From: Thermodesulforhabdaceae bacterium
Lineage (GTDB): Bacteria > Desulfobacterota > Syntrophobacteria > Syntrophobacterales > Thermodesulforhabdaceae
Direction of reading: 5' to 3'
NCBI GenBank assembly: GCA_037482015.1
Contig: JBBFKT010000006.1
Coordinates: forward strand, 1 to 64,000
Length of the DNA: 64,000 bases
Below are positions 1 to 64,000 of the stretch, one piece after another. How positions within the stretch are numbered: position 1 is the first letter of the stretch; every line of letters starts with the position of its first letter. The notes beneath the pieces were generated by a model that ran no database searches, was not told where the DNA came from, and saw only the letters and a program-made list of their open reading frames with translations. The translations under genes and the position numbers were made by a program.

Positions 1-89
1 GGGGAGGGAGTTTGTAGCAGGGCGAGCGGGCTGAAGTCTGCGAAGCTCTCGTGATCAAGGCGAAGTTGCGTAAATTCGGCGGTTGTGCA

Positions 90-117
90 GTAGGGGCGAA
101 AAATTTTTCGCCCCTAC
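90..117. repeat. 28-bp perfect palindrome, dispersed repeat copy 1
   Basis: The left arm GTAGGGGCGAAAAA is followed directly by its exact reverse complement, so the element can form a hairpin or cruciform with a GAAAAATTTTTC core. A copy with one mismatch is at 45138-45165 and a related 34-bp palindrome at 51354-51387. All copies are intergenic. REP or MITE-like behaviour is an inference; no transposase is nearby. Confidence 0.9.
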
Positions 118-169
118 TTTACGCCTGAAATGGTGATGGTGATGAACCGGAGATAACGATAACCGTCCC

Positions 170-244
170 GTAGGGGCAGGCCTTGTGCCTGCCCAATCCC
201 AGGGCATGCCCGATTATGGGGCAACCACAAGGGATTGCCCCTAC
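170..244. repeat. compound inverted-repeat element, copy 1
   Basis: The element begins GTAGGGGCA and ends TGCCCCTAC, so the ends are inverted repeats. Inside are two smaller hairpins: GGGGCAGG..CCTGCCC on the left and GGGGCAA..TTGCCCC on the right. The reverse complement of the whole element matches 45601-45658 except for about 18 extra bases in this copy. The structure is read directly from the sequence; mobility is inferred. Confidence 0.8.
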
Positions 245-295
245 TTCTCGAACCGCCCGGTGCGGACCCGCATGCCGGGTGGTGTGGGAGGGGAT

Positions 296-433
296 CGGTC
301 AAACTGACCCCCCTATCTCAATTCTGGCGAATTATAGTTGCTTCCCGGTCGCCTAAGTATAGAAAGATCTTCAAAGTTGAGCCACATTTCTCCCTTTTCC
401 ATGGTTTATGTTACTTTGCCACCCCATAAGGGG
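296..433. repeat. diverged dispersed repeat, copy A
   Basis: The segment aligns with 45280-45423. The left blocks (296-327 and 45280-45312) both read CGGT-AAACTGACC and then CCTAT-CAATTCTGG. The right blocks (402-433 and 45393-45423) share TGGTTTAT, CTTTGCC and CCATAAGGG. The middle is more diverged. It may be the eroded remnant of an old non-autonomous element; no open frame is shared by the copies. Confidence 0.65.
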
Positions 434-458
434 GTTTTCGAACACACTTTCTTTTTTC

Positions 459-487
459 TTGACAACTTTTTTTCAATCCTGTAGGAA
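459..487 (+). promoter_or_regulatory. probable sigma70 promoter of the tetR-type gene
   Basis: A good -35 hexamer TTGACA lies at 459-464. A weak -10 (TGTAGG or TAGGAA) falls about 15-17 bases downstream, next to an operator-like dyad. The weak -10 keeps confidence modest. Confidence 0.4.
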
Positions 488-503
488 CTGACTGGTCAGT
501 CAG
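488..503. promoter_or_regulatory. TetR-type operator candidate (CTGACT-N4-AGTCAG)
   Basis: An exact inverted repeat with 6-base arms, CTGACT and AGTCAG, separated by GGTC, lies between the -35 hexamer and the start codon and runs into the ribosome binding site. TetR-family regulators of fatty-acid genes often bind TGACT/AGTCA dyads, so autoregulation by the downstream gene is likely but inferred. Confidence 0.55.
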
Positions 504-512
504 AGGAGAAGT

Positions 513-1421
513 ATGCAAAATACCGTGAAAAAAGCTCAAATTGGTTACGAAATACTATCAGGACAAAAAATATTTAGTCAGCTTTCCTCCGTTCCGGAAG
601 AAGACCAACCCAAAGTTTTACTGGAAATTTTATCTTCAGTCGCTGACTTGCTCTCAAATCGAGAAAGCCTAGAGACTCTGCTAGAAGAGATATCGGGAGA
701 ATTAAAAAAACCACTTTGCAGTCTGCTGGAAACTCTTCTCATAGAAAGCATCAAATCGTATCGATCGGTCTCCACCCAAAGGCAAACCGAAGATAGCTCT
801 ACATCACATCCCACTACGAAAGAGCTTATTCTCTCAGCCGCCCTGGAAGTTTTTGCTGCCAGGGGATACCACAACACTACCGTTGACGACATAGCCAAAA
901 AGGCCGGTATCGCAAAGGGATCGATTTATAGATACTTCCAAAGCAAAGAGGCTTTGTTTAATGAAGTTTTGGAATCCCGCATAGAAAGCCTTGATAATTC
1001 TATACAGCGGATAATCAGGGAAGAAGGGGACATTATTCAAATTATTGGCAAATGTGTTGAAGCTTATCTCGCTTTCTTTGAAAATAACCAGGGCATATAC
1101 CAGCTTCTTTTTCGGGAAAAGTCTTCATCGGAACGGCAACAGTATCTTAAGCGAGCTTTTAAGCGCCTTCTTCCCATAAGAAAGAAAATTTTTGAAGCGT
1201 CCAGAAAAGGTCTTTTCAAACCTATATCGTTCGAATTCATCTTTTATGGTTTCATGGGTTTTATACATGGCATTATCCAAAGATGGACCGACCATGGATG
1301 TAGCTATAGCCTTGCTGAAGAGGCTCCCGCAATTCTTGAAGTCCTTTTCAACGGCACAGTGCTAAACAAAAACAATTTAAATTTTAAGGAGGAAAAACAA
1401 AATGGACAAAGCAGCAATTAA
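513..1421 (+). CDS. TetR/AcrR-family transcriptional regulator with long N-terminal extension
   Basis: This 302-residue protein has its TetR helix-turn-helix at about residues 103-150 (key segment [21 protein letters not shown]), followed by a helical ligand and dimerisation domain. TetR proteins normally have the helix-turn-helix at the very N-terminus and about 200 residues; here about 100 mostly helical residues precede it. The start at 513 follows GAGGAGAAG closely. A CTGACT/AGTCAG dyad lies just upstream, suggesting autoregulation. The 3' end overlaps the acyl carrier protein gene by 20 bases, so the two are translated from one message, and control of fatty-acid or acyl-chain genes is plausible. 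The ligand is unknown. Confidence 0.85.
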
Positions 1422-1653
1422 GGAAAAAGTGATCGACATCATTGCAGACAAGCTCGGTATTGAAAAAGAAACTATTACCCCTGAAGCTCATGTAATTGAT
1501 GATCTAGGAGCCGATTCTCTTGATGTAGTGGAGCTTATCATGGCTCTGGAAGAAACCTTTGACATTGAGATTCCTGATGAAGATGCAGAAAAGATCCGCA
1601 CCGTTCAGGATATTTTTGATTACATAGACAGAGTTGTAGCCAACGCCGCCTAA
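1402..1653 (+). CDS. acpP: acyl carrier protein
   Basis: An 83-residue acidic protein of typical ACP length. The 4'-phosphopantetheine attachment motif DSLD is present with Ser39, followed by [10 protein letters not shown] as in type II fatty-acid-synthase ACPs. It carries growing acyl chains as thioesters in the cytoplasm. AAGGAGG, located inside the end of the upstream regulator gene, positions the start at 1402. A strong terminator follows directly, so regulator and ACP form a two-gene unit. No other fatty-acid synthesis gene is adjacent, so whether this is the housekeeping ACP or one for a special pathway cannot be decided; the symbol is by family. Confidence 0.9.
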
Positions 1654-1666
1654 GAAAAAATACACT

Positions 1667-1708
1667 GACGCCGTAGGGAGTGGATAATTTCTACGGCGTC
1701 GTTTTTTT
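1667..1708 (+). terminator. Rho-independent terminator after acpP
   Basis: A perfect 10-bp stem GACGCCGTAG / CTACGGCGTC (1667-1676 with 1691-1700) encloses a 14-base loop and is followed by GTTTTTTT. Confidence 0.9.
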
Positions 1709-1741
1709 GACTTTATTGGGTCATAAAACCATCGTTTTTAA

Positions 1742-2725
1742 CTAGCTCCACTGGCTAAGGTGATCGCCCTTATTAGCTCCCAACCCAGCCAAAACAATAG
1801 ACTTCTCTTCTTCAAATCTTCTAATAACCGCTTGTCGTATTCTGGAAGGAGAGGAAGAAAACTTGGTCGATCGAAGTGCATATACCTGTTCCACTATATC
1901 TTCTCGAGAAATCCTGTCTGCTTGTCCATTACCTGCTGCTAATACGTCTCTCAGTGCTCGCTTAAATATGGTAACAGCTCCCCCAACTCCATGCTGCACA
2001 GCCATACTCCACACCATTTCCTGGAGAGCCTTTGGTTCGGAATGAATATCAACGCCCGTTTCACTTTTTATCATCGCGCAGGCTGGTTCAAAATAACGAT
2101 CTCTAATAAAATCCTGCTGAAGTTTTGCGAATTCTTCAGGAGATTCTCTTGCTATGGCTTTCCATTCTGAAGGGAATCGCCCGCTAGTGCTGCCCGTATT
2201 CGGAGGACCTGCAGCCCTGAGCCTATTAGCCCAGTCAGGTCTTCTGGTTTCCAGAAACTTTATGAATTGATCGACCGATCCCTGTTTGGAAGAAAGCTGA
2301 TAAATGCCGTAAGAAGTGCCACCATTTGGATCGTAACCTATAGTTCCAGCTCCTGCTACAGGATCAGATTGAGATTCAAAACGACGGGAAAGTTCTCCAA
2401 CATCGGTCACATCATTAGTTACAGATCGAGGAGCAACAGCTTCTTGTTCCTTGATCAATTCGGGAAGGTCAGACTCAATTTTGGTTTCGCCGGATCCGGG
2501 AGATCTTGAGACATTCATGGCCTGATTTAGAGTTGCCATAAAAGATGGTGGTGGAGAAGAAGAAGAAGAAGAAGGAACTGGAAAACTCTGTAATATTTTC
2601 CCTGTTCCTATTGATTCCACGAAAAAGAGTTCTCTTTGAAGGCTATTAAGCTGTCTTAAGCGAGCGATTAATTGCTCCGGCGTGATATGATACCTGGAAG
2701 AAAGGTTTGCTCCAATAACACCCAT
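1742..2725 (-). CDS. lysozyme-like or phage tail lysin-like protein, function unproven
   Basis: About 327 residues from the ATG at 2725, chosen because GGAGG lies 7 bases upstream; an in-frame ATG at 2743 lacks such a site. The N-terminal ~130 residues are low in complexity, with a run of serines and prolines near residue 55. The C-terminal ~190 residues contain GTSYGIYQLSSKQGSVDQF and a later QEMVWSMAVQHG segment. This pattern resembles glycosidase-like domains seen in phage tail lysins and VgrG-associated proteins. No signal peptide, phage gene or secretion gene is adjacent, so it is an isolated gene. Family assignment is from memory of the motif; peptidoglycan cleavage is an inference. Confidence 0.55.
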   Translation of the reverse strand: MGVIGANLSSRYHITPEQLIARLRQLNSLQRELFFVESIGTGKILQSFPVPSSSSSSPPPSFMATLNQAMNVSRSPGSGETKIESDLPELIKEQEAVAPRSVTNDVTDVGELSRRFESQSDPVAGAGTIGYDPNGGTSYGIYQLSSKQGSVDQFIKFLETRRPDWANRLRAAGPPNTGSTSGRFPSEWKAIARESPEEFAKLQQDFIRDRYFEPACAMIKSETGVDIHSEPKALQEMVWSMAVQHGVGGAVTIFKRALRDVLAAGNGQADRISREDIVEQVYALRSTKFSSSPSRIRQAVIRRFEEEKSIVLAGLGANKGDHLSQWS

Positions 2726-2825
2726 TTCGAATCCTCCCGCCATGATGAGAAATCCGCAGTTATTATTAGCATCTTTTATGCCAACTTAAATTTACATCTT
2801 TCGATCTTTCGCTGAAATCAAACTT

Positions 2826-2854
2826 TTTTTCTAAAAGGCTTTCCATTATATAAT
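2826..2854 (+). promoter_or_regulatory. possible promoter of the fatty-acid transporter gene
   Basis: A perfect -10 hexamer TATAAT lies at 2849-2854, 65 bases before the start codon. The -35 region is T-rich and matches the consensus poorly. Confidence 0.4.
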
Positions 2855-2918
2855 TCCGGAGAGTGGTTTTCTGGTCCGATGTTAACCAAAAAAAAACCGT
2901 TCACAAGGAGGAAACCTT

Positions 2919-4274
2919 ATGTTACGAAGGCTTGCAGCTTTTTTTACTTACATCATGAAGCATTATTTGCCAGACGCTTATCTATTTTCCATTCTTCTTA
3001 CATTCCTTTCAGTAATTCTAGCCCTGGTTTTCACGGATGCGAACTACATCAAGGTCATATCCGAATGGGGAAATGGAATTTACGGCATAGTGGCTTTTGC
3101 CATGCAGATGATCCTCATACTAATTACCGGACACGCTTTAGCTCTAACACCACCTATTCAAGCATTTCTACGATGGATAGCTTCCCAAGCCACATCTCCT
3201 ATCAAAGCTGGTATGATTGTTTCTTTCGTTGCCGCCGTTTGTTCCTGGATTAACTGGGGATTTGGGCTAATCGTAGGGGGACTCTTGGCTCTTCAGGTAG
3301 CAAAAAACACAAAAAAAGTGGATTATCCCTACTTAATTGGAGCAGCCTACAGCGGTTTTGTTATATGGCATCAGGGACTTTCTGGCTCTGTTCCCCTTGT
3401 CATAGCTACGGCAAAACATGCTCAAAACTTTGTTGAAAAAATCACTGGATCCCCTGTTACTATATCTCAAAGCATTTTCCAGCCATTCAATCTTATCCCT
3501 GTTCTATTGATCATATTTACACTCCCCCTTCTGTTTGCCTTTATTCATCCTAAAGAAGAGGAAACAAAAACTGTATCTGAAGAAGATATAAAAGATCTAC
3601 TGGGAGAAGCACCTAAAGTGCCCCGACCTGAAAACCCAACTCTGGCTGAGAAAATCGATCACAGCTATACCATCAACATGATCTTTGGTGCTATGGGGCT
3701 TTCTTACCTAGTGTGGCATTTTGCAAAGAAAGGGTTTGATCTCAATCTTAACATCGTCATTTTTATCTTTTTTATAACGGGCGTTATACTTCATGGAAAG
3801 CCCATTAACTACATTAAAGCCATTAACATAGCCATTAAAGGAGCAGGTGGTATTGCTCTGCAGTTTCCGCTTTACGGCGGAATCCAGGGAATCATGACCG
3901 GAACAGGGCTTGCTAAAGTAATCGCAGGATGGTTTGTGGCAATTTCGAATCCTAAAACTTTCTATTTGCTTCAATTCATTTCAGCAGGGATTATAAACAT
4001 GTTCATCCCTTCAGGTGGAGGGCAGTGGGCAGCTCAAGGTCCTATCACCATGGAAGCTGCAAAGATGATGGGCATTGATCCAATAAAATCCGCTATGATG
4101 GTAGCATGGGGAGATCAATGGACAAACATGATTCAGCCTTTCTGGGCTCTTCCTCTCCTGGGATTGGCAAAACTTTCTGCTAGAGATGTTATGGGTTACA
4201 CAACGATGACCCTGCTTTGGAGTGGGCTGATTTTCGCAGTATTTGCCTTACTAGTTGGATTTGGTGTTCTCTAA
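2919..4274 (+). CDS. atoE: short-chain fatty acid transporter, AtoE/SCFA_trans family
   Basis: A 451-residue inner-membrane protein with about 10-12 hydrophobic segments, the usual length of the AtoE family (PF02667). It begins with a short cytosolic stretch and the family-like PDAYLFSILLTF segment; conserved stretches include NWGFGLIVGG, FIPSGGGQWAAQGP and WGDQWTNMIQPFWALPLLGL. The family imports butyrate, acetoacetate and similar acids, probably with a cation. AAGGAGG sits 8 bases before the ATG. The gene is monocistronic, with a strong hairpin just after it. In an anaerobe it fits uptake or release of short-chain acids; the exact substrate cannot be read from sequence. Confidence 0.9.
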   Translation: MLRRLAAFFTYIMKHYLPDAYLFSILLTFLSVILALVFTDANYIKVISEWGNGIYGIVAFAMQMILILITGHALALTPPIQAFLRWIASQATSPIKAGMIVSFVAAVCSWINWGFGLIVGGLLALQVAKNTKKVDYPYLIGAAYSGFVIWHQGLSGSVPLVIATAKHAQNFVEKITGSPVTISQSIFQPFNLIPVLLIIFTLPLLFAFIHPKEEETKTVSEEDIKDLLGEAPKVPRPENPTLAEKIDHSYTINMIFGAMGLSYLVWHFAKKGFDLNLNIVIFIFFITGVILHGKPINYIKAINIAIKGAGGIALQFPLYGGIQGIMTGTGLAKVIAGWFVAISNPKTFYLLQFISAGIINMFIPSGGGQWAAQGPITMEAAKMMGIDPIKSAMMVAWGDQWTNMIQPFWALPLLGLAKLSARDVMGYTTMTLLWSGLIFAVFALLVGFGVL

Positions 4275-4285
4275 TTAACCCTTAT

Positions 4286-4319
4286 AAAACCGGAAGAGGA
4301 AAATGCCTCTTCCGGTTTT
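4286..4319. terminator. bidirectional terminator between atoE and the DUF6485 gene
   Basis: A perfect 14-bp stem AAAACCGGAAGAGG / CCTCTTCCGGTTTT with a 6-base loop. The A and T tracts at the stem base allow it to work for both converging genes. Confidence 0.8.
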
Positions 4320-4323
4320 AAGA

Positions 4324-4527
4324 TTAGATTTTTCTTTCCATTACCAGTCTAGCAAAGTGTTCAAAGGATCTATCGTATGTCCTTTCAGCCTCCGGAGGAA
4401 AACAACAGCCGGGAAGCTGCCGATTTTTAAGATGATAGCTCAAGCATTCACAGCAAATTCCCTTTTTGTTGCAAGGTTCATAAGAACAGGAGCATTTTTT
4501 TAGGTTTTCTTCTTTGCGACATTCCAT
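4324..4527 (-). CDS. small cysteine-rich DUF6485-type protein
   Basis: 67 residues from the ATG at 4527, chosen because GGAGGA lies 8 bases upstream; the frame is open further upstream but without a ribosome binding site. The protein has a cluster of cysteines (CRKEENLKKCSCSYEPC, then CCECLSYHL and GCCFPPEAE), suggesting a metal or iron-sulfur site. The pattern matches the DUF6485 family, found in anaerobic bacteria and of unknown function. It is cytosolic, with no signal peptide, and converges on the fatty-acid transporter gene. Confidence 0.75.
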   Translation of the reverse strand: MECRKEENLKKCSCSYEPCNKKGICCECLSYHLKNRQLPGCCFPPEAERTYDRSFEHFARLVMERKI

Positions 4528-4654
4528 AGGCCGATTCCTCCTTTTTAGCATACCGCTTGCAAATTTTTCGGAACTGTGCGAGCAATAGTTTTTATAAAGG
4601 AATTGAAAAGGCACTCGCAATGAAAAAAGCTTCTTATGAGAAAGGAGAGATCCG

Positions 4655-5218
4655 ATGAATAAAGCGGTCGAATTTCTTAAGCGAGACGACTGTATTTTGC
4701 TTCTTGTGGATGTGCAAAAAACCCTTCTTGATCCATGTGTTAGAAGTGAAACCCTTAAAAGAAACTGTCAGGCTCTTATTGAAGTTGCCAAAGTACTCCA
4801 GATCCCCATTGTTTTTACAACTCACAATGCAGAAAAGCTGGGAGGGTTTCATCCTGAACTAATTGAGATGGTTGAAAATCCATTGGTTCTGAATAAGGTT
4901 GAATTTAGTTGCTTCGAAAATGAAGGCATCAGAAAGGCCATTGAATCCTTGAACCGCAAAACTATCCTGCTTGCTGGTATTGAAAGCCATGTGTGCATAT
5001 TCCACACAGGAGCTAATGCATTGCGGCTTGGCTATCGCGTTGATCTGGTTACCGATGCCGTTTCATCTCGAAGCGAAGATAATAGACTTGTTGGAATTAA
5101 ACGACTCGAACAGGCAGGAGCCGTAATGAGTTCCACAGAAATGGTTATATTTGAGCTTCTAAATAGAGCCGGCACTGATGAATTTAGAAAGCTTCTTCCT
5201 TTGCTAAAGACTCTCTAA
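4655..5218 (+). CDS. isochorismatase-family cysteine hydrolase
   Basis: A 187-residue cytosolic protein with the alpha/beta fold and catalytic triad of the family: Asp19 in LLVDVQ, Lys81 in NKVEF, and the nucleophile Cys114 in GIESHVCIF. Members hydrolyse isochorismate, nicotinamide or other amides, and many are uncharacterised. Its length and HTGANALRLGY segment resemble the short YcaC/hydrolase branch rather than EntB. GGAGAG precedes the ATG by 7 bases. Its stop overlaps the converging cbiD stop by 4 bases. The substrate is unknown; there is no siderophore or NAD-salvage gene nearby to suggest one. Confidence 0.85.
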   Translation: MNKAVEFLKRDDCILLLVDVQKTLLDPCVRSETLKRNCQALIEVAKVLQIPIVFTTHNAEKLGGFHPELIEMVENPLVLNKVEFSCFENEGIRKAIESLNRKTILLAGIESHVCIFHTGANALRLGYRVDLVTDAVSSRSEDNRLVGIKRLEQAGAVMSSTEMVIFELLNRAGTDEFRKLLPLLKTL

Positions 5219-6381
5219 AAAGATTCGTCAAAGAGAATCGTCCCATCGTAGTCAAAAAGAATAAGCCGGCGAGCAGGTATTTGGGAAGCAAACCTAACAG
5301 AAGCGTAAAGAGCTTCCCTGGAGATGCTCTGGATAGCCTCAAAGCAGGCTCTTCCCTTGAGCATCTCCAAAACTTGCCTTGCTGTGTTAGCATTCGAAAC
5401 AGCTTTTGCGATTTCTCCCCGAAGCCCGGCTTTTCTAGCAAGTTCGCTCATGTCTATAAGACCTTCTCGAGCGTGAGTGTATGAAAACCCCATCGCCATC
5501 TTAACCGCCTTGCCAAAAAAAACTGCATGGACAACTTCAATAAAACCGTATTCCTGAGCCTTTTTGACCGCAAAGCCAAAAAAATCGGCAATCTGAATAA
5601 AAGCCGCATCGGGAAGATCGGGAAGTAATCTCCTGGCGTATTGTTCGCTTTTCCCACCCGTAGTTAACACCACAGTGGAACAGCCGTTGGTTTTAGCAAA
5701 ACGAAGGGCATAATCTATCGTTTCTTCATAAGCTTCGTGAGAAAAGGGTTTTACCAACCCACTGGTTCCAAGAATAGAAAGCCCATCTACTATTCCCAAG
5801 CGAGGATTTAGAGTTCTTTTCGCAAGGGCTTTGCCTTCCGGTATGGTTAGCACTACATGGAAATCAAAGCCTAAGCTTCCGGGTAGAGCTAACAAGATTC
5901 TTCTGTTTTTATCCCACGGTGGAAGATTTGATAGCGGTGGACAAAACGGAACCTTTTCTAAAAGTGTCCTTATAGAGCTGAAAACATTTTCTACTATCAT
6001 TTGCCTTGGAACAGGGTTTATTGCAGGTTCGCCGGGTGGAACAGGAAGCCCGGGCTTGGTCACTACCCCTATACCTTCACCTGCATCAAGCCAAATCCTA
6101 CTGGAATTTAGCTCTTTCCTTACTAAAGCTACAGATGCTCGAACTAGAGCTCCATGAGTAATATCCGGATCATCCCCTCCGTCCTTTATAACTTCCCCGC
6201 ACCAGTAGTATTTGCTTTGGCGGTGTAAAGTAACTGGTATCGGAATGTAAACACCAATGGGCACCTTTATAGAAACACAGCTGTTGGGTGGATTACCAAG
6301 CAGAGCTCTAGTAGCAGCAACTATTGCTGCCGTGGCGGCGCTTCCAGTAGAAAAACCTTTGCGGAGACCTTTTTTAGGCAT
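5215..6381 (-). CDS. cbiD: cobalt-precorrin-5B C1-methyltransferase
   Basis: 388 residues from the ATG at 6381; a TTG two codons upstream is possible. CbiD methylates C1 of cobalt-precorrin-5B with S-adenosylmethionine in the anaerobic, cobalt-early cobalamin pathway. The N-terminal motif KGFSTGSAATAA and the stretch DAGEGIGVVTKPGLPVPPGE are family signatures, and the length is typical. It stands alone here; no other cob or cbi gene is in the window, so the rest of the pathway must lie elsewhere. It shares no clear promoter with glnS upstream because a strong terminator separates them. Cobalamin supply suits a Wood-Ljungdahl organism, which needs corrinoid methyl carriers. Confidence 0.93.
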   Translation of the reverse strand: MPKKGLRKGFSTGSAATAAIVAATRALLGNPPNSCVSIKVPIGVYIPIPVTLHRQSKYYWCGEVIKDGGDDPDITHGALVRASVALVRKELNSSRIWLDAGEGIGVVTKPGLPVPPGEPAINPVPRQMIVENVFSSIRTLLEKVPFCPPLSNLPPWDKNRRILLALPGSLGFDFHVVLTIPEGKALAKRTLNPRLGIVDGLSILGTSGLVKPFSHEAYEETIDYALRFAKTNGCSTVVLTTGGKSEQYARRLLPDLPDAAFIQIADFFGFAVKKAQEYGFIEVVHAVFFGKAVKMAMGFSYTHAREGLIDMSELARKAGLRGEIAKAVSNANTARQVLEMLKGRACFEAIQSISREALYASVRFASQIPARRLILFDYDGTILFDESF

Positions 6382-6397
6382 AATCAAAAAACTTCAT

Positions 6398-6421
6398 AAA
6401 AAAGGCGCACACTTGTGCGCC
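6398..6421 (-). terminator. Rho-independent terminator after glnS
   Basis: On the minus strand, GGCGCACA / TGTGCGCC form an 8-bp stem with a 2-base loop, followed by TTTTTT. It separates glnS from cbiD. Confidence 0.85.
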
Positions 6422-6452
6422 TCCATAGGTATATTTTTCAACAACACGAAGA

Positions 6453-8159
6453 TTAAGAAGAATTGCCGGACACCAACCGCTTTTCAATTTTGCTCCAGGT
6501 ATCTTTAAGGGTCACGATCCTATTAAAAACAAGTCTATCTTTTCTGCTATCCACTGGATCTACGGCAAAATAACCAAGTCTTTCGAACTGATATCGGCTT
6601 TCAGGCGGAGCATTAGCAAGGGATGGTTCTACATAGCAAGGATAAAGAATCTGAAGAGAGTTTGGATTGATGTATTTTCGAAAATCCTCGTCTTCTCCGA
6701 GATTGGTCATATCTTCTCGAGTAAAAAGATGATCGTAAAGTCTGACTTCCACTGGCACAGCATGGCGAGCCGATACCCAGTGAATCGTTCCCTTTACCTT
6801 TCTCCCGTCGGGACTCCATCCACCTCTCGTTGCAGGATCGTAGGTGCAGTGAATTTCTACAACGTTTCCTTTATCGTCTTTAACTACATCCACGCAGGTC
6901 ACATAATAGCCGTAACGAAGTCTAACTTCTCGACCCGGAGCAAGGCGGTAGTAGTCTTTTGGGGGATTTTCTCTAAAATCGTCCTGCTCAATATAAAGCA
7001 CCTTGAAAAAGGGAACTTTTCTGGTGCCCATCGATGGATCTTCCGGGTTGTTGATAGCGTCCAACTCTTCCACCTGATCATCAGGGTAATTGTCGATAAC
7101 GAGCTTTAGAGGTCTAAGCACTGCCATAGCTCGAGGAGCGCGCTTATTGAGATCTTCCCTGATGCAATGTTCAAGAAGAGCCACATCCACCAGACTGTTT
7201 CTTCGAGCTACTCCAATGCGTTCGCAGAAGTCTTTAATAGCTTCTGGCGTATAGCCTCTACGGCGCAGTCCACGAATGGTTGGCATTCTGGGGTCATCCC
7301 AACCCGAAACATAGCCTTCCCTAACAAGTATAGAAAGATAGCGTTTACTAAGCACAGTGTAGGTCAGGTTCAGTCTGGCAAATTCGATCTGCTGAGGATG
7401 ATAAAGTCCCAGTTCATCAAGAAACCAATCATACAGAGGGCGATGGTCTTCAAACTCAAGGGTGCATATAGAATGGGTTATGCCTTCTATGGAGTCAGAT
7501 ATGCAGTGAGCAAAATCGTAGGTGGGGTAGATACACCACTGGGTTCCCGCTCTGTAATGGGTCGCATATTTAATGCGATACATGACAGGATCACGCATAT
7601 TTAGGTTAGGATGAGCCATGTCGATCTTGGCTCTAAGCACATGTGATCCTTCAGGAAATTCGCCGTTTTTCATTCTTTCGAAAAGATCAAGATTTTCTTC
7701 AACACTTCTGTTGCGATAGGGACTTTCCTTGCCCGGCTCGGTTAAAGTTCCTCGATACTGGCGAATTTCTTCCTGGCTCAGACTATCAACATAGGCTTTC
7801 CCTTGCTTGATCAAATCAACAGCATATGCATAAAGTTTGTCGAAATAATCGGAGGCGTAATAGAAGCGGTCTCCCCAGTCGAAACCAAGCCATTTCACGT
7901 CTTCCTGGATAGCCTTAACATAGGCTTCATCTTCCGTGGAGGGATTAGTGTCATCCATCCTGAGATTGCAAAGACCGCTATATTCCTGAGCAAGGCCAAA
8001 GTTAAGACAGATTGATTTAGCATGACCTATATGAAGGAAACCGTTGGGTTCGGGAGGAAACCGAGTATGGACTCTGCCCCCATAACGACCCGTCTTTATA
8101 TCTTCTTCTATGATATCCTTTATGAAATTAGGCGGCGTTTTGAATTCCTTCTTCCCCAT
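6453..8159 (-). CDS. glnS: glutaminyl-tRNA synthetase
   Basis: A 568-residue class I synthetase that charges tRNA-Gln directly. The HIGH motif appears in [15 protein letters not shown] (about residues 35-49), and the KMSKS counterpart is VLSKR near residue 270. The C-terminal anticodon-binding beta-barrels are present (for example VHWVSA-like and [14 protein letters not shown] segments). The length fits bacterial GlnRS (about 550-570). A GGGGGAT site precedes the ATG. The lipoprotein gene 61 bases upstream is on the same strand, so they may be co-transcribed. Its presence implies that Gln-tRNA need not be made by the amidotransferase route. Confidence 0.96.
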
Positions 8160-8220
8160 CGATCCCCCTATTCACATCTCCTGTTTGATCCTGTTAGGCT
8201 GGAACATAAAAAATTTCACC

Positions 8221-9321
8221 CTACGGAATCAAATAATCTTCAAGAGAAGGTGGATTTCCTGAAACCAGACTCACGATAGCCAATTCCTCATTTACTATTC
8301 GCTCAACTTTAACTGTTCCTTTAGCATCGCCTGGAACCCATCCTGCCGGCGTTCCCGTGGGAGCATTAACAATCTTTCCGCTAGGAATAACCTTTAATAT
8401 ATCTCCTTCCTGAAGACCGGAAGCCGATCCTGCGCTAATAAACCAGCGATTTTGACTCTCCTGAGAAAAGGCATGGCAAAACCATGGCATAATACCTTTC
8501 TTTTCAAGAGCTATATCAACGAGTTTTTCAGCCACAAGCTTCATGAACTCCTGACGATTCGATTCTGTCTGAACAGGCATCTCCACTTCAAGTGAAGGAT
8601 AGCGATAATTAAGCCCTGTATCCACAATACTTATTCTTGCTTTGGCTTTCTGTTGTTTGGAACCACTTGGCACAGATAAAATCTCAACCACATTCAGAAA
8701 TCTTACTCCAGGGTAAATACCTGAAATGCTAGAAACACAGGCAAGATCGCGTTTTTCAAGGCAATCGGTCTTAGAAAGCACTTCTTTTATCGTCTGGTGA
8801 TCAACATACAAAAGTCCTCTGGATGTCGTAACCTCTCTAGCAGTTCTCAAAAAGCTTTCTCCATCTTTGATGCTGATCGCTTTGTAATCCACTATGAACC
8901 CAATTTTCATACGATATTCCGCTGGTTTTTTGAGCGGTGGAGCTTCTGCGGGGGCAGCACTCTTTGATTTGGCTTCTTTTTCTTTCTTAAAAACGGCTTC
9001 TTCAAGGCGAGCTAGACGTTTTTCCTGTTCATTAGCTTCAGCCTTCGCCTTCGATCCTGCATCAGCAAAAACTTCTATGAAGAAGGTGGATTCCTTCTCG
9101 GGGTTACGTTTCATGAAATAATCACCGGAAGCCAGATAGGGCTGATCTATAAACATGCGGCGCACTTCGGCATTTGAGAAAGACCGACCTTCCTCTTTGG
9201 TTTCACTAGTAATATCCGGGAAGGAAAAGACCTTAGATAGACCGGTCTTGCCTGATTCGGAGCAAGCCGAAAGCGCTATTAAAGCTAAAGCACCGATCAA
9301 AAATGGTGACCATTTTTTCAT
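8221..9321 (-). CDS. lipoprotein with CsgG/FlgT-like features, function unknown
   Basis: 366 residues. A type II signal peptide ends in the lipobox LSAC (Cys20), so the mature protein is lipid-anchored in the cell envelope. Residues ~100-130 form a charged stretch (KAKAEANEQEKRLARLEEAV) likely to be coiled coil. The middle resembles CsgG/LpoB-like proteins that report on a family of periplasmic factors, and the C-terminal ~60 residues (SGLQEGDILKV.., GWVPGDAKGTVKVERI) look like an SH3-like FlgT C-terminal domain. Both comparisons are by eye. RBS AGGAGG is well placed. It lies between a porin gene and glnS; a terminator-like hairpin separates it from the porin. Confidence 0.7.
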   Translation of the reverse strand: MKKWSPFLIGALALIALSACSESGKTGLSKVFSFPDITSETKEEGRSFSNAEVRRMFIDQPYLASGDYFMKRNPEKESTFFIEVFADAGSKAKAEANEQEKRLARLEEAVFKKEKEAKSKSAAPAEAPPLKKPAEYRMKIGFIVDYKAISIKDGESFLRTAREVTTSRGLLYVDHQTIKEVLSKTDCLEKRDLACVSSISGIYPGVRFLNVVEILSVPSGSKQQKAKARISIVDTGLNYRYPSLEVEMPVQTESNRQEFMKLVAEKLVDIALEKKGIMPWFCHAFSQESQNRWFISAGSASGLQEGDILKVIPSGKIVNAPTGTPAGWVPGDAKGTVKVERIVNEELAIVSLVSGNPPSLEDYLIP

Positions 9322-9341
9322 GTTCTTCCTCCTAAAATATA

Positions 9342-9380
9342 AAAAGGGGTATAATGAACATTCGCCATTATACCCCTTTT
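9342..9380 (-). terminator. terminator after the porin gene
   Basis: A perfect 15-bp stem AAAAGGGGTATAATG / CATTATACCCCTTTT with a 9-base loop. On the minus strand it runs into TTTTTATATTTT. Partial read-through would feed the lipoprotein and glnS. Confidence 0.75.
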
Positions 9381-9417
9381 GTATAACTTCACAAGCAGGT
9401 TTTAACCTGGAAACTCC

Positions 9418-11079
9418 TTAGAAGTTCCAGATAAGCTCTGCAGCCACTCGAGAAGCCATATCGTCAGCCTTTGTTCCACTGATAGCCCTGGTCACGTCCT
9501 TTATAACATCTCCTGGGAAGAAAAGTGCCCACTGAGCTTTTACAAACACGTGTTTATTGAGAGCCAATGTAATTTCATTATCCCATTCGGTTCCGACATA
9601 GCCAGAATCAACCCTGGAGGTAATTGCTGGATTAACCCAGCTTGTTACGTAGAAATCCTCATTCCACCAGAAAATATTTGCATTGGTTCGGTAGATGAGG
9701 AACTTTTCAGGCATAATTGTCACACCGAAGCTCAACATGGTCATACCAGGGTTATCACCCCGACCATTACCAGTTCCGGAAAAGTTCACAAGACCACCAG
9801 TGGGAACGGGGGTTCCGTTTCCGTAAAACTCAGGAATGAAACCATAAAGCGCTGTTCCTAAAACATAGTTTGTGTCGGCAAGAATGGTATTTTCACCTCC
9901 GAAGGCGGTGGCAAATCGTTGAGCGTTCGCTACACCTTCGTAGCCGCTAAGCTCATCATCGGTTGGATCATCATCACCGGAGGTATAGATGAACCCAACG
10001 TGAGGCTTTACAGAGAAACCGAAGAATTCCTTGAGATCAACACTGATGTCACCAGCAAAGGCATAAGCGCTGATATCATAATCTTCGGGTCGCCCATATC
10101 TGCTAAGACCCGTGTTATCAGCTGATCCAAACTGATACACGCCTTCAAGCATAACATTAATTATACCGAACTTGCCCGTCCAGTAGCCACCAATATGATG
10201 GGAATCTACTTCGGGGTAACTGTTTCCCGTAATACCAGCTGCTCCACCAGACATAGCACTTAGAAAATCTCTGACAGGCATATTTCTGATACGGTCGAAA
10301 GTGTAAAACAATTTAACGCTATGATCATCGGTAAGTTTAATCTTTGCCCAACCTGCTAAAACATCGCGGTCATCGTCCAAATCGTAAAAAGCTTTAGATG
10401 CCGTATTGGGACCTACAAACTTTATAGAAGGTTGCCAATCGGAATTTTGCAACTTATGGTAAGCAACGCTCCAGATTACCTGATCGCCATTCCAGGAACC
10501 ATCAAGCCAGAACCCTGGGTTATCGTCAGCATAAACCAATCCTCCACCCTCGTAGTGATCCACTCCCCAAACATCCCATCCGGCATGGAGTCTCATATCA
10601 AAAGGAAGGGCCACACTGGCGTTAAGTCTTTCAAGACCAAAGTTACTTGAATCAAAGAAACCACCACGATTATCAACAGCATTAGTATCAATAGGTTTGT
10701 CATATTCCAAAGCGGCATAAAATGACCAGGCTCGATCCTTTGACATAGCGTTAAAATAAAGTCTATTTTCGCTGCGAATGTATTGATCTATTACGGTGCC
10801 AGCTTCATTAGCATGCTGTTCAAAAAATCTACGGTTGAGAGCACCTCCGAGAAAACCACTCACATTATCAGACATTCCAAAATCCCAGTTGGATTCAAAC
10901 GTAGGAACAAATCTTGCTTGAGCTCCAAAGCTCATGAGAAGATCTCCCTTGGTAGCGACGGCTACACTGCCGGGACCTACTATGGTTTCCTTCGTGATGT
11001 CTTCTACCGTAGCTGCAAGGGACACCCCAGCAAACAGCAAAAAAACTGCCCCAAAGGTAATGCACCAAAGTTTCTTCAT
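9418..11079 (-). CDS. outer-membrane porin
   Basis: 553 residues from the ATG at 11079, chosen because AAAGGAGGA precedes it by 7 bases; an ATG six codons upstream is part of that site. A classic signal peptide (KKLWCITFGAVFLLFAGVSLA) is cleaved after Ala-Xaa-Ala-like residues. The mature protein has alternating aromatic/polar strands throughout and ends in LIWNF, the C-terminal aromatic signature of beta-barrels assembled by Bam. It resembles the long trimeric porins of sulfate reducers. Substrate selectivity is not predictable. It is monocistronic up to the hairpin at 9342-9380, and probably highly expressed. Confidence 0.85.
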   Translation of the reverse strand: MKKLWCITFGAVFLLFAGVSLAATVEDITKETIVGPGSVAVATKGDLLMSFGAQARFVPTFESNWDFGMSDNVSGFLGGALNRRFFEQHANEAGTVIDQYIRSENRLYFNAMSKDRAWSFYAALEYDKPIDTNAVDNRGGFFDSSNFGLERLNASVALPFDMRLHAGWDVWGVDHYEGGGLVYADDNPGFWLDGSWNGDQVIWSVAYHKLQNSDWQPSIKFVGPNTASKAFYDLDDDRDVLAGWAKIKLTDDHSVKLFYTFDRIRNMPVRDFLSAMSGGAAGITGNSYPEVDSHHIGGYWTGKFGIINVMLEGVYQFGSADNTGLSRYGRPEDYDISAYAFAGDISVDLKEFFGFSVKPHVGFIYTSGDDDPTDDELSGYEGVANAQRFATAFGGENTILADTNYVLGTALYGFIPEFYGNGTPVPTGGLVNFSGTGNGRGDNPGMTMLSFGVTIMPEKFLIYRTNANIFWWNEDFYVTSWVNPAITSRVDSGYVGTEWDNEITLALNKHVFVKAQWALFFPGDVIKDVTRAISGTKADDMASRVAAELIWNF

Positions 11080-11264
11080 TTCCCTTCCTCCTTTCATCTT
11101 AAAAGACCTTGAAATTACACCAACACCCCAAAACCTTGACTTGATGATAACGAGGCAGTGTGTGTTTATTTTAACAACGCCGCCCCTAGAATTTATATAT
11201 TAAGCTCTAGAAAAGAGCCGCCCCTTTGACCCTCCACACACTTCTAATCACAGCCACAAAAAAG

Positions 11265-11294
11265 TTGTCAAGAAAAAATTTTTCGTATTAATAA
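11265..11294 (+). promoter_or_regulatory. possible gyrB promoter
   Basis: TTGTCA (11265-11270) and TAATAA (11289-11294) are 18 bases apart in A/T-rich sequence, giving a leader of roughly 280 bases. Confidence 0.4.
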
Positions 11295-11527
11295 TCAAAC
11301 AATTGTTTTAAAACAACGCCGGAAAAGTTATTGTTTCAGGAACTAATTCACAAAAGGATAAAGTAGCAAAAGCATCAAAAAGATGATATATTTAACAAGA
11401 ACATATCGGATTAACAGCAGGACAAAAGCCTGCATGCTGAAAGAGCAATGCGATTTGAAGCGATGATAAATTAAGATAAGAACTGAAAGCGAAGGAGTTA
11501 CAAAAAATCTCCATCGTAATATTCCGT

Positions 11528-14079
<2,552 letters not shown>

Positions 14080-14172
14080 GAAAGATGCAACTCGAATGTT
14101 CAGATAAGGGATTATCTACACTAGCAGATAAAAGACCTTAATAATTGCCAGAACTATACGGAGGAGCAATAA

Positions 14173-16659
14173 ATGCCGGAAAGGGTTGTCAATATTGAAG
14201 ACGAACTGAAGTTCTCCTATCTCGACTACGCAATGAGCGTTATCGTAGGAAGGGCGATTCCTGATGTAAGAGATGGGCTCAAGCCCGTCCATCGTCGAAT
14301 ACTCTACGCCATGTATGAACTGGGTAATGACTATAACAAGCCCTACAAAAAATCGGCCCGCATAGTAGGTGATGTCATAGGTAAGTATCACCCCCACGGC
14401 GATGCGGCAGTTTATGATGCTCTCGTTCGCATGGCTCAGGACTTTTCTATGCGCTACCCCATAGTCGATGGACAGGGAAATTTTGGATCAGTCGATGGAG
14501 ATCCTCCGGCAGCAATGCGTTATACCGAAGTCCGGATGGCTAAGATTACTCATGAATTTCTTAAGGACATAGAGAAAGAAACCGTCCCGTTTGAGCCAAA
14601 CTACGATAATTCACTTATGGAACCAATGGTTCTTCCAACTCGAGTGCCAAACCTTCTTCTCAACGGTGCATCCGGCATTGCCGTTGGTATGGCAACAAAC
14701 ATCCCACCACATAACCTCAGGGAACTGTGTCAAGCCATACGTGCCTATATCGACAACCCTTCCATACCGGCTGATGAGATAATGAAAATCATGCCGGCAC
14801 CCGATTTCCCAACAGGGGGAATCATTGTTGGGCTTGAAGGTATAAAATCGGCTTACGATTCGGGTCGAGGATCGGTAAGGCTTAGAGGTAGAGTAACCCT
14901 CGAAGAACTTAAGGGCAAAAAGCAAGCTCTCGTCATCACTGAAATACCATTTCAGGTAAACAAGGCGAAACTTATAGAAAGAATAGCCGAACTGGTTAAA
15001 GAGAAGAAAATCGAGGGCATACAGGATATTCGAGACGAATCGGACAGGGAAGGGCTGAGAATTGTTCTTGTCCTCAAAGCTGACGAAAATGCTAAAACCG
15101 TAGAAAACCAGCTTTACAAGTTCACACCTCTTGAAGTGAATTTCGGTATCATCATGCTGGCTGTTGTAAACAATCGACCAGAGGTTTTAAGCCTGAAAGA
15201 GATTTTTGCTCAATTTGTAAACTTCCGGCGGGAAGTGGTTTTAAGACGCACGGAGTTCGATTTAAGAAAGGCTGAAGAAAGGGCTCATGTTCTGGAAGGA
15301 CTTGTTGTGGCTCTTGATAATCTGGATGCCGTAATACAGATTATACGTTCATCACCAACACCATCCAGCGCAAAGGAACGTCTTATCCTGTCCTTTAATT
15401 TATCCGATAAACAAGCTCAAGCCATTCTCGACATGCGCCTCCAGCGTCTTACTGGCCTTGAGCGAGAAAAGATTCTTGATGAATACCGTTCGGTTCTTAA
15501 AGACATAGAACGTTTTCGTCATATTCTTTCGTCGCCGTCCTTAGTGGATCAAATCATATCGGAAGAACTCAAAGAAATCGAAGAGTCTTATGGTGACGAA
15601 CGTAAGACCCAAATTGTGGTGGAAGAATTCGGCCAATTTGATTGGAACGATCTTATTCCCGAAAAGGATGTAGTAGTTGTTCTTACAAGAGCAGGATACA
15701 TCAAAAGAACACCGCTTCAGTCGTATCGCAGTCAGCGAAGGGGCGGTAAAGGCAAAAAAGGGGTATCAATCCGTGAAGAAGATATTACATCTCTTGTAAT
15801 CACGGCATCCACCCATGACACTCTGCTTGTTTTCACCAGCACGGGACGCGTTTACTGGCTAAACGTCAGAGACATCCCCGAAGTGGCTCCTTCAGCACAG
15901 GGAAGATCCATTGCAAATCTTCTAAACATTCAGCCTAATGAAAGAATAGCCACCATTATGGCAATTCCATCAAAACTGGAAGACTTTAAGGGGAGCGAAG
16001 AAGAAGCAACAGAGCTTCCCCCGCCTTATGTTTTGCTGGCAACCAAAAAGGGCGTTCTAAAAAAGATGTCTCTTAGGCTTTTCAGCCGTCCTATAAGTAG
16101 CGGAGTGCGAGCTATAACGCTTCGGGATGGAGATGAACTTATTCGAGCTAAGATAACTTCGGGGCAGGATTGCGTTTTTCTTATGTCCGATGTGGGCAAA
16201 ACTCTTTTTATCGACGAATCAGAAATTCGCCCTATGGGTCGTGCAGCTCAGGGCGTCCGTGGAATGACCCTAGATGGATCCGATCTTATCGGGATGGAAA
16301 TCTACAGTTCTAAAAGTTCTGAATCGGAAGATTCGCTTCTGGTTGTTTCCGAAAACGGCTTTGGTAAAAGAACCTTTTGTAGTGAATTTAGAATTCAAGG
16401 AAGAGGTGGTAAGGGTGTGTTAAATTTGAAAGTAACAGAACGAACCGGGCGTGCCACGGCTTTTTGTATTGTAAAGCCGGAAGACGAAGTGCTTCTGATA
16501 ACTAACTGTGGACGCATTATACGGCTTAAAGCATCCGACATCAGAACCATGGGCAGAACCACTCAAGGAGTCAAACTCATGGAAGTTAATGAAGATGAAA
16601 AGGTTGTGGATGTTACAGTAGTAAGCGAGGCAGATAAAGAAGAAAGCGATAGTGATTAA
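14173..16659 (+). CDS. gyrA: DNA gyrase subunit A
   Basis: An 828-residue breakage-reunion subunit of gyrase. The active-site tyrosine is Tyr117 in [10 protein letters not shown]. The quinolone-resistance region reads [10 protein letters not shown], so the position matching E. coli Ser83 is Ala78, while the Asp87 counterpart (Asp82) is kept. The C-terminal DNA-wrapping domain has the GyrA box [10 protein letters not shown] at about residue 517 and several beta-pinwheel blades ([20 protein letters not shown]). CGGAGGAG precedes the ATG. It ends 30 bases before the preferred start of gpsA and seems to be in one operon with gyrB and gpsA. Confidence 0.97.
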
Positions 16660-16689
16660 ACTAAAATGCAAGGAGAGAATAGACCTAGC

Positions 16690-17742
16690 ATGAACGTCCA
16701 AACCGACTTTATAGGTGTAGTTGGTGCCGGTAGCTGGGGAACAAGCATTGCTCAACTTCTTGCCGAAAAAGGCTATACTGTTCGGTTATGGGTTTATGAA
16801 CCAGAACTCTGCGAAATAATTAAAACCCGGCGAGAAAACACTTATTATCTTCCAGGATATCGGCTGCACGATAACATCGATCCTTACACCGACATAGGAG
16901 AAGTTGTAAAAGGAAGGCAATTCGTTGTAATGGTGGTTCCTTCTCACGTCTATCGCTCAGTAGCTCTCAAAATGATACCTTTTCTTGAAAATGAAGTAAT
17001 AATCGTAAGCGCTACAAAAGGCATTGAAAATGAAACCCTTCTTACAATGGAAGGGGTCTGGAAAGACATTCTTCCGCCGAATAAAAAAATTCGTTTCGCC
17101 TGTCTTGCAGGTCCATCTTTTGCCAAGGAAGTTATAAGAAAGGTTCCCACGGCTGTCACGGTAGCTTCAAAGGATGAGAGTGTCGCAAAAAGTGTCCAAC
17201 TTCTTTTTGCCACGGAATATTTTCGAGTTTACACCAGTTCAGATGTGGTGGGACTGGAACTGGCGGGAGCTATCAAGAATGTTATCGCCATTGCAGCAGG
17301 AATGTGTGATGGTATGGGATTCGGGCACAATACCAGAGCTGCACTGATAACACGAGGGCTTGCGGAAATGGCGAGGCTTGGAGTTCGTCTTGGAGCTCAT
17401 CCCCTTACCTTTTCCGGACTTGCAGGCATAGGAGATCTTCTTCTAACATGCACTGGAGATCTAAGCCGCAATAGAACAGTTGGATATCTTATAGGACAGG
17501 GCAAAAAACTTGAAACAATTCTTTCTGATATGAGAATGGTTGCAGAAGGAGTCAAAACGGCAAAATCTGTTTATTTCCTTGCCAAGGAGGTAGGGGTTGA
17601 AATGCCTATATGCGAACAGGTATATGCTATACTTTACGAAGGGCAGGATCCAAGAGAGGCTGTAAAAATCCTTATGACGAGAACTCTAAAACATGAATTA
17701 GAACCACATGCAGAAGTCATAGTCCGAAACGACCATGGATAA
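16690..17742 (+). CDS. gpsA: glycerol-3-phosphate dehydrogenase [NAD(P)+]
   Basis: About 350 residues. GpsA reduces dihydroxyacetone phosphate to sn-glycerol-3-phosphate for phospholipid synthesis. The N-terminal dinucleotide motif GAGSWGTSIAQLLAEKG and the catalytic region GLELAGAIKNVIAIAAGMCDG with the later FSGLAGIGDLLLTCTG are family signatures. The start at 16690 fits the usual GpsA N-terminus; an ATG at 16666 has no ribosome binding site, although the AGGAG for 16690 is rather far (14 bases). It follows gyrA closely and precedes the histidine kinase by 30 bases, so it is probably co-transcribed with both. Confidence 0.93.
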   Translation: MNVQTDFIGVVGAGSWGTSIAQLLAEKGYTVRLWVYEPELCEIIKTRRENTYYLPGYRLHDNIDPYTDIGEVVKGRQFVVMVVPSHVYRSVALKMIPFLENEVIIVSATKGIENETLLTMEGVWKDILPPNKKIRFACLAGPSFAKEVIRKVPTAVTVASKDESVAKSVQLLFATEYFRVYTSSDVVGLELAGAIKNVIAIAAGMCDGMGFGHNTRAALITRGLAEMARLGVRLGAHPLTFSGLAGIGDLLLTCTGDLSRNRTVGYLIGQGKKLETILSDMRMVAEGVKTAKSVYFLAKEVGVEMPICEQVYAILYEGQDPREAVKILMTRTLKHELEPHAEVIVRNDHG

Positions 17743-17772
17743 ACAATCCTAACAAGGAGAAATTTTTAAATA

Positions 17773-19320
17773 ATGGGACATGTTACGCTGGAAGAAGTTA
17801 TACGAAAAGTGAAAAAGAAAAAGGAAGACTATAACCGATATAGCTTCGAACGGTTGAAGGAAGAAGCTCTGGCAACTTTTTTTGATCTTGCTCAAGAATT
17901 TACGTCTCTTGAACATCTTTACCTTGTGGCTGTTGCTGTTCCAAAAGTGTTTTTCAATATAGAAAGCATATTATATGTCCTAAATCCCAAAACCAATCGT
18001 CTCGAAAAGGTGTGCACTAGCTGGGACGGCCTTATCGAAAGAAGCGATATATCCAACACAGAATCAAGTAGAGAAGATGAAACTCTTGCTATTCTAGAAG
18101 AAATTCTTCGTAATCATGAAGAATCTCAGGAAGATGCTATTCATGGCTGTTTACCTTTTAAGAAAAAGTGGATTTTTCCTATTCGAGGTAATCAAGCATT
18201 AAAGCAATGGGTAGCTTTTTCCGGGATCAAGGGTATCCTAGGTTTTATGGTAGTTATATTTCCCCAAAGGAACCTCCCGGAAGAAGCGATTCAGGAGGAC
18301 GTTTTTTTTCTGGAAAAATTTACTAACCGCATCGGCTACAATCTCCATCAAAAACTTCTCATTCAGCAAAATCTTAGCCACCTAAAGTTTATTAATCAAC
18401 TTGTCGCCGATATAGAACACAATGTAATCTCTCCCAATCTCTATTACATGCTATGCATAAGGCATCTTAGAAAAATCCTGGATATTTATCGTTCGGTCCA
18501 AAAAAACCTTCTGGACTTAACATCAAATCTCTCTCTTCAGGACAAAGCATACCAGGAAATGATGGATAAGCTCCGCACCATTTACGACAATCTATCCACA
18601 GCAAACGACCAGATGGAAGAAGAAACAGCCAATCTTGAAAAACATTACACCCACATGAGCCTTTTCCTGGAAAGTATTTTCCGCAGGGAGCATTTTCTCA
18701 GAGGAACCTACGTTCTTAGAAAGCAGCCCTGTAACTTTAAAAACGAAATCATCGAAAGATTAATAGATCGCTATGCTCCTTTGTTCGAAAAGAAAGGGAT
18801 CTCCTTTCAGAGAAGCACTGGCGACATCCCGGAGGAAGAGATAACCCTTTTCGTAGATAAAGGGCTTATTTCTCAGGTTTTTGACAATCTTTTCTCTAAC
18901 GCACTGAAATACACGGAAGAAATAGAAAATGAATCTGGCAACAAGGTTAAGCTTGTTTCTATAAGCCATAAAATCCTTAAAAACTTCTTTGGTGAAAACA
19001 GGCATGGTATTAGATTTAACGTATTCACCACTGGAAAACCCTTATCTGCTGAAGAAAGTTTAAAGGTTTTCGAAGAGGGCTACCGAATAATCCGTCAGGC
19101 TGATCCTGGAGAAAAACCTCCAACGGGTTCTGGGCACGGGCTATACTTCGTAAAAAATGTAATTGAAATCCATGGTGGAAAGGTTGGGTGTGAACCTGAA
19201 AAATTCGGCAATACTTTTTACTTTATCCTCCCCTTCAACGGCTCTTATCAAACTATACAAAACGACCAAAAGAAAAATAATCCTTCTGATACTGTAAATT
19301 CAAATGGATCGCCCAGCTAG
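17773..19320 (+). CDS. sensor histidine kinase with GAF-like input domain
   Basis: A 515-residue protein with no transmembrane segment, so a soluble kinase. Residues ~1-190 look like a GAF-type sensor (for example NIESILYVLNPKTNRLEKV). The predicted dimerisation/phosphoacceptor helix has VADIEHNVISPN with a histidine near residue 215, followed by a long helical region. The ATPase domain has the N-box QVFDNLFSNALKYTE and the G-box GSGHGLYFVKNVIEIHGG. No response regulator is adjacent, so it is an orphan kinase. AAGGAG precedes the ATG. It follows gpsA by 30 bases. The signal and partner are unknown. Confidence 0.8.
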   Translation: MGHVTLEEVIRKVKKKKEDYNRYSFERLKEEALATFFDLAQEFTSLEHLYLVAVAVPKVFFNIESILYVLNPKTNRLEKVCTSWDGLIERSDISNTESSREDETLAILEEILRNHEESQEDAIHGCLPFKKKWIFPIRGNQALKQWVAFSGIKGILGFMVVIFPQRNLPEEAIQEDVFFLEKFTNRIGYNLHQKLLIQQNLSHLKFINQLVADIEHNVISPNLYYMLCIRHLRKILDIYRSVQKNLLDLTSNLSLQDKAYQEMMDKLRTIYDNLSTANDQMEEETANLEKHYTHMSLFLESIFRREHFLRGTYVLRKQPCNFKNEIIERLIDRYAPLFEKKGISFQRSTGDIPEEEITLFVDKGLISQVFDNLFSNALKYTEEIENESGNKVKLVSISHKILKNFFGENRHGIRFNVFTTGKPLSAEESLKVFEEGYRIIRQADPGEKPPTGSGHGLYFVKNVIEIHGGKVGCEPEKFGNTFYFILPFNGSYQTIQNDQKKNNPSDTVNSNGSPS

Positions 19321-19625
19321 ATCCTATGAATGAATCTACCGACAGTTATTCTAATTTCAGAAAAGATTTTTGCCTAAAAAACGTCTCGAGATCTCTCAAC
19401 GTATGTTTTGACATTGAAAAATCCTACATTCTCACTTGACGTTGATTTTTTTTTCACATAAGACTGAAATGAGCATGTTCTCAGCAACAAAAGTAGTATC
19501 CTTCTCGTGGGTAGTTACGTAAGGAAGAAGCGGTTTTCCTTTTGCCTTTAAAGGAGTAATAACTTTCCCAAAAAGTAAAAACGTTAAAACCTTTGATGTT
19601 CCACAACAATTATGGGGGAAATAGT
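19321..19625. other. intergenic region upstream of hdrA
   Basis: About 300 A/T-rich bases with no gene. A possible promoter is at 19436-19464. No riboswitch or terminator was recognised. Confidence 0.5.
19436..19464 (+). promoter_or_regulatory. possible promoter of hdrA-mvhD
   Basis: TTGACG (19436-19441) and TAAGAC (19459-19464) are separated by 17 bases. The -10 is weak. Confidence 0.35.
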
Positions 19626-22373
19626 ATGAGTGGGTCAGGAGTGAAAAACGTTGTAGTAATCGGCGGGGGAGTAACAGGGCTCAACGTAGCGCTTGACCTT
19701 GCCGATCAGGGATTTCACGTAGATCTTATAGAAAAGAATGCCCAATTGGGTGGTATGATCCCTAACCTTCATCGGCTGTATCCTATCTGTAGCTGCTGCA
19801 AAGTCTTAAATAGAACTATCTCATGTTCACAGCATCCTTTAATTTCAGTATGGACCAGCACAACCGTGGAGAAGGTCGAAGGATCGGCTCCATCTTTTAA
19901 ATTAACTCTTAACTCTAACGGAAAATCTCAAAGCATCGATGCCAGCGCGGTAGTCCTGGCTGCAGGCTTTGAACCGTTTGACCCATCTGTTTACGACACC
20001 TACGCCTATTCAAAATTTCAGAACGTCATTACAAGTACTGAATTTGAGTGGATGCAGAAACCAATAGCCCAATCTAAAGGGGTAGTGACCAGACCATCTG
20101 ACGGTAAACCACCCAAAAAGATCGCATGGCTCCAGTGCGTTGGATCCAGAGAAATTAACAAATGCGATGCTCCTTACTGCTCATCAGTATGTTGTATGTA
20201 TGCCCTAAAAGAGGCGTCACATATAAAAGACTCTTCCCCTGAAACAGAAGCAACCATCTTCTTTATGGACATACGAACTCATGGGAAGGGCTACGAAAGA
20301 TACCTCAACAATGCGCTAGCTAAAGGAGTCAAGCTAGTTAGGTCCAGGATCCACAGCATCGAAAAATTTCCTGGAACAGAGAATCTCGTGCTGGAATATG
20401 TGGATGAAAAGGGCGAAAAGCAGGCTGAAGTGTTCGACCTTGTCGTTTTGTCTGTTGGTCTTAGACCTTCTCCCGGCGTAAAAGAAGTGGCGGAAAAACT
20501 CGGCGTTAAGACCAATAAATATGGATTCATTGAAACGTCAGAGCTAGTGCCTGGTGAAACCAATGTAAACGGTGTCTTTGCCTGTGGTGCGGCTGTAGGT
20601 CCAAGAGATGTCCACCAGTCGGTTGTTGATGCTCAAGCTGTAGCGGCTAAGGTATCGAAACTGCTTGGTGGAAATGGTGCAAAACCCAAGAGTCTATCTT
20701 TACGAGATGTAAGCAACGAAGAACCCAAAGTTGGAGTTGTATTCAGCCTTTGCCCTGGTAGATCAGCTTCATTTGAGAAGTTAATAGGCGATCTCGATTC
20801 ATACGTAAAAACTCTTCCTGGTGTCGTTGCCACAGAACGAATAGATCTCCAAAACTCAGCGGCATTTAAAACATTAGCAACATGGATCCAAAAATCTGGC
20901 ATCAACCGACTTGTTTACGCAAGCTGCTCTCCTATCATGCATAAAGAAATGGTAGAATGGGCTATGAAAGAAGCCCAGTTAAATCCAACGCTTTATAGCT
21001 TCGTCGATCTAAGAACCCTGGGAGAATCAGATAAAGAAGCAAAGCGGCTAAAAGACTTGATGCGTTCATCTGTGCTTCATGCCCGCATGTCCGAACCTCT
21101 AACCGTAAAACCAATGCCCATTGAACAATCTGTCCTTGTAGTAGGTGGTGGTATCGCCGGTATGACCACGGCTTTAGCTCTTGCCGATCAGGGTATAGAT
21201 GTCATTTTGGTTGAAAAGAAAGACCGCCTTGGCGGACACGGACATAAAGTCAAAAACACATGGAACGGACTCTCAGTTCAAGATCTTCTTAAGGATCTTA
21301 CGTCGAGAGTTTCCAGTAATCCCAAAATTAAGGTGCTCCTTAACACCATAGTTTTGGGAGCAAAGGGATTTGGCGGACAATTTGAATCGACTCTATCTGT
21401 AAACGGATCCATCCAAACTGTTCGACACGGTGCTGTCGTGATCGCAACAGGTGGACATTCCCTAAAGCCCAACGAATACGGCTATGGAATTCATCCGGAA
21501 ATATACCGCTGGTCAGATCTTACCAAGAAACTTATCGATTCTCCGGATGCTTTCAAAAACGCTAAAACCGCTGTCTTTATTCAGTGCGTTGGTTCTAGAG
21601 AACCACAGCGTCCCTACTGTAGTCGCCTGTGCTGTAGCTTTGCCGTCCGGACAGCCTGTGATCTAAAAGCCATCAATCCAGATATGGACATCTATGTGCT
21701 TTACCGTGATATGCGTACCTTTGGAGAACGAGAAGAAATTTACAAGGAAGCTCGAGAAAAGGGCGTGCTCTTTATAAGATACGATCTTGACAAAAAGCCT
21801 CAGGTAAAGGTCGAAAATGGCAAGATTAGCGTTCGAGTGCACGATCCTATCCTTGATCGAGATGTAATTTTAGAGCCCGATTTCGTTTCTCTTCAGACAG
21901 CTATCTATCCAGAACCACTTAGTGAATTGACCAAATTCTACAAAGCAAGCACGGATGAAGATGGATTTCTTAGAGAATCTCCCGCTAAGATGAAACCAGT
22001 TGACGGTGAAATGGAGGGTGTTTTCTTCGCTGGGTTGGCTTTAGGACCAAAAGGCGTTGAAGAAAGCATTCAGGAAGCCTGGGCAGCAGCAGGACGCGCT
22101 CTTAGGTTCCTCGCTCAGGGAACAATGCTTGTTGGAGGTGCCGTTGCGGAAGTAAATCCAGATCGATGCGCTGTATGTCTCACCTGCGTTCGCACCTGTC
22201 CCTATGGAATTCCAGTTATAGAAAGCGTCCAGGAAGCTGCTTATATTGACCCTGCTTTATGCCAAGGATGCGGCATGTGTGTAAGTGAATGTCCCGGAAA
22301 GGCGATTATGTTTAGAAAGTTAAGCGATGATCATATTGTGGCTATAACAGAAGCCCTTGTTAAGGAAGCTTAG
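19626..22373 (+). CDS. HdrA-like FAD/iron-sulfur protein with duplicated flavin modules
   Basis: 915 residues from the ATG at 19626, chosen because GGGGGAA lies 5 bases upstream. HdrA is the flavin subunit of heterodisulfide-reductase-like complexes, in which FAD can split or merge electron pairs. There are two Rossmann FAD modules: VVVIGGGVTGLNVALDLADQG near residue 10 and VLVVGGGIAGMTTALALADQG near residue 505. Each is followed by a cysteine module (QCVGSREINKCDAPYCSSVCC and QCVGSREPQRPYCSRLCC), and an LYPICSCCKV cluster lies near residue 60. The C-terminus has two [4Fe-4S] ferredoxin motifs (CAVCLTCVRTCP, CQGCGMCVSECP). It is followed by an mvhD-type gene and faces folD and fhs. It may instead belong to a Qmo-like respiratory complex. 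Confidence 0.85.
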   Translation: MSGSGVKNVVVIGGGVTGLNVALDLADQGFHVDLIEKNAQLGGMIPNLHRLYPICSCCKVLNRTISCSQHPLISVWTSTTVEKVEGSAPSFKLTLNSNGKSQSIDASAVVLAAGFEPFDPSVYDTYAYSKFQNVITSTEFEWMQKPIAQSKGVVTRPSDGKPPKKIAWLQCVGSREINKCDAPYCSSVCCMYALKEASHIKDSSPETEATIFFMDIRTHGKGYERYLNNALAKGVKLVRSRIHSIEKFPGTENLVLEYVDEKGEKQAEVFDLVVLSVGLRPSPGVKEVAEKLGVKTNKYGFIETSELVPGETNVNGVFACGAAVGPRDVHQSVVDAQAVAAKVSKLLGGNGAKPKSLSLRDVSNEEPKVGVVFSLCPGRSASFEKLIGDLDSYVKTLPGVVATERIDLQNSAAFKTLATWIQKSGINRLVYASCSPIMHKEMVEWAMKEAQLNPTLYSFVDLRTLGESDKEAKRLKDLMRSSVLHARMSEPLTVKPMPIEQSVLVVGGGIAGMTTALALADQGIDVILVEKKDRLGGHGHKVKNTWNGLSVQDLLKDLTSRVSSNPKIKVLLNTIVLGAKGFGGQFESTLSVNGSIQTVRHGAVVIATGGHSLKPNEYGYGIHPEIYRWSDLTKKLIDSPDAFKNAKTAVFIQCVGSREPQRPYCSRLCCSFAVRTACDLKAINPDMDIYVLYRDMRTFGEREEIYKEAREKGVLFIRYDLDKKPQVKVENGKISVRVHDPILDRDVILEPDFVSLQTAIYPEPLSELTKFYKASTDEDGFLRESPAKMKPVDGEMEGVFFAGLALGPKGVEESIQEAWAAAGRALRFLAQGTMLVGGAVAEVNPDRCAVCLTCVRTCPYGIPVIESVQEAAYIDPALCQGCGMCVSECPGKAIMFRKLSDDHIVAITEALVKEA

Positions 22374-22400
22374 GAATTTAAGAAAAAAGGAGATGGTTTT

Positions 22401-22802
22401 ATGAGCCACCATGAGCCCAAAATCTTTGCTTTTTGCTGTTCTAACTGTGCATCGGCGGCAGCTCAAATTGCCGAAAAAGCACAGTGGACTTTACCTGAAA
22501 ATGTCAGAATCATTCAGCTTCCCTGTAGTGGGCGGTTGGATGCTTTGCATATACTAAAAGCTTTTGAGAATGGAGCAGATGGAGTGTATGTTGTTGGTTG
22601 TATGTCCGATAGTTGTCAATTCAAAAGCGGAATTCAAAAAGCGGAGAAAAAGGTAAATTATGTTAAAAAAGTGCTGAGCGATATTGGAGTAGAACCGGAA
22701 AGGGTTGAGATATTCAGTGTAGGGGCCGGTAAGGCTAATAAATTTATAGAAATCGCTCAGATGATGGTTGAGCGTCTTAAAGGCATGAGTCAGATGCCGT
22801 AA
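22401..22802 (+). CDS. mvhD: MvhD/HdrIP-type electron-transfer subunit, paralogue 1
   Basis: 133 residues. MvhD (FlpD) carries a [2Fe-2S] cluster and passes electrons between a donor enzyme and HdrA. The cysteine pattern is clear: FCCSNCASAA near the N-terminus, LPCSGRLD near residue 38, and GCMSDSCQF near residue 70. The segment HILKAFENGADGVYVVGC is almost the same as in the paralogue at 40927. AAGGAGAT precedes the ATG, and the gene is 27 bases after hdrA. A strong terminator closes the operon. The donor is not identified; no hydrogenase or formate dehydrogenase gene is adjacent. Confidence 0.88.
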   Translation: MSHHEPKIFAFCCSNCASAAAQIAEKAQWTLPENVRIIQLPCSGRLDALHILKAFENGADGVYVVGCMSDSCQFKSGIQKAEKKVNYVKKVLSDIGVEPERVEIFSVGAGKANKFIEIAQMMVERLKGMSQMP

Positions 22803-22808
22803 GAAATT

Positions 22809-22837
22809 AAAAAGGGGCACAAAATGTGCCCCTTTTT
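22809..22837. terminator. bidirectional terminator between mvhD and folD
   Basis: GGGGCAC / GTGCCCC, extended by AAAAA/TTTTT to a 12-bp stem, with a 5-base loop. The flanking A and T tracts serve both converging operons. Confidence 0.88.
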
Positions 22838-22868
22838 AATTTTCAATTTTTGCAATTACCAGAAAACA

Positions 22869-23759
22869 CTAATCTTTAATTTTGTTGTGAACTTTGCAGG
22901 CTCGCACAGTATTTTTCATAAGCATAGTGATCGTCATAGGACCAACGCCACCTGGAACTGGGGTAATGGCGCCTGCTACTTCCTTTGCCTCATCGAAAGC
23001 CACGTCACCTTTCAAGATTCGTTTTCCATCCGCAGTTCTTCCTACTTCATTTACGCCAACATCAATGACCACTGCTCCAGGTTTGATCCAATCACCCTTT
23101 ACATATTCCGCAACACCTGCTGCAACGATAAGAATATCAGCTCGTTTGGTATGAAAAACAACGTCCTTTGTTCTGGTATGACACACGGTCACAGTAGCAT
23201 TGGCTCCCTTGCCTTTCTGCATGAGCATTACAGCAATGGGTTTACCAACGATATTTGATCTTCCTATAACAACCACTTCAGCACCTGATGTTTCCGCACC
23301 TGTTCTAATAAGAAGCTCCTGGATGCCTGCTGGGGTGCAGGGAAGATAATCAGGCTCACCAATCATCAACTTTCCTACATTGAAAGGATGGAAAGCATCC
23401 ACATCTTTTGAAGGATCTATCGCATAAAGCACATTGGTTTCGTTGATGTGCTTTGGAAGGGGAAGTTGAACCAGAATGCCGTGAATTTTAGGATCTTTGT
23501 TGTATTGGTCGATAAGCTTTAAGAGATCAGCTTCAGAAATGTCAGCCGGTCTATCTTCCTGGACCGAATAAAATCCCAATTCATGGGCAGTCTGTTGTTT
23601 TGCTCTTACATAGCTCTGGGAAGCTGGGTTTTCACCTACAAGAATTGTTACTAACCCAGGAACAACACCATATTTTTCCTTAAGGTGTTGCACCTCCTGC
23701 TTAAGTTCTTCTCGGATAGACTTCGCTATCTCTGCACCTTTAATAAGTTTAGCTGACAT
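22869..23759 (-). CDS. folD: bifunctional methylenetetrahydrofolate dehydrogenase / methenyltetrahydrofolate cyclohydrolase
   Basis: A 296-residue protein of standard FolD length. It interconverts 10-formyl-, methenyl- and methylene-tetrahydrofolate with NAD(P). Motifs seen are SYVRAKQQTAHELG with the catalytic Tyr and Lys, VQLPLPKHI, the nucleotide site VIGRSNIVGKPIAVML, and the C-terminal TPVPGGVGPMTITML. It lies 104 bases downstream of fhs on the same strand with a hairpin between them, so the two consecutive steps of the methyl branch are encoded together. Confidence 0.96.
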   Translation of the reverse strand: MSAKLIKGAEIAKSIREELKQEVQHLKEKYGVVPGLVTILVGENPASQSYVRAKQQTAHELGFYSVQEDRPADISEADLLKLIDQYNKDPKIHGILVQLPLPKHINETNVLYAIDPSKDVDAFHPFNVGKLMIGEPDYLPCTPAGIQELLIRTGAETSGAEVVVIGRSNIVGKPIAVMLMQKGKGANATVTVCHTRTKDVVFHTKRADILIVAAGVAEYVKGDWIKPGAVVIDVGVNEVGRTADGKRILKGDVAFDEAKEVAGAITPVPGGVGPMTITMLMKNTVRACKVHNKIKD

Positions 23760-23816
23760 GGCAAAAACCTCGCTTTATCTTTTCAAAATGTTGCAACTAA
23801 GGTCATAAGTCAAACA

Positions 23817-23851
23817 AGGCTTTGACCTCACACTATATGAGGTCAAAGCCT
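23817..23851 (-). terminator. hairpin between fhs and folD (partial terminator or processing site)
   Basis: A perfect 14-bp stem AGGCTTTGACCTCA / TGAGGTCAAAGCCT with a 7-base loop, 12 bases after the fhs stop. The following minus-strand sequence TGTTTGAC is only mildly T-rich, so termination may be partial. Confidence 0.5.
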
Positions 23852-23863
23852 ATGGGACGGGAC

Positions 23864-25627
23864 CTAGAACAATCCCATAACCTTACCGGTCTTTACATCA
23901 ACATCGACTCGTCGGAAGGCCGGGTTGGATGACGTTCCGGGCATGAGGCTTATAGTTCCTGCGCATGGGCAAAGGAATTTTGCACCGGAGTAAATCAACA
24001 CATCGCGAATTGGAAGGACCCAGCCCTTGGGAACGCCTTTCAATGTAGGATCATGGCTCAAGCTGAGGTGAGTTTTAACCATCATGGTTGCGAAATCAGC
24101 ATATTTAGGATCAGATTCAAGCATCTTGGCTTTAGCTTCAGCTTCTGGAGTCCACACAACACCGTCAGCACCATAAACTTCCTTAGCGATGATTTCTACT
24201 CGATCTCTCAATTTCATTTCAATAGGATAGAGGAACTTGAAGTCCGAAGGTTCTTCGCAAGCATCCATAACTGCGTCAGCAAGTTCCAGAGCGCCTTCTC
24301 CACCTTTCAACCAATGTTGAGAAACGGCGCATCGAGCTCCTGCTTCTTCCGCAGCCTTTTTAATCATCTTGATTTCATCGGGTGTATCGGTATGGAAGGA
24401 GTTTATGCAAACCACGGGATTCATTCCGGACTTACGGATAACCTTGATATGGTGGAGCATATTTTCGAGGCCCTTTTCAAGCAGGGCAAGGTTTTCTTTC
24501 GTATATTCTTCAGGAATCGGTAGTCCTGGAACTACCTTAGGACCACCACCATGCATCTTGAGAGCTCGAATTGTTGTTGTGAGGACCGAGACGTGAGGCT
24601 TCAAACCGCTGAGACGGCATTTGACGTTCCAGAACTTTTCAAATCCGATATCCGCTGCAAAGCCGCTTTCCGTAACATGATAATCAAACATCTTAAGACC
24701 GATACGGTCACCAATGATGGAGGACTGACCTATAGCGATATTAGCAAATGGACCAGCGTGAATCATAACAGGCTGATATTCGATTGTGCAACAAAGTGTC
24801 GGGTTGATTGCGGGTAGCATCCAGGCGCACATTGCTCCCGCAACTTCAAGATCCGATGTGGTAACAGGTTTTCCTGTTTTATCGAAAGCAAGAGTAATTT
24901 CGCCCAAACGCTTACGCAGGTCTTCAAGGTCGGTTACGATCGAGAGGATAGCCATGAGCTCGGAACTCACAGCTATACCGAATTTAGACTGCATCATGTA
25001 ACCATCGGTACGACCACCAATACCAATAATGATGTTTCTTAGAGCCTGAGCGCAAAAGTCTATGACCCAGCCAAACTCAACTCTGGTGGGATCCACATCG
25101 AGACGGCGCATGCCAGTGAGACGCTGGAGTTGTTCATCAGTGTAGTTACGTTCATGCTGCATTCTTGCAGTAAGAGCAACCATTGCAAGGTTATGAGCAT
25201 TCATGAGAGCATTGATGTCACCAGTAAGTCCCATCGAAAACTCGGTCATGGGAATCAGCAAAGCGTTTCCGCCACCAGCCGCCGTTCCCTTAATGTTCAT
25301 TGTGGGACCACCCGAAGGCTGCCTCAAACATCCACCAACGTTTTTACCTCTTTTGCCGAGACCTTCGATAAGACCGAGCGACGTTGTAGTCTTACCTTCG
25401 CCGAGAGGAGTAGGGGTGATAGCGGTAACCTCAATGTATTTTCCGTCAGGGCGATTTTTAAGACGCTCAAGGATTTTCATAAAGTCGAGCTTGCACACTC
25501 GACCCATAGGAATAACTTCATCTTTCTCCAAACCTAATTTTTCCCGCCATTCATCGGGGGTGGGCATGTTTTTTTCAGCTTCTTCCGCAATCTGCCAATC
25601 CGCAAGTTTTGTTGGATCGTAAGGCAT
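23864..25627 (-). CDS. fhs: formate-tetrahydrofolate ligase
   Basis: 587 residues from the ATG at 25627, with AAGGAGGT 5 bases upstream; a GTG just before it is less likely. Fhs joins formate to tetrahydrofolate using ATP, the entry step of the Wood-Ljungdahl methyl branch, or the ATP-yielding step when run backwards. The P-loop [16 protein letters not shown] and the segments [15 protein letters not shown] and [10 protein letters not shown]-type C-terminal residues mark the family; the length is slightly longer than the usual 555-560. A good promoter lies at 25770-25798. folD follows in the same direction. Confidence 0.97.
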
Positions 25628-26083
25628 CACATACCTCCTTAATCATTCCAATGGTTAATTCGTTTACACTAACAATAACTACCTGCCTACATCTATATAC
25701 ACCTCTTCACTATCCTCTCACATTACTACGGAGCATTAATGTTGCGATACTTTTTTCACATGATCTTAAAAATTAGCCTAAAAATCCAACCATGTCAAGC
25801 AATGTTTCTTGTTTATTCACGGTATTAGCACCCAACCTAAACCAAGAACATCCCTAATTCTGACTTCTAACTCTATAGTCGTAGATTTCCGATATTTGTA
25901 AAAAATAAAGACCCAGGTGTAAAGTGGATAAAAAAAGATTATGCTTTTTTTCACACCAACAGCACAAGTTTAGATCAAACATAAAGCAATTATAGTTTTT
26001 GTTGCCTTCCGCTCAGTCATGATTTTTAATTTCAAAGAAAGGTTGATTTTACGAAAAAAAACAAGAAATGGAGCAGCAACAGG
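25628..26083. other. A/T-rich divergent region between fhs and the PPDK-like gene
   Basis: About 455 bases without a gene. It contains the fhs promoter (minus strand, 25770-25798). No clear promoter for the PPDK-like gene or known riboswitch was recognised. Confidence 0.5.
25770..25798 (-). promoter_or_regulatory. sigma70-type promoter of fhs-folD
   Basis: On the minus strand, a consensus -35 TTGACA (25798-25793) and -10 TAATTT (25775-25770) are exactly 17 bases apart, about 140 bases before the fhs start. Confidence 0.62.
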
Positions 26084-28972
26084 ATGAAACAAGAAGAATA
26101 TTACACTGTTTCTTTTGAAAAGGCTGATCCCAAAAGGGTAGATAAGTTGGGAGCCAAAGGGGCAAAGCTTGTTGAAGATTTTCAACAACTATCTCAAGAG
26201 CTAGGAACTTTTTCTAGGGTTGCCAAGGTTCCCGATGGATTCATAATCACTACTGATGTTTGTCGAGCCTATTTTGCAAACGATCGAGTGCTCCCCGATG
26301 CCATCTGGCAAGATATTATGAAAGCTCTATTGGAATTAGAGATCAGAGAAAAAAGGTATTTCGGTTCAGCGGAAGAGGCTTTTCCGCTGTTAGTTGCAGT
26401 AAGAGGAGGAGCGCCTGTTTCTCTTCCCGGCGCAGTTAGCACTGTCCTTAATGTTGGACTTACATCAGAGATCGTTAGAACACTTATAGAAAGAGGTGAA
26501 GATGAAGCTTTTATATTAAGCACTTATGCAAACGCTCTTCGTATGTATGGGGAAGTGGTGCTTGGTGTCCCTTACAGCGAATTCCACCAGGTATTAGAAA
26601 AGCTCAACATACGAGATGAAATAGATACCACCGAAACATCTTTGCTCTATAAACTAATTAGTGATTATGAAAATATTCTCCGAAAAAACCAACATCCTAA
26701 ATACGGAAGAGAATATCCTCAAGATCCTCTAACACAGCTTCGCCACAGCATTGAAGCTGTGCTCGATTCCTGGATGGGACCAACAGCTGTCGCAGCAAGG
26801 CTTAGTCGATCACCTTCAGTGCCAGACGAAATTGGCACAGCGGTGGTAATTCAAACAATGGTGTTTGGAAATAGGAACGAAAATTCCCTAAGCGGAGTGC
26901 TTTTTACAAGAGATCACAGAACGGGAAAAAACTCTCTCGTCATCGAATGGGCTCCAAGAATTCAATGTGATAAAATAGTATCTGGACGACTTCGACGGGA
27001 ATTTCTTAAAGCTGAAGATTTAAAAAGCCAATTCCCAAAAGTCTATGAACAACTCCTTTTAGTCCGTGACTGGCTTGAAAGTCAATCTAAGCGGCCTCTT
27101 GACATAGAATTTACAGTGGAAGACGGAAAACTATTCATACTTCAGCGCCGTCCGCTCCGTATGACCTTCAGTGCCACTATGCGAGCTCTTATGGACATGG
27201 TTGATGAAGGCAAAACCACTATTCAAGCCGCTTCAATGATTATAAACAACGCCCTGGAACAGCCAGAAAAGATTCTGCGAGAAGATTTCCATGATTACAT
27301 CCTCATTGGAAAAGGAGAACCTATAACAGATAGCGCTGATGCAGGTATTCTGGCGTTCGGTACCGAAGAAGCTCTAAAACTTGCAGATGCTGGAGTCAAT
27401 GTTATTTTGCTAAGACGTTACCCCTACGGAGAAACAGACATCGCTGTTAACCATCCCAGAGTCAGAGGAATTATTCGCTACGATGGAAACGCCACAGGAC
27501 ATGAAGCAGTGTCGGCCGTGGCTTACTGCAAACCCTACCTCATAAATGCAGTTGATGCAAATGGGTTAAAGCCTGTAATTGTCCATGGCGATAAGGTAGA
27601 ATTAAATCCAGAAAGCTTATTTGCCAAATATCTCGGGAAAAAAGTTTTCGTTGATGGTGAATCAGGAATTGTTGGCTACACAACAGCCGAAAGTTTTCTT
27701 GAGGATAAGAGGTCCAGAAAAAAGCTATACGTAGATTGGGAATATGTCAGAGAAAAATTTGAACAGGAAGGCTACCGCAACCTTTCCTATGAAGAACTCC
27801 TGGACATTCACTACCAATGGGAGCTGGAACTGGAAAAATATACGGAATTAGAAAAAAGGCTAAAAAACGAGTTTTCGGTTATTTCTCAGGAAGAACTGCT
27901 CCTGACATTCGCAAGATATCTTGAATTCATTCCACCGGAAAATCGAAAAAGAATTCTTGAATTGAAAGGAATCTCACTAAAAGATTTTGATTTTGGGCCA
28001 CCTATCACTTATCGGGGAAAAAACCTTAGAGCGGAAGTAAAGCGTATCCTAAAAACTTTGATGCTTTGCATAACCTGGCGAACTCACTGGATACATGAAC
28101 TAATGGTAGAAAAAGCAAAAGAGCGAGGCGATACGGAAAATGATGTTATACGCGATATTTTTATAAAAAATAGAACGATGAGCCTTGTTAAGGGCTTTGA
28201 GAACGAAGGATTCCACGTAATGAAGGTTCCGGGATTTCATTATCTTATTCTGGCAAGCAATTTTGAATACGATCAAGACCCTAATAGAGTAAACCTCGGG
28301 CCAGGAATTTTTAACTATCAGGAGAAAGAAATTCTGGCTAAACATTTCATGTCTCATCTGGAGCAGACAAACCCAGAAATTGCATCCAGACTAAGAATAA
28401 TCATAGGAGAGCCACCACTAGGGCAGGGGCATGCCAGAATAATAAGCGTAGGACTTGCTATCCCTGACGATCTTTTTGCTCTGGTTTGCAGATATCTAAG
28501 GGCTTTTATCGATCAATGCAGAAGCGGTTGTCTTATACATAGAGAAGAAATGATCCCTATTCACGATTTCATCGAACTTTACCGACTTGATCCATTTTTT
28601 GCACTTTACCCTGACTTCAAAATAAAAAAGGATTCAGCGGCTAACTGCTTCATTACCTTTGGAGATTGTTCCTACGGTGAATTTGAAGGGACAGTTTTTG
28701 GGGAAGAGCAGTATAAAAACCTCATGCAGAAGGTCAAAGAATTCGAATGGTATATGAAGGTCACAGGACAACATTTCTGCATACGTCCCTGGAGCTTAGA
28801 AGTAGATCCTTTCAGGCGACACAGCATAATTACAGCCGTTGGAATTCGATTCCCAGTAGAACACCTTACTGCGGTTCTTGAAAGCCTGAAAACCTTCCTA
28901 GCTGAAAAGGAACGATACAGAACAGAACCTCTATTCAGGAAAGCTTTTGATAGAGTCGTCGATAGCGAGTAA
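26084..28972 (+). CDS. PPDK-like phosphotransferase with an unrecognised C-terminal domain
   Basis: A 962-residue cytosolic protein. Residues ~1-370 match the ATP-grasp domain of pyruvate phosphate dikinase (LGAKGAKLVE, KVPDGFIITTDVC, VRGGAPVSLPGAVSTVLN, VVIQTMVFGN, LSGVLFTRDHRTG, DIEFTVEDGKLFILQRRP). Residues ~410-540 match the swivelling phosphohistidine domain: GNATGHEAVSAVAY with His473, replacing the usual GGMTSHAAVVAR. The PEP/pyruvate-binding TIM barrel that should follow is absent. Instead there are about 410 residues (KLYVDWEYVREKF to the end) I do not recognise. ATP could thus phosphorylate His473, but the acceptor may not be pyruvate. The ribosome binding site is weak (GGAG, 10 bases upstream). 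It is monocistronic. Confidence 0.7.
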   Translation: MKQEEYYTVSFEKADPKRVDKLGAKGAKLVEDFQQLSQELGTFSRVAKVPDGFIITTDVCRAYFANDRVLPDAIWQDIMKALLELEIREKRYFGSAEEAFPLLVAVRGGAPVSLPGAVSTVLNVGLTSEIVRTLIERGEDEAFILSTYANALRMYGEVVLGVPYSEFHQVLEKLNIRDEIDTTETSLLYKLISDYENILRKNQHPKYGREYPQDPLTQLRHSIEAVLDSWMGPTAVAARLSRSPSVPDEIGTAVVIQTMVFGNRNENSLSGVLFTRDHRTGKNSLVIEWAPRIQCDKIVSGRLRREFLKAEDLKSQFPKVYEQLLLVRDWLESQSKRPLDIEFTVEDGKLFILQRRPLRMTFSATMRALMDMVDEGKTTIQAASMIINNALEQPEKILREDFHDYILIGKGEPITDSADAGILAFGTEEALKLADAGVNVILLRRYPYGETDIAVNHPRVRGIIRYDGNATGHEAVSAVAYCKPYLINAVDANGLKPVIVHGDKVELNPESLFAKYLGKKVFVDGESGIVGYTTAESFLEDKRSRKKLYVDWEYVREKFEQEGYRNLSYEELLDIHYQWELELEKYTELEKRLKNEFSVISQEELLLTFARYLEFIPPENRKRILELKGISLKDFDFGPPITYRGKNLRAEVKRILKTLMLCITWRTHWIHELMVEKAKERGDTENDVIRDIFIKNRTMSLVKGFENEGFHVMKVPGFHYLILASNFEYDQDPNRVNLGPGIFNYQEKEILAKHFMSHLEQTNPEIASRLRIIIGEPPLGQGHARIISVGLAIPDDLFALVCRYLRAFIDQCRSGCLIHREEMIPIHDFIELYRLDPFFALYPDFKIKKDSAANCFITFGDCSYGEFEGTVFGEEQYKNLMQKVKEFEWYMKVTGQHFCIRPWSLEVDPFRRHSIITAVGIRFPVEHLTAVLESLKTFLAEKERYRTEPLFRKAFDRVVDSE

Positions 28973-29286
28973 ACCTGCCAAAAGACAGGCAAATCTTTCT
29001 ATATACCTTAAAAGCTTAAGTGCCCAAAGCACGCATAAATCCCATGGGAGTCTTCTCGCTTAAAAATATTGATGCTAATTATTCTTATTTTGTCGAAATA
29101 TTGTTTAAAGATAGTTTAATTAATGTCTAAACGTTGTCTAAAAACCCCCAAGATTAAACATTTATCATTAAAAATGAGACTTTTTGTCGAAAAATTAGAT
29201 TAATTGCCAAATAGTGCGTCGACAAAAACTAACCAAAAGCTCAGGTCAACCAAGTTTTGAACAATTTGCGTAGAATCCCACTATAG

Positions 29287-29348
29287 CTGTTAACTGTGAT
29301 AAATTTCTTCAAGGAACCATAAGAAGGTATTTCTTCGGCAGTTAACAG
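29287..29348. repeat. inverted pair of 10-bp boxes, likely regulator sites
   Basis: CTGTTAACTG (29287-29296) and its exact reverse complement CAGTTAACAG (29339-29348) start 52 bases apart, close to five helical turns, so they would lie on one DNA face. They are 50-110 bases upstream of a probable promoter. Cooperative binding or looping is an inference. Confidence 0.5.
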
Positions 29349-29397
29349 AATCTAAAAGTTTATCCCTGAAACAATCCGAATCCAAATTCTGGTATTT

Positions 29398-29426
29398 CTC
29401 ACAAGGTTCTCAACTTATGGTAAAAT
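29398..29426 (+). promoter_or_regulatory. probable extended -10 promoter of the sensor kinase gene
   Basis: TGGTAAAAT gives an extended -10 (TAAAAT at 29421-29426), with CTCACA 17 bases upstream as a weak -35. Confidence 0.45.
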
Positions 29427-29458
29427 GTAAAACCGATTTTTGAAATCGGAGGACGCTT

Positions 29459-32089
29459 ATGAAAATAGACCAAAACAAGAACGGTCAAGATTCCCGAAGA
29501 AAAAAATTTCGAGTTTCCATAGCTAAAAAACTGACCTTTGTTCTTATTCTTGTTTCGGTAATCCCTGCCAGCATCTTTGGAATAACTCACATTTTGAACC
29601 TTCACAATTTAACCAGAGTAGCTTTGAAAGAAAGTTCTCTTCAGCTTGAGAAAAAAGCCAGGGAATCCCTTGAACTAAGAGCTATTGAGCTTGCCAACAG
29701 GGTAAGTGAATTTCTTCAAGGCGTTGAAAAAGACGCAAAGATTTTATGTCTTTTGCCCAAAAAAACCGAAGTATTTCAAGATTTTTATACTATGCACAAA
29801 AAAACTGTGTGGATGAAAGATGGCACTAATGAATATCCTGTTGAGGTACGACAAGATCTCCCTTTGTATCGGGAGATTGCCTTCGTTGACGTTTCAGGCC
29901 AAGAATTGATCAGAATTTTTGACGGCTACCCAGTTAAGCAAGAGGATCTGCGGGATGTGTCCAAACCAGAAAATACAACTTACAGGTCGGAAAAATATTT
30001 TCTGGAGGTTATGAAACTTCCCCCCGGCAGGGTTTATGTGTCACACGTAACAGGATGGTTTGTCTCCCTGGAAGAACAACTTCAAGGTGCAAGTGATGTG
30101 GAACACGCCGTTGAAGGAAAAAAATACGAAGGTGTGGTAAGATTCGCCACAAAGTGTGTAGGTGAAAACGGCGAAGTTTCTGGTGTAGTAGTTTTATCTC
30201 TGGATCATCGTCATCTCATGGAGTTTACCATGCATATTCTTCCCACGGAGGATCGTTTTGTCGTATTTCCATCCTATTCCAGTGGAAATTACGCTTTCAT
30301 GTTTGATGATGAAGGCTGGATAATAACTCATCCCAAGTATTGCGATATTAGAAGTCTTCGTCCTGACGGAACTGAATTTGATCCTCTTGATCCATCCTAT
30401 TATGAAAACCTTTTAGCAGGAAAAGCCCCTTTTAATCTAGACCACGCGGGCAAGATAAATACAAATTATCCCATCATTGCATCAGAAGTACGAAAAGGGC
30501 GTTCAGGTGTAACCAGTACATTCAATGTGGGGGGAATTCCACGGGTAATGGCTTATGCTCCCATTCATTATTACAGTCCTCCCTATGACCGCTACGGAAT
30601 TTTCGGCGGCGTTACCATAGGCGTTGAAATGACAAAATTCAAAGAGCCAATTTCTACTACCGAGAAAGCCATTAAAGATATGCTTTCTCGAACAAGGATG
30701 GAAAGTGCTTTAGTTTTGACTCTTTCTTTACTGGTTTCCATAGTCGTAGCCTTATCTCTGGCAAGAACGATTACGAAACCCATACGGCATCTCAGCCGAA
30801 AAGCCGTCGAAATTGCAGAAAGGAAACTACCAGACGATATTGTGGTCCATACGGGAGATGAACTGGAAGGACTTTCCGAAAATCTTGCGGTTATGGCTCG
30901 AGAAATCCATGAACATCGTTTGAATCTTGAGAAATCACTTGAAGAATTGACGCAGTCCAAGAAAAACCTTGAACAATATTCTTACGAACTTGAGAGAAAA
31001 ATATGGATTATCAAAAACATTCATTCTTTAAGCCAGCTCATGAGCTTAGCCTATAAGCGAGACGATGTCCTTCAAGCAGTTTTGAAGACCGCAGTGGAAG
31101 GGCTTGGATACGATAGAGCTATTCTTTACCTCTTTGATTCTCAAACTCGCCGGCTGGTATGTCGAGGCACATATCAATTCTCACCAGATCACGAAAAAAT
31201 CGCCACATCTTTTTCCTTCCACGTAGATCGTCAGGATTGCACCCTTGTGAGAGCCTTTCATACAGGAAAAACAGTATCCGTCGGGATTTATGATGACGAT
31301 ATAAGTATAACAGAGCTCGATAAGAAAATTGCTACGTCTGGAGGTAGTGAACACATCGTCTGGGCTCCAATGAAAAGTCGAGACAGGGTGATAGGGGTCT
31401 TAGGAGCCGACAAAATTGGAAAGACTTCTCCCATCGGAACCACAGAAATAGAAGCCCTTGAGATCCTTGCCGGAGAGGCCGCTCAAGCCATTGAACATTC
31501 GGAACTTTACTGGAGATTAGTAAAAGAAAAGAACTTTGTAACATTAATTCTTGCCCACATTCCTCTCGGCGTTATTGTTTTCGATGGGCGAGGGAAAATT
31601 CTATGGTTTAATCCCTATGCAGAACGGTTTTTTGGAATACCCAGAGAAGAAGTTGAAGGCAAACACTTTTTTGAAGCCTTTGCGGACTTTACTTCCTGGA
31701 CTGATTTTGTTCGCGAATGCTCGGAATTGGGCTGTTCTATAAAAGATGCCAAAGAAACCAGCATCACTTTCCCTGACGGGAAAGAAAAAGTAATTGAATA
31801 TTCTTCATCGGTTCTTGCTTCTGAAAACTTTCCCGAGAGCAATCTTTTTATATTCTTTCAAGATATAACGAGCAGAAAAGAAATAGAAGAACACCTGAGA
31901 AGAACGGATCGCCTTGCAAGTTTGGGAGTACTGGCAGCAGGTATTGCTCACGAAATACGAAACCCCCTTACGGGTATTTCCCTGATGATGGATGATCTTC
32001 ACGATCGAATTCAGCAATCAGGAAATGGAAAGACTCGAAAACCTTATAAACGGTCTCCTGGATTTTGCCAATCCTTCAAGGAACCTTAA
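29459..32089 (+). CDS. membrane sensor histidine kinase, 5' part of a frameshifted gene
   Basis: 876 residues before the frame ends. An N-terminal transmembrane helix (LTFVLILVSVIPASIFGITH, ~25-45) precedes a large extracytoplasmic Cache-type sensor (~50-400), a second helix (~412-435), a HAMP domain and coiled coil (~436-510), a GAF domain (~525-680), a PAS domain (~690-800) and the start of HisKA with His831 in GIAHEIRNPLTG. After DLHDRI the frame runs into an unrelated tail (QQSGNGKTRK...). The true continuation is in another frame from about 32013. About 18-20 residues expected between DLHDRI and the next HisKA helix also seem to be missing. GGAGG precedes the ATG. The gene pairs with the downstream NtrC-type regulator. 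Confidence 0.8.
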   Translation: MKIDQNKNGQDSRRKKFRVSIAKKLTFVLILVSVIPASIFGITHILNLHNLTRVALKESSLQLEKKARESLELRAIELANRVSEFLQGVEKDAKILCLLPKKTEVFQDFYTMHKKTVWMKDGTNEYPVEVRQDLPLYREIAFVDVSGQELIRIFDGYPVKQEDLRDVSKPENTTYRSEKYFLEVMKLPPGRVYVSHVTGWFVSLEEQLQGASDVEHAVEGKKYEGVVRFATKCVGENGEVSGVVVLSLDHRHLMEFTMHILPTEDRFVVFPSYSSGNYAFMFDDEGWIITHPKYCDIRSLRPDGTEFDPLDPSYYENLLAGKAPFNLDHAGKINTNYPIIASEVRKGRSGVTSTFNVGGIPRVMAYAPIHYYSPPYDRYGIFGGVTIGVEMTKFKEPISTTEKAIKDMLSRTRMESALVLTLSLLVSIVVALSLARTITKPIRHLSRKAVEIAERKLPDDIVVHTGDELEGLSENLAVMAREIHEHRLNLEKSLEELTQSKKNLEQYSYELERKIWIIKNIHSLSQLMSLAYKRDDVLQAVLKTAVEGLGYDRAILYLFDSQTRRLVCRGTYQFSPDHEKIATSFSFHVDRQDCTLVRAFHTGKTVSVGIYDDDISITELDKKIATSGGSEHIVWAPMKSRDRVIGVLGADKIGKTSPIGTTEIEALEILAGEAAQAIEHSELYWRLVKEKNFVTLILAHIPLGVIVFDGRGKILWFNPYAERFFGIPREEVEGKHFFEAFADFTSWTDFVRECSELGCSIKDAKETSITFPDGKEKVIEYSSSVLASENFPESNLFIFFQDITSRKEIEEHLRRTDRLASLGVLAAGIAHEIRNPLTGISLMMDDLHDRIQQSGNGKTRKPYKRSPGFCQSFKEP

Positions 32090-32579
32090 GATGGAAAAAG
32101 CCTATCTTCCTTCTGTAATGGCGGATACGCTTCTTCTTGTTAGAAAGCTGGCAAAGAACAGCAAAATAGACGTAATTACCGAGGTCGAAGAGCCAATTCC
32201 GCTCCTGAGTATAGACAGAGAAAGAATAAAACAGGTGTTTTTGAATCTCTTCCTGAATGCGATTCAGGCTATGGATAAAGGTGGAACCCTATCGGTTAAG
32301 ATATTCAGGGTAAAGGCCGAGGATTCAATGATTGCCAAAGACTCCGTAAGAACCATGATCTCCGACACAGGTAGAGGAATAGATCCCGAAGATTTACCTT
32401 ACATATTTGACCCCTTTTTTAGCCGCCGTTCTTCTGGATGTGGTCTTGGTCTTGCTATAGCACACAACATCATCACGGAGCACAAAGGAAGAATTAATGT
32501 GGTAAGTATCCCCGGAGAAGGTTCGACCTTTTATTTCGATATACCCATTGACCAGGGGGAGGAAATTATAAAAACATGA
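31992..32579 (+). CDS. histidine kinase HisKA end and ATPase domain, 3' part of the frameshifted gene
   Basis: This part continues the kinase of 29459 in the frame one base further on. True homology begins near 32013 (NQEMERLENLINGLLDFANP, the second HisKA helix). Next come the HATPase N-box QVFLNLFLNAIQAM and the boxes DTGRGIDPEDLPYIFDPFF and GCGLGLAIAH. There is no ribosome binding site at the first ATG (31992), which lies inside the upstream frame, so it is not an independent gene. Its stop overlaps the response-regulator start (ATGA). The shift of +1 fits a deletion of 3n+2 bases or a one-base insertion, either real or a sequencing/assembly error. Confidence 0.75.
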   Translation: MIFTIEFSNQEMERLENLINGLLDFANPSRNLKMEKAYLPSVMADTLLLVRKLAKNSKIDVITEVEEPIPLLSIDRERIKQVFLNLFLNAIQAMDKGGTLSVKIFRVKAEDSMIAKDSVRTMISDTGRGIDPEDLPYIFDPFFSRRSSGCGLGLAIAHNIITEHKGRINVVSIPGEGSTFYFDIPIDQGEEIIKT

Positions 32580-33982
32580 ACGAAGGAAGCATTCTTATCG
32601 TCGATGATGAAGATTTTATTTGCGACAATCTGCAGCGTATTCTCAGAGACGAAGGATATGAAAGCATTGTAGCATCAACCGCCAGGGAAGCCCTTGACAT
32701 TGTTAAGAGTTCACCGGTGGATCTGGTTCTTCTTGATCTCAACCTTCCCGACATGGGAGGTATTGAGGTCTTAAAAAAGCTAAAAGAGGAAGACACAGAC
32801 ATTCTTGTTGTAATCATTACGGGATATGCTTCTGTAGAATCAGCAGTGGAAGCTATTAAGTTGGGAGCCTACGATTATATAAAAAAGCCTTTCAAAGCGG
32901 ATGCTATAACTCTTATTGTCAAGCTCGCTCTGGAAACGCAAAAACTAAAAAGAGAAGTCAGAGCTTTTCGATCCCATCACGATGGTATTCTCAGGGGTAA
33001 AGCTATTATCGCAGAAAGCAAAGTTATGAAAGAATTGCTCGAAAAAGTTAAAAGGATTGCTGCTTCTGACGCCACAGTATTGATTACGGGAGAAACTGGC
33101 GTAGGAAAGGATCTTTTTGCAAGAACCATCCATGCTATGAGTCCACGATCGAAATATCCTTTCGTGGAGATAAACTGCTCTGCTTTGCCGGAACAACTGC
33201 TGGAAAGTGAACTTTTCGGGCACGAAAAGGGTGCTTTTACAGGGGCTAAAGAAAGAAAGCTGGGTCTTTTCGAAGTAGCTAACGGGGGCACCATTTTCCT
33301 TGACGAAATAGGAGAACTTGTCCCGGGACTTCAAGCAAAACTTCTCAGGATACTGGAAGATCATTCTGTTCGCCGCCTTGGCGGTACTCAATCTCACAGA
33401 GTAGACATAAGAATTATCGCCGCCACCAATCAAGATCTTCAGGGTTATGTTAGAGAAAACAAGTTCCGAAAGGATTTATATTTCCGCCTTAATACCATTC
33501 CTCTTCATATTCCACCTTTAAGAGAGCGACCTGAAGATATTATGCCTTTAGCTAAACACTTTGTGTCTGAACATAATAGAAAATACAGTCGCAAGTTTCA
33601 GGGATTTTCTCCGGAGGCAGAAAAACTTCTTCTGGCTTACTCCTGGCCTGGAAACGTTAGAGAACTTGCTCATGTTCTGGAAAGAATCTGTATAATGCAC
33701 GATGATAGATTAATTGATACATCACACCTTCCGAAAGAGATCGCTCAAGGGCCAGAGATTACCTTTGATGACGTTTTGATGTCTTCTTTCAACATTCCCC
33801 TGGAGGGAATGAATTTAGAAGAGATAATGGAGAAAATTGCTCTATCCTTCATAAAAAAAGCGCTCAAGATTACCGGTGGCAATGTCTCCCAGGCAGCTAA
33901 ACTCCTTGGAATTCCTAGAGGAACCCTTCGATACAAAATGGAAAAATATCAACTTATGGAAACGGACTATCGCTCCCTGTAA
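32576..33982 (+). CDS. sigma54-dependent response regulator, NtrC family
   Basis: 468 residues. The receiver domain (1-120) has the acidic pocket DD at 10-11, phosphoacceptor Asp54 (LLDLNLPDMGG) and the KKP lysine. The AAA+ domain (~145-380) has Walker A GETGVGKDLFA and the sigma54-contacting GAFTGA loop in HEKGAFTGAKERK. The C-terminal Fis-type helix-turn-helix is NVSQAAKLLGIPRGTLRYKM. It activates RNA polymerase-sigma54 after phosphorylation by the upstream kinase, with which it overlaps by 4 bases. Targets are unknown. If the kinase is truly broken, this regulator would need another phosphate source. Confidence 0.93.
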   Translation: MNEGSILIVDDEDFICDNLQRILRDEGYESIVASTAREALDIVKSSPVDLVLLDLNLPDMGGIEVLKKLKEEDTDILVVIITGYASVESAVEAIKLGAYDYIKKPFKADAITLIVKLALETQKLKREVRAFRSHHDGILRGKAIIAESKVMKELLEKVKRIAASDATVLITGETGVGKDLFARTIHAMSPRSKYPFVEINCSALPEQLLESELFGHEKGAFTGAKERKLGLFEVANGGTIFLDEIGELVPGLQAKLLRILEDHSVRRLGGTQSHRVDIRIIAATNQDLQGYVRENKFRKDLYFRLNTIPLHIPPLRERPEDIMPLAKHFVSEHNRKYSRKFQGFSPEAEKLLLAYSWPGNVRELAHVLERICIMHDDRLIDTSHLPKEIAQGPEITFDDVLMSSFNIPLEGMNLEEIMEKIALSFIKKALKITGGNVSQAAKLLGIPRGTLRYKMEKYQLMETDYRSL

Positions 33983-34302
33983 TTCATGTGATTTGATCGT
34001 TGCGAGTTATTTTATAAGGACATCAATCCTTCTTGACCAATCATCACGGGGACAGATTCTGCTTATTTTAAAATGGCGGTTTTTCGCCATACTGTCACAA
34101 ATTTTCGCCACAATAAGAGAGATAACCTGAAAGTATCGCCCCTTTTTCAAGTTCACATACTTGGGACACAGGCTAACTTTCGAAGCTATCAAAAACAACA
34201 GGGATCTTTGCACATATTTTGCTGAAATGCTTGAACGCCGGTGAGCGCGCTTAACTGGCAGAATCTGGTGATTCACGAAAATTCAAAGATGGAGTAGTGA
34301 GG
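33983..34302. other. intergenic region before the oad operon
   Basis: About 320 bases without a gene. A 6-bp stem ATGGCG/CGCCAT with a GTTTTT loop lies at 34073-34090, after the regulator gene. I found no convincing sigma70 or sigma54 promoter for the downstream operon. Confidence 0.45.
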
Positions 34303-34446
34303 ATGTTAGAAAAAGGGTTGGTTATCGCTTTTGTCGGAATGGGCGGCACTCTTTTTACCCTCTGGATACTCACTCTAATTATTGAAGGTCTTAAGAGGGT
34401 GTTTCCTTATCGTGATGAAGAGACAAACGGAAAGGAGATATCCTGA
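34303..34446 (+). CDS. oadG: small OadG-like subunit of a sodium-pump decarboxylase
   Basis: A 47-residue protein. Residues ~4-28 form one transmembrane helix (LVIAFVGMGGTLFTLWILTL), followed by a short charged tail ending KEIS. One helix plus a polar tail, placed right before oadB, is the pattern of the gamma subunit that anchors the decarboxylase and helps assembly. The usual gamma subunit is 80-130 residues, so this is a minimal form and lacks the Zn-binding C-terminal tail. Its TGA overlaps the oadB ATG (TGATG), implying translational coupling. GGAG stands 8 bases upstream of its ATG. Confidence 0.65.
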   Translation: MLEKGLVIAFVGMGGTLFTLWILTLIIEGLKRVFPYRDEETNGKEIS

Positions 34447-35252
34447 TGGTAGACATTGTCTTAGCTGGCATTTCAGCCCTTATTTCTGGCTTTGGGGCTA
34501 TTACTATCAAAAACATAATAATGATTCTTGTAGGATGCGGTCTTCTATATCTGGGTATAAAGAAAGGATACGAACCACTTCTTTTGGTTCCTATTGGTTT
34601 TGGAGCTGTTCTTGTAAATATTCCTCTTGCTGATCTTATGGGTCCCGATGGTCTTTTAAGGCAGTTCTATGAGTTTGGAGTCGCTAACGAAGTATTCCCC
34701 TGTCTTATTTTCATCGGCATTGGAGCGATGACGGATTTCACGCCTCTTCTGGAAAACCCAAGAATTTTACTTTTAGGAGCTGCGGGTCAATTTGGTATAT
34801 TCCTTACATTTCTTATAGCAATTTTACTTGGGTTTAATCTATTGGACGCCGCCGCCATAGGGATTATTGGCGCCTGTGATGGCCCCACATCGATTTACGT
34901 TACTTCTAAATTTGCACCTCATCTTCTCGGAGCTGTATCCGTAGCGGCATATTCTTACATGTCACTGGTGCCACTTATTCAGCCCCCTATTATGCGGCTT
35001 CTTACAACCAGAAGAGAAAAACTTATTAGAATGGAATACCCTTCTCATAATAGCGTTTCTAAAAAAGTAAAAATTCTTTTCCCTCTTGTGGTTACTATCG
35101 TCTGTTGCATTGTAGCACCTTTTGGAACACCTCTAATGGGTATGTTAATGCTCGGCAACCTTATGAAGGAATCTGGAGTTGTTTCTCGCCTTACTAAAGC
35201 ATCCGAAAACGAAATTCTAAATGCTGTTACTCTCTTACTTGGCTTTCTATAG
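34446..35252 (+). CDS. oadB: sodium-pump decarboxylase beta subunit, N-terminal part
   Basis: 268 residues covering the first two thirds of OadB, the membrane subunit that couples decarboxylation of carboxybiotin to Na+ export. Family stretches include MILVGCGLLYLGIKKGYEPLLL, IGIIGACDGPTSIYV (with the conserved Asp in the GxxDGPT region) and LIQPPIMRLLTT. Reading stops at TAG (35250-35252) right after LLLGFL. The family continues there with IGGTMEGNTFL, which is encoded in the other frame by ATAGGTGGAACCATGG. A one-base loss in the GGCTTTCTATAGG region restores the full gene. The substrate (oxaloacetate, methylmalonyl-CoA or glutaconyl-CoA) cannot be told: no alpha subunit is in the window. 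Confidence 0.8.
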   Translation: MVDIVLAGISALISGFGAITIKNIIMILVGCGLLYLGIKKGYEPLLLVPIGFGAVLVNIPLADLMGPDGLLRQFYEFGVANEVFPCLIFIGIGAMTDFTPLLENPRILLLGAAGQFGIFLTFLIAILLGFNLLDAAAIGIIGACDGPTSIYVTSKFAPHLLGAVSVAAYSYMSLVPLIQPPIMRLLTTRREKLIRMEYPSHNSVSKKVKILFPLVVTIVCCIVAPFGTPLMGMLMLGNLMKESGVVSRLTKASENEILNAVTLLLGFL

Positions 35253-35260
35253 GTGGAACC

Positions 35261-35587
35261 ATGGAAGGAAACACTTTCTTAAGACCTCTGACCCTAATAG
35301 TCCTGGCTCTGGGGTTGCTTGCCATATGCCTTGATACGGTAATGGGTATTCTTTTTGGAAAATTCATGTGCTTCATATCAAAAGGCAAAATCAACCCACT
35401 CATTGGAGCTGCCGGCATATCAGCCTATCCCATGGCGGCAAGAGTTGTTCAATTGGAAGGTCGCAAATACGATACTAATAACTGGCTTTTAATGCACGCC
35501 ATGGGTGCTAACACAGGAGGCCAGATTGGATCAGTTATGGCGGCAGCAATAATGCTTTCTATCCTGAAGTGGATGAACATAGGATAG
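35261..35587 (+). CDS. oadB: sodium-pump decarboxylase beta subunit, C-terminal part
   Basis: 108 residues starting MEGNTFLRPLTL. It contains the last OadB helices and the conserved SKGKINPLIGAAGISAYP and HAMGANTGGQIGSVMAAA segments. It begins 8 bases after the upstream stop. The GGTGG before its ATG could support reinitiation, but the homology already extends upstream of the ATG (IGGT), so it is best explained as the second half of one frameshifted gene. Whether it is a true split, a mutation or a base-calling error in a short T run needs resequencing. Confidence 0.78.
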   Translation: MEGNTFLRPLTLIVLALGLLAICLDTVMGILFGKFMCFISKGKINPLIGAAGISAYPMAARVVQLEGRKYDTNNWLLMHAMGANTGGQIGSVMAAAIMLSILKWMNIG

Positions 35588-35617
35588 ATCCAGCTTTTCT
35601 CACCTCATTTTAACACA

Positions 35618-35640
35618 TTGCCCAGGGTTGACCTGGGCAA
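35618..35640 (+). other. intercistronic hairpin between oadB and the CBS gene
   Basis: TTGCCCAGG / CCTGGGCAA form a perfect 9-bp stem with a 5-base loop and no T-tract. It may set different mRNA stability for the two halves of the operon. Confidence 0.45.
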
Positions 35641-35665
35641 CGAGATGTAGAAAGGAGCTATTAAA

Positions 35666-36145
35666 ATGAAGGCAAAGGATTTGATGATACCAATTGTGGA
35701 CTGTGCAAAAGTTGCGGAGGATAGATCTATTTATGATGCTCTCCTTATGATAGATGCCTGGCGAGCTCGCTCCGAATTTGACTTCAAACCCCGAGTAATT
35801 TTCGTGCACGATTCGGATCTAAAAATTACCGGGTATGTCCGCCTTACGGATGTTGTAGCTGCTCTAGGAGGGAGCTTAACCAGCGAACCATCTTCCTGGC
35901 ATGAACTACTTGAACAAGTTCAAGGCATGATACAGGGACTGCCTGTCAAAGACATCATGTATCACTTTTCGGAAAAAGAATACATATCTGAAGATATGAC
36001 TTTAGAAAAGGTGTTTCTCCATATGGTTTCGGGCTCGTACACGTATTCGGTTGTCGTCTCCAATAATACCACCATAGGGGTCATTCGCTTAAGTGATCTA
36101 TTTAACGCCTTGTGGAAGGGTATAAAGACCAATGTAAGAAAATGA
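35666..36145 (+). CDS. CBS-domain pair protein
   Basis: 159 residues made of two CBS repeats: one from about residue 5 (DLMIPIVDCAKVAEDRS.. GYVRLTDVVAAL) and one from about 93 (VKDIMYHFSEKEYISED.. IGVIRLSDLFNAL). CBS pairs bind adenine nucleotides and regulate partner proteins. No catalytic domain is present. AAAGGAG precedes the ATG. It lies between the decarboxylase membrane subunits and a carboxylate carrier, 15 bases from the latter, so an allosteric role on one of these is plausible but unproven. Confidence 0.82.
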   Translation: MKAKDLMIPIVDCAKVAEDRSIYDALLMIDAWRARSEFDFKPRVIFVHDSDLKITGYVRLTDVVAALGGSLTSEPSSWHELLEQVQGMIQGLPVKDIMYHFSEKEYISEDMTLEKVFLHMVSGSYTYSVVVSNNTTIGVIRLSDLFNALWKGIKTNVRK

Positions 36146-36160
36146 GGGAGGAAAGGATCA

Positions 36161-37732
36161 ATGATGGGCAATGAAAGTGTCAGGGTTAATCAGGTAAAGG
36201 ATGAGGAAATCCGTGAAGTTTTGTCAGAAAAGGAAGAACGACTTGAAAACTTCCGAAAAAGTATAGGGCTGTTTTTGGGTCCTCTTGTAGCTATAATTGT
36301 TTACCTTATTCCCATGCCTTCCCTCTCGCCCAAAGCTCATATACTTGCGTCCATAGTTAGCTGGGTAGCGGTTTGGTGGGTAACAGAACCTATTCCAATT
36401 CCTGTAAGTGCCATATGGGGAGCAATTCTTTGCGTAATTCTGGGAGTAGCCGACATAAAAAAGGTTCTGGCACCTTTTGCAGATCCTATTATTTATCTAT
36501 TTTTTGGAAGCTTTATCATTGCAGAAGCCATGAGAATTCATGGTTTGGATAAGCGATTTACATATGCCATCATGTCTATAAAATCTGTTGGAAACAGCAC
36601 AGCAAAAATCCTTGTCGCTTTTGGCGTAATTTGCGCCTTCCTTTCCATGTGGATAAGCAACACAGCCACTACGGCTATGATGTATCCTATAGGCCTTGGG
36701 GTAGTTTATTCAGTTGCGGATTTAATACATAGAAAAACAGGAAACTTTGTAGATCCCAAAAAACTGCGTTTTGGAACCGGTATGATGCTAATGGCAGCTT
36801 ATAGCGCTTCTGCTGGCGGTATCGGGACACCCGTGGGCACTCCCCCTAATATTATAGGCATAGCCATGATAGAAAAGTTCTGCAATGTTAAGATCGCCTT
36901 TTTTCAGTGGATGGCATTCGCTGTTCCCTTGCTAATTCTTATGTCAGCTCTTCTTTTTGTGTTGATGTATTATCTCCATAAACCAGAGGTATCTCGCCTG
37001 GAGGGAGCAACGGATTACATTCTTAAAGAGAAAGCTCTCCTTGGCTCATGGACAAGAGGACAAAAGAATGTGATGATAGTTTTTTCTATAACAGTGGCTT
37101 TGTGGCTTATTCCCGGAATTATTGCTCTGATTTATGGAACAGATGGGACTATATATAAAAATTACAATAAAATTTTCCCAGAAAGCATAGCAGCTCTCAT
37201 AGGCGCCGCTCTTCTCTTTTTACTTCCAACAAACTGGAAGGAGAGAGAATTTACAATATCGTGGAAACAGGCAACAAACATTGACTGGGGAACTCTCCTG
37301 CTCTTCGGCGGTGGTATCACCCTTGGAAACCTGATGTTTGAACTGAAACTTGCCGATGCTATAGGTAAATCCCTCATGAACTTAACGGGTGCTACTTCTA
37401 TGTGGGGTATCACGCTGGGAGCTATTTTTATTGCGATCCTGGTTAGCGAAACCTCTTCCAACACTGCATCGGCTAATATGGTGGTTCCCGTTATTATTTC
37501 TTTAGCTCAAGCGGCTGGTGTAAATCCAGTTCCTCCTGCAATCGGTGCCACTCTTGGGGCAAGCTGGGGCTTCATGCTCCCTGTTTCTACACCTCCAAAT
37601 GCTATAGTCTACGGGTCGGGCATGGTTCCCATCACCAAAATGATCAGAGCCGGTATATACTTTGACATTCTGGGTGGACTTCTTATCTGGGCAGGACTGA
37701 TGGTTCTTCTTCCTATGCTGGGTCTTGCATAA
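36161..37732 (+). CDS. SLC13/DASS-family sodium:dicarboxylate symporter
   Basis: A 523-residue inner-membrane protein with about 11-12 hydrophobic segments after a charged N-terminal stretch of ~40 residues. It has the two SNT motifs that bind Na+ and carboxylate: WISNTATTAMMYP near residue 167 and ETSSNTASANMVVPV near 430. The GTPVGTPPNIIG and PVSTPPNAIVYGSG segments are also typical of the DASS family (PF00939). It likely moves C4-dicarboxylates, tricarboxylates or sulfate with Na+. GGGAGG precedes the ATG. It closes the oad-CBS operon, so a carboxylate linked to the decarboxylase is the most likely substrate. Confidence 0.9.
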   Translation: MMGNESVRVNQVKDEEIREVLSEKEERLENFRKSIGLFLGPLVAIIVYLIPMPSLSPKAHILASIVSWVAVWWVTEPIPIPVSAIWGAILCVILGVADIKKVLAPFADPIIYLFFGSFIIAEAMRIHGLDKRFTYAIMSIKSVGNSTAKILVAFGVICAFLSMWISNTATTAMMYPIGLGVVYSVADLIHRKTGNFVDPKKLRFGTGMMLMAAYSASAGGIGTPVGTPPNIIGIAMIEKFCNVKIAFFQWMAFAVPLLILMSALLFVLMYYLHKPEVSRLEGATDYILKEKALLGSWTRGQKNVMIVFSITVALWLIPGIIALIYGTDGTIYKNYNKIFPESIAALIGAALLFLLPTNWKEREFTISWKQATNIDWGTLLLFGGGITLGNLMFELKLADAIGKSLMNLTGATSMWGITLGAIFIAILVSETSSNTASANMVVPVIISLAQAAGVNPVPPAIGATLGASWGFMLPVSTPPNAIVYGSGMVPITKMIRAGIYFDILGGLLIWAGLMVLLPMLGLA

Positions 37733-37754
37733 CGAAAACAAGAAAGCTAAGCAA

Positions 37755-37805
37755 GGAGCGGGAAAAGCATCTCTTATACACAGACACTTTTCCTGCTCCA
37801 ATTTT
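37755..37805 (+). terminator. probable terminator of the oad-CBS-carrier operon
   Basis: GGAGCGGGAAAAG (37755-37767) pairs with CTTTTCCTGCTCC (37787-37799), with a single G-U pair in 13, followed by AATTTTCT. The 19-base loop is large. Confidence 0.55.
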
Positions 37806-37815
37806 CTATTACTCT

Positions 37816-38538
37816 TTAATAAAGGCCCTTGATCAGCGGGTTTTCTTTGATTTTGACCGGGTCTGTTTCACCGTTGATGTTGATGATATTCAGTTTTCCA
37901 TGTCCTTTCTTAAGCTCATTTCTGAAATCATAAATAGCGCCAATTATGACCAACTTTCCTTCCTTTACTTCCTGGTCGAATTTCTTAAGAGCTTCTGCCA
38001 CCTGGTTGTTTACGTTTATTTTAACTCCCTCAATGTTTTCTACCCCCTTGGGTATTTTTATTGTGTCGAGTTCTTTCTTTATGGCTTCCGACTCTTTCGA
38101 ATAATCGGAAGATGCAGCTTTAATGGCACCACAGCCGGAATGACCCAGAAACATTAAAACAGGAGTGTGTAGATGTCGAACTCCGTATTCTACTGATCCT
38201 TCCGCAGTGCTCATCTGGTTTCCTATGTTTCGTATGACGAAAATTTCGTTATCAGGAGCATCACTTATGGCATGAGTGTGAACTCTTGAATCAGAGCACA
38301 TAACAACAGTAGCTTTTGGATGTTGTGCATCTAAAAAAGGTTCGAAGTACGATGCCTTGTGAGTTGATACAAAACGGCTGTTACTTTTCAAAACTTTCTG
38401 GATGAAGTGTTTTGCCTTTACCAGATCTTCACTTTCCTGGAGCGAAGAAGCATCTTTTGCATAACCCAAAGAAAAATAAAGCAACAATAAAAGGAAAGTA
38501 AAAGTAAAGATAAAAGTAAATAAATACCAACGACCCAT
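37816..38538 (-). CDS. exported beta-carbonic anhydrase
   Basis: 240 residues. The N-terminus (LFTFIFTFTFLLLLLYFSLGYA) is a signal peptide or anchor, so the enzyme acts in the periplasm, unlike the usual cytosolic beta class. Zinc and active-site residues are all present: Cys81, Asp83 and Arg85 in VMCSDSRVH, and His133 and Cys136 in GHSGCGAIK. It interconverts CO2 and bicarbonate. GGAGGG precedes the ATG. It converges on the carboxylate-carrier operon and may use CO2 released by decarboxylation or supply bicarbonate near transporters; this link is inferred from position only. Confidence 0.9.
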   Translation of the reverse strand: MGRWYLFTFIFTFTFLLLLLYFSLGYAKDASSLQESEDLVKAKHFIQKVLKSNSRFVSTHKASYFEPFLDAQHPKATVVMCSDSRVHTHAISDAPDNEIFVIRNIGNQMSTAEGSVEYGVRHLHTPVLMFLGHSGCGAIKAASSDYSKESEAIKKELDTIKIPKGVENIEGVKINVNNQVAEALKKFDQEVKEGKLVIIGAIYDFRNELKKGHGKLNIININGETDPVKIKENPLIKGLY

Positions 38539-39178
38539 AACATCCCTCCTGAATTAGCCTTAAATCTTCATAAATCTGCACGAAGTGTGACACAATAGTC
38601 AATAGCGACGATCTTTTTAACTAACACATCTTTTTACAAATTAAAATTCCTAGTAACACACTGAGAATCGCTAAACCATTAGACCTTATCTCGGGTCATA
38701 GGAAAACTCGAAAATTTTTTATGTGCAGAGAATTGTTTGGATGCTGTAAAGAGCACATACCGCAGTTGCTAAAAGATCCTTTTTTAATGTCTGGCGAATA
38801 TACTCACGGAAAAAGAGTGGAAAGCTACACATCCAAGAAATCCCATGACTTAAACAGAGCTTTAATTTCTTCTTAACTAGGAATCGTTATTATTTTGTAT
38901 AAAATAAGTACAAAAAGTGTTAAACTATTGTCAATAATATGTTGAACATAACCCAAAACTGAACATTAATTAAGACAAGAGGATTTTTTTGTCGAAAATG
39001 AAGATATGTTGTTTAACTGTTTGTTAACAAAGACTCCTTGCAATTCCAAAGTCGAGCGAGGTTTTAAACAAATTTAACGGGGAATTATTTTGTTTATTAC
39101 TTTCTATGTGTTCGCGTATAATAATTTTGCTAACAACCAGAAGTCCGGTAGAAACTTCCTTGCGTGTGGAGGATGAAC
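38539..39178. other. A/T-rich region upstream of dnaN
   Basis: 640 bases without a gene. Apart from the dnaN promoter I see nothing definite. I looked for DnaA boxes of the TTATCCACA type because dnaN often sits near oriC, and found none. One TTTTTGTCGAAAA motif (about 38986) recurs from the region near 29.1 kb. Confidence 0.55.
39094..39122 (+). promoter_or_regulatory. probable dnaN promoter
   Basis: A perfect -10 TATAAT lies at 39117-39122, with TTATTA 17 bases upstream as a weak -35. The leader would be about 50 bases. Confidence 0.55.
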
Positions 39179-40294
39179 ATGAAGATTCAAATTAGCAAAG
39201 ATGTACTTGTAAAGGCGTTGAGTTCGGTTCAATCGGTAGTGGAGAGAAAGGGCCCACCTATACTTTCACACGTGCTTTTAGAAACAGAAGATGGGAGAAT
39301 TAAGTTCTTTGCTACTGACTTTGAATTATCCGTGCGGATATATGCAGACGCTACGGTAATCGAAGAAGGAAAAGTTACTGCACCAGCAAGAAGCCTTTTT
39401 GAAGTTGCCAAAGAATTTCCAGCTCAAACTATAGAACTTAGTATGGACACCCCCGGAAGACTAAACATTATCACAGAAAAAGCATCTTTTCAGCTTCCAA
39501 GCCTTGAACCGTCTGACTTTCCTGTAGATCAATTCGAAGGAGATGTAACTTACTACTCTTGCAACGCTAGGCTACTAGAAAAAGCTCTTTCGAAAACTTT
39601 TTACGCCATACCCCTTTCTGGAAGTTCAATAAGTATTTCGGGGCTTTACGTTTCTTGCGATGATCAAGGAGTTTATAAGTTCATTTCATGCGATGCCTTT
39701 AGGCTGGCTCGTTTTCAGGCATCCAGGGAAGAGATTGGCTTGGATTTTGCCCCCAGCGAAATAATCATACCAAGAAAGGGCGTGCAGGAAATCTTGCGTA
39801 TTGTTGACGATGCTAACGGAAATGAGATTTTTCTCGGAATTCACGAAAATGTTTTCTATGCAAAGAATGACAGAATGACTATATCCATGAGACTTCTCGA
39901 TGCGTCTTTTCCAGCCTTTGATTCAATTATTCCCCCAGAACGTCCCAACAAGGCCGAAATTTCACTTAGCCTGTTTCAGCAAGTTTTGAGACGTATGGCT
40001 ATTTTTACCAACCAAGTTTGGCGCCACGTGAATCTTGTTATCTCGCCCGGGGTTTTGGAAATATCTGCCGGGAATGCGGAAATTGGAATGGCCAGAGAAG
40101 AAATTCCCATAAACTATAACGGAAAGGAAATCTTTAATGCTTCCTTCAATATTAAATATCTCAGCGATGCTACTAATGTAATTTCTGGAGACACCTTCCA
40201 CTTCGAGTGGAGTTCAGAAATGGAAGGTGGTTTTGTGTCCGATCCAGAGGATCCTGGTTATACAGCTTTCTTTATGCCCATGGTTACCGAATGA
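39179..40294 (+). CDS. dnaN: DNA polymerase III beta sliding clamp
   Basis: 371 residues from the ATG at 39179, chosen because GGAGGA lies 5 bases upstream and MKIQISKDVLVKAL matches the family N-terminus. The clamp is a dimeric ring that tethers DNA polymerase III and other repair enzymes to DNA. Three similar domains are expected at ~1-120, 130-245 and 250-371; it ends in FFMPMVTE, close to the usual MPM-R ending. dnaA and recF, its usual neighbours, are absent; ridA converges on it with a 4-base gap. It is therefore outside the classic origin cluster. Confidence 0.94.
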   Translation: MKIQISKDVLVKALSSVQSVVERKGPPILSHVLLETEDGRIKFFATDFELSVRIYADATVIEEGKVTAPARSLFEVAKEFPAQTIELSMDTPGRLNIITEKASFQLPSLEPSDFPVDQFEGDVTYYSCNARLLEKALSKTFYAIPLSGSSISISGLYVSCDDQGVYKFISCDAFRLARFQASREEIGLDFAPSEIIIPRKGVQEILRIVDDANGNEIFLGIHENVFYAKNDRMTISMRLLDASFPAFDSIIPPERPNKAEISLSLFQQVLRRMAIFTNQVWRHVNLVISPGVLEISAGNAEIGMAREEIPINYNGKEIFNASFNIKYLSDATNVISGDTFHFEWSSEMEGGFVSDPEDPGYTAFFMPMVTE

Positions 40295-40298
40295 AGTT

Positions 40299-40676
40299 TT
40301 ATCCCATGTAGGCAATAACTTCTATTTCAACCAGAGCGTTTTTGGGAAGTTTGGAAACGGCAACGCAAGAACGAGCAGGCCTATGGGATCCAAAAAATTC
40401 AGCGTAAATTTCGTTCATGACAGTAAAATGCTCCATTGTTGTAAGAAATACTGTAGTTTTTACAACGGATTCAATGTCGCAACCAGCTTCTTCTAGGATA
40501 GCTTTAATATGATTAAGAGCCGTCTTTGTTTGATCTCTAATGTCGGTGGACACAAGGTCTCCTGTTTGGGGATCAATACCAATTTGGCCCGAAAGAAAAA
40601 GAAAATTTCCAGTTTGAACAGCATGACTATATGGTCCTACAGGATGCGGAGCTTTTTCGCTATAGATGTATTTCAT
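40299..40676 (-). CDS. ridA: RidA-family enamine/imine deaminase
   Basis: 125 residues, the standard RidA length. RidA hydrolyses reactive enamines and imines such as 2-aminoacrylate formed by PLP enzymes. Family segments include APHPVGPYSHAVQTGNFLFLSGQIG near the N-terminus, the catalytic arginine region (SHRPARSCVAVSKLPKNALVEIE) and the end VIAYMG. A ribosome binding site AGGAGG lies just before the ATG. The gene is monocistronic and convergent with dnaN. Confidence 0.93.
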   Translation of the reverse strand: MKYIYSEKAPHPVGPYSHAVQTGNFLFLSGQIGIDPQTGDLVSTDIRDQTKTALNHIKAILEEAGCDIESVVKTTVFLTTMEHFTVMNEIYAEFFGSHRPARSCVAVSKLPKNALVEIEVIAYMG

Positions 40677-40743
40677 CTTCTACCTCCTTTTTGTGATCAT
40701 TATTGCACAACAATAATTATACTCCGAAAGAAGAAGAAAGCAA

Positions 40744-40772
40744 TTGACAATGGAAACTGCTTTGGCTATGTG
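40744..40772 (+). promoter_or_regulatory. probable promoter of mvhD-metV-metF
   Basis: A consensus -35 TTGACA (40744-40749) and TATGTG (40767-40772) are 17 bases apart, about 155 bases upstream of the first gene. Confidence 0.5.
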
Positions 40773-40926
40773 CATGGGTGTAGGTGGTGAGATGATAAAT
40801 TGTGAAATTCTTCTTCAATGTTTGGCTGTCAACGAGGTTTAAGTGATCGATAACGGTGCACGGCTGAATTGCGGCAATTCCAAAGAAATTTCTGGTGTTT
40901 CTCCCGAAGATATGAGGTAATGCCCC

Positions 40927-41367
40927 GTGGAAATTCCGACATTTATCGAAGGGTTATCAGATGAGCCTAGGATTTTAGCTTTTTGTTGCATGTATTGCGC
41001 CTATGCCGCTGCTGATGCAGCTGGGTCTATGAGGCTTTCTTATCCTGTTAATGTTCATGTAGTATTGGTTCCATGTTCTGGTCGAGTTGATGAAACTTTC
41101 ATTCTTCAAGCTTTTGAGAATGGAGCTGATGGAGTTTATGTAGCTGGCTGCGAGGAAGGTTCTTGCCACTTTGTAAATGGAAACTTTAGAGCAAAAAAGC
41201 GGGTAATTGCTCTTAAAAAGCTTTTTGCTGAAATAGGGTTAGAACCTGAAAGAGTCGAAATGTTTCATATAAGTGCTTCACAGGGTGGGCTTTTTGCTAA
41301 AGTAGCAAGAGATATGACCGAAAGGATTCGGTCTCTTGGTATTATCGGTTGGAATAAGCGTAATTAA
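40927..41367 (+). CDS. mvhD: MvhD/HdrIP-type electron-transfer subunit, paralogue 2
   Basis: 146 residues from a GTG start; GAGGT lies about 9 bases upstream. It is a clear paralogue of the protein at 22401 with the same cysteine layout: FCCMYCAYAA, VPCSGRVD, and GCEEGSCHF. It differs in the N-terminal extension (EIPTFIEGLSDEPRI) and C-terminus. It is followed after 39 bases by metV and metF, so it probably delivers electrons to or from the MetVF methylenetetrahydrofolate reductase, in the manner of the MetVF-HdrABC-MvhD complexes described in acetogens. No hdrA is adjacent here; the copy at 19626 may be the missing partner. Confidence 0.85.
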   Translation: MEIPTFIEGLSDEPRILAFCCMYCAYAAADAAGSMRLSYPVNVHVVLVPCSGRVDETFILQAFENGADGVYVAGCEEGSCHFVNGNFRAKKRVIALKKLFAEIGLEPERVEMFHISASQGGLFAKVARDMTERIRSLGIIGWNKRN

Positions 41368-41406
41368 AAGTAAAATGTGGCCCTTCTTACAAGGAGGAAC
41401 CAGCTA

Positions 41407-42078
41407 ATGGTTGTTGCAGAAAGAAAACCTATACAAGAAATTATGGCGATGGTCGCCGAGTACAACAAGATTTTGCTTGTAGGTTGTAAAGGATGTGTAA
41501 CCGTATGTTGTGCCGGCGGCACCAAGGAAGTGGGAATCCTCGCATCGGCTTTAAGAATTGCGAGGAAAAAAGAAGGAAAACCCTTAGAAATTGTAGAACG
41601 CACTCTCGAGCGTCAATGCGATCCTGAATACATAGAACAGGCTTCAGATGTGATTGAAAAAGACGGGGTGGAAGCAATACTCTCAATGGCTTGCAGTGTT
41701 GGACCTCAGTATATGGCTAAACGTTACAATATCCCGGTTTATCCGGCTCTTAACACGACCTTTATAGGTGGAGCTTTGGAGCATGGAGTATGGGCTGAGT
41801 TTTGTCAAGCCTGTGGAAATTGCATTATTCACTACTTTGGAGGAATCTGCCCTGTTTCTAGATGCTCTAAGAGTCTCTTCAACGGTCCATGCGGTGGTTC
41901 AGCAAAAGGGAAATGCGAGATTAGCCCTGAAGTAGACTGTGCCTGGCAACTCATCTATGATCGCATGAAAGATCTGGGCAAGCTTGACGAACTTGCCAAA
42001 GTATTTCCCGTAAAGGATTGGTCAACCAGTAGAGACGGTGGACCACGAAAGGTGGTCAGGGAGGATATGAAGCTATGA
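41407..42078 (+). CDS. metV: MetV, zinc/iron-sulfur partner of methylenetetrahydrofolate reductase
   Basis: 223 residues from the ATG at 41407, chosen because AAGGAGG lies 9 bases upstream. MetV is the small subunit bound to MetF in acetogens and related anaerobes. Cysteine clusters are CKGCVTVCC near residue 25 and FCQACGNC, CPVSRC, GPCGGSAKGKC at ~140-185, consistent with metal or iron-sulfur sites. It overlaps metF by 4 bases (ATGA), so both subunits are made together. The mvhD paralogue upstream completes a likely electron route into the reductase. Confidence 0.88.
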   Translation: MVVAERKPIQEIMAMVAEYNKILLVGCKGCVTVCCAGGTKEVGILASALRIARKKEGKPLEIVERTLERQCDPEYIEQASDVIEKDGVEAILSMACSVGPQYMAKRYNIPVYPALNTTFIGGALEHGVWAEFCQACGNCIIHYFGGICPVSRCSKSLFNGPCGGSAKGKCEISPEVDCAWQLIYDRMKDLGKLDELAKVFPVKDWSTSRDGGPRKVVREDMKL

Positions 42079-43001
42079 AATCTGGAAGCAGATTAGAAAA
42101 GATATTAGCTGCAGGGCATTTTGCAGTAACTGGAGAGCTCGGACCTCCAAGAGGTGCTGACGTAGAGGTTATCAAGAAAAAGGCAGAACATCTACGGGGG
42201 GTTGTAGATTCCATTAACGTAACGGATAACCAAACGTCAGTTGTTAGAATGTGTAGTATGGCAGTATGTAAAATACTTATTGATTTGGGGCTTGAACCAA
42301 ATCTTCAGATGACCTGTCGGGATAGAAACAGAATTGCTATTCAGAGTGATCTTCTTGGGTCTTATGCTCTAGGAATACGTAACGTCCTGTGTCTTTCCGG
42401 CGACCACAATAAGTTTGGCGATCACCCTCAAGCGAAAAATGTTTTTGATGTCGATTCTATGCAACTGATCCAGATTGTAAAAAAGATGCGAGACGAAGGA
42501 AAGCTTTTAAATGGGCAGGAATGCGAAGGTAAAGCTTCCTTCTTCATAGGGGCGGCGGTAAATCCCTTTGGTGATCCTTTCGATTTCAGACCCATCCGAC
42601 TTGCTAAAAAGATAGCCGCCGGAGTAGATTTCGTTCAGACTCAGTGTATCTACAACATGGAGAAGTTCCGAGAATACATGAAGCGCGTTGTTGATATGGG
42701 ACTTGCTGAGAAGTGTTATATTCTTGCTGGTATTACTCCACTTAAGTCCCTTGGTATGGCTCGATATATGGCTAAATCTGTTCCTGGACTTGATGTTCCC
42801 GATTATTACCTGAAACGTCTCCAGGGTGTTCCAAAAGATAAGCAGGCTGAAGAAGGAATTAAAATGGCTGTGGAACAGGTTCAGGAGATTCGCGAGATTC
42901 CAGGAGTTGCGGGAATACATCTTATGGCTATAGAGTGGGAACACAGAGCTAAGGAAATCATTGAAGCTGCTGGTTTGCTCCCAAGACCTGAGGTAAATTA
43001 G
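42075..43001 (+). CDS. metF: methylenetetrahydrofolate reductase, MetF
   Basis: A 308-residue FAD-containing TIM-barrel enzyme that reduces methylene-THF to methyl-THF in the Wood-Ljungdahl methyl branch. Family segments include AVTGELGPPRGAD, the SINVTDNQ region, LCLSGDH near residue 116, VDFVQTQCIYN near residue 195, and AGITPLKS near residue 220. The length fits MetF (~290-310). Partner subunits upstream suggest that it is not a simple NADH enzyme but part of a multi-subunit complex. A strong terminator follows the gene. Confidence 0.94.
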   Translation: MKSGSRLEKILAAGHFAVTGELGPPRGADVEVIKKKAEHLRGVVDSINVTDNQTSVVRMCSMAVCKILIDLGLEPNLQMTCRDRNRIAIQSDLLGSYALGIRNVLCLSGDHNKFGDHPQAKNVFDVDSMQLIQIVKKMRDEGKLLNGQECEGKASFFIGAAVNPFGDPFDFRPIRLAKKIAAGVDFVQTQCIYNMEKFREYMKRVVDMGLAEKCYILAGITPLKSLGMARYMAKSVPGLDVPDYYLKRLQGVPKDKQAEEGIKMAVEQVQEIREIPGVAGIHLMAIEWEHRAKEIIEAAGLLPRPEVN

Positions 43002-43029
43002 AGTCTTTTTGAAAAAGTTAATGTGGTAA

Positions 43030-43057
43030 AAGGCCCTCCATGTCGGGAGGGCTTTTT
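43030..43057 (+). terminator. Rho-independent terminator after metF
   Basis: GCCCTCC / GGAGGGC with a 6-base loop, followed by TTTTTG. Confidence 0.88.
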
Positions 43058-43075
43058 GTTTGGGGGTGAAAGATC

Positions 43076-44071
43076 GTGAAAAAGGAAGTTGTTGTTTCCG
43101 GTGACATTGGTGGGACTAATGTTCGACTTGCTTTGGTAGATAGAAACGGCACAATTCTTTCCATAATCAAAAAAGAAGTTAAAGAAGCATCAAGTATTGA
43201 TCCCCATGCTTTCATAAGAGCTATTAAAAGCTGGTCTAAAGAGCTTGTATTTTGGGCCGATCGGTCTGGATTTAAAGTTGTGGGAATTGGTCTAGGTATA
43301 GCCGGAAAAATAGATTACTCAAAGGGAAAGGTTCTTTTTTCACCAAACCTTTCTCATTTGAATGATGTTCCGATCGCTGCTGAACTTTCCGCGGCTCTAA
43401 GTTTACCGGTGGTTATTGAAAACGACGCCAACGCCTTTGGGCTTGGAGAAGGATGGGTTGGAAGCGCAAAGGATTGGAAAAACTGGTTGGGGGTAACTCT
43501 TGGAACAGGAGTTGGGGGTTGTATTGTTTTGAATGGAGAGCTCTGGAGAGGTGATAGGGATGCCGGCTTTGCGGGTGAGATTGGTCATACCACGGTTATC
43601 CCGGGAGGAATGGTTTGCAACTGCGGTAAAAAGGGATGTCTTGAAGCTTACTCATCAGAAGGAGGACTGATAAGGCAGGTTTTAGCTGACATTCAGAATG
43701 ATTGGAAAAATTGCATTTTTAAACCGATAAATCCCAAATATTATGTTGATAACGCAAATAATATAACGGCGAAGGTACTCTATAAACAAGCTCAATTTGG
43801 AGATCCCTATGCTCAAGCTCTTTTTAACCGTTTTGGCGAAATTCTTGGTGTTGCTATTTCTAACGTTTTTACAACCCTTGGGATTTTCCGCGCTGTAATA
43901 GGCGGAGGAGTAAGCAATGCTTGGAATGCCTTTTTACCTTCCTTTGAAAAGGCTCTTAGAGAACATTGTTCTATGGTGGATGTTCATAAAATTGTCATAA
44001 CCAAAAGCCTCCTGGGTGATAGAGCCGCTTTGTTGGGATCTGCTAAGTGCGCCTTTTCTGATTTGATGTAG
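43076..44071 (+). CDS. ROK-family sugar kinase, probably glucokinase
   Basis: 331 residues with a GTG start behind GGGGGT. The N-terminal phosphate loop VSGDIGGTNVRLALVDRNG, ENDANAFGLGEG near residue 120, the GTGVGGCIV loop, and the zinc site GHTTVIPGG..CNCGKKGCLEAY are ROK signatures. ROK kinases phosphorylate glucose, other hexoses or N-acetylsugars; no helix-turn-helix precedes the domain, so this is an enzyme and not a repressor. The gene stands alone after the metF terminator. The substrate is inferred only from family frequency. Confidence 0.88.
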   Translation: MKKEVVVSGDIGGTNVRLALVDRNGTILSIIKKEVKEASSIDPHAFIRAIKSWSKELVFWADRSGFKVVGIGLGIAGKIDYSKGKVLFSPNLSHLNDVPIAAELSAALSLPVVIENDANAFGLGEGWVGSAKDWKNWLGVTLGTGVGGCIVLNGELWRGDRDAGFAGEIGHTTVIPGGMVCNCGKKGCLEAYSSEGGLIRQVLADIQNDWKNCIFKPINPKYYVDNANNITAKVLYKQAQFGDPYAQALFNRFGEILGVAISNVFTTLGIFRAVIGGGVSNAWNAFLPSFEKALREHCSMVDVHKIVITKSLLGDRAALLGSAKCAFSDLM

Positions 44072-44228
44072 TTAATATTGGACACTCTAGAACTATCTAA
44101 TTAGCTAATTGGTGTCCTAATAGTCCTTGATCATTTTTCTATTTGTGGGTAGTAAGTAACCTGCATTTGAAGGGTGGTTAGAAGTAGCTACTTAAGAGAA
44201 AAAGCGATCAAGAAGGAAGGAGAAAGGA

Positions 44229-45008
44229 ATGACGCGAATTAGAAGAAGCTGGATAGGGATTATCATTGCGGTTGGATTTTTCTCATTAGCTTTTAGCTCG
44301 AAGACGGTTTTAGCATGTCCCACCGCTGAGCAGGTTCAGGAAGGAATAAAGAAGGTATTTAATCAAAATTTTGAAGTTAAAAAGATTCAGCCTTCTAAGG
44401 AACTTCCAGGAATTTGCGAAGCTCATGTGCTTGTGCAGGATAGGTATAATATTTTGTATGTTGACCAGACAGGAAAATATTTTTTTGCGGGCAACCTAAT
44501 TGAGATAGCAACTGGTAAAAATCTGACACAGGAGGCTTCTCAAGAACTTAACAAACTAACTGCCGAAGACATTAAAAAATTAACTTCCTTCACTGCCTTC
44601 ACAGTTGGCAAAAGCGGCCCTGAATTCTATTTCATAACGGATCCTCAATGTCCTTATTGTAAAAAGGCGCTTCCGATAGTAAAGAAGCTGGCGGATGAAG
44701 GTAAGGTTAAGGTTCACGTTGTGCTTTTCCCTCTGTCTATACACTCTGGAGCTAAAGAACAGTCTATTTCTATCATTTGCGACAAAAAGGGTCTTCCTGG
44801 GTTAGAAAGTGGTTATAAATCCGAGAATCAGTGTGAAGAAGGAAAGAAAAAAATTGAAGGAGCCGAGAGCTTTCTACAGGCAAAGGGAGTTCGGGGAACT
44901 CCATCTTATATTTTTCCAAATGGTAAAATAAATATTGGGATGATAGATTCTGAAGAAAACCTTTTGAAAATGGCGGAAGAGAATCAGACAGCAAAAAAGG
45001 CCAAGTAG
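44229..45008 (+). CDS. DsbC/DsbG-like periplasmic thiol-disulfide protein
   Basis: 259 residues. A signal peptide (WIGIIIAVGFFSLAFSSKTVLA) exports it to the periplasm. Residues ~30-110 resemble the DsbC dimerisation domain, and the thioredoxin domain has the active site DPQCPYCKKA near residue 140 and the cis-proline region GVRGTPSYIFPNG near residue 222. It probably isomerises or reduces disulfides of exported proteins. Two further cysteines (IICDKKG, ENQCEEG) lie between. AAGGAGAAAGG precedes the ATG. No DsbD-like reductant gene is nearby. Confidence 0.86.
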   Translation: MTRIRRSWIGIIIAVGFFSLAFSSKTVLACPTAEQVQEGIKKVFNQNFEVKKIQPSKELPGICEAHVLVQDRYNILYVDQTGKYFFAGNLIEIATGKNLTQEASQELNKLTAEDIKKLTSFTAFTVGKSGPEFYFITDPQCPYCKKALPIVKKLADEGKVKVHVVLFPLSIHSGAKEQSISIICDKKGLPGLESGYKSENQCEEGKKKIEGAESFLQAKGVRGTPSYIFPNGKINIGMIDSEENLLKMAEENQTAKKAK

Positions 45009-45017
45009 TTATCAATG

Positions 45018-45053
45018 ACCGGAGCGAGTTTGAGTTTATAGTCTCGCTCCGGT
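45018..45053 (+). terminator. hairpin after the DsbC-like gene
   Basis: ACCGGAGCGAG / CTCGCTCCGGT form a perfect 11-bp stem with a 14-base loop. No T-tract follows, so terminator function is uncertain. Confidence 0.45.
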
Positions 45054-45137
45054 GAACTTCGTAAAGCATGGTTGAGAGCTTTCGAAATTTCTTCCATCCA
45101 AAGATTGTCGTGGCAATAGGCTCACAAGTGTAGAGTT

Positions 45138-45165
45138 GTAGGGGCAAAAAATTTTTCGCCCCTAC
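45138..45165. repeat. 28-bp palindrome, dispersed repeat copy 2
   Basis: Same as 90-117 except for one base in the left arm (GGGGCAAAAA for GGGGCGAAAA). Confidence 0.88.
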
Positions 45166-45279
45166 TTTGGGTGCGCCGGTATGGGCGTGCTCCTGGAAGT
45201 GAAAGTCCTCCCGTGAGTAAAATTTCCAATACATCGGTCGCCGAGGACGGCGACCATCACAATATCCTACCGCCGCATT

Positions 45280-45423
45280 CGGTTAAACTGACCACTCCTA
45301 TCCCAATTCTGGTGGATCATATATTGGATCGTTTCTTAGTTGCTTACGTTTGGAAGTGTCCTTCAGGTTGAAATCCATCCCCGCAATTTCTGTGGTTTAT
45401 TTTGCTTTGCCGCTCCATAAGGG
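45280..45423. repeat. diverged dispersed repeat, copy B
   Basis: Aligns with 296-433 at both ends, as described there. It carries a longer middle (GGTGGATCATATATTGG) that also matches copy C at 45518. Confidence 0.65.
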
Positions 45424-45517
45424 AAGTTTTAAAATAGTCTCAAACATGTTTGAGGGTGTTTTAAAAAACTCCGTAATAAATTGTGAGGGCACCCCATGCG
45501 TCGTCCCACAGTTATGA

Positions 45518-45585
45518 GGTGAATCATATATTTAGGTCGTTTTTTAGCCACCTGAGTCTGGGAAGATTTTCCAAGCTGAATTTTG
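45518..45585. repeat. diverged dispersed repeat, partial copy C
   Basis: GGTGAATCATATATT (45518-45532) and the following GGTCGTTTTTTAG match GGTGGATCATATATT and GGATCGTTTCTTAG of copy B (45311-45339). Only the middle part of the repeat is present. Confidence 0.5.
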
Positions 45586-45600
45586 TCATTCAAGCACATC

Positions 45601-45658
45601 GTAGGGGCAACCCCCTGTGGTTGCCCCATAATAGGGCAGGCACAAGGCCTGCCCCTAC
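45601..45658. repeat. compound inverted-repeat element, copy 2, opposite orientation
   Basis: Begins GTAGGGGCAACC and ends GGCCTGCCCCTAC. It is the reverse complement of 170-244 with a few substitutions and about 18 bases missing from the middle. Inner hairpins GGGGCAACC/GGTTGCCCC and GGGCAGG/CCTGCCC are kept. Confidence 0.8.
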
Positions 45659-45693
45659 AAACTTCATCCTCCCCCTGCGAGGTTGTTTTACAT

Positions 45694-45721
45694 GTAGGGG
45701 CAACCGGCCGGTCGCCCCTAC
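45694..45721. repeat. 28-bp near-palindrome with a CCGGCCGG core
   Basis: GTAGGGGC at one end and GCCCCTAC at the other flank AACCGGCCGGTC. The arms match those of the GAAAAATTTTTC palindromes, but the core differs, so the terminal GTAGGGGC is the constant part of the family. Confidence 0.75.
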
Positions 45722-46031
45722 AATATCCCCTATACGCGCATCAACCAATATCGTAAAATGGCCGGCGCTACGAACATATCACCAACTTTTTAGAACAGCC
45801 TCCAAACATGTTTTGACAATGTCTTAAAAATTTTGCTAAAAGTTACTTCGCCCATAATTGAGGGTTTATCTTTATCTCTGAAAATTAGCATCCTTGAATT
45901 ATATACAGTTAGGGAATAAGCTTTTACCTACTGGTGTTAAAATTAAAATGGATGGACACGTTTTAATGTGTTCAGCTTTGTATATTTTGTTAAGCTTTTT
46001 GTGCAATTAACCTTTTAATGGAGGGTTAGCC

Positions 46032-47219
46032 ATGAAAAAGCTTTTGAGTTTCGTGTTGATTGCCTGTATGGCTGTAGCAATGCCAACTTTTGCTGAAGAA
46101 ACCATAAAGGTTGGTATTATTTTGCCTCTAACAGGAGAAAAGGCGAAATTTGGGGAAATCGAAAAAAGATCTTTTGAGCTTGCCCTGGAGGAAATCAATA
46201 AAGCCGGCGGGATAAATGGTAAGAAGCTTGAGTTCATTTTTGAAGATGATACAGGTAGGCCAGATGTTGCCAGATCTGCCGCTGAGAAATTGATTACCAA
46301 AGATAAGGTGGTTATGCTTGGAGGAGGCTACGGAAGCTCCGAAACATTCGCTATAGCTGGTGTGGCTCAGCAAAATAAAATGCCCTTCCTCGTTAACACA
46401 GGTTCCGACAATAAGATTACAGAACAAGGATGGGAATATGTTTTCAGACTCAATCAGCCAGTTAGTGAATACCCAAAAGCTCTTGCAAGCTTTCTTACGG
46501 AAGTTGTCAAACCTAAAACAGCTGTAATTCTCTACGAAAACACCAACTTTGGAACTTCTGGTTCTAAAGAATTTGCAAAGCTCTGTGAGGAATTAGGAAT
46601 CCAAGTTGTTATGAATGAAGGCTATGAACATGGTGGAGTTGACTTTAAGCCTCTTCTTATCAAGGTTAAAGAGAAAAACCCGGATCTTGTTTACATGATT
46701 TCATACGTTATGGATGCTGCTCTTCTAATGAAACAATCCATGGAACTTCGCCTGAAACCGAAGCTTTTTGTTGGTGGTGGAGCTGGGTTTACTCTCCCCG
46801 AGTTTCAGAAAAACGCTGGGAAAGCTTCGGAAACGGTTTTTTCGGCAACTCTTTGGTATCAGACTTTGAAATATCCTGGAGCACAGGAGTATTACAACAA
46901 GTTTGTAGAAAAGTATAAATCCGATACGGAATACCATGGAGCTCAAGCTTACGCAGCCGCTTATGTGATTGCTGATGCTTTGAAGAGAGCAAAGTCTTTG
47001 AAACCTGAAGATGTAAGGCAGGCTCTTGCGGAAACTGATCTTATGACAGCTTATGGTCCTGTTAAGTTTACTTCTTACGACAAGATGACTAACCAGAACA
47101 AGCTCCCAACCTACCTTGTTCAGTGGATTGATGGCAAGTTGGAACTTGTTTGGCCCAAGGAAATCGCTGCAAAGCCCTATGTATATCCAATAGATTGGGA
47201 CAAGGTTTGGGGACAGTAA
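46032..47219 (+). CDS. livJ: branched-chain amino acid ABC transporter, substrate-binding protein
   Basis: 395 residues with a signal peptide ending ...MPTFAEE, so the mature protein is periplasmic. The N-terminal lobe begins TIKVGIILPLTGEKAKFGE, typical of the Leu/Ile/Val-binding family (Peripla_BP_6). The region GGGYGSSETFAIAGVAQQ near residue 97 is in the ligand cleft. It delivers amino acids or similar ligands to LivHM. Exact ligand specificity is uncertain, because the family also binds urea, aromatic compounds and short carboxylates. AATGGAGG precedes the ATG. A hairpin follows the gene before livH. Confidence 0.9.
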   Translation: MKKLLSFVLIACMAVAMPTFAEETIKVGIILPLTGEKAKFGEIEKRSFELALEEINKAGGINGKKLEFIFEDDTGRPDVARSAAEKLITKDKVVMLGGGYGSSETFAIAGVAQQNKMPFLVNTGSDNKITEQGWEYVFRLNQPVSEYPKALASFLTEVVKPKTAVILYENTNFGTSGSKEFAKLCEELGIQVVMNEGYEHGGVDFKPLLIKVKEKNPDLVYMISYVMDAALLMKQSMELRLKPKLFVGGGAGFTLPEFQKNAGKASETVFSATLWYQTLKYPGAQEYYNKFVEKYKSDTEYHGAQAYAAAYVIADALKRAKSLKPEDVRQALAETDLMTAYGPVKFTSYDKMTNQNKLPTYLVQWIDGKLELVWPKEIAAKPYVYPIDWDKVWGQ

Positions 47220-47247
47220 AGAGCAAGAATTTATAAGAAATTGGAGT

Positions 47248-47283
47248 GAGTGTGGGAATGGTCTTAAAGCCATTTCTGCACTC
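47248..47283 (+). terminator. hairpin after livJ, possible partial terminator
   Basis: GAGTGTGGGAATGG pairs imperfectly (G-U pairs and one mismatch) with CCATTTCTGCACTC, followed after a few bases by a T-rich stretch. Such hairpins can let livJ be made in excess over the permease genes; the function here is inferred. Confidence 0.4.
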
Positions 47284-47384
47284 CTTATTATTCAATATTT
47301 TTTCTGAGATTTATTTTTTCGGTTAATTTAGAAAAATAAAGGGGTTTTGCGTTACACTCCTAAATCAGGAGGAATTGGATATTT

Positions 47385-48260
47385 ATGTATACTTTCTTTC
47401 AGACATTGGTAGCAGGATTTTTAATCGGCGGAATTTATGCTCTAGTTGGTATAGGTATGACTCTTATCATGGGAGTAATGAAAATCATCAATCTCGCTCA
47501 TGGACAGCTCATGATGGTGTCTATGTATTTAACCTATGTGCTGTTTACCCAGTTTAACATTGATCCTTATGTGGCGTTAATTATTACTATGCCTGCTCTA
47601 TTCTTGCTGGGGCTCTTCATTCAAAAATACTTTTTGAATCCCTTACTTAGAGTTGAGTCCATTTTGCCTGAAAACCAGGTGCTTATGACAGTGGGTATTG
47701 GAATGGTTCTTACGGAAATTATGAGATTTATTTTTAGATCTGATTATAAATCGGTGAAAACATCCTATAGTATGTCCGCTATTTACTTAAAGGGATTGTC
47801 CATTAACCTGCCCATGCTTATAGCATTTGGCATTGCTTTGGTTCTTACGATAGCTCTTTTCTGGTTTCTTCTTAAGACAGATTTAGGAAAATCCATTAGA
47901 GCTACAGCTCAAAACAAAGAAGCGGCTGTTCTTTTAGGAGTAAATGCAGAGTGGATTACAATTCTTACCTATGGAATTGGAGCTGGGCTCGTAGCTGCCG
48001 CTGGATCGCTGCTTTTGCCTATTTACTACCTGTTTCCTGATATTGGTGGTCCATTCACTTTGAAGGCTTTCGTTATTACTATGCTTGGGGGAATGGGAAG
48101 CACGGTGGGAGCCATTGTTGGGGGCGTTGTTTTGGGAATTGCTGAATCGTTAGGATCGACCTATGTATCTATGGCTCTAAGAGACACTGTGGCTATGGTT
48201 ATTTTTATCCTTGTGCTTATTTTCCTTCCGGGTGGGCTTAAAAAAATTACAAAAATATAG
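47385..48260 (+). CDS. livH: branched-chain amino acid ABC transporter permease LivH
   Basis: A 291-residue inner-membrane protein with about eight hydrophobic segments. Family features are FLIGGIYALVGIGMTLIMGVMK near the N-terminus, NLAHGQLMM, and the coupling segment LGKSIRATAQNKEAAVLLGVN near residue 165. The end reads VLIFLPGGL, as in many LivH proteins. It forms the transmembrane channel with LivM. AGGAGG precedes the ATG. It is 3 bases from the possible upstream livM start, and 12 from the preferred one. Confidence 0.93.
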   Translation: MYTFFQTLVAGFLIGGIYALVGIGMTLIMGVMKIINLAHGQLMMVSMYLTYVLFTQFNIDPYVALIITMPALFLLGLFIQKYFLNPLLRVESILPENQVLMTVGIGMVLTEIMRFIFRSDYKSVKTSYSMSAIYLKGLSINLPMLIAFGIALVLTIALFWFLLKTDLGKSIRATAQNKEAAVLLGVNAEWITILTYGIGAGLVAAAGSLLLPIYYLFPDIGGPFTLKAFVITMLGGMGSTVGAIVGGVVLGIAESLGSTYVSMALRDTVAMVIFILVLIFLPGGLKKITKI

Positions 48261-48272
48261 AGGATGTTGCTA

Positions 48273-49247
48273 ATGAACAGGAAAAAGGCTCTTTTGGCAC
48301 TTATACTTGCTCTGCTTCTTCTACCATTTATTGTGACTTCCGATTACTATCGTCACGTTTTTATTCTTAGTCTGATTTGGGTTATTATTGGTTCTTCCTG
48401 GAACCTGCTTTCTGGTTATGCCGGGCAAGTATCTTTTGGTCATGCCATATTCTTTGGGACAGGAGCTTACACTGCGGGTCTTTGTGTCACAAAGCTTCAC
48501 ATATCTGCCTGGTGGGGTATGCTTTTTGCCGGTCCCGTAACAATGATAGTGGGTTTTATAATAGGTTGGATTTGCTTTCGGTTAAGAGGTCCCTATTTTG
48601 CTCTTGCTACTATCGCCTTTGGAGAGATTTTCCTTCAAGTAGCCAAGGTTTGGAAAAGCCTTACCGGTGGTATGCTAGGTATTCTAATTATTCAAAGCTT
48701 TCGTAGCAAAATTCCCTACTACTACATTGGTTTATGTCTAGCTATACTTTGCGTTGCAGTAGTGTATAAAGTTGTTAATTCTAAATGGGGGTATTATTTC
48801 GTTGCTATTCGCGAAGATCAGGATGCTGCAGAAGCTATTGGTGTTAGTGCTTTTCGCTATAAGACCATAGCAATCATTATAAGTTCCTTTTTTACTGGAT
48901 TAGCTGGCGCCTTTTATATGAATTACATGGCTTTTATCGATCCTCAGGTTGTTTTTTCCCTTCATTACATATCCATCATGGCTATTCTCGTAAGTATTAT
49001 TGGAGGTGTTGGAACTATTTGGGGACCGCCTCTAGGTGCTTTCATTATGGTATGGCTACAGGAAACCTTCAGAAGTTCTATCTTTGGACTGGCACCTCGA
49101 TGGGTTAGCGAAGCTCATGTGTTGGCTTTTGGTATTCTGGTCATTATTGTAATTCGATATCTTCCTAACGGTATCATAGGTGATTGGCACAAAATTGCTA
49201 ATTTCTTTTCGCGTAAACCTTCTCTTGTATCTCAGGAAAAATCGTAG
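48273..49247 (+). CDS. livM: branched-chain amino acid ABC transporter permease LivM
   Basis: 324 residues from the ATG at 48273, chosen because AGAGGA lies about 8 bases upstream; an ATG at 48264 is inside that site. Multiple membrane segments; the family segments NLLSGYAGQVSFGHAIFFGTGAYTA near residue 45 and VAIREDQDAAEAIGVSAFRYK near residue 178 (coupling helix) are clear. It pairs with LivH. Confidence 0.92.
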   Translation: MNRKKALLALILALLLLPFIVTSDYYRHVFILSLIWVIIGSSWNLLSGYAGQVSFGHAIFFGTGAYTAGLCVTKLHISAWWGMLFAGPVTMIVGFIIGWICFRLRGPYFALATIAFGEIFLQVAKVWKSLTGGMLGILIIQSFRSKIPYYYIGLCLAILCVAVVYKVVNSKWGYYFVAIREDQDAAEAIGVSAFRYKTIAIIISSFFTGLAGAFYMNYMAFIDPQVVFSLHYISIMAILVSIIGGVGTIWGPPLGAFIMVWLQETFRSSIFGLAPRWVSEAHVLAFGILVIIVIRYLPNGIIGDWHKIANFFSRKPSLVSQEKS

Positions 49248-49292
49248 TTAGTAGGGGAGTGTCGCTCCTACCATGAAAAGGGGGATCTGGTA

Positions 49293-50006
49293 ATGACCTT
49301 TTTTTCTGTTAAAGGGCTTACAAAGCGATTTGGAGGGCTTGTTGCGGTAAATAACTTAAGCTTTTCTGTGAGTGAAGGAGAAATACTTGGGCTTATAGGT
49401 CCAAACGGATCTGGAAAAACAACAGTTTTTAATCTTATAATGGGAGTGTATCCTGTATCTTCAGGGACAATTGAATTCAAAGGAGAAATTCTTAACGGAC
49501 TTCCTACGTGGAAAATATGTAAGCTTGGCATCGGTAGAACCTTTCAAATAACAAGACCACTTAGACGCATGACAGTGCTCGAAAATGTTATGACCGGCGC
49601 TTTCGCTAGAACCGATTCCTTTGAAGTTGCTAAAGAAAAAGCTGAAGAGGTGCTGGATTTTTGTGATCTTGGACATAAGGCTTATTTACTAGGCAAAGCT
49701 CTTACCGTTGCCGACCGTAAACGTCTTGAAATTGCAAAAGCTCTTGCCACAAACCCTTCTCTTCTGCTCCTTGATGAAGTTATGGCTGGTCTTACACCGC
49801 AGGAGCAGATGGAAGGTGTTAGGCTTGTCAAAAAAATTCGGGATTCGGGAGTAACCATAATTATAGTAGAACACATAATGCATGTAATTATGGGTCTTTG
49901 TGATAGAATTTTGTGTATTAACTACGGGCAAGAGATAGCCTGTGGTAGCCCTGAAGATGTAGCAAATCATCCTCAAGTCATTGAAGCTTATCTTGGAAAG
50001 GATTAA
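49293..50006 (+). CDS. livG: branched-chain amino acid ABC transporter ATP-binding protein LivG
   Basis: A 237-residue ATPase. Walker A is GPNGSGKTTVFNLI near residue 37; Walker B is LLLLDEVMAGLTPQE near residue 155; the H-loop is IIIVEHIMHV. The ABC signature reads LTVADRKRLEIAKAL in place of LSGGQ, a variant I recall from other members of this subfamily. GGGG lies upstream of the ATG. It powers transport together with LivF and follows livM by 45 bases. Confidence 0.92.
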   Translation: MTFFSVKGLTKRFGGLVAVNNLSFSVSEGEILGLIGPNGSGKTTVFNLIMGVYPVSSGTIEFKGEILNGLPTWKICKLGIGRTFQITRPLRRMTVLENVMTGAFARTDSFEVAKEKAEEVLDFCDLGHKAYLLGKALTVADRKRLEIAKALATNPSLLLLDEVMAGLTPQEQMEGVRLVKKIRDSGVTIIIVEHIMHVIMGLCDRILCINYGQEIACGSPEDVANHPQVIEAYLGKD

Positions 50007-50012
50007 CGAAAT

Positions 50013-50729
50013 ATGCTGGTTTTGGATCACGTTGATGCTGGATACGGTGATATACAGATTCTTTGGGATGTGTGCCTGGAAGTTAAACGTAATGAGTTTG
50101 TAGTTTTGGTTGGTTCAAATGGTGCCGGGAAAAGCACTACTCTTCGCACAGTTTCGGGCATAATTCGTCCCATGAGAGGATCTATCATTTTTGATAACGG
50201 TAACGGGCCTATTAGGTTGGATCAGGTCCCACCTTACAAAATCATAGAACTAGGGATTGCTCATGTGCCGGAAGGAAGACAATTGTTTCCGGAAATGTCC
50301 GTTCAGGAAAATCTGGAGATGGGCGCTCTTACCCCCAGAGCAAAAGCTAAACGCCGTGAGACTATGGAGTGGGTTTTTGAACTTTTTCCACGCCTTAAGG
50401 AGCGCAGAAAACAGTTAGCTGGGACTCTGTCCGGCGGCGAACAACAAATGTGTGCAATTGGGCGAGGATTAATGTCGCGCCCTGATATGCTTCTTTTTGA
50501 TGAACCATCTCTTGGGCTTTCTCCTATCCTTACGAAGGAAATTTTCCGGCTCATTCAGCGTATCCATCAAGAAGGTATTACAATCTTTATGGTGGAGCAG
50601 AATGTAAAACAGACGCTTGCAATTTGCGATCGAGCTTATGTGATCGAAAACGGAAGAATTGTTATGGAAGGGCGCGGAAAAGACCTTCTTGAGGATGAGA
50701 ACGTAAAGAGGGCTTATTTGGGCGTTTAA
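50013..50729 (+). CDS. livF: branched-chain amino acid ABC transporter ATP-binding protein LivF
   Basis: A 238-residue ATPase partner of LivG. Walker A is GSNGAGKSTTLRTVSG near residue 36; the signature is TLSGGEQQMCAIGRGL near residue 138; Walker B is MLLFDEPSLGLSP; the H-loop is IFMVEQNV. GIAHVPEGRQLFPEMSV near residue 84 is typical of LivF. It starts 6 bases after livG, confirming one operon. Confidence 0.94.
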   Translation: MLVLDHVDAGYGDIQILWDVCLEVKRNEFVVLVGSNGAGKSTTLRTVSGIIRPMRGSIIFDNGNGPIRLDQVPPYKIIELGIAHVPEGRQLFPEMSVQENLEMGALTPRAKAKRRETMEWVFELFPRLKERRKQLAGTLSGGEQQMCAIGRGLMSRPDMLLFDEPSLGLSPILTKEIFRLIQRIHQEGITIFMVEQNVKQTLAICDRAYVIENGRIVMEGRGKDLLEDENVKRAYLGV

Positions 50730-50757
50730 AAATTAAAGATTTCATGGGGGAGATGTT

Positions 50758-51273
50758 ATGGAAAAGACAAAAAAGAATCTAAAGGAAGCTTTTGCAGGAG
50801 AATCTCAGGCAACGAGAAAATACCTTGCCTTTGCTGAAAAGGCTAAAGAAGAAGGATATCCGGGAATTGCCAGACTTTTTCAGGCTGCAGCAGCGGCTGA
50901 GATGGTTCATTCCCTTAAGCATCTTAAAGTTTTGAAGGGAATAGGGTCAACTAAGGAAAATCTTCATGATGCTATTTCTGGAGAAACCCACGAATTTACA
51001 AAAATGTATCCTCAAATGATTGCTGAAGCTATCGAAGAAGGAGAAAAACAAGCTGAAATTAGTTTTAAGTATGCTAACGAAGTTGAAAAGGTTCATGCCG
51101 AGCTTTACAAAAAGGCTTTGGAAAACATGGAAAGTTTTCCCGAAAAAGACTACTATGTTTGCAAAATATGTGGTTACACAGCAGAAGATCATCCTCCAGA
51201 AAAATGTCCTGTTTGTGGGGCAGCTCAAAAGCAGTTCTTCAAAGTCGATCCAGATTTTGGAAAGCTGTTTTAG
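50758..51273 (+). CDS. rbr: rubrerythrin
   Basis: 171 residues. The ferritin-like four-helix domain carries the diiron ligands (AFAGESQATRKYLAFAEKA near residue 12, EMVHSLKHLK near 48, and EKQAEISFKYA, EKVHAELYKKA further on). The C-terminal rubredoxin-like domain (residues ~135-171) has CKICGY and CPVCGA. Rubrerythrin reduces hydrogen peroxide in anaerobes and protects against oxygen exposure. GGGGGAGA precedes the ATG. It lies 28 bases after livF on the same strand, so it may be transcribed with the liv operon although unrelated in function. Confidence 0.95.
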   Translation: MEKTKKNLKEAFAGESQATRKYLAFAEKAKEEGYPGIARLFQAAAAAEMVHSLKHLKVLKGIGSTKENLHDAISGETHEFTKMYPQMIAEAIEEGEKQAEISFKYANEVEKVHAELYKKALENMESFPEKDYYVCKICGYTAEDHPPEKCPVCGAAQKQFFKVDPDFGKLF

Positions 51274-51353
51274 AATTTAGTGTGTTGTAGGCTAAAGTAT
51301 GTAGAGGCGAAAATAGTGCTTAAATGTGTAGGGACGGGAAATAGTGTGTGAAT

Positions 51354-51387
51354 TATGCAGAGACGAAAAATTTTTCGTCTCTGCATA
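51354..51387. repeat. 34-bp perfect palindrome with upstream half-units
   Basis: TATGCAGAGACGAAAAA is followed directly by its reverse complement. The core is the same as in the 28-bp family, but the arms are TGCAGAGAC instead of GTAGGGGC. Two diverged half-units, GTAGAGGCGAAAATAGTG (51301-51318) and GTAGGGACGGGAAATAGTG (51328-51346), lie directly upstream in the same orientation as the left arm. Confidence 0.85.
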
Positions 51388-51490
51388 TTAACGATCCTGA
51401 TGTTATTATCCTTCCTATCATTTTTCAGGTTTTTCCAAAAGTATTGGAAATGTTGCAATCATCTATAAAATATTGAAAGTGTTAAATTGT

Positions 51491-51520
51491 TTGCATTTTT
51501 TTTTCAAGCCGGAGTATATA
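51491..51520 (+). promoter_or_regulatory. probable purM promoter
   Basis: TTGCAT (51491-51496) and TATATA (51515-51520) are 18 bases apart, 60 bases before purM. Confidence 0.5.
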
Positions 51521-51579
51521 AAAAACAAAAGTGTGTGATGTAACAGTTATAGAGACGCAGATTTGGGAGGAAGAGTATC

Positions 51580-52635
51580 GTGAGTTTAAGCGGGGGGCGA
51601 TACAAAGAAGCAGGAGTCGATCTAGAAAAAGCGGTTAGGCTGGTAGATAGAATTAAGCCTTTTGTTCAAAAAACGATGACTCCTGGTGCAAAAAGTGAAA
51701 TTGGAGGTTTTGGAGGCTTTTTCTCAATAAATTGTAGTGAGATCAAAAATCCAGTTCTGGTGGCTTCAACCGACGGAGTCGGAACCAAGCTAAAGGTAGC
51801 CTTTCTTGCAAAGAAATACGATACGGTGGGAATAGATCTTGTTGCTATGTGCGTTAACGATATCCTGGTGCATGGGGCTAGACCTCTTTTCTTTTTGGAT
51901 TATGTTGCAATGGCGCAAATTGATCTTGACGTTCTGGAGGCAATTGTTTCTGGCATTGCCCAGGGGTGTAAAGAAGCCTCCTGTGCACTAATAGGTGGTG
52001 AAACCGCTGAGATGCCCGGATTTTATCAACCAGGGGAATTTGATCTCGCAGGTTTCGCCGTAGGTATAGTTGACGAAGAAAATATTATTGATGGTTCAAA
52101 TGTAAGCTTTGGTGATGTCCTGATAGGGCTTGCTTCTAACGGTTTACATTCGAATGGTTATAGTCTGGTGCGCAAGATTATTTTTGATCAACTTGGATAT
52201 ACTCCTGAAACGTTTATTTCAGTTTGTGGCGTTACTGTAGGAGAAGAACTCCTCAAGCCGACAAAAATATATGTCCCTGTTGTGATGCGTCTTCTTAGAA
52301 AGCAGGTACCCATAAAAGGGATGGTCCACATCACCGGCGGTGGTTTTATGGACAATATTCCGAGAGTTCTGCCGCAATCTTGTCAGGCGGTAATTTCTAG
52401 AGGCTCTTGGGAAGTGTCCCCTATATTTTCGTTCCTTCAGGAAGTGGGACATATAAGCGACGAGGAAATGTTTAAGGTATTCAACAATGGAATCGGTTTT
52501 ATACTTATAGCATCTAAAGAAAGTGCAGAAGCCATTCTTGATGAATGTCAGGTGACGAATGTTAAGGCTTACAAAATTGGTTTTATTGATCAACGCCGGG
52601 AGCCGGGATCACCTCAGGTTGTTTTCGTTGAATAA
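51580..52635 (+). CDS. purM: phosphoribosylformylglycinamidine cyclo-ligase
   Basis: 351 residues with a GTG start behind GGGAGGAAG. PurM closes the imidazole ring to form aminoimidazole ribonucleotide in purine synthesis, using ATP. Family segments include YKEAGVDLEKA near the N-terminus, STDGVGTKLKVA near residue 60, CVNDILVHGARPLFFLDY near residue 90, and GGETAEMPGFY near residue 140. The length is standard. purN, its common neighbour, is not present. moxR follows by 30 bases and might be co-transcribed. Confidence 0.96.
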   Translation: MSLSGGRYKEAGVDLEKAVRLVDRIKPFVQKTMTPGAKSEIGGFGGFFSINCSEIKNPVLVASTDGVGTKLKVAFLAKKYDTVGIDLVAMCVNDILVHGARPLFFLDYVAMAQIDLDVLEAIVSGIAQGCKEASCALIGGETAEMPGFYQPGEFDLAGFAVGIVDEENIIDGSNVSFGDVLIGLASNGLHSNGYSLVRKIIFDQLGYTPETFISVCGVTVGEELLKPTKIYVPVVMRLLRKQVPIKGMVHITGGGFMDNIPRVLPQSCQAVISRGSWEVSPIFSFLQEVGHISDEEMFKVFNNGIGFILIASKESAEAILDECQVTNVKAYKIGFIDQRREPGSPQVVFVE

Positions 52636-52665
52636 TGTTTTCGTCGAGGAAAATCTTTTTTTGTT

Positions 52666-53613
52666 ATGAGCACACCGGGAGCCACCATCTTCCGTCTTAT
52701 TTCTCAGCGACTTTCTCATTATCTTCATGGGAAAGATCTGGCGCTCAGGCTCGCTTTGATATGCTTTTTTTCTAAAGGACACTTGCTAATCGAAGATTTA
52801 CCTGGTTTAGGTAAAACTACTCTAGCTCTTGGGCTCGCTAAAATTCTTGGTTTGGATCTTAGCCGTATCCAGTGCACTAACGATCTTCTGCCGTCTGATG
52901 TGACGGGGGTTTCAGTATATGATCGCGATGCAGGGGTTTTCAAGTTCCATCCTGGACCGATTTTTCATAACATTGTGCTTGTAGATGAAATAAATCGAGC
53001 AAGTCCAAAAACTCAAAGCGCTTTGCTTGAAGCTATGGGTGAGAAGCAGGTAACCGTTGAAGGGAACTCCTACCTTTTGCCCCAACCCTTCTTTGTAATA
53101 GCAACTCAAAATCCTGCTGAAACTTTTGGAGTTTTTCCTTTACCTGATTCACAGCTGGATCGCTTCGCTATGAGAATCCAGATCGGATATCCTGATCGCG
53201 ACGCTGAGCGACAAATTTTACAAGGCGGGAGCCGGCGGCGGGAAATCTATTCTATTGAACCTGTAACCAGCGCAGAAGAAATACTTGAAATGCAGCGAGC
53301 GATTAGGCAAGATATCTATGTGTCTGATGCCGTGATGGAATATGTTCTTGACGTTGTGGAAGCAACTAGAAAAAGCCCCTTTCTGCGTATAGGTCTTTCG
53401 ACCAGAGGAGCTCTGGCTCTGATCAACGCAGCTAAAGCCGATGCATATCTTGGTGGAAGGACCTATTTGAGCCCGGAAAATGTGAAGTTTGTGGCTCCCT
53501 ATGTAATATCTCACCGAGTTGAATTCAAAGAAGAGTATAGCAGAGAAAGTGCATTAAAGAAGCAGGAGGTTATCAAATCAATATTGGAAAGTATTCCCGT
53601 GCCGGTCACGTAA
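52666..53613 (+). CDS. MoxR-family AAA+ ATPase
   Basis: 315 residues. Walker A is EDLPGLGKTTLALGLAK near residue 42; Walker B is NIVLVDEINRASPKTQSALLEAM near residue 105; sensor 1 is FFVIATQNPAETFGVFPLPDSQLDRF. The C-terminal helical lid includes IGLSTRGALALINAAKADAYL. MoxR ATPases act as chaperones that activate metalloenzymes or surface proteins, usually encoded with DUF58 and VWA proteins. Here the DUF58 and transglutaminase genes follow at once. The ribosome binding site is weak (GAGGA about 14 bases upstream). Confidence 0.92.
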   Translation: MSTPGATIFRLISQRLSHYLHGKDLALRLALICFFSKGHLLIEDLPGLGKTTLALGLAKILGLDLSRIQCTNDLLPSDVTGVSVYDRDAGVFKFHPGPIFHNIVLVDEINRASPKTQSALLEAMGEKQVTVEGNSYLLPQPFFVIATQNPAETFGVFPLPDSQLDRFAMRIQIGYPDRDAERQILQGGSRRREIYSIEPVTSAEEILEMQRAIRQDIYVSDAVMEYVLDVVEATRKSPFLRIGLSTRGALALINAAKADAYLGGRTYLSPENVKFVAPYVISHRVEFKEEYSRESALKKQEVIKSILESIPVPVT

Positions 53614-53693
53614 AAATAGAAAAAGCTGGTTTCCTCTACATCATTTCCACAATTCTCATTGCTTTAGCTGGTATCAATACTTCCAATAACCTG

Positions 53694-54503
53694 GTGTATC
53701 TGGTTGTCTCTTTTATGCTTGCCTCAATGTTAGTGTCGGGAGTGTCTTCCAGGCATAACCTGCAAGATCTGACGGTAAAACTTGTTTTTCCATCAGAAAT
53801 ATTTGCCGAAAAGCCTTTTATCGCCATTGTAGAAGTAACCAACAGAAGGCGATGGGTGCCAGCTTTTTTCATAAAAGTTGATGTAATGGGAACTACATCC
53901 ACTATTATGTTTATTAGACCTGGGGAAAGTCGTTGCACCTTTTTGCAGCTTTCTTTTACTCGTCGTGGGTTATATCAGAAAATACCGGTTTGCCTTATGT
54001 CCCATTTCCCTTTCAGTTTCTTCAGTCGCTCTGTTCTCGTGGAATCTATTGAAGAAATTGTGGTTTATCCGGCGCTTATTGAATGCAGTGATATGACTAT
54101 TTCTGGGGTTGAAAATCTTAAAGAAGAACATAGTAGTGAAACTCGCAACTCCCTGTTTGGCTGGATTGAGGAAGAAATTATTTCCATAAGAGATTATCAA
54201 AACGGGGATCCACGGAAGCTAATAAATTGGAAGGCGACCGCTAAAACAGGCATTCTTAAGGTAAATGAAAGAGCACCTGACCAGCCAAAAATGTTTATGA
54301 TTGATTTGAGCGATGTTTCCAGGGAAAAATTCGAATATGCTCTCTCCTGCGCAGCTTATTTGACTATCCAACTCATTAATAGAGGTTATCTTGTGGGACT
54401 AAAAGGGTTAAATGTTCTTATACCACCAAATATAGGTATGGCCCATTTGAGGAAAATCCTGGGGGTTCTTGCTTTGTATGCTATCGATGAAGTTTCTGCT
54501 TGA
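53694..54503 (+). CDS. DUF58 membrane-anchored protein; start codon uncertain
   Basis: 269 residues from the first ordinary start codon (GTG at 53694). It ends with the DUF58 core: IREYQ-like ISIRDYQNGDPRKLINWKATAKTG near residue 165. In-frame coding sequence clearly continues upstream (GFLYIISTILIALAGINTSN), giving the first transmembrane helix that DUF58 proteins normally have. That upstream frame, open from 53541, has no ATG, GTG or TTG, but a perfect AGGAGGT (53564-53570) stands 6 bases before ATC at 53577, so an unusual start or a sequence error is likely. The gene would then overlap moxR. Function: a MoxR partner at the membrane, otherwise unknown. Confidence 0.82.
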   Translation: MYLVVSFMLASMLVSGVSSRHNLQDLTVKLVFPSEIFAEKPFIAIVEVTNRRRWVPAFFIKVDVMGTTSTIMFIRPGESRCTFLQLSFTRRGLYQKIPVCLMSHFPFSFFSRSVLVESIEEIVVYPALIECSDMTISGVENLKEEHSSETRNSLFGWIEEEIISIRDYQNGDPRKLINWKATAKTGILKVNERAPDQPKMFMIDLSDVSREKFEYALSCAAYLTIQLINRGYLVGLKGLNVLIPPNIGMAHLRKILGVLALYAIDEVSA

Positions 54504-56559
54504 TAGTGTTATTCTAGTTTTAATTGTTCTTTGCTTCGGCATTAACCTGTCTGAAATCTCCATGCCCTGGTTTGTCACGGGGACTGGCGTTATCTGTCTG
54601 GATCTATTGCTTTCAATTCGGAATAACACCTGGAGATTGGGTTTGCCCCGCTGGCTTTTAAATATTCTGGCCCTTTCTGTTATTATTGCCACGGCTCTTC
54701 GCTTAAATTGGGATAATGCTGTAAATGTTCTTTTGGAGTGTTTTATTTGTCTTACGGCAATAAAGTGGATAGAGCGTCAAAAAGTTCGAGACTATTTGCA
54801 GATACTTGCTCTATGCCTTTTTGCTCTTGTAAGCCATGCTTTTTTTACCTTTAGCATGGCTTATCTTTTGACCATAATGGCAACCATGGTTATCGCCACA
54901 TCCGCTCTTGTTATTCTTACCGGATTTGCTGAATTGGAAAAGCAAAATCAACTTTCCGACGCCCAGTATAACCTTCCCCTTTCATGGCTTTTTGGTTTTT
55001 CTATTGTCTTTCTCCTGGTATCTTTCCCTTTATCTTTTATTCTTTTCTTCATACTTCCGAGAACTGAAACACCTTTTATCGCCTTTCTTAATCGAGAACA
55101 GATAAGCTATTCTGGTTTTTCGAATGTTGTTGAGTTAGGAAGTGTTGAGAGGATTCAAGAAGATGAGACAGTAGCTTTTAGAGCGATAGTTCAGGATCTT
55201 CCGGCTAATATTCCAAGATACTGGCGTGGGCTTGTTTACGATAGCTTTGACGGAAGTTCGTGGAAATCGTCAACCGTTCAAACTTTAGAAGGAAAGGTAA
55301 AGGATCTTTTGCCCTCATTCGCTGGAAAGTCCACCGAAGTTATCCCTTATGAACATACAGTTCATCAAACTATTATTATGGAATCTTCAGGACATAAATT
55401 TTTATTTTGTCTAGACATTCCAGTTTCGGTAAAGGGGCTTGCAAAGGGGCGAATTACTTCTATCCAGGGAGAACGGGTGTTTATAGTAGATCGTCCTGTG
55501 GATAGACGGGTAAAATATGAGTGCATTTCAGAGTTAAAACTTTATGAAGCGGAGCTTACCGAAAAAGAGTGGAAACACTATATATCTATTCCTGAGGGAT
55601 GGGAAAGCGAAGAATCAATCCGCCGTATTGTGCAGGAAATTGTTGGATCTTCGGAGGATAAGATAGAAATTGCCTGGAAATTTATAAATTGGCTGAAAAC
55701 TCCACCTTTTCAGTATGCAGCATCGGGACTTCCTCTGTCTAGCACAGCGCTGGAGGACTTTCTTCTAAAGACTAGAAAGGGAAATTGCGAATATTTTGCT
55801 TCAGCCCTAGCTGTTATGTTGAGAATGGTTGGCATCCCCGCGAGACTTGTTGGAGGTTACTACGGAGGCTATTACCATCCCTTGGGGTCTTATTATCTTG
55901 TGCTTCAGAAAAACGCTCATGTTTGGGTGGAAGCTTTCTTCCAAAGTTCTAACGATTACCAGGGTATTATAAGAGGCAGATGGATTAGGCTGGAGCCTAC
56001 TCCTCTTCCTCCTGATTTAGATCGCAGGATTCGCTTGAGCCTGTGGTTTAGAATAAGGCTTGCTTTAGATTTTGTTCAATATTCCTGGAACAGATTGGTT
56101 ATCCAGTATGATATGAAAGAGCAGGAAAGAATTGCAAAGAAGATGGGAGAAAGAGTTTTTCATTTTCGAAAAACCCTGTCTTCTATTAAAAATCTAAATT
56201 TAGCTAAAGAATTGAAAGTTCTTAAGGAAATGATAATTAAAAATCAGGTAAAGATTGGCATAATAGTAATTGTTGGTATTTTTCTTGCTGTTGCATTATT
56301 AAAATTGAGATCACGGGTTTATCGGAGAAATCATGAGCTACTGTTAAGAGATTTTGAACGTCATTTTAGCCGAAAATATGCTGCTCGCCAGCCCAATGAA
56401 ACCCTTAGGGAATGGTTTTCTCGAATAGCAGATGATCTTAATCGAGTAGAAAGAGATCGCGGATATGCTTTCATCGATCTATACGAACGGTGCCTTTACG
56501 GGCCTCAAAATTTTAGAGAAGATGATATAAAGCATTTGAAGGATCTTCTTCGTTTTTAG
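54487..56559 (+). CDS. TgpA-like membrane protein with DUF3488 and transglutaminase domain
   Basis: 690 residues from the ATG at 54487 (54478 also possible). Residues ~1-190 contain about five to six membrane helices (DUF3488). Then comes an extracytoplasmic transglutaminase-like domain (~390-520), and a further helix near residue 585 (VKIGIIVIVGIFLAVALL) leads to a cytosolic tail. Catalytic Cys lies in GNCEYFASALAVML and His in NAHVWVEAFF; the third position reads RLEPTP, with Glu where Asp is usual. It overlaps the DUF58 gene by 17 bases. With MoxR and DUF58 it forms a conserved bacterial module. Substrate unknown. Confidence 0.88.
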   Translation: MKFLLDSVILVLIVLCFGINLSEISMPWFVTGTGVICLDLLLSIRNNTWRLGLPRWLLNILALSVIIATALRLNWDNAVNVLLECFICLTAIKWIERQKVRDYLQILALCLFALVSHAFFTFSMAYLLTIMATMVIATSALVILTGFAELEKQNQLSDAQYNLPLSWLFGFSIVFLLVSFPLSFILFFILPRTETPFIAFLNREQISYSGFSNVVELGSVERIQEDETVAFRAIVQDLPANIPRYWRGLVYDSFDGSSWKSSTVQTLEGKVKDLLPSFAGKSTEVIPYEHTVHQTIIMESSGHKFLFCLDIPVSVKGLAKGRITSIQGERVFIVDRPVDRRVKYECISELKLYEAELTEKEWKHYISIPEGWESEESIRRIVQEIVGSSEDKIEIAWKFINWLKTPPFQYAASGLPLSSTALEDFLLKTRKGNCEYFASALAVMLRMVGIPARLVGGYYGGYYHPLGSYYLVLQKNAHVWVEAFFQSSNDYQGIIRGRWIRLEPTPLPPDLDRRIRLSLWFRIRLALDFVQYSWNRLVIQYDMKEQERIAKKMGERVFHFRKTLSSIKNLNLAKELKVLKEMIIKNQVKIGIIVIVGIFLAVALLKLRSRVYRRNHELLLRDFERHFSRKYAARQPNETLREWFSRIADDLNRVERDRGYAFIDLYERCLYGPQNFREDDIKHLKDLLRF

Positions 56560-56581
56560 AAATCCAAAATAAGGAGAAACC

Positions 56582-59104
56582 ATGTCCGAGGAATTTCCCT
56601 TTGTAAAGATTATCAGGGCTTCGGCAGGTTCCGGGAAGACCTACCAGCTTACGTTGAATTATCTACGGCATTTAAATCAAAAGAATGTAGATGTTTCCGT
56701 TATTCGCTCAATTCTGGCTATAACTTTTACGAACAAAGCCGCCGCTGAAATGAAGCATCGAATCATAAAAGCTCTTAAAGAAATCGCTATTGGAACAAAC
56801 AATAATTTGAGCAAAACCACAGGGATTTCGAAAGAGGATGCTGCACGATGGCTTGATATAATAATTCTAAATTATGATGATTTCCGAGTTCAAACGATCG
56901 ATAGTTTTGTTTTTTATCTTTTGCGAGCAATGGCGTGGGAAATGCGCATTAGACCTGATATAGAACCCGAATTTAATGTTAATCGAATACTGGATAAAGC
57001 CTTTGGGCGGCTACTTCTCAAGACAGGAGATGATGAATCTCTAAAAAACATGTTTGTAGAAGCTCTAAGGTGTTTTCTTGAATTAGAGCAGGCTTCGAGT
57101 TTCAATCCTGAAAGACATTTTAAGAAAAGAATCAAGAACATTTTCGACATTTTTTCAAAGAATGAAAAACTTAAGGGCACGCATTCCAATGCGTCTATAA
57201 CTAAAGACTGTCTGGATGATATAAAAAAGCAGGTCTCCAAACTGGCTAAAGAAATTTTGGATGATTGTGACAAGAAAAAAATAACACTCCATAAGCGTGC
57301 TAGGAGCGCTTTGGAAAGACTCACAAAAGATGATTGTGGACAAATCTATTCTGAATATTTTGAAAAAAGTAGCGTGTCCAAACTTATTACAAAATCTTCT
57401 CAAAAATCATTGAACCTAAACAATATTGAAGAACTTTATACTCTTCTAAAAGAGTCTCTTCAAGAATGCTGGCTAACTTACGGTATGGCTAGGGTAGCTC
57501 CTTATTCTAATCTTCTTTCCGAACTTACAAAAGAAATGGAATTTATATGCAAAAACGATGGCGTTATTCTTTATGAACAATGGAATAGAATGGTTCTTGA
57601 GCATCTTAACGAAAATGTGCCGTTAGTCTATTTTTCCTTGGGAGAAAAGCTCAAACATTTTCTTATTGATGAATTCCAGGACACGAGTCGAACTCAATGG
57701 AAGGTTCTTTTTCCGCTTATCGAAAATGCTCTTTCCGAAGGTGGAAGTTTTCTCTGCGTAGGTGATCCCAAGCAGTCCATTTACATGTGGCGTCAGGCAG
57801 ATCCAGGCCTTTTTGATAAAGTGACGGAAGTTTCTCGTAGTGCTCATCTAAAGGTAGAGCAACTCAGCATGAACTGGCGATCCGCCAAGGAAGTTGTCAA
57901 TTATAATAATCAGTTGTTTTCTTCCAATAGACTCGATGATAAGTTAAAGGAAATCATTAAAAAATATCTAGGCGACATGGCTTCAGATGATTTCGTAGAA
58001 GAATGCTTTGAGAATATCCGGGATAATTTTAAAAATGTAGTTCAAGAGCTTCCACCTGGTGCCAGATTGGGTGGCTCTGTAGAGAAAATATGCATAGAAG
58101 GTTCTAAAATCGAAGATAGAAACGCTAAGATTGAAGCTAATTTAATAGAAAAAATTCTGTATTTTGACAGAATAGGGGTGCCTTTTTCAGATATTACCGT
58201 GCTTGTTAGGACAAACGAGCAGAATAGACTGGTTTTTTCATGGCTTTGGGAAGCTGGTATTCCGGCAGTAACAGAACATTCGTTAAGAATTGAAAATGCT
58301 CCTACTGTCAAAGCTATTGTTAATTTTTTAAGGTTCGTGCGAGACTCAAAAGATGAGTGTTCGCTTGTAGGATTTCTTCAAAGTGAACTTGTTAAAGAAT
58401 TGAAAGGCATCGAAAGTTTTGATGAAAGCTGGATCTTGGAAGCAAGAGAGAAAAATCTTTCGCTTTTTGGATATATTCGGAAATTCCGGGATGATTTTTA
58501 CAAAGCCGTTCTAAAACCTTTTTTTGAAAGAGCTGGCTATGAAACAGCCTATGATATTACCAGATTGATAATACACCGCTTCGATGTAATGCGACGATTT
58601 CCCGAAGAAAGGTCTTTTGTGTTGAGATTTCTAGAGTTGATAAACAGCATGGAAGAAAGACTGGGAAGATTCGTTAGCCTTTCAGAGTTTGTATCATTAT
58701 GGGAGCAAGAAGGAGTGGAAGAGCGATTGGGCGTTCCGGAAAGGATTGGTGCTCAGCTTTTAGTTTCCGGCGAAGATGATTCTACAGAAGGCAACAATAA
58801 AGGTGCTGTGAGTATCATGACCATCCACGGAGCGAAAGGCTTGGAGTTTCCCGTTGTTATAGTGCCTTTTTTGGACTGGCGATCGAATAGGCAAGAAATA
58901 GTCGTGCTGGAGGATGGAAAACTTGTGAGGGTTTCTAAACCCTATCCACAGGAAGTCAAGAGTGCTATTTTGAAGGAGAAACGAAGAGAACTCACAGAGT
59001 CTTTTAACCTGCTCTATGTGGCTTTAACTCGAGCCAGAGATCATTTAGTGATTATGATCCCGAAAGATACATCCAGATTTCCAGTATCCAGTCTTTTAAT
59101 CTAA
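56582..59104 (+). CDS. UvrD/RecB-type (AddA-like) helicase lacking the nuclease domain
   Basis: An 840-residue superfamily 1A helicase. Motifs in order: Walker A RASAGSGKTYQL near residue 12, Ia ITFTNKAAAEMKHRI, II LIDEFQDTSRTQWKVLFP near residue 362, III CVGDPKQSIYMWRQADPGLF near residue 395, V SIMTIHGAKGLEFPVVIVPF near residue 745, and VI LLYVALTRARDHLV at the end. The layout is that of RecB/AddA subunits, which are ~1,100-1,250 residues long and end in a PD-(D/E)XK nuclease; this one stops 12 residues after motif VI. No AddB or RecC partner is adjacent. AAGGAG precedes the ATG. It follows the transglutaminase gene by 22 bases. Confidence 0.85.
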   Translation: MSEEFPFVKIIRASAGSGKTYQLTLNYLRHLNQKNVDVSVIRSILAITFTNKAAAEMKHRIIKALKEIAIGTNNNLSKTTGISKEDAARWLDIIILNYDDFRVQTIDSFVFYLLRAMAWEMRIRPDIEPEFNVNRILDKAFGRLLLKTGDDESLKNMFVEALRCFLELEQASSFNPERHFKKRIKNIFDIFSKNEKLKGTHSNASITKDCLDDIKKQVSKLAKEILDDCDKKKITLHKRARSALERLTKDDCGQIYSEYFEKSSVSKLITKSSQKSLNLNNIEELYTLLKESLQECWLTYGMARVAPYSNLLSELTKEMEFICKNDGVILYEQWNRMVLEHLNENVPLVYFSLGEKLKHFLIDEFQDTSRTQWKVLFPLIENALSEGGSFLCVGDPKQSIYMWRQADPGLFDKVTEVSRSAHLKVEQLSMNWRSAKEVVNYNNQLFSSNRLDDKLKEIIKKYLGDMASDDFVEECFENIRDNFKNVVQELPPGARLGGSVEKICIEGSKIEDRNAKIEANLIEKILYFDRIGVPFSDITVLVRTNEQNRLVFSWLWEAGIPAVTEHSLRIENAPTVKAIVNFLRFVRDSKDECSLVGFLQSELVKELKGIESFDESWILEAREKNLSLFGYIRKFRDDFYKAVLKPFFERAGYETAYDITRLIIHRFDVMRRFPEERSFVLRFLELINSMEERLGRFVSLSEFVSLWEQEGVEERLGVPERIGAQLLVSGEDDSTEGNNKGAVSIMTIHGAKGLEFPVVIVPFLDWRSNRQEIVVLEDGKLVRVSKPYPQEVKSAILKEKRRELTESFNLLYVALTRARDHLVIMIPKDTSRFPVSSLLI

Positions 59105-59109
59105 TCATA

Positions 59110-60549
59110 TCACTTTAAGCCGAGCCACTCATGAAGAGTAGGAGCCTTATACAGTGTGCTGAAGGTTATCTCATAGGGTAGGCGAGTTGTAAGGTCAAAG
59201 CCATTTTGGAATACAGAAACGGGTCTATCACAGGAGACAGTTATTACCACCACTTCAGGATGCTGACTTGTAAACCTTAAGGCAGAGTTAAACCGAGCGC
59301 CTCTGGATCTATCTTCATTTGTGACTGCCAGTCCATCAAGCAAGCATGAAAAGGCATAGAGATGAAGGTCTCTACCAATGTGAATTGCTCCGTCAAGCAT
59401 TGAAAGCCTGCAGGTAAGTTCTAGGTTTTTCCGAATTTTTAAAGAAAGTGGCTCGGCTAGATGCTGACCGGAAAGCTTTAGCGGTGTATGTCCAAGATCC
59501 ACAACTATGCATGCTCCATGTTGCTTTTCCGTGGCTTCCTGAACAATGTGCAGAACGATTGACAGCAGGTCGTCTCTAGTGTCGCTATCTAAATCTGATT
59601 CTACGAGAATTTCTTCAAACTCCACCAGGGATACTTTGCGATTTGTGGCGAGAAACTTTCCATCAGCAAAGCTACACACGATATTTTGGTTAATGTATAA
59701 GAATCCGTAAGTTTTGTGAAAATCCGCTATGATAGCCGGTGAAGAAATGTTTTCGGAAGCTATCCCCACAATGTGTTTTCCATCAGAGATTAGCGCCGTT
59801 TTAGAATTGTGAACAGCGGTTAGTAATTTACGGACGTGTTTTGTGTGGGTAAGAAGAGGTCTTTCGTAATGTGGAAATTTTATCAAAAAGTCTATCGTGC
59901 TCAGTTTAGATGGTTCAACAATAGCTAACATCCCTTCAGGTAGCATTCCTTCTTCGGGTGTTTTAGATATGTCTAGAATAGCCTCCAGGGTGCTCGAAAC
60001 CATGTAAGGCATATCCCAGCCTATGAGCAGGTTTAGTTCATCCATGATGTAATCTCGCACCGCGTAGGAAGCGTATTCTTTAAGCACGAGCCGGGAAGTA
60101 GCTGTATAAAAGGCGTCTTCTATGGCAAATTCATGGGAAAGCAAACATACAGCGTTTTCAAGCCATCGTTCTATAGGGCCTATTGAAGCTATGTCGGGAT
60201 GATGTTCAGCAAACCACATTTGATAGAATATATTCCCTGTTCTCCCTCCGTAGGAGATGATACCGCTCAGCCCTAGATCCTTTTCAGGAACGATTTCCCC
60301 AAAAAGTGTCATGCTATCCAATCTTAGAGGGCAACTAAGCCAGGCACTTGAATCAACGTAAAGTTCTTTTAGAGGCCGTTCGTGACCATCTAGAAGCCGA
60401 TAAGGATCGTAAAGAACCAGCGGATCATCATATTTTTCAGCATAAAGAAGAGCAACTCTAGTTGGTCTTCCGCAAAATCGCGAAAGCCCATCAGTAAGTC
60501 CTTCAAGAACGTTGAAAATTCTCAGGCGTTTGCTGAATTCAGAGACCAC
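59110..60549 (-). CDS. protein with C-terminal diadenylate-cyclase-like (DisA_N/DAC) domain
   Basis: 479 residues with a GTG start behind GAGGAAAG. The C-terminal ~130 residues carry the two DAC motifs: Asp386-Gly387-Ala388 in MLDGAIHIG, and Arg416-Gly-Ala-Arg-Phe-Asn-Ser-Ala in SRGARFNSALRF, followed by VVVITVSCDRPVSVF. The family makes c-di-AMP from two ATP. The second motif is usually RHR (GTRHRAA); here it is RFN, so activity needs testing. Residues 1-330 do not match a domain I can name; they may be a sensor domain of the DACN type. It is soluble. It is the last gene of a three-gene minus-strand operon with the zinc-finger and 143-residue proteins. Confidence 0.72.
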   Translation of the reverse strand: MVSEFSKRLRIFNVLEGLTDGLSRFCGRPTRVALLYAEKYDDPLVLYDPYRLLDGHERPLKELYVDSSAWLSCPLRLDSMTLFGEIVPEKDLGLSGIISYGGRTGNIFYQMWFAEHHPDIASIGPIERWLENAVCLLSHEFAIEDAFYTATSRLVLKEYASYAVRDYIMDELNLLIGWDMPYMVSSTLEAILDISKTPEEGMLPEGMLAIVEPSKLSTIDFLIKFPHYERPLLTHTKHVRKLLTAVHNSKTALISDGKHIVGIASENISSPAIIADFHKTYGFLYINQNIVCSFADGKFLATNRKVSLVEFEEILVESDLDSDTRDDLLSIVLHIVQEATEKQHGACIVVDLGHTPLKLSGQHLAEPLSLKIRKNLELTCRLSMLDGAIHIGRDLHLYAFSCLLDGLAVTNEDRSRGARFNSALRFTSQHPEVVVITVSCDRPVSVFQNGFDLTTRLPYEITFSTLYKAPTLHEWLGLK

Positions 60550-60580
60550 CTATCGACTTTCCTCACAGACAAAATTGCTT

Positions 60581-60859
60581 CTACTCCATAATGCCATCTT
60601 TGAGGTCTTCTGGAGACCACACGGGGATAGGACCCGATTGTCCCGTTTCCGGATCATAGCGATAACGATAGGAGCAAGGGTTTTTGTAAGTTGTGAACAT
60701 GTGTTTCCATCCTCGTTGGTAATAGGGGCAATCATCGTTAAAACAAACGTAGAAAAATTCAGATGTCCAGGTGGAAAAAAACGGCACTCGCCATTTTTTC
60801 ATTTTAGATCCACAATGAGGGCAAATGGATAGGTCTTTCTTCTCCTTACCTTGTTCCAT
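60581..60859 (-). CDS. small zinc-finger protein, Ogr/Delta-like
   Basis: 92 residues. A zinc-binding set is visible: CPHCGSKMKKW near residue 13 and CFNDDCPYYQRGW near residue 39, separated by FFSTWTSEFFY. The pattern resembles the Ogr/Delta zinc fingers of phage P2 activators, but the comparison is by motif only. The C-terminus has a YRYRYDPETGQ stretch. It starts 2 bases after the stop of the 143-residue protein and lies 31 bases upstream of the DAC-like gene, so it is part of that operon. DNA, RNA or protein binding are all possible. Confidence 0.75.
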   Translation of the reverse strand: MEQGKEKKDLSICPHCGSKMKKWRVPFFSTWTSEFFYVCFNDDCPYYQRGWKHMFTTYKNPCSYRYRYDPETGQSGPIPVWSPEDLKDGIME

Positions 60860-60861
60860 AT

Positions 60862-61293
60862 TTATTCACTCCCTTCATCTTCTTCTTTGAGTTCCTTTAT
60901 GCGCTGTTCAAATTCTTGTGGGTCGAAGTTTCGATTCCGCATGAAAAGATCCGCAAACTGTTTCATCGTTTCTTTCATGACTTCCTGATAGTTTGGAACG
61001 TATTGATCGAAAATTTCAGCAATTTTCTCATAGGAAAGCTGATTTAAATCTTCGCACAGGCGAAGATATTCTTCTCGTTTGTCTTCCGGAAGAGCTTTCA
61101 CCATATTTTGACCTAGAAGGTTTTCAAAAAGTCTATACATGTCGTTAAGAAGCTTTTTTAGGGATTCAGGTGAATGCTTTTCTCCCTTTTTCTCCACAAG
61201 GACTCTACAAAAATTCATAATGTAAGGGTTTTTCATAGAAAGAGGTGTGATTTGAGCAAGTTCTCGAGCTGACGGTGGTCTTTTAACAGTCAC
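60862..61293 (-). CDS. conserved-looking 143-residue protein of unknown function
   Basis: I do not recognise the family. It is a soluble, charged, mostly helical protein (LLNDMYRLFENLLGQNMVKA; EIFDQYVPNYQEVMKETMKQF) ending in a highly acidic tail KELKEEDEGSE. No cysteine pair, signal peptide or membrane helix. AAGGAGAC lies before the ATG. It is the first gene of the operon with the zinc-finger and DAC-like genes; codon use and spacing look genuine. Confidence 0.75.
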   Translation of the reverse strand: MTVKRPPSARELAQITPLSMKNPYIMNFCRVLVEKKGEKHSPESLKKLLNDMYRLFENLLGQNMVKALPEDKREEYLRLCEDLNQLSYEKIAEIFDQYVPNYQEVMKETMKQFADLFMRNRNFDPQEFEQRIKELKEEDEGSE

Positions 61294-61395
61294 TTTTGTC
61301 TCCTTTCTTTTTGCTTTTCGATTTGTAAAAAATTCATTACGGTTTATTTAACCACGTTTGTAAAACTGTTGCAATGGATAAGGAGAGAGCATGTT

Positions 61396-62034
61396 ATGAG
61401 TGGCGAGAATTACAAATCGATCATTCAATCTTATCTCGATAGGGCCTTTGCAAGAGGTATTGATCTGCTTAGAATTTCTATTCCAGCCCATTTAGAAGAC
61501 GATAAACTAGAATTCAAAGCCTTTGGGGCAAACTGTTTTATAAAAAAGGATGGGGTTTTTATTGACGGCTATAGTGAAGAAGGGCCTAAAGGAGTTCTCG
61601 TAAGCATTTACGCTCTTTATGCTCCTCAGAATGAAATAGCTACGGTAACTTCATGGCAGGCTTTTAGAGATTTGCCCAACAGTATGCCCTACTGGGGAGC
61701 TTTCAGATCCAACGCCGAGGAACCCCTTATTCCTTTCGTAGAGAAGGTTTTTTCTTTACGCCGAGAAATTTGTGATTGGCTTGGGGGATATTTTACCAGC
61801 GACACTCCTGGTGACTTTGCCTTTGTTGTTTTCCCTTTTCCGAAGATACCACTGCTTTACATTTTTTATCTCCCGGACGAAGAGTTTCCCGCTGAAGCCA
61901 AATGCCTTTTTGCTGCTCAAGATCCTTTTATGCCGGTTGATGCTCTTGCGGACGTTGCAGAACATACAAGCAGGCTTATGATAGAATTTGTTGAAAAAAA
62001 TTATGATAGCAAAAAGAAAATAGGAATGATCTAG
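61396..62034 (+). CDS. DUF3786-domain protein
   Basis: 212 residues from the ATG at 61396, chosen because AGGAGAG lies 8 bases upstream. The sequence IPLLYIFYLPDEEFPAEAKCLFA near residue 160 and SMPYWGAF near residue 96 fit the DUF3786 family of anaerobes, function unknown. It is soluble, with one conserved-looking cysteine pair (ANCFIK; AKCLFA). Divergent from the DAC-like operon and 97 bases before the preferred thioesterase start. Confidence 0.75.
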   Translation: MSGENYKSIIQSYLDRAFARGIDLLRISIPAHLEDDKLEFKAFGANCFIKKDGVFIDGYSEEGPKGVLVSIYALYAPQNEIATVTSWQAFRDLPNSMPYWGAFRSNAEEPLIPFVEKVFSLRREICDWLGGYFTSDTPGDFAFVVFPFPKIPLLYIFYLPDEEFPAEAKCLFAAQDPFMPVDALADVAEHTSRLMIEFVEKNYDSKKKIGMI

Positions 62035-62131
62035 TCAGTATCACTATAGCTGGAGTTCGGTGATAAAGGTGGATGGTAATAGATTGCAATTTATAAATAA
62101 TTTTTTATCAGGATCGTCTTTGGGGGAAACT

Positions 62132-62614
62132 ATGGGAAGTCATAAAAATTCAGTTGAATGTAAAGAAGAAGCAAGATTTACCGTAAGGATCCCAGTGACG
62201 ATTCACTTTGGGGATACAGATCCTTACGGAGTGGTCTATTTTGCTTCTTATTTCAGGTATTGTCATCATGGCATTGAAGCTTTTTTTAATCATTATGGTT
62301 TTCCACCGCATCAGTATTTTCGAAATGTTGAAAGAGGTTTTGGTCTTCCGGTGGTGGATGCTTCCTGCCGATTCCTTAAGCCTGTAAAGTATGGTGACGA
62401 ACTATGGCTTGATGTGTCTGTTAAAAGCTTCAAAAGCAAATCTGTTACTTTTGATTTTCGTTTTTACGAGAAAGCAAAAGAACTCCTTGTTGCCCAGGGT
62501 GAAGCTACCATCGTTGCAATAGATAGAACTTGGAGAGCCTGTGATCTGCCACCCGAAGTTCTTGAATGTCTTTCTAAGATTTGCGCGCCAAAACCAACTC
62601 CTACTACGGCATAG
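62132..62614 (+). CDS. acyl-CoA thioesterase, 4HBT/YbgC type
   Basis: 160 residues from the ATG at 62132, behind GGGGGAA; a GTG at 62060 in the same frame would add 24 residues without a clear ribosome binding site. The hot-dog fold signature HFGDTDPYGVVYFASYFRY near residue 25 contains the catalytic Asp of the 4-hydroxybenzoyl-CoA thioesterase family. SCRFLKPVKYGDELWLDV and AQGEATIVAIDR follow as usual. It releases free acids from acyl-CoA or acyl-ACP; the natural substrate is unknown. Confidence 0.9.
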   Translation: MGSHKNSVECKEEARFTVRIPVTIHFGDTDPYGVVYFASYFRYCHHGIEAFFNHYGFPPHQYFRNVERGFGLPVVDASCRFLKPVKYGDELWLDVSVKSFKSKSVTFDFRFYEKAKELLVAQGEATIVAIDRTWRACDLPPEVLECLSKICAPKPTPTTA

Positions 62615-62686
62615 AGTTAGTAGTCATTGTGGGAACGACGCGATATCGTTTCCTGATATTCTCTAATACAGAAAATCGTTACGCTT

Positions 62687-63088
62687 TTAATCAGATTTTG
62701 ATCTTTTTATGGGCAAAGACTTAACCGCGTTTTTAACTTTCTCAATATCGTCTCTTGAGAGATTGAAGTTTTTGTTTTTCTGAATTCCGAGATCGGTTGT
62801 AATGACCAGGTAGGCACCTAAAGGCACTCCAGCACTTTGGAGTGTTGCTTTTGCACAACCTATCTCGCAACCGTCAATTACAATCATAGCCGGAGCGTCC
62901 TTTGCAGATTGAACGAATCCACCGAGACGACCTCCAATTCCAGCTAGACAATACATTTTTCCAAAGCCTTCGACCGTGAGTTCTACTGCAGCCTGATTTG
63001 AAAGTTGCCCAACATTTGATCCACCGGAACAGGCAAGAATCATTATGTTGTCTTGTGGAGCTTCACAGCTACATTTTTCTACTGACAT
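62687..63088 (-). CDS. DGC-domain putative zinc-binding protein
   Basis: 133 residues. The family motif Asp-Gly-Cys is in VIDGCEIGCAKATLQSAG near residue 70. Other cysteines are CSCE near the N-terminus, ILACSGGSNVG near residue 18 and YCLAGIGG near residue 46. The DGC family (PF08859) is of unknown function, with proposed zinc binding, and often lies near ArsR and redox genes. AGGAGG lies before the ATG. It is the third gene of the arsR-thioredoxin operon. Confidence 0.88.
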   Translation of the reverse strand: MSVEKCSCEAPQDNIMILACSGGSNVGQLSNQAAVELTVEGFGKMYCLAGIGGRLGGFVQSAKDAPAMIVIDGCEIGCAKATLQSAGVPLGAYLVITTDLGIQKNKNFNLSRDDIEKVKNAVKSLPIKRSKSD

Positions 63089-63171
63089 TTATCTACACCT
63101 CCTTTTCACTATTTAGGTAGGGCGACTATTGGGTCACCCATACCCGAGCGAAGGCAATGTTCTTAATACGC

Positions 63172-63405
63172 TTATTTTTTAAGCCATTTTTTAACTTCTT
63201 CTTTGGTTGGCACTTTACCAACAGACTTCACTTCTCCATCTATGACGACGGCTGGAGTGCCAAATACCCCGTATGAGGCTATCTGATTGGGGTCGGTCAC
63301 TTTCTCTACATTTGCTGCAATTCCGCATTCTGCTAAAGCATCCATTACAATGGATGCAGTTTGTTTGCATCTGGGGCAACCAGGTCCTAAGATTTTCACA
63401 TCCAT
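63172..63405 (-). CDS. small thioredoxin-like protein with a CPRC active site
   Basis: 77 residues, thioredoxin fold without the N-terminal strand and helix. The active site is GPGCPRCKQTA with Cys10 and Cys13, and the cis-proline is in GVFGTPAVVIDG. It matches the redox-active disulfide protein 2 family (TM0996-like). It may reduce disulfides or handle metals or arsenicals with the neighbouring proteins. It overlaps the ArsR gene by 10 bases, so the two are translationally coupled. AGGAGG precedes its ATG inside the ArsR gene. Confidence 0.92.
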   Translation of the reverse strand: MDVKILGPGCPRCKQTASIVMDALAECGIAANVEKVTDPNQIASYGVFGTPAVVIDGEVKSVGKVPTKEEVKKWLKK

Positions 63406-63782
63406 GATGTTTCCTCCTTTTTGACTTGTTTTTTAAAAGCCGGGGAACAAATTTGATAACGATCGACTGTGTCGATTCGGAATATAACTTCTTTAATCGC
63501 TGGATCATCTTCAAGCCACTCTTCCAGAAATTGAATCAATATCTTAGCGTAAGGATTGGGAGTTTCTTTATAGACGCGGTAATTGACCCACAGGTTCTCC
63601 TTTGAGTAAGTAATGAGATCAGCTTCTTCTAGCACTTTCAGGTGTTTTGATACAGTTGGTTGGGCAAGTCCGATTAGAGCCTGTATTTCACAAACACACA
63701 TTTCCCTTTTCAAAAGGGCTTTTAAAATTTTAACTCTGTTAGGTTCAGACAAAGCCTTCATGACTTTTATAAACTGTTTCAT
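63396..63782 (-). CDS. ArsR-family metal or redox-sensing repressor
   Basis: 128 residues from the ATG at 63782, chosen because AAGGAAAA precedes it and because an in-frame ATG at 63821 overlaps the likely promoter -10. The winged helix lies in about residues 7-85 (LSEPNRVKILKALL, ALIGLAQPTVSKHLKVLEEADLI). REMCVCEI gives the cysteine pair used by many ArsR proteins to bind As(III) or other metals. It probably represses its own operon with the thioredoxin and DGC genes. The inducer is inferred only from the cysteines. Confidence 0.88.
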   Translation of the reverse strand: MKQFIKVMKALSEPNRVKILKALLKREMCVCEIQALIGLAQPTVSKHLKVLEEADLITYSKENLWVNYRVYKETPNPYAKILIQFLEEWLEDDPAIKEVIFRIDTVDRYQICSPAFKKQVKKEETSWM

Positions 63783-63818
63783 TTGAGCTTTTCCTTTCTT
63801 GACGTATTCATAAATGCT

Positions 63819-63845
63819 CATATAGTTTGATGGTTAAAAAGTCAA
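63819..63845 (-). promoter_or_regulatory. possible promoter of the arsR operon
   Basis: Minus-strand TTGACT (63845-63840) and TATATG (63824-63819) are 15 bases apart, short but close to the start. An ArsR operator could overlap it; no strong dyad was seen. Confidence 0.35.
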
Positions 63846-63971
63846 TAAAATTCCCTGCTTCAAAAGAATGATTGTGTTATAGTTTATTCTCACTTTAAGG
63901 AAAAGGTTCAAGAAAAAACAGACTTCATCAAAAGGAATGGAATAATCTTTAATGAGAAGGAGAGCCTCAAA

Positions 63972-64000
63972 ATGGACACCTTTAAGAAGCGCTTATTTCA
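63972..64000 (+). CDS. start of a gene cut by the window end
   Basis: An ATG at 63972 (MDTFKKRLF...) follows AGAAGGAGAG with a spacing of 8-9 bases. Only nine codons are visible, so no function can be given. A TGTTATAGT extended -10 near 63880 could be its promoter. Confidence 0.5.

Follow-up and report, generated by a model that had tools for sequence, protein, structure and literature searches.

The locus and its neighbourhood

The window covers 64 000 nucleotides and opens contig C6 of a draft genome of 2.7 Mb. Three tightly spaced minus-strand genes had been noted there in the first-pass annotation, and all three were confirmed as open reading frames. A 143-residue DUF5663 protein (60862..61293, minus strand, GTG start; Pfam match at 1.2e-35) is followed after 2 bp by a 92-residue Ogr/Delta-like zinc-finger protein (60581..60859, minus strand, ATG start; Pfam Ogr_Delta match at 2.9e-11) and, after a further 31 bp, by a 479-residue protein (59110..60549, minus strand, GTG start) assigned a DACND–DACNH–DAC composition using Pfam and an AF2 model. 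By eye, GGAG/GAGGA-like Shine–Dalgarno stretches precede both GTG starts; counts of promoters and terminators were not above those in shuffles. The genes are taken to be more than chance reading frames because all three proteins have Pfam matches and a homologue of the cyclase-like protein was found in 28 of 59 related genomes using a whole-protein search.

The two small genes are the halves of a conserved pair. Among the 59 relatives, DUF5663 was found in 35 and the zinc finger in 41, and the two genes are adjacent on the same strand in 35 of 35 genomes. The DAC gene adjoins the pair in two of the 19 genomes that hold all three (G000 and G001, both of the window's genus). It occurs without DUF5663 in nine of the 59 genomes, and the pair occurs without the DAC gene in 16. 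Across a set of 99 DAC loci (80 plus 19, some from the same genome, and with flanks that are short in some cases), G001 alone showed DUF5663; this genome is counted twice (L060 and L099). It had been suggested that the three genes form one c-di-AMP signalling unit in which the small proteins sense or relay a signal. The tight spacing in the window and the identical gene order in G001 speak for a conserved unit of this kind, but the differing distributions and an adjacency restricted to one genus leave it unsupported; outside the genus it is contradicted, and we regard it as very improbable. DUF5663 and the zinc finger make up a conserved module of their own, which among the genomes examined lies upstream of the DAC gene only in the window's genus; the grouping of all three genes is local. 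A zinc-finger match is also present about 5 kb from the DAC gene in locus L150, inside a longer frame.

The DAC gene has phoH as its neighbour in three genomes of the window's family (G002, G003 and G004). In G003 and G004 it is placed just upstream of phoH, which is followed on the same strand by a 7TM-HD (PgpH-like) gene; PgpH is described in a review as a c-di-AMP phosphodiesterase in Listeria (PMC7288161). This neighbourhood perhaps reflects one event, since it is restricted to one family. No other widely conserved partner of the DAC gene stood out with the crude gene calling used, which keeps antisense frames, so that most of neighbour clusters 1–5 look like shadows.

Domain architecture and predicted fold

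Pfam searches of the 479-residue protein returned three domains. The DACND domain (PF21749, `probable sensor domain') spans residues 7–178 (60016..60531, minus strand; 2.5e-65, 219.7 bits against a cut-off of 27), the DACNH domain (PF21750, `probable sensor domain') residues 186–291 (59677..59994, minus strand; 1.3e-27, 96.2 bits, cut-off 27) and the DAC (DisA_N) domain (PF02457), with the DAC fold, residues 336–450 (59200..59544, minus strand). About 330 N-terminal residues that the first-pass annotation could not name are thus mostly covered by named Pfam domains, and its suggestion that they are of sensor type holds. It had also named the absence of a DAC match in profile searches as grounds for abandoning the assignment; such a match was found, with a score of 45.9 bits where the cut-off is 27. 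The DACND and DACNH domains were reportedly introduced by Galperin in 2023. All three domains of the DACND–DACNH–DAC architecture are present, in the same order and over their cut-offs, with no essential difference. The protein belongs to an architecture already named in Pfam and is therefore not new in kind.

The AF2 model of the protein has a mean pLDDT of 89. Residues 319–456 of the model were superimposed on Listeria monocytogenes CdaA in complex with AMP with a Z-score of 16.5 and an r.m.s.d. of 2.5 Å for 130 residues, on the CdaA–ATP complex with a Z-score of 16.0 and on DisA entries with Z-scores of 13.1–13.9. Pfam and the structure comparison support a protein that combines a DAC fold with sensor-type domains at its N-terminus, as had been proposed. 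Links at the level of sequence are weaker: hhalign comparison of the family alignment of this protein with a classical DAC alignment gave E = 0.015 at a probability of 3%, and no DAC match was found among PDB sequences using phmmer (up to E = 1) or a profile (up to 0.01). Residues 1–147 show a GAF/roadblock/longin-like arrangement with Z-scores of 6.6–8.3, near the noise level, and Foldseek gave no E value under 0.001 for them; we make no claim of GAF, roadblock or longin identity.

The active-site motif and its branch

The DGA motif at residues 386–388 and SRGARFNSA at residues 415–423 were confirmed at the positions first given for them. DGA (59386..59394, minus strand) is present in all 32 rows of the family alignment, which was drawn from 35 complete distinct copies. 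RGARFNSALR (residues 416–425; 59275..59304, minus strand) occupies the place of GxRHRxA, which is absent; in GARFNSA the first Arg is retained, and the His and the second Arg are replaced. S-C-D (residues 439–441; 59227..59235, minus strand) stands where SEE, the metal/phosphate motif, would be expected, so that (V/I)SEE reads Val438-Ser439-Cys440-Asp441, with the Ser retained and the metal-binding Glu changed to Asp in 32 of 32 rows. Invariant residues (32/32) are Asp386, Gly387, Ala388, Arg416, Gly417, Ala418, Arg419, Asn421, Ser422, Ala423, Arg425, Ser439 and Asp441. Position 420 is Phe in 15 rows and Tyr in 17.

As the first search pattern required GAR...A, the census was repeated using a family profile with no motif required. 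All 96 distinct full-length homologues carried RGAR[FY]NS[AG] (61 with Phe and 35 with Tyr); most of them stem from an earlier scan in which this motif was one of two search patterns. DGA was present in 95, and the remaining homologue, from Desulfonema magnum, has DGS. Each of the 35 complete distinct copies found by whole-protein or DACND profile searches carries DGA and RGAR[FY]NSA. A spurious row (L072), fragments (the split copy of G002, L032, L050 and L136) and identical tails were left out of the motif counts. RFN in the 479-residue protein is a fixed signature of a whole DAC branch and not a local oddity. A literature search, judged by titles, the starts of abstracts and selected passages, returned no paper treating the R[FY]N change of DACs.

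The site of CdaA, as listed in the review cited above for PgpH, consists of Leu31, Asp71, Leu88, Gly101, Thr102, Arg103, His104, Ser122, Glu123 and Glu124, with Glu124 serving as a metal ligand (PMC7288161). In the family alignment Asp71, Gly101, Arg103 and Ser122 are retained, Glu124 corresponds to Asp441, Thr102 to Ala, and the phosphate-contacting His104 to Phe or Tyr in all homologues read. The adenine-contacting Leu31 aligns with Cys347 in the 479-residue protein and with Thr in the family consensus. By motif and spacing, Asp386, Arg419 and Ser439 correspond to Asp172, Arg203 and Ser222 of Leptospira CdaA, for which the mutational part of a published account states that D172A and R203A abolish activity and that S222A approximately halves it (PMC12974146). 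In Mycobacterium tuberculosis DisA, the relevant passage reports that changing RHR to AAA abolished both ATP binding and activity (PMC3328451); as described there, all three residues were altered together, so the change cannot separate their roles. With CdaA and DisA the 479-residue protein shares the DAC fold, the DGA motif, the first Arg and, at the position of SEE, the Ser and an acidic side chain; it differs in having RFN for RHR, no CdaA_N or DisA-linker/HhH match and N-terminal sensor domains. Because GxRHRxA is absent, it was not classed as a classical DAC of the CdaA, DisA or CdaS type.

R-H is retained in 47 of 47 other DACs read in the phylum. CdaA-type proteins mostly have GTRH[RH]A[AG], DisA-type proteins GMRHRAAER, short DACs GSRH[MIV]A, the DacZ_P type GARH[RA] and the DACNV type GTRHQSA; in this survey the third RHR position is thus variable and the His constant. 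The proteins without the motif His all carry DACNH. These comprise the DACND rows, plasmid proteins with DACNG from Dyadobacter, Gluconobacter, Citrobacter and Phycisphaera (the last with R-L-N) and two Priestia plasmid proteins. In a tree of 40 DAC domains, R-x-N was found in 21 of 21 rows of the DACNH-containing branch, and these rows form one side of a branch with support of 97/94, or 96/84 after the removal of ten motif columns; the tree is unrooted, has long branches (L229 and L242) and a single DACNV row, and the CdaA row L227 was dropped as it had no anchor.

Some of the plasmid proteins resemble components of the DS-2 defence system. The Citrobacter DAC has RGSRYNSG and the Gluconobacter DAC RGARYNSA. 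The Citrobacter trio passes all three DS-2 model cut-offs (509.6/400, 468.2/350 and 803.8/630 bits, the last for DS2_3), and both Gluconobacter proteins tested pass theirs (454.3/350 and 712.2/630 bits, the last for DS2_3). Phospholipase and nucleotidyltransferase genes adjoin the DAC gene in both, in Gluconobacter on the other strand. A SMODS gene lies near the DAC gene of Priestia megaterium; around the DAC genes of Dyadobacter, Phycisphaera and P. aryabhattai no SMODS-type gene is annotated. In Citrobacter and Phycisphaera the C-terminal domain of the protein has no Pfam DAC match at E = 0.001, and DGT replaces DGA in the Citrobacter and Gluconobacter DS2_3 homologues. The DS2_3 homologues (NF053872; PMC13092281) share DACNH, a DAC-like C-terminus and R[FY]N with the 479-residue protein, but have DACNG for DACND, DGT for DGA and CD-NTase and phospholipase genes alongside. 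The 479-residue protein itself scores 81.7 bits against NF053872, below the equivalog cut-off of 630. Single-sequence phmmer, which distant kinds could escape, matched no DS-2-type CD-NTase or phospholipase, either across 101 DAC loci or anywhere in the window, and PADLOC gave no match. Plasmid records yielded two matches with the 479-residue protein and seven with the Dyadobacter DAC (including the query itself, H3). Phage records gave no match to the 479-residue protein, nor did E. coli genomes in a DNA search with the Dyadobacter DAC gene.

In the portion of the DS-2 report concerned with its anti-phage DAC, changing either of two predicted catalytic residues abolished phage defence (PMC13092281). 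The comparison made here rests on homologues over the model cut-off and not on the DS-2 protein that was tested experimentally. The first-pass annotation had allowed that RFN might mark a wider family known to be inactive; instead, the R[FY]N family includes homologues of a DS-2 DAC whose predicted catalytic residues are, in that portion of the report, needed for defence.

Predicted activity and its meaning

DACND was found in 19 of 297 phylum genomes using a profile search. A contig scan gave 485 stretches encoding relatives of the 479-residue protein, and the titles of the best 80 of these point to desulfo- or syntrophobacterial groups or to unplaced Deltaproteobacteria or Proteobacteria. 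The window's genome encodes one further DAC, a CdaA_N–DAC–YbbR protein with GTRHRAA. The 19 phylum genomes and 30 named genomes, six of which are in both sets by contig and match coordinates, give 43 distinct DACND genomes. Of these, 40 encode another DAC as well (in one, G278, the DACND copy is truncated at the end of its contig), so the DACND-type protein is usually not the only source of c-di-AMP. It is the only DAC found in three: among the 19, G211 (one contig, 99% complete), and among the 30, Desulfonema magnum 4be13 and the draft genome of Desulfococcaceae bacterium HSG8. Two of the three are single complete chromosomes. A pgpH-like gene is present in all three, but retention of pgpH was rejected as a mark of c-di-AMP use, as such a gene is kept in 15 of 30 DAC-less genomes (versus 178 of 267 with a DAC). 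The c-di-AMP riboswitch RF00379 was found in five of 30 DACND genomes and in none of the three sole-DAC genomes.

The 479-residue protein is probably a sensor-regulated cyclase, its activity being predicted. It is counted as likely to be active on the grounds of its Pfam matches, its DAC fold, the conservation of Asp386, Arg419, Ser439 and Asp441, the sole-DAC genomes and the DS-2 homologues; the phoH and pgpH-like neighbours in G002–G004 were counted on the same side in view of the role of PgpH in Listeria. Counted against activity were the changes of His104 to Phe/Tyr, of Thr102 to Ala, of the third RHR residue to Asn and of Leu31 to Cys347, the result for the AAA variant of DisA, the other DAC in 40 of 43 genomes, DGS in the sole-DAC species D. 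magnum, the lack of a riboswitch match in the sole-DAC genomes, the weak sequence-only links, the confinement of the pgpH neighbourhood to one lineage, the missing Pfam DAC matches of the Citrobacter and Phycisphaera DS-2 homologues and DGT in the pair passing the DS2_3 cut-off.

Several of these observations would suit a protein that has given up cyclization and whose DAC fold, by binding ATP or c-di-AMP, now serves for sensing or as a scaffold. A nucleotide-sensing role for the reused fold, which had been raised at the outset, is possible, and the replacement of His by Phe/Tyr and of Arg by Asn at the last two RHR positions in every homologue read, together with the frequent second DAC, points that way. 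Decayed active sites, however, do not typically keep four such residues in 32 of 32 rows, three genomes have no other DAC, and the R[FY]N motif occurs in homologues from a system whose DAC, according to the part of the DS-2 report cited above, needs its predicted catalytic residues; we consider the loss of cyclization unlikely. Somewhat less likely still is that the R[FY]N DACs are active but yield some other nucleotide, cyclic or linear, for example with GTP, for stress sensing here and in CBASS-linked defence elsewhere. The altered residues do sit at phosphate contacts, the adenine-touching leucine of GALI is replaced by Cys (Thr in the family consensus), the branch is split from the RHx DACs with the support given above even without the motif columns, and the DS-2 layout puts an R[FY]N DAC beside a CD-NTase, but the site is otherwise DAC-like.

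A related and similarly doubtful idea, to which we give marginally less weight, is that DACNH is a worn DAC fold that pairs within the chain with the rebuilt R[FY]N site, the latter either working against this partner or making a product other than c-di-AMP, in stress sensing in Desulfobacterota and in plasmid phage defence. The idea of a built-in DAC pair arose because residues 160–294, in a model of residues 1–305, align with the DAC domain (residues 7–144) of three DisA structures, with Z-scores of 8.0 (PDB entry 9y4s), 7.5 (4yxm) and 7.1 (3c1y); about the same DisA residues are also matched by the true DAC domain of the protein. These Z-scores lie at the edge of noise, which counts against reading DACNH as a DAC. 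An internal DACNH/DAC repeat found no support in hhalign, where the two parts aligned with a score of 12.3 and at least ten of 100 controls with shuffled columns scored higher (17.2–22.1), and the predicted DACNH has no helix at the place of the RHR-carrying helix.

We consider it fairly likely that the 479-residue protein is a sensor-regulated DAC-family member that makes c-di-AMP or a close cyclic dinucleotide beside the CdaA–YbbR enzyme. DACND and DACNH would sense a signal and control the C-terminal DAC domain. Two DAC domains would pair head to head and bind two ATP molecules, from which c-di-AMP or a close cyclic dinucleotide may be formed, and this regulated output would supplement that of the CdaA–YbbR enzyme of the same genome.

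RHR counts among the active-site motifs of DACs, and a whole branch has R-[F/Y]-N instead, chromosomal in Desulfobacterota and plasmid-borne elsewhere, partly next to CD-NTase genes. The chemistry of R[FY]N is the remaining point of interest in an otherwise known architecture, and the useful result is that RFN is a signature of a DAC branch common to relatives of a phage-defence DAC. The number of genomes credited with a c-di-AMP signal depends on whether this branch produces c-di-AMP, as does the identity of the product of the second cyclase in DS-2 defence. In species in which the DACND-type protein is the sole DAC, such as Desulfonema magnum, the c-di-AMP question is directly testable in cells.

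DAC gene neighbours and motif variants

The gene for the DACND-DACNH-DAC protein (window 59110-60549, minus strand) is convergent with an 840-residue helicase gene (56582-59104), and 5 bp separate the end of the helicase gene from the DAC stop codon. The helicase was named from its sequence as presumably UvrD/AddA-like, and it seems short for an AddA. At the DAC locus of a related genome (L062:5048-9314), phoH and a 7TM-HD (PgpH-like) gene come after the DAC gene, all in the same orientation.

The only DAC found in Desulfonema magnum (L105:6001-7425) carries DGS in place of DGA, with RGARFNSA intact. Desulfobacter vibrioformis (G343) encodes a second DACND-DACNH-DAC copy within one genome (L230), in which DGALHI is replaced by DGAVQI.

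The zinc-finger type in a larger protein

Elsewhere in the same genome (L243:2076-3128; contig JBBFKT010000006.1, about 149.6-150.6 kb), a 350-residue SAM-methyltransferase-like protein has a C-terminal part of the same zinc-finger type as the 92-residue window protein. Many relatives likewise have a second zinc-finger match, in frames of similar length to this protein.

The DUF5663-zinc-finger pair and its surroundings

Upstream of the three-gene operon lie a divergent DUF3786 gene and a gene that we take to be YbgC-thioesterase-like (window 61369-62614). Elsewhere in the family, the DUF5663 pair is likewise found together with homologues of these two genes. In the other families of this class, genes for two CxxCxxCC proteins, a CCG/4Fe-4S protein and an HdrA/FlpD-like flavoprotein often lie near the pair.

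The DUF5663 and zinc-finger genes (window 60581-61293; homologous pairs in, for example, L084, L085 and L086) stand side by side in 35 of 35 genomes. The pair is a conserved module.
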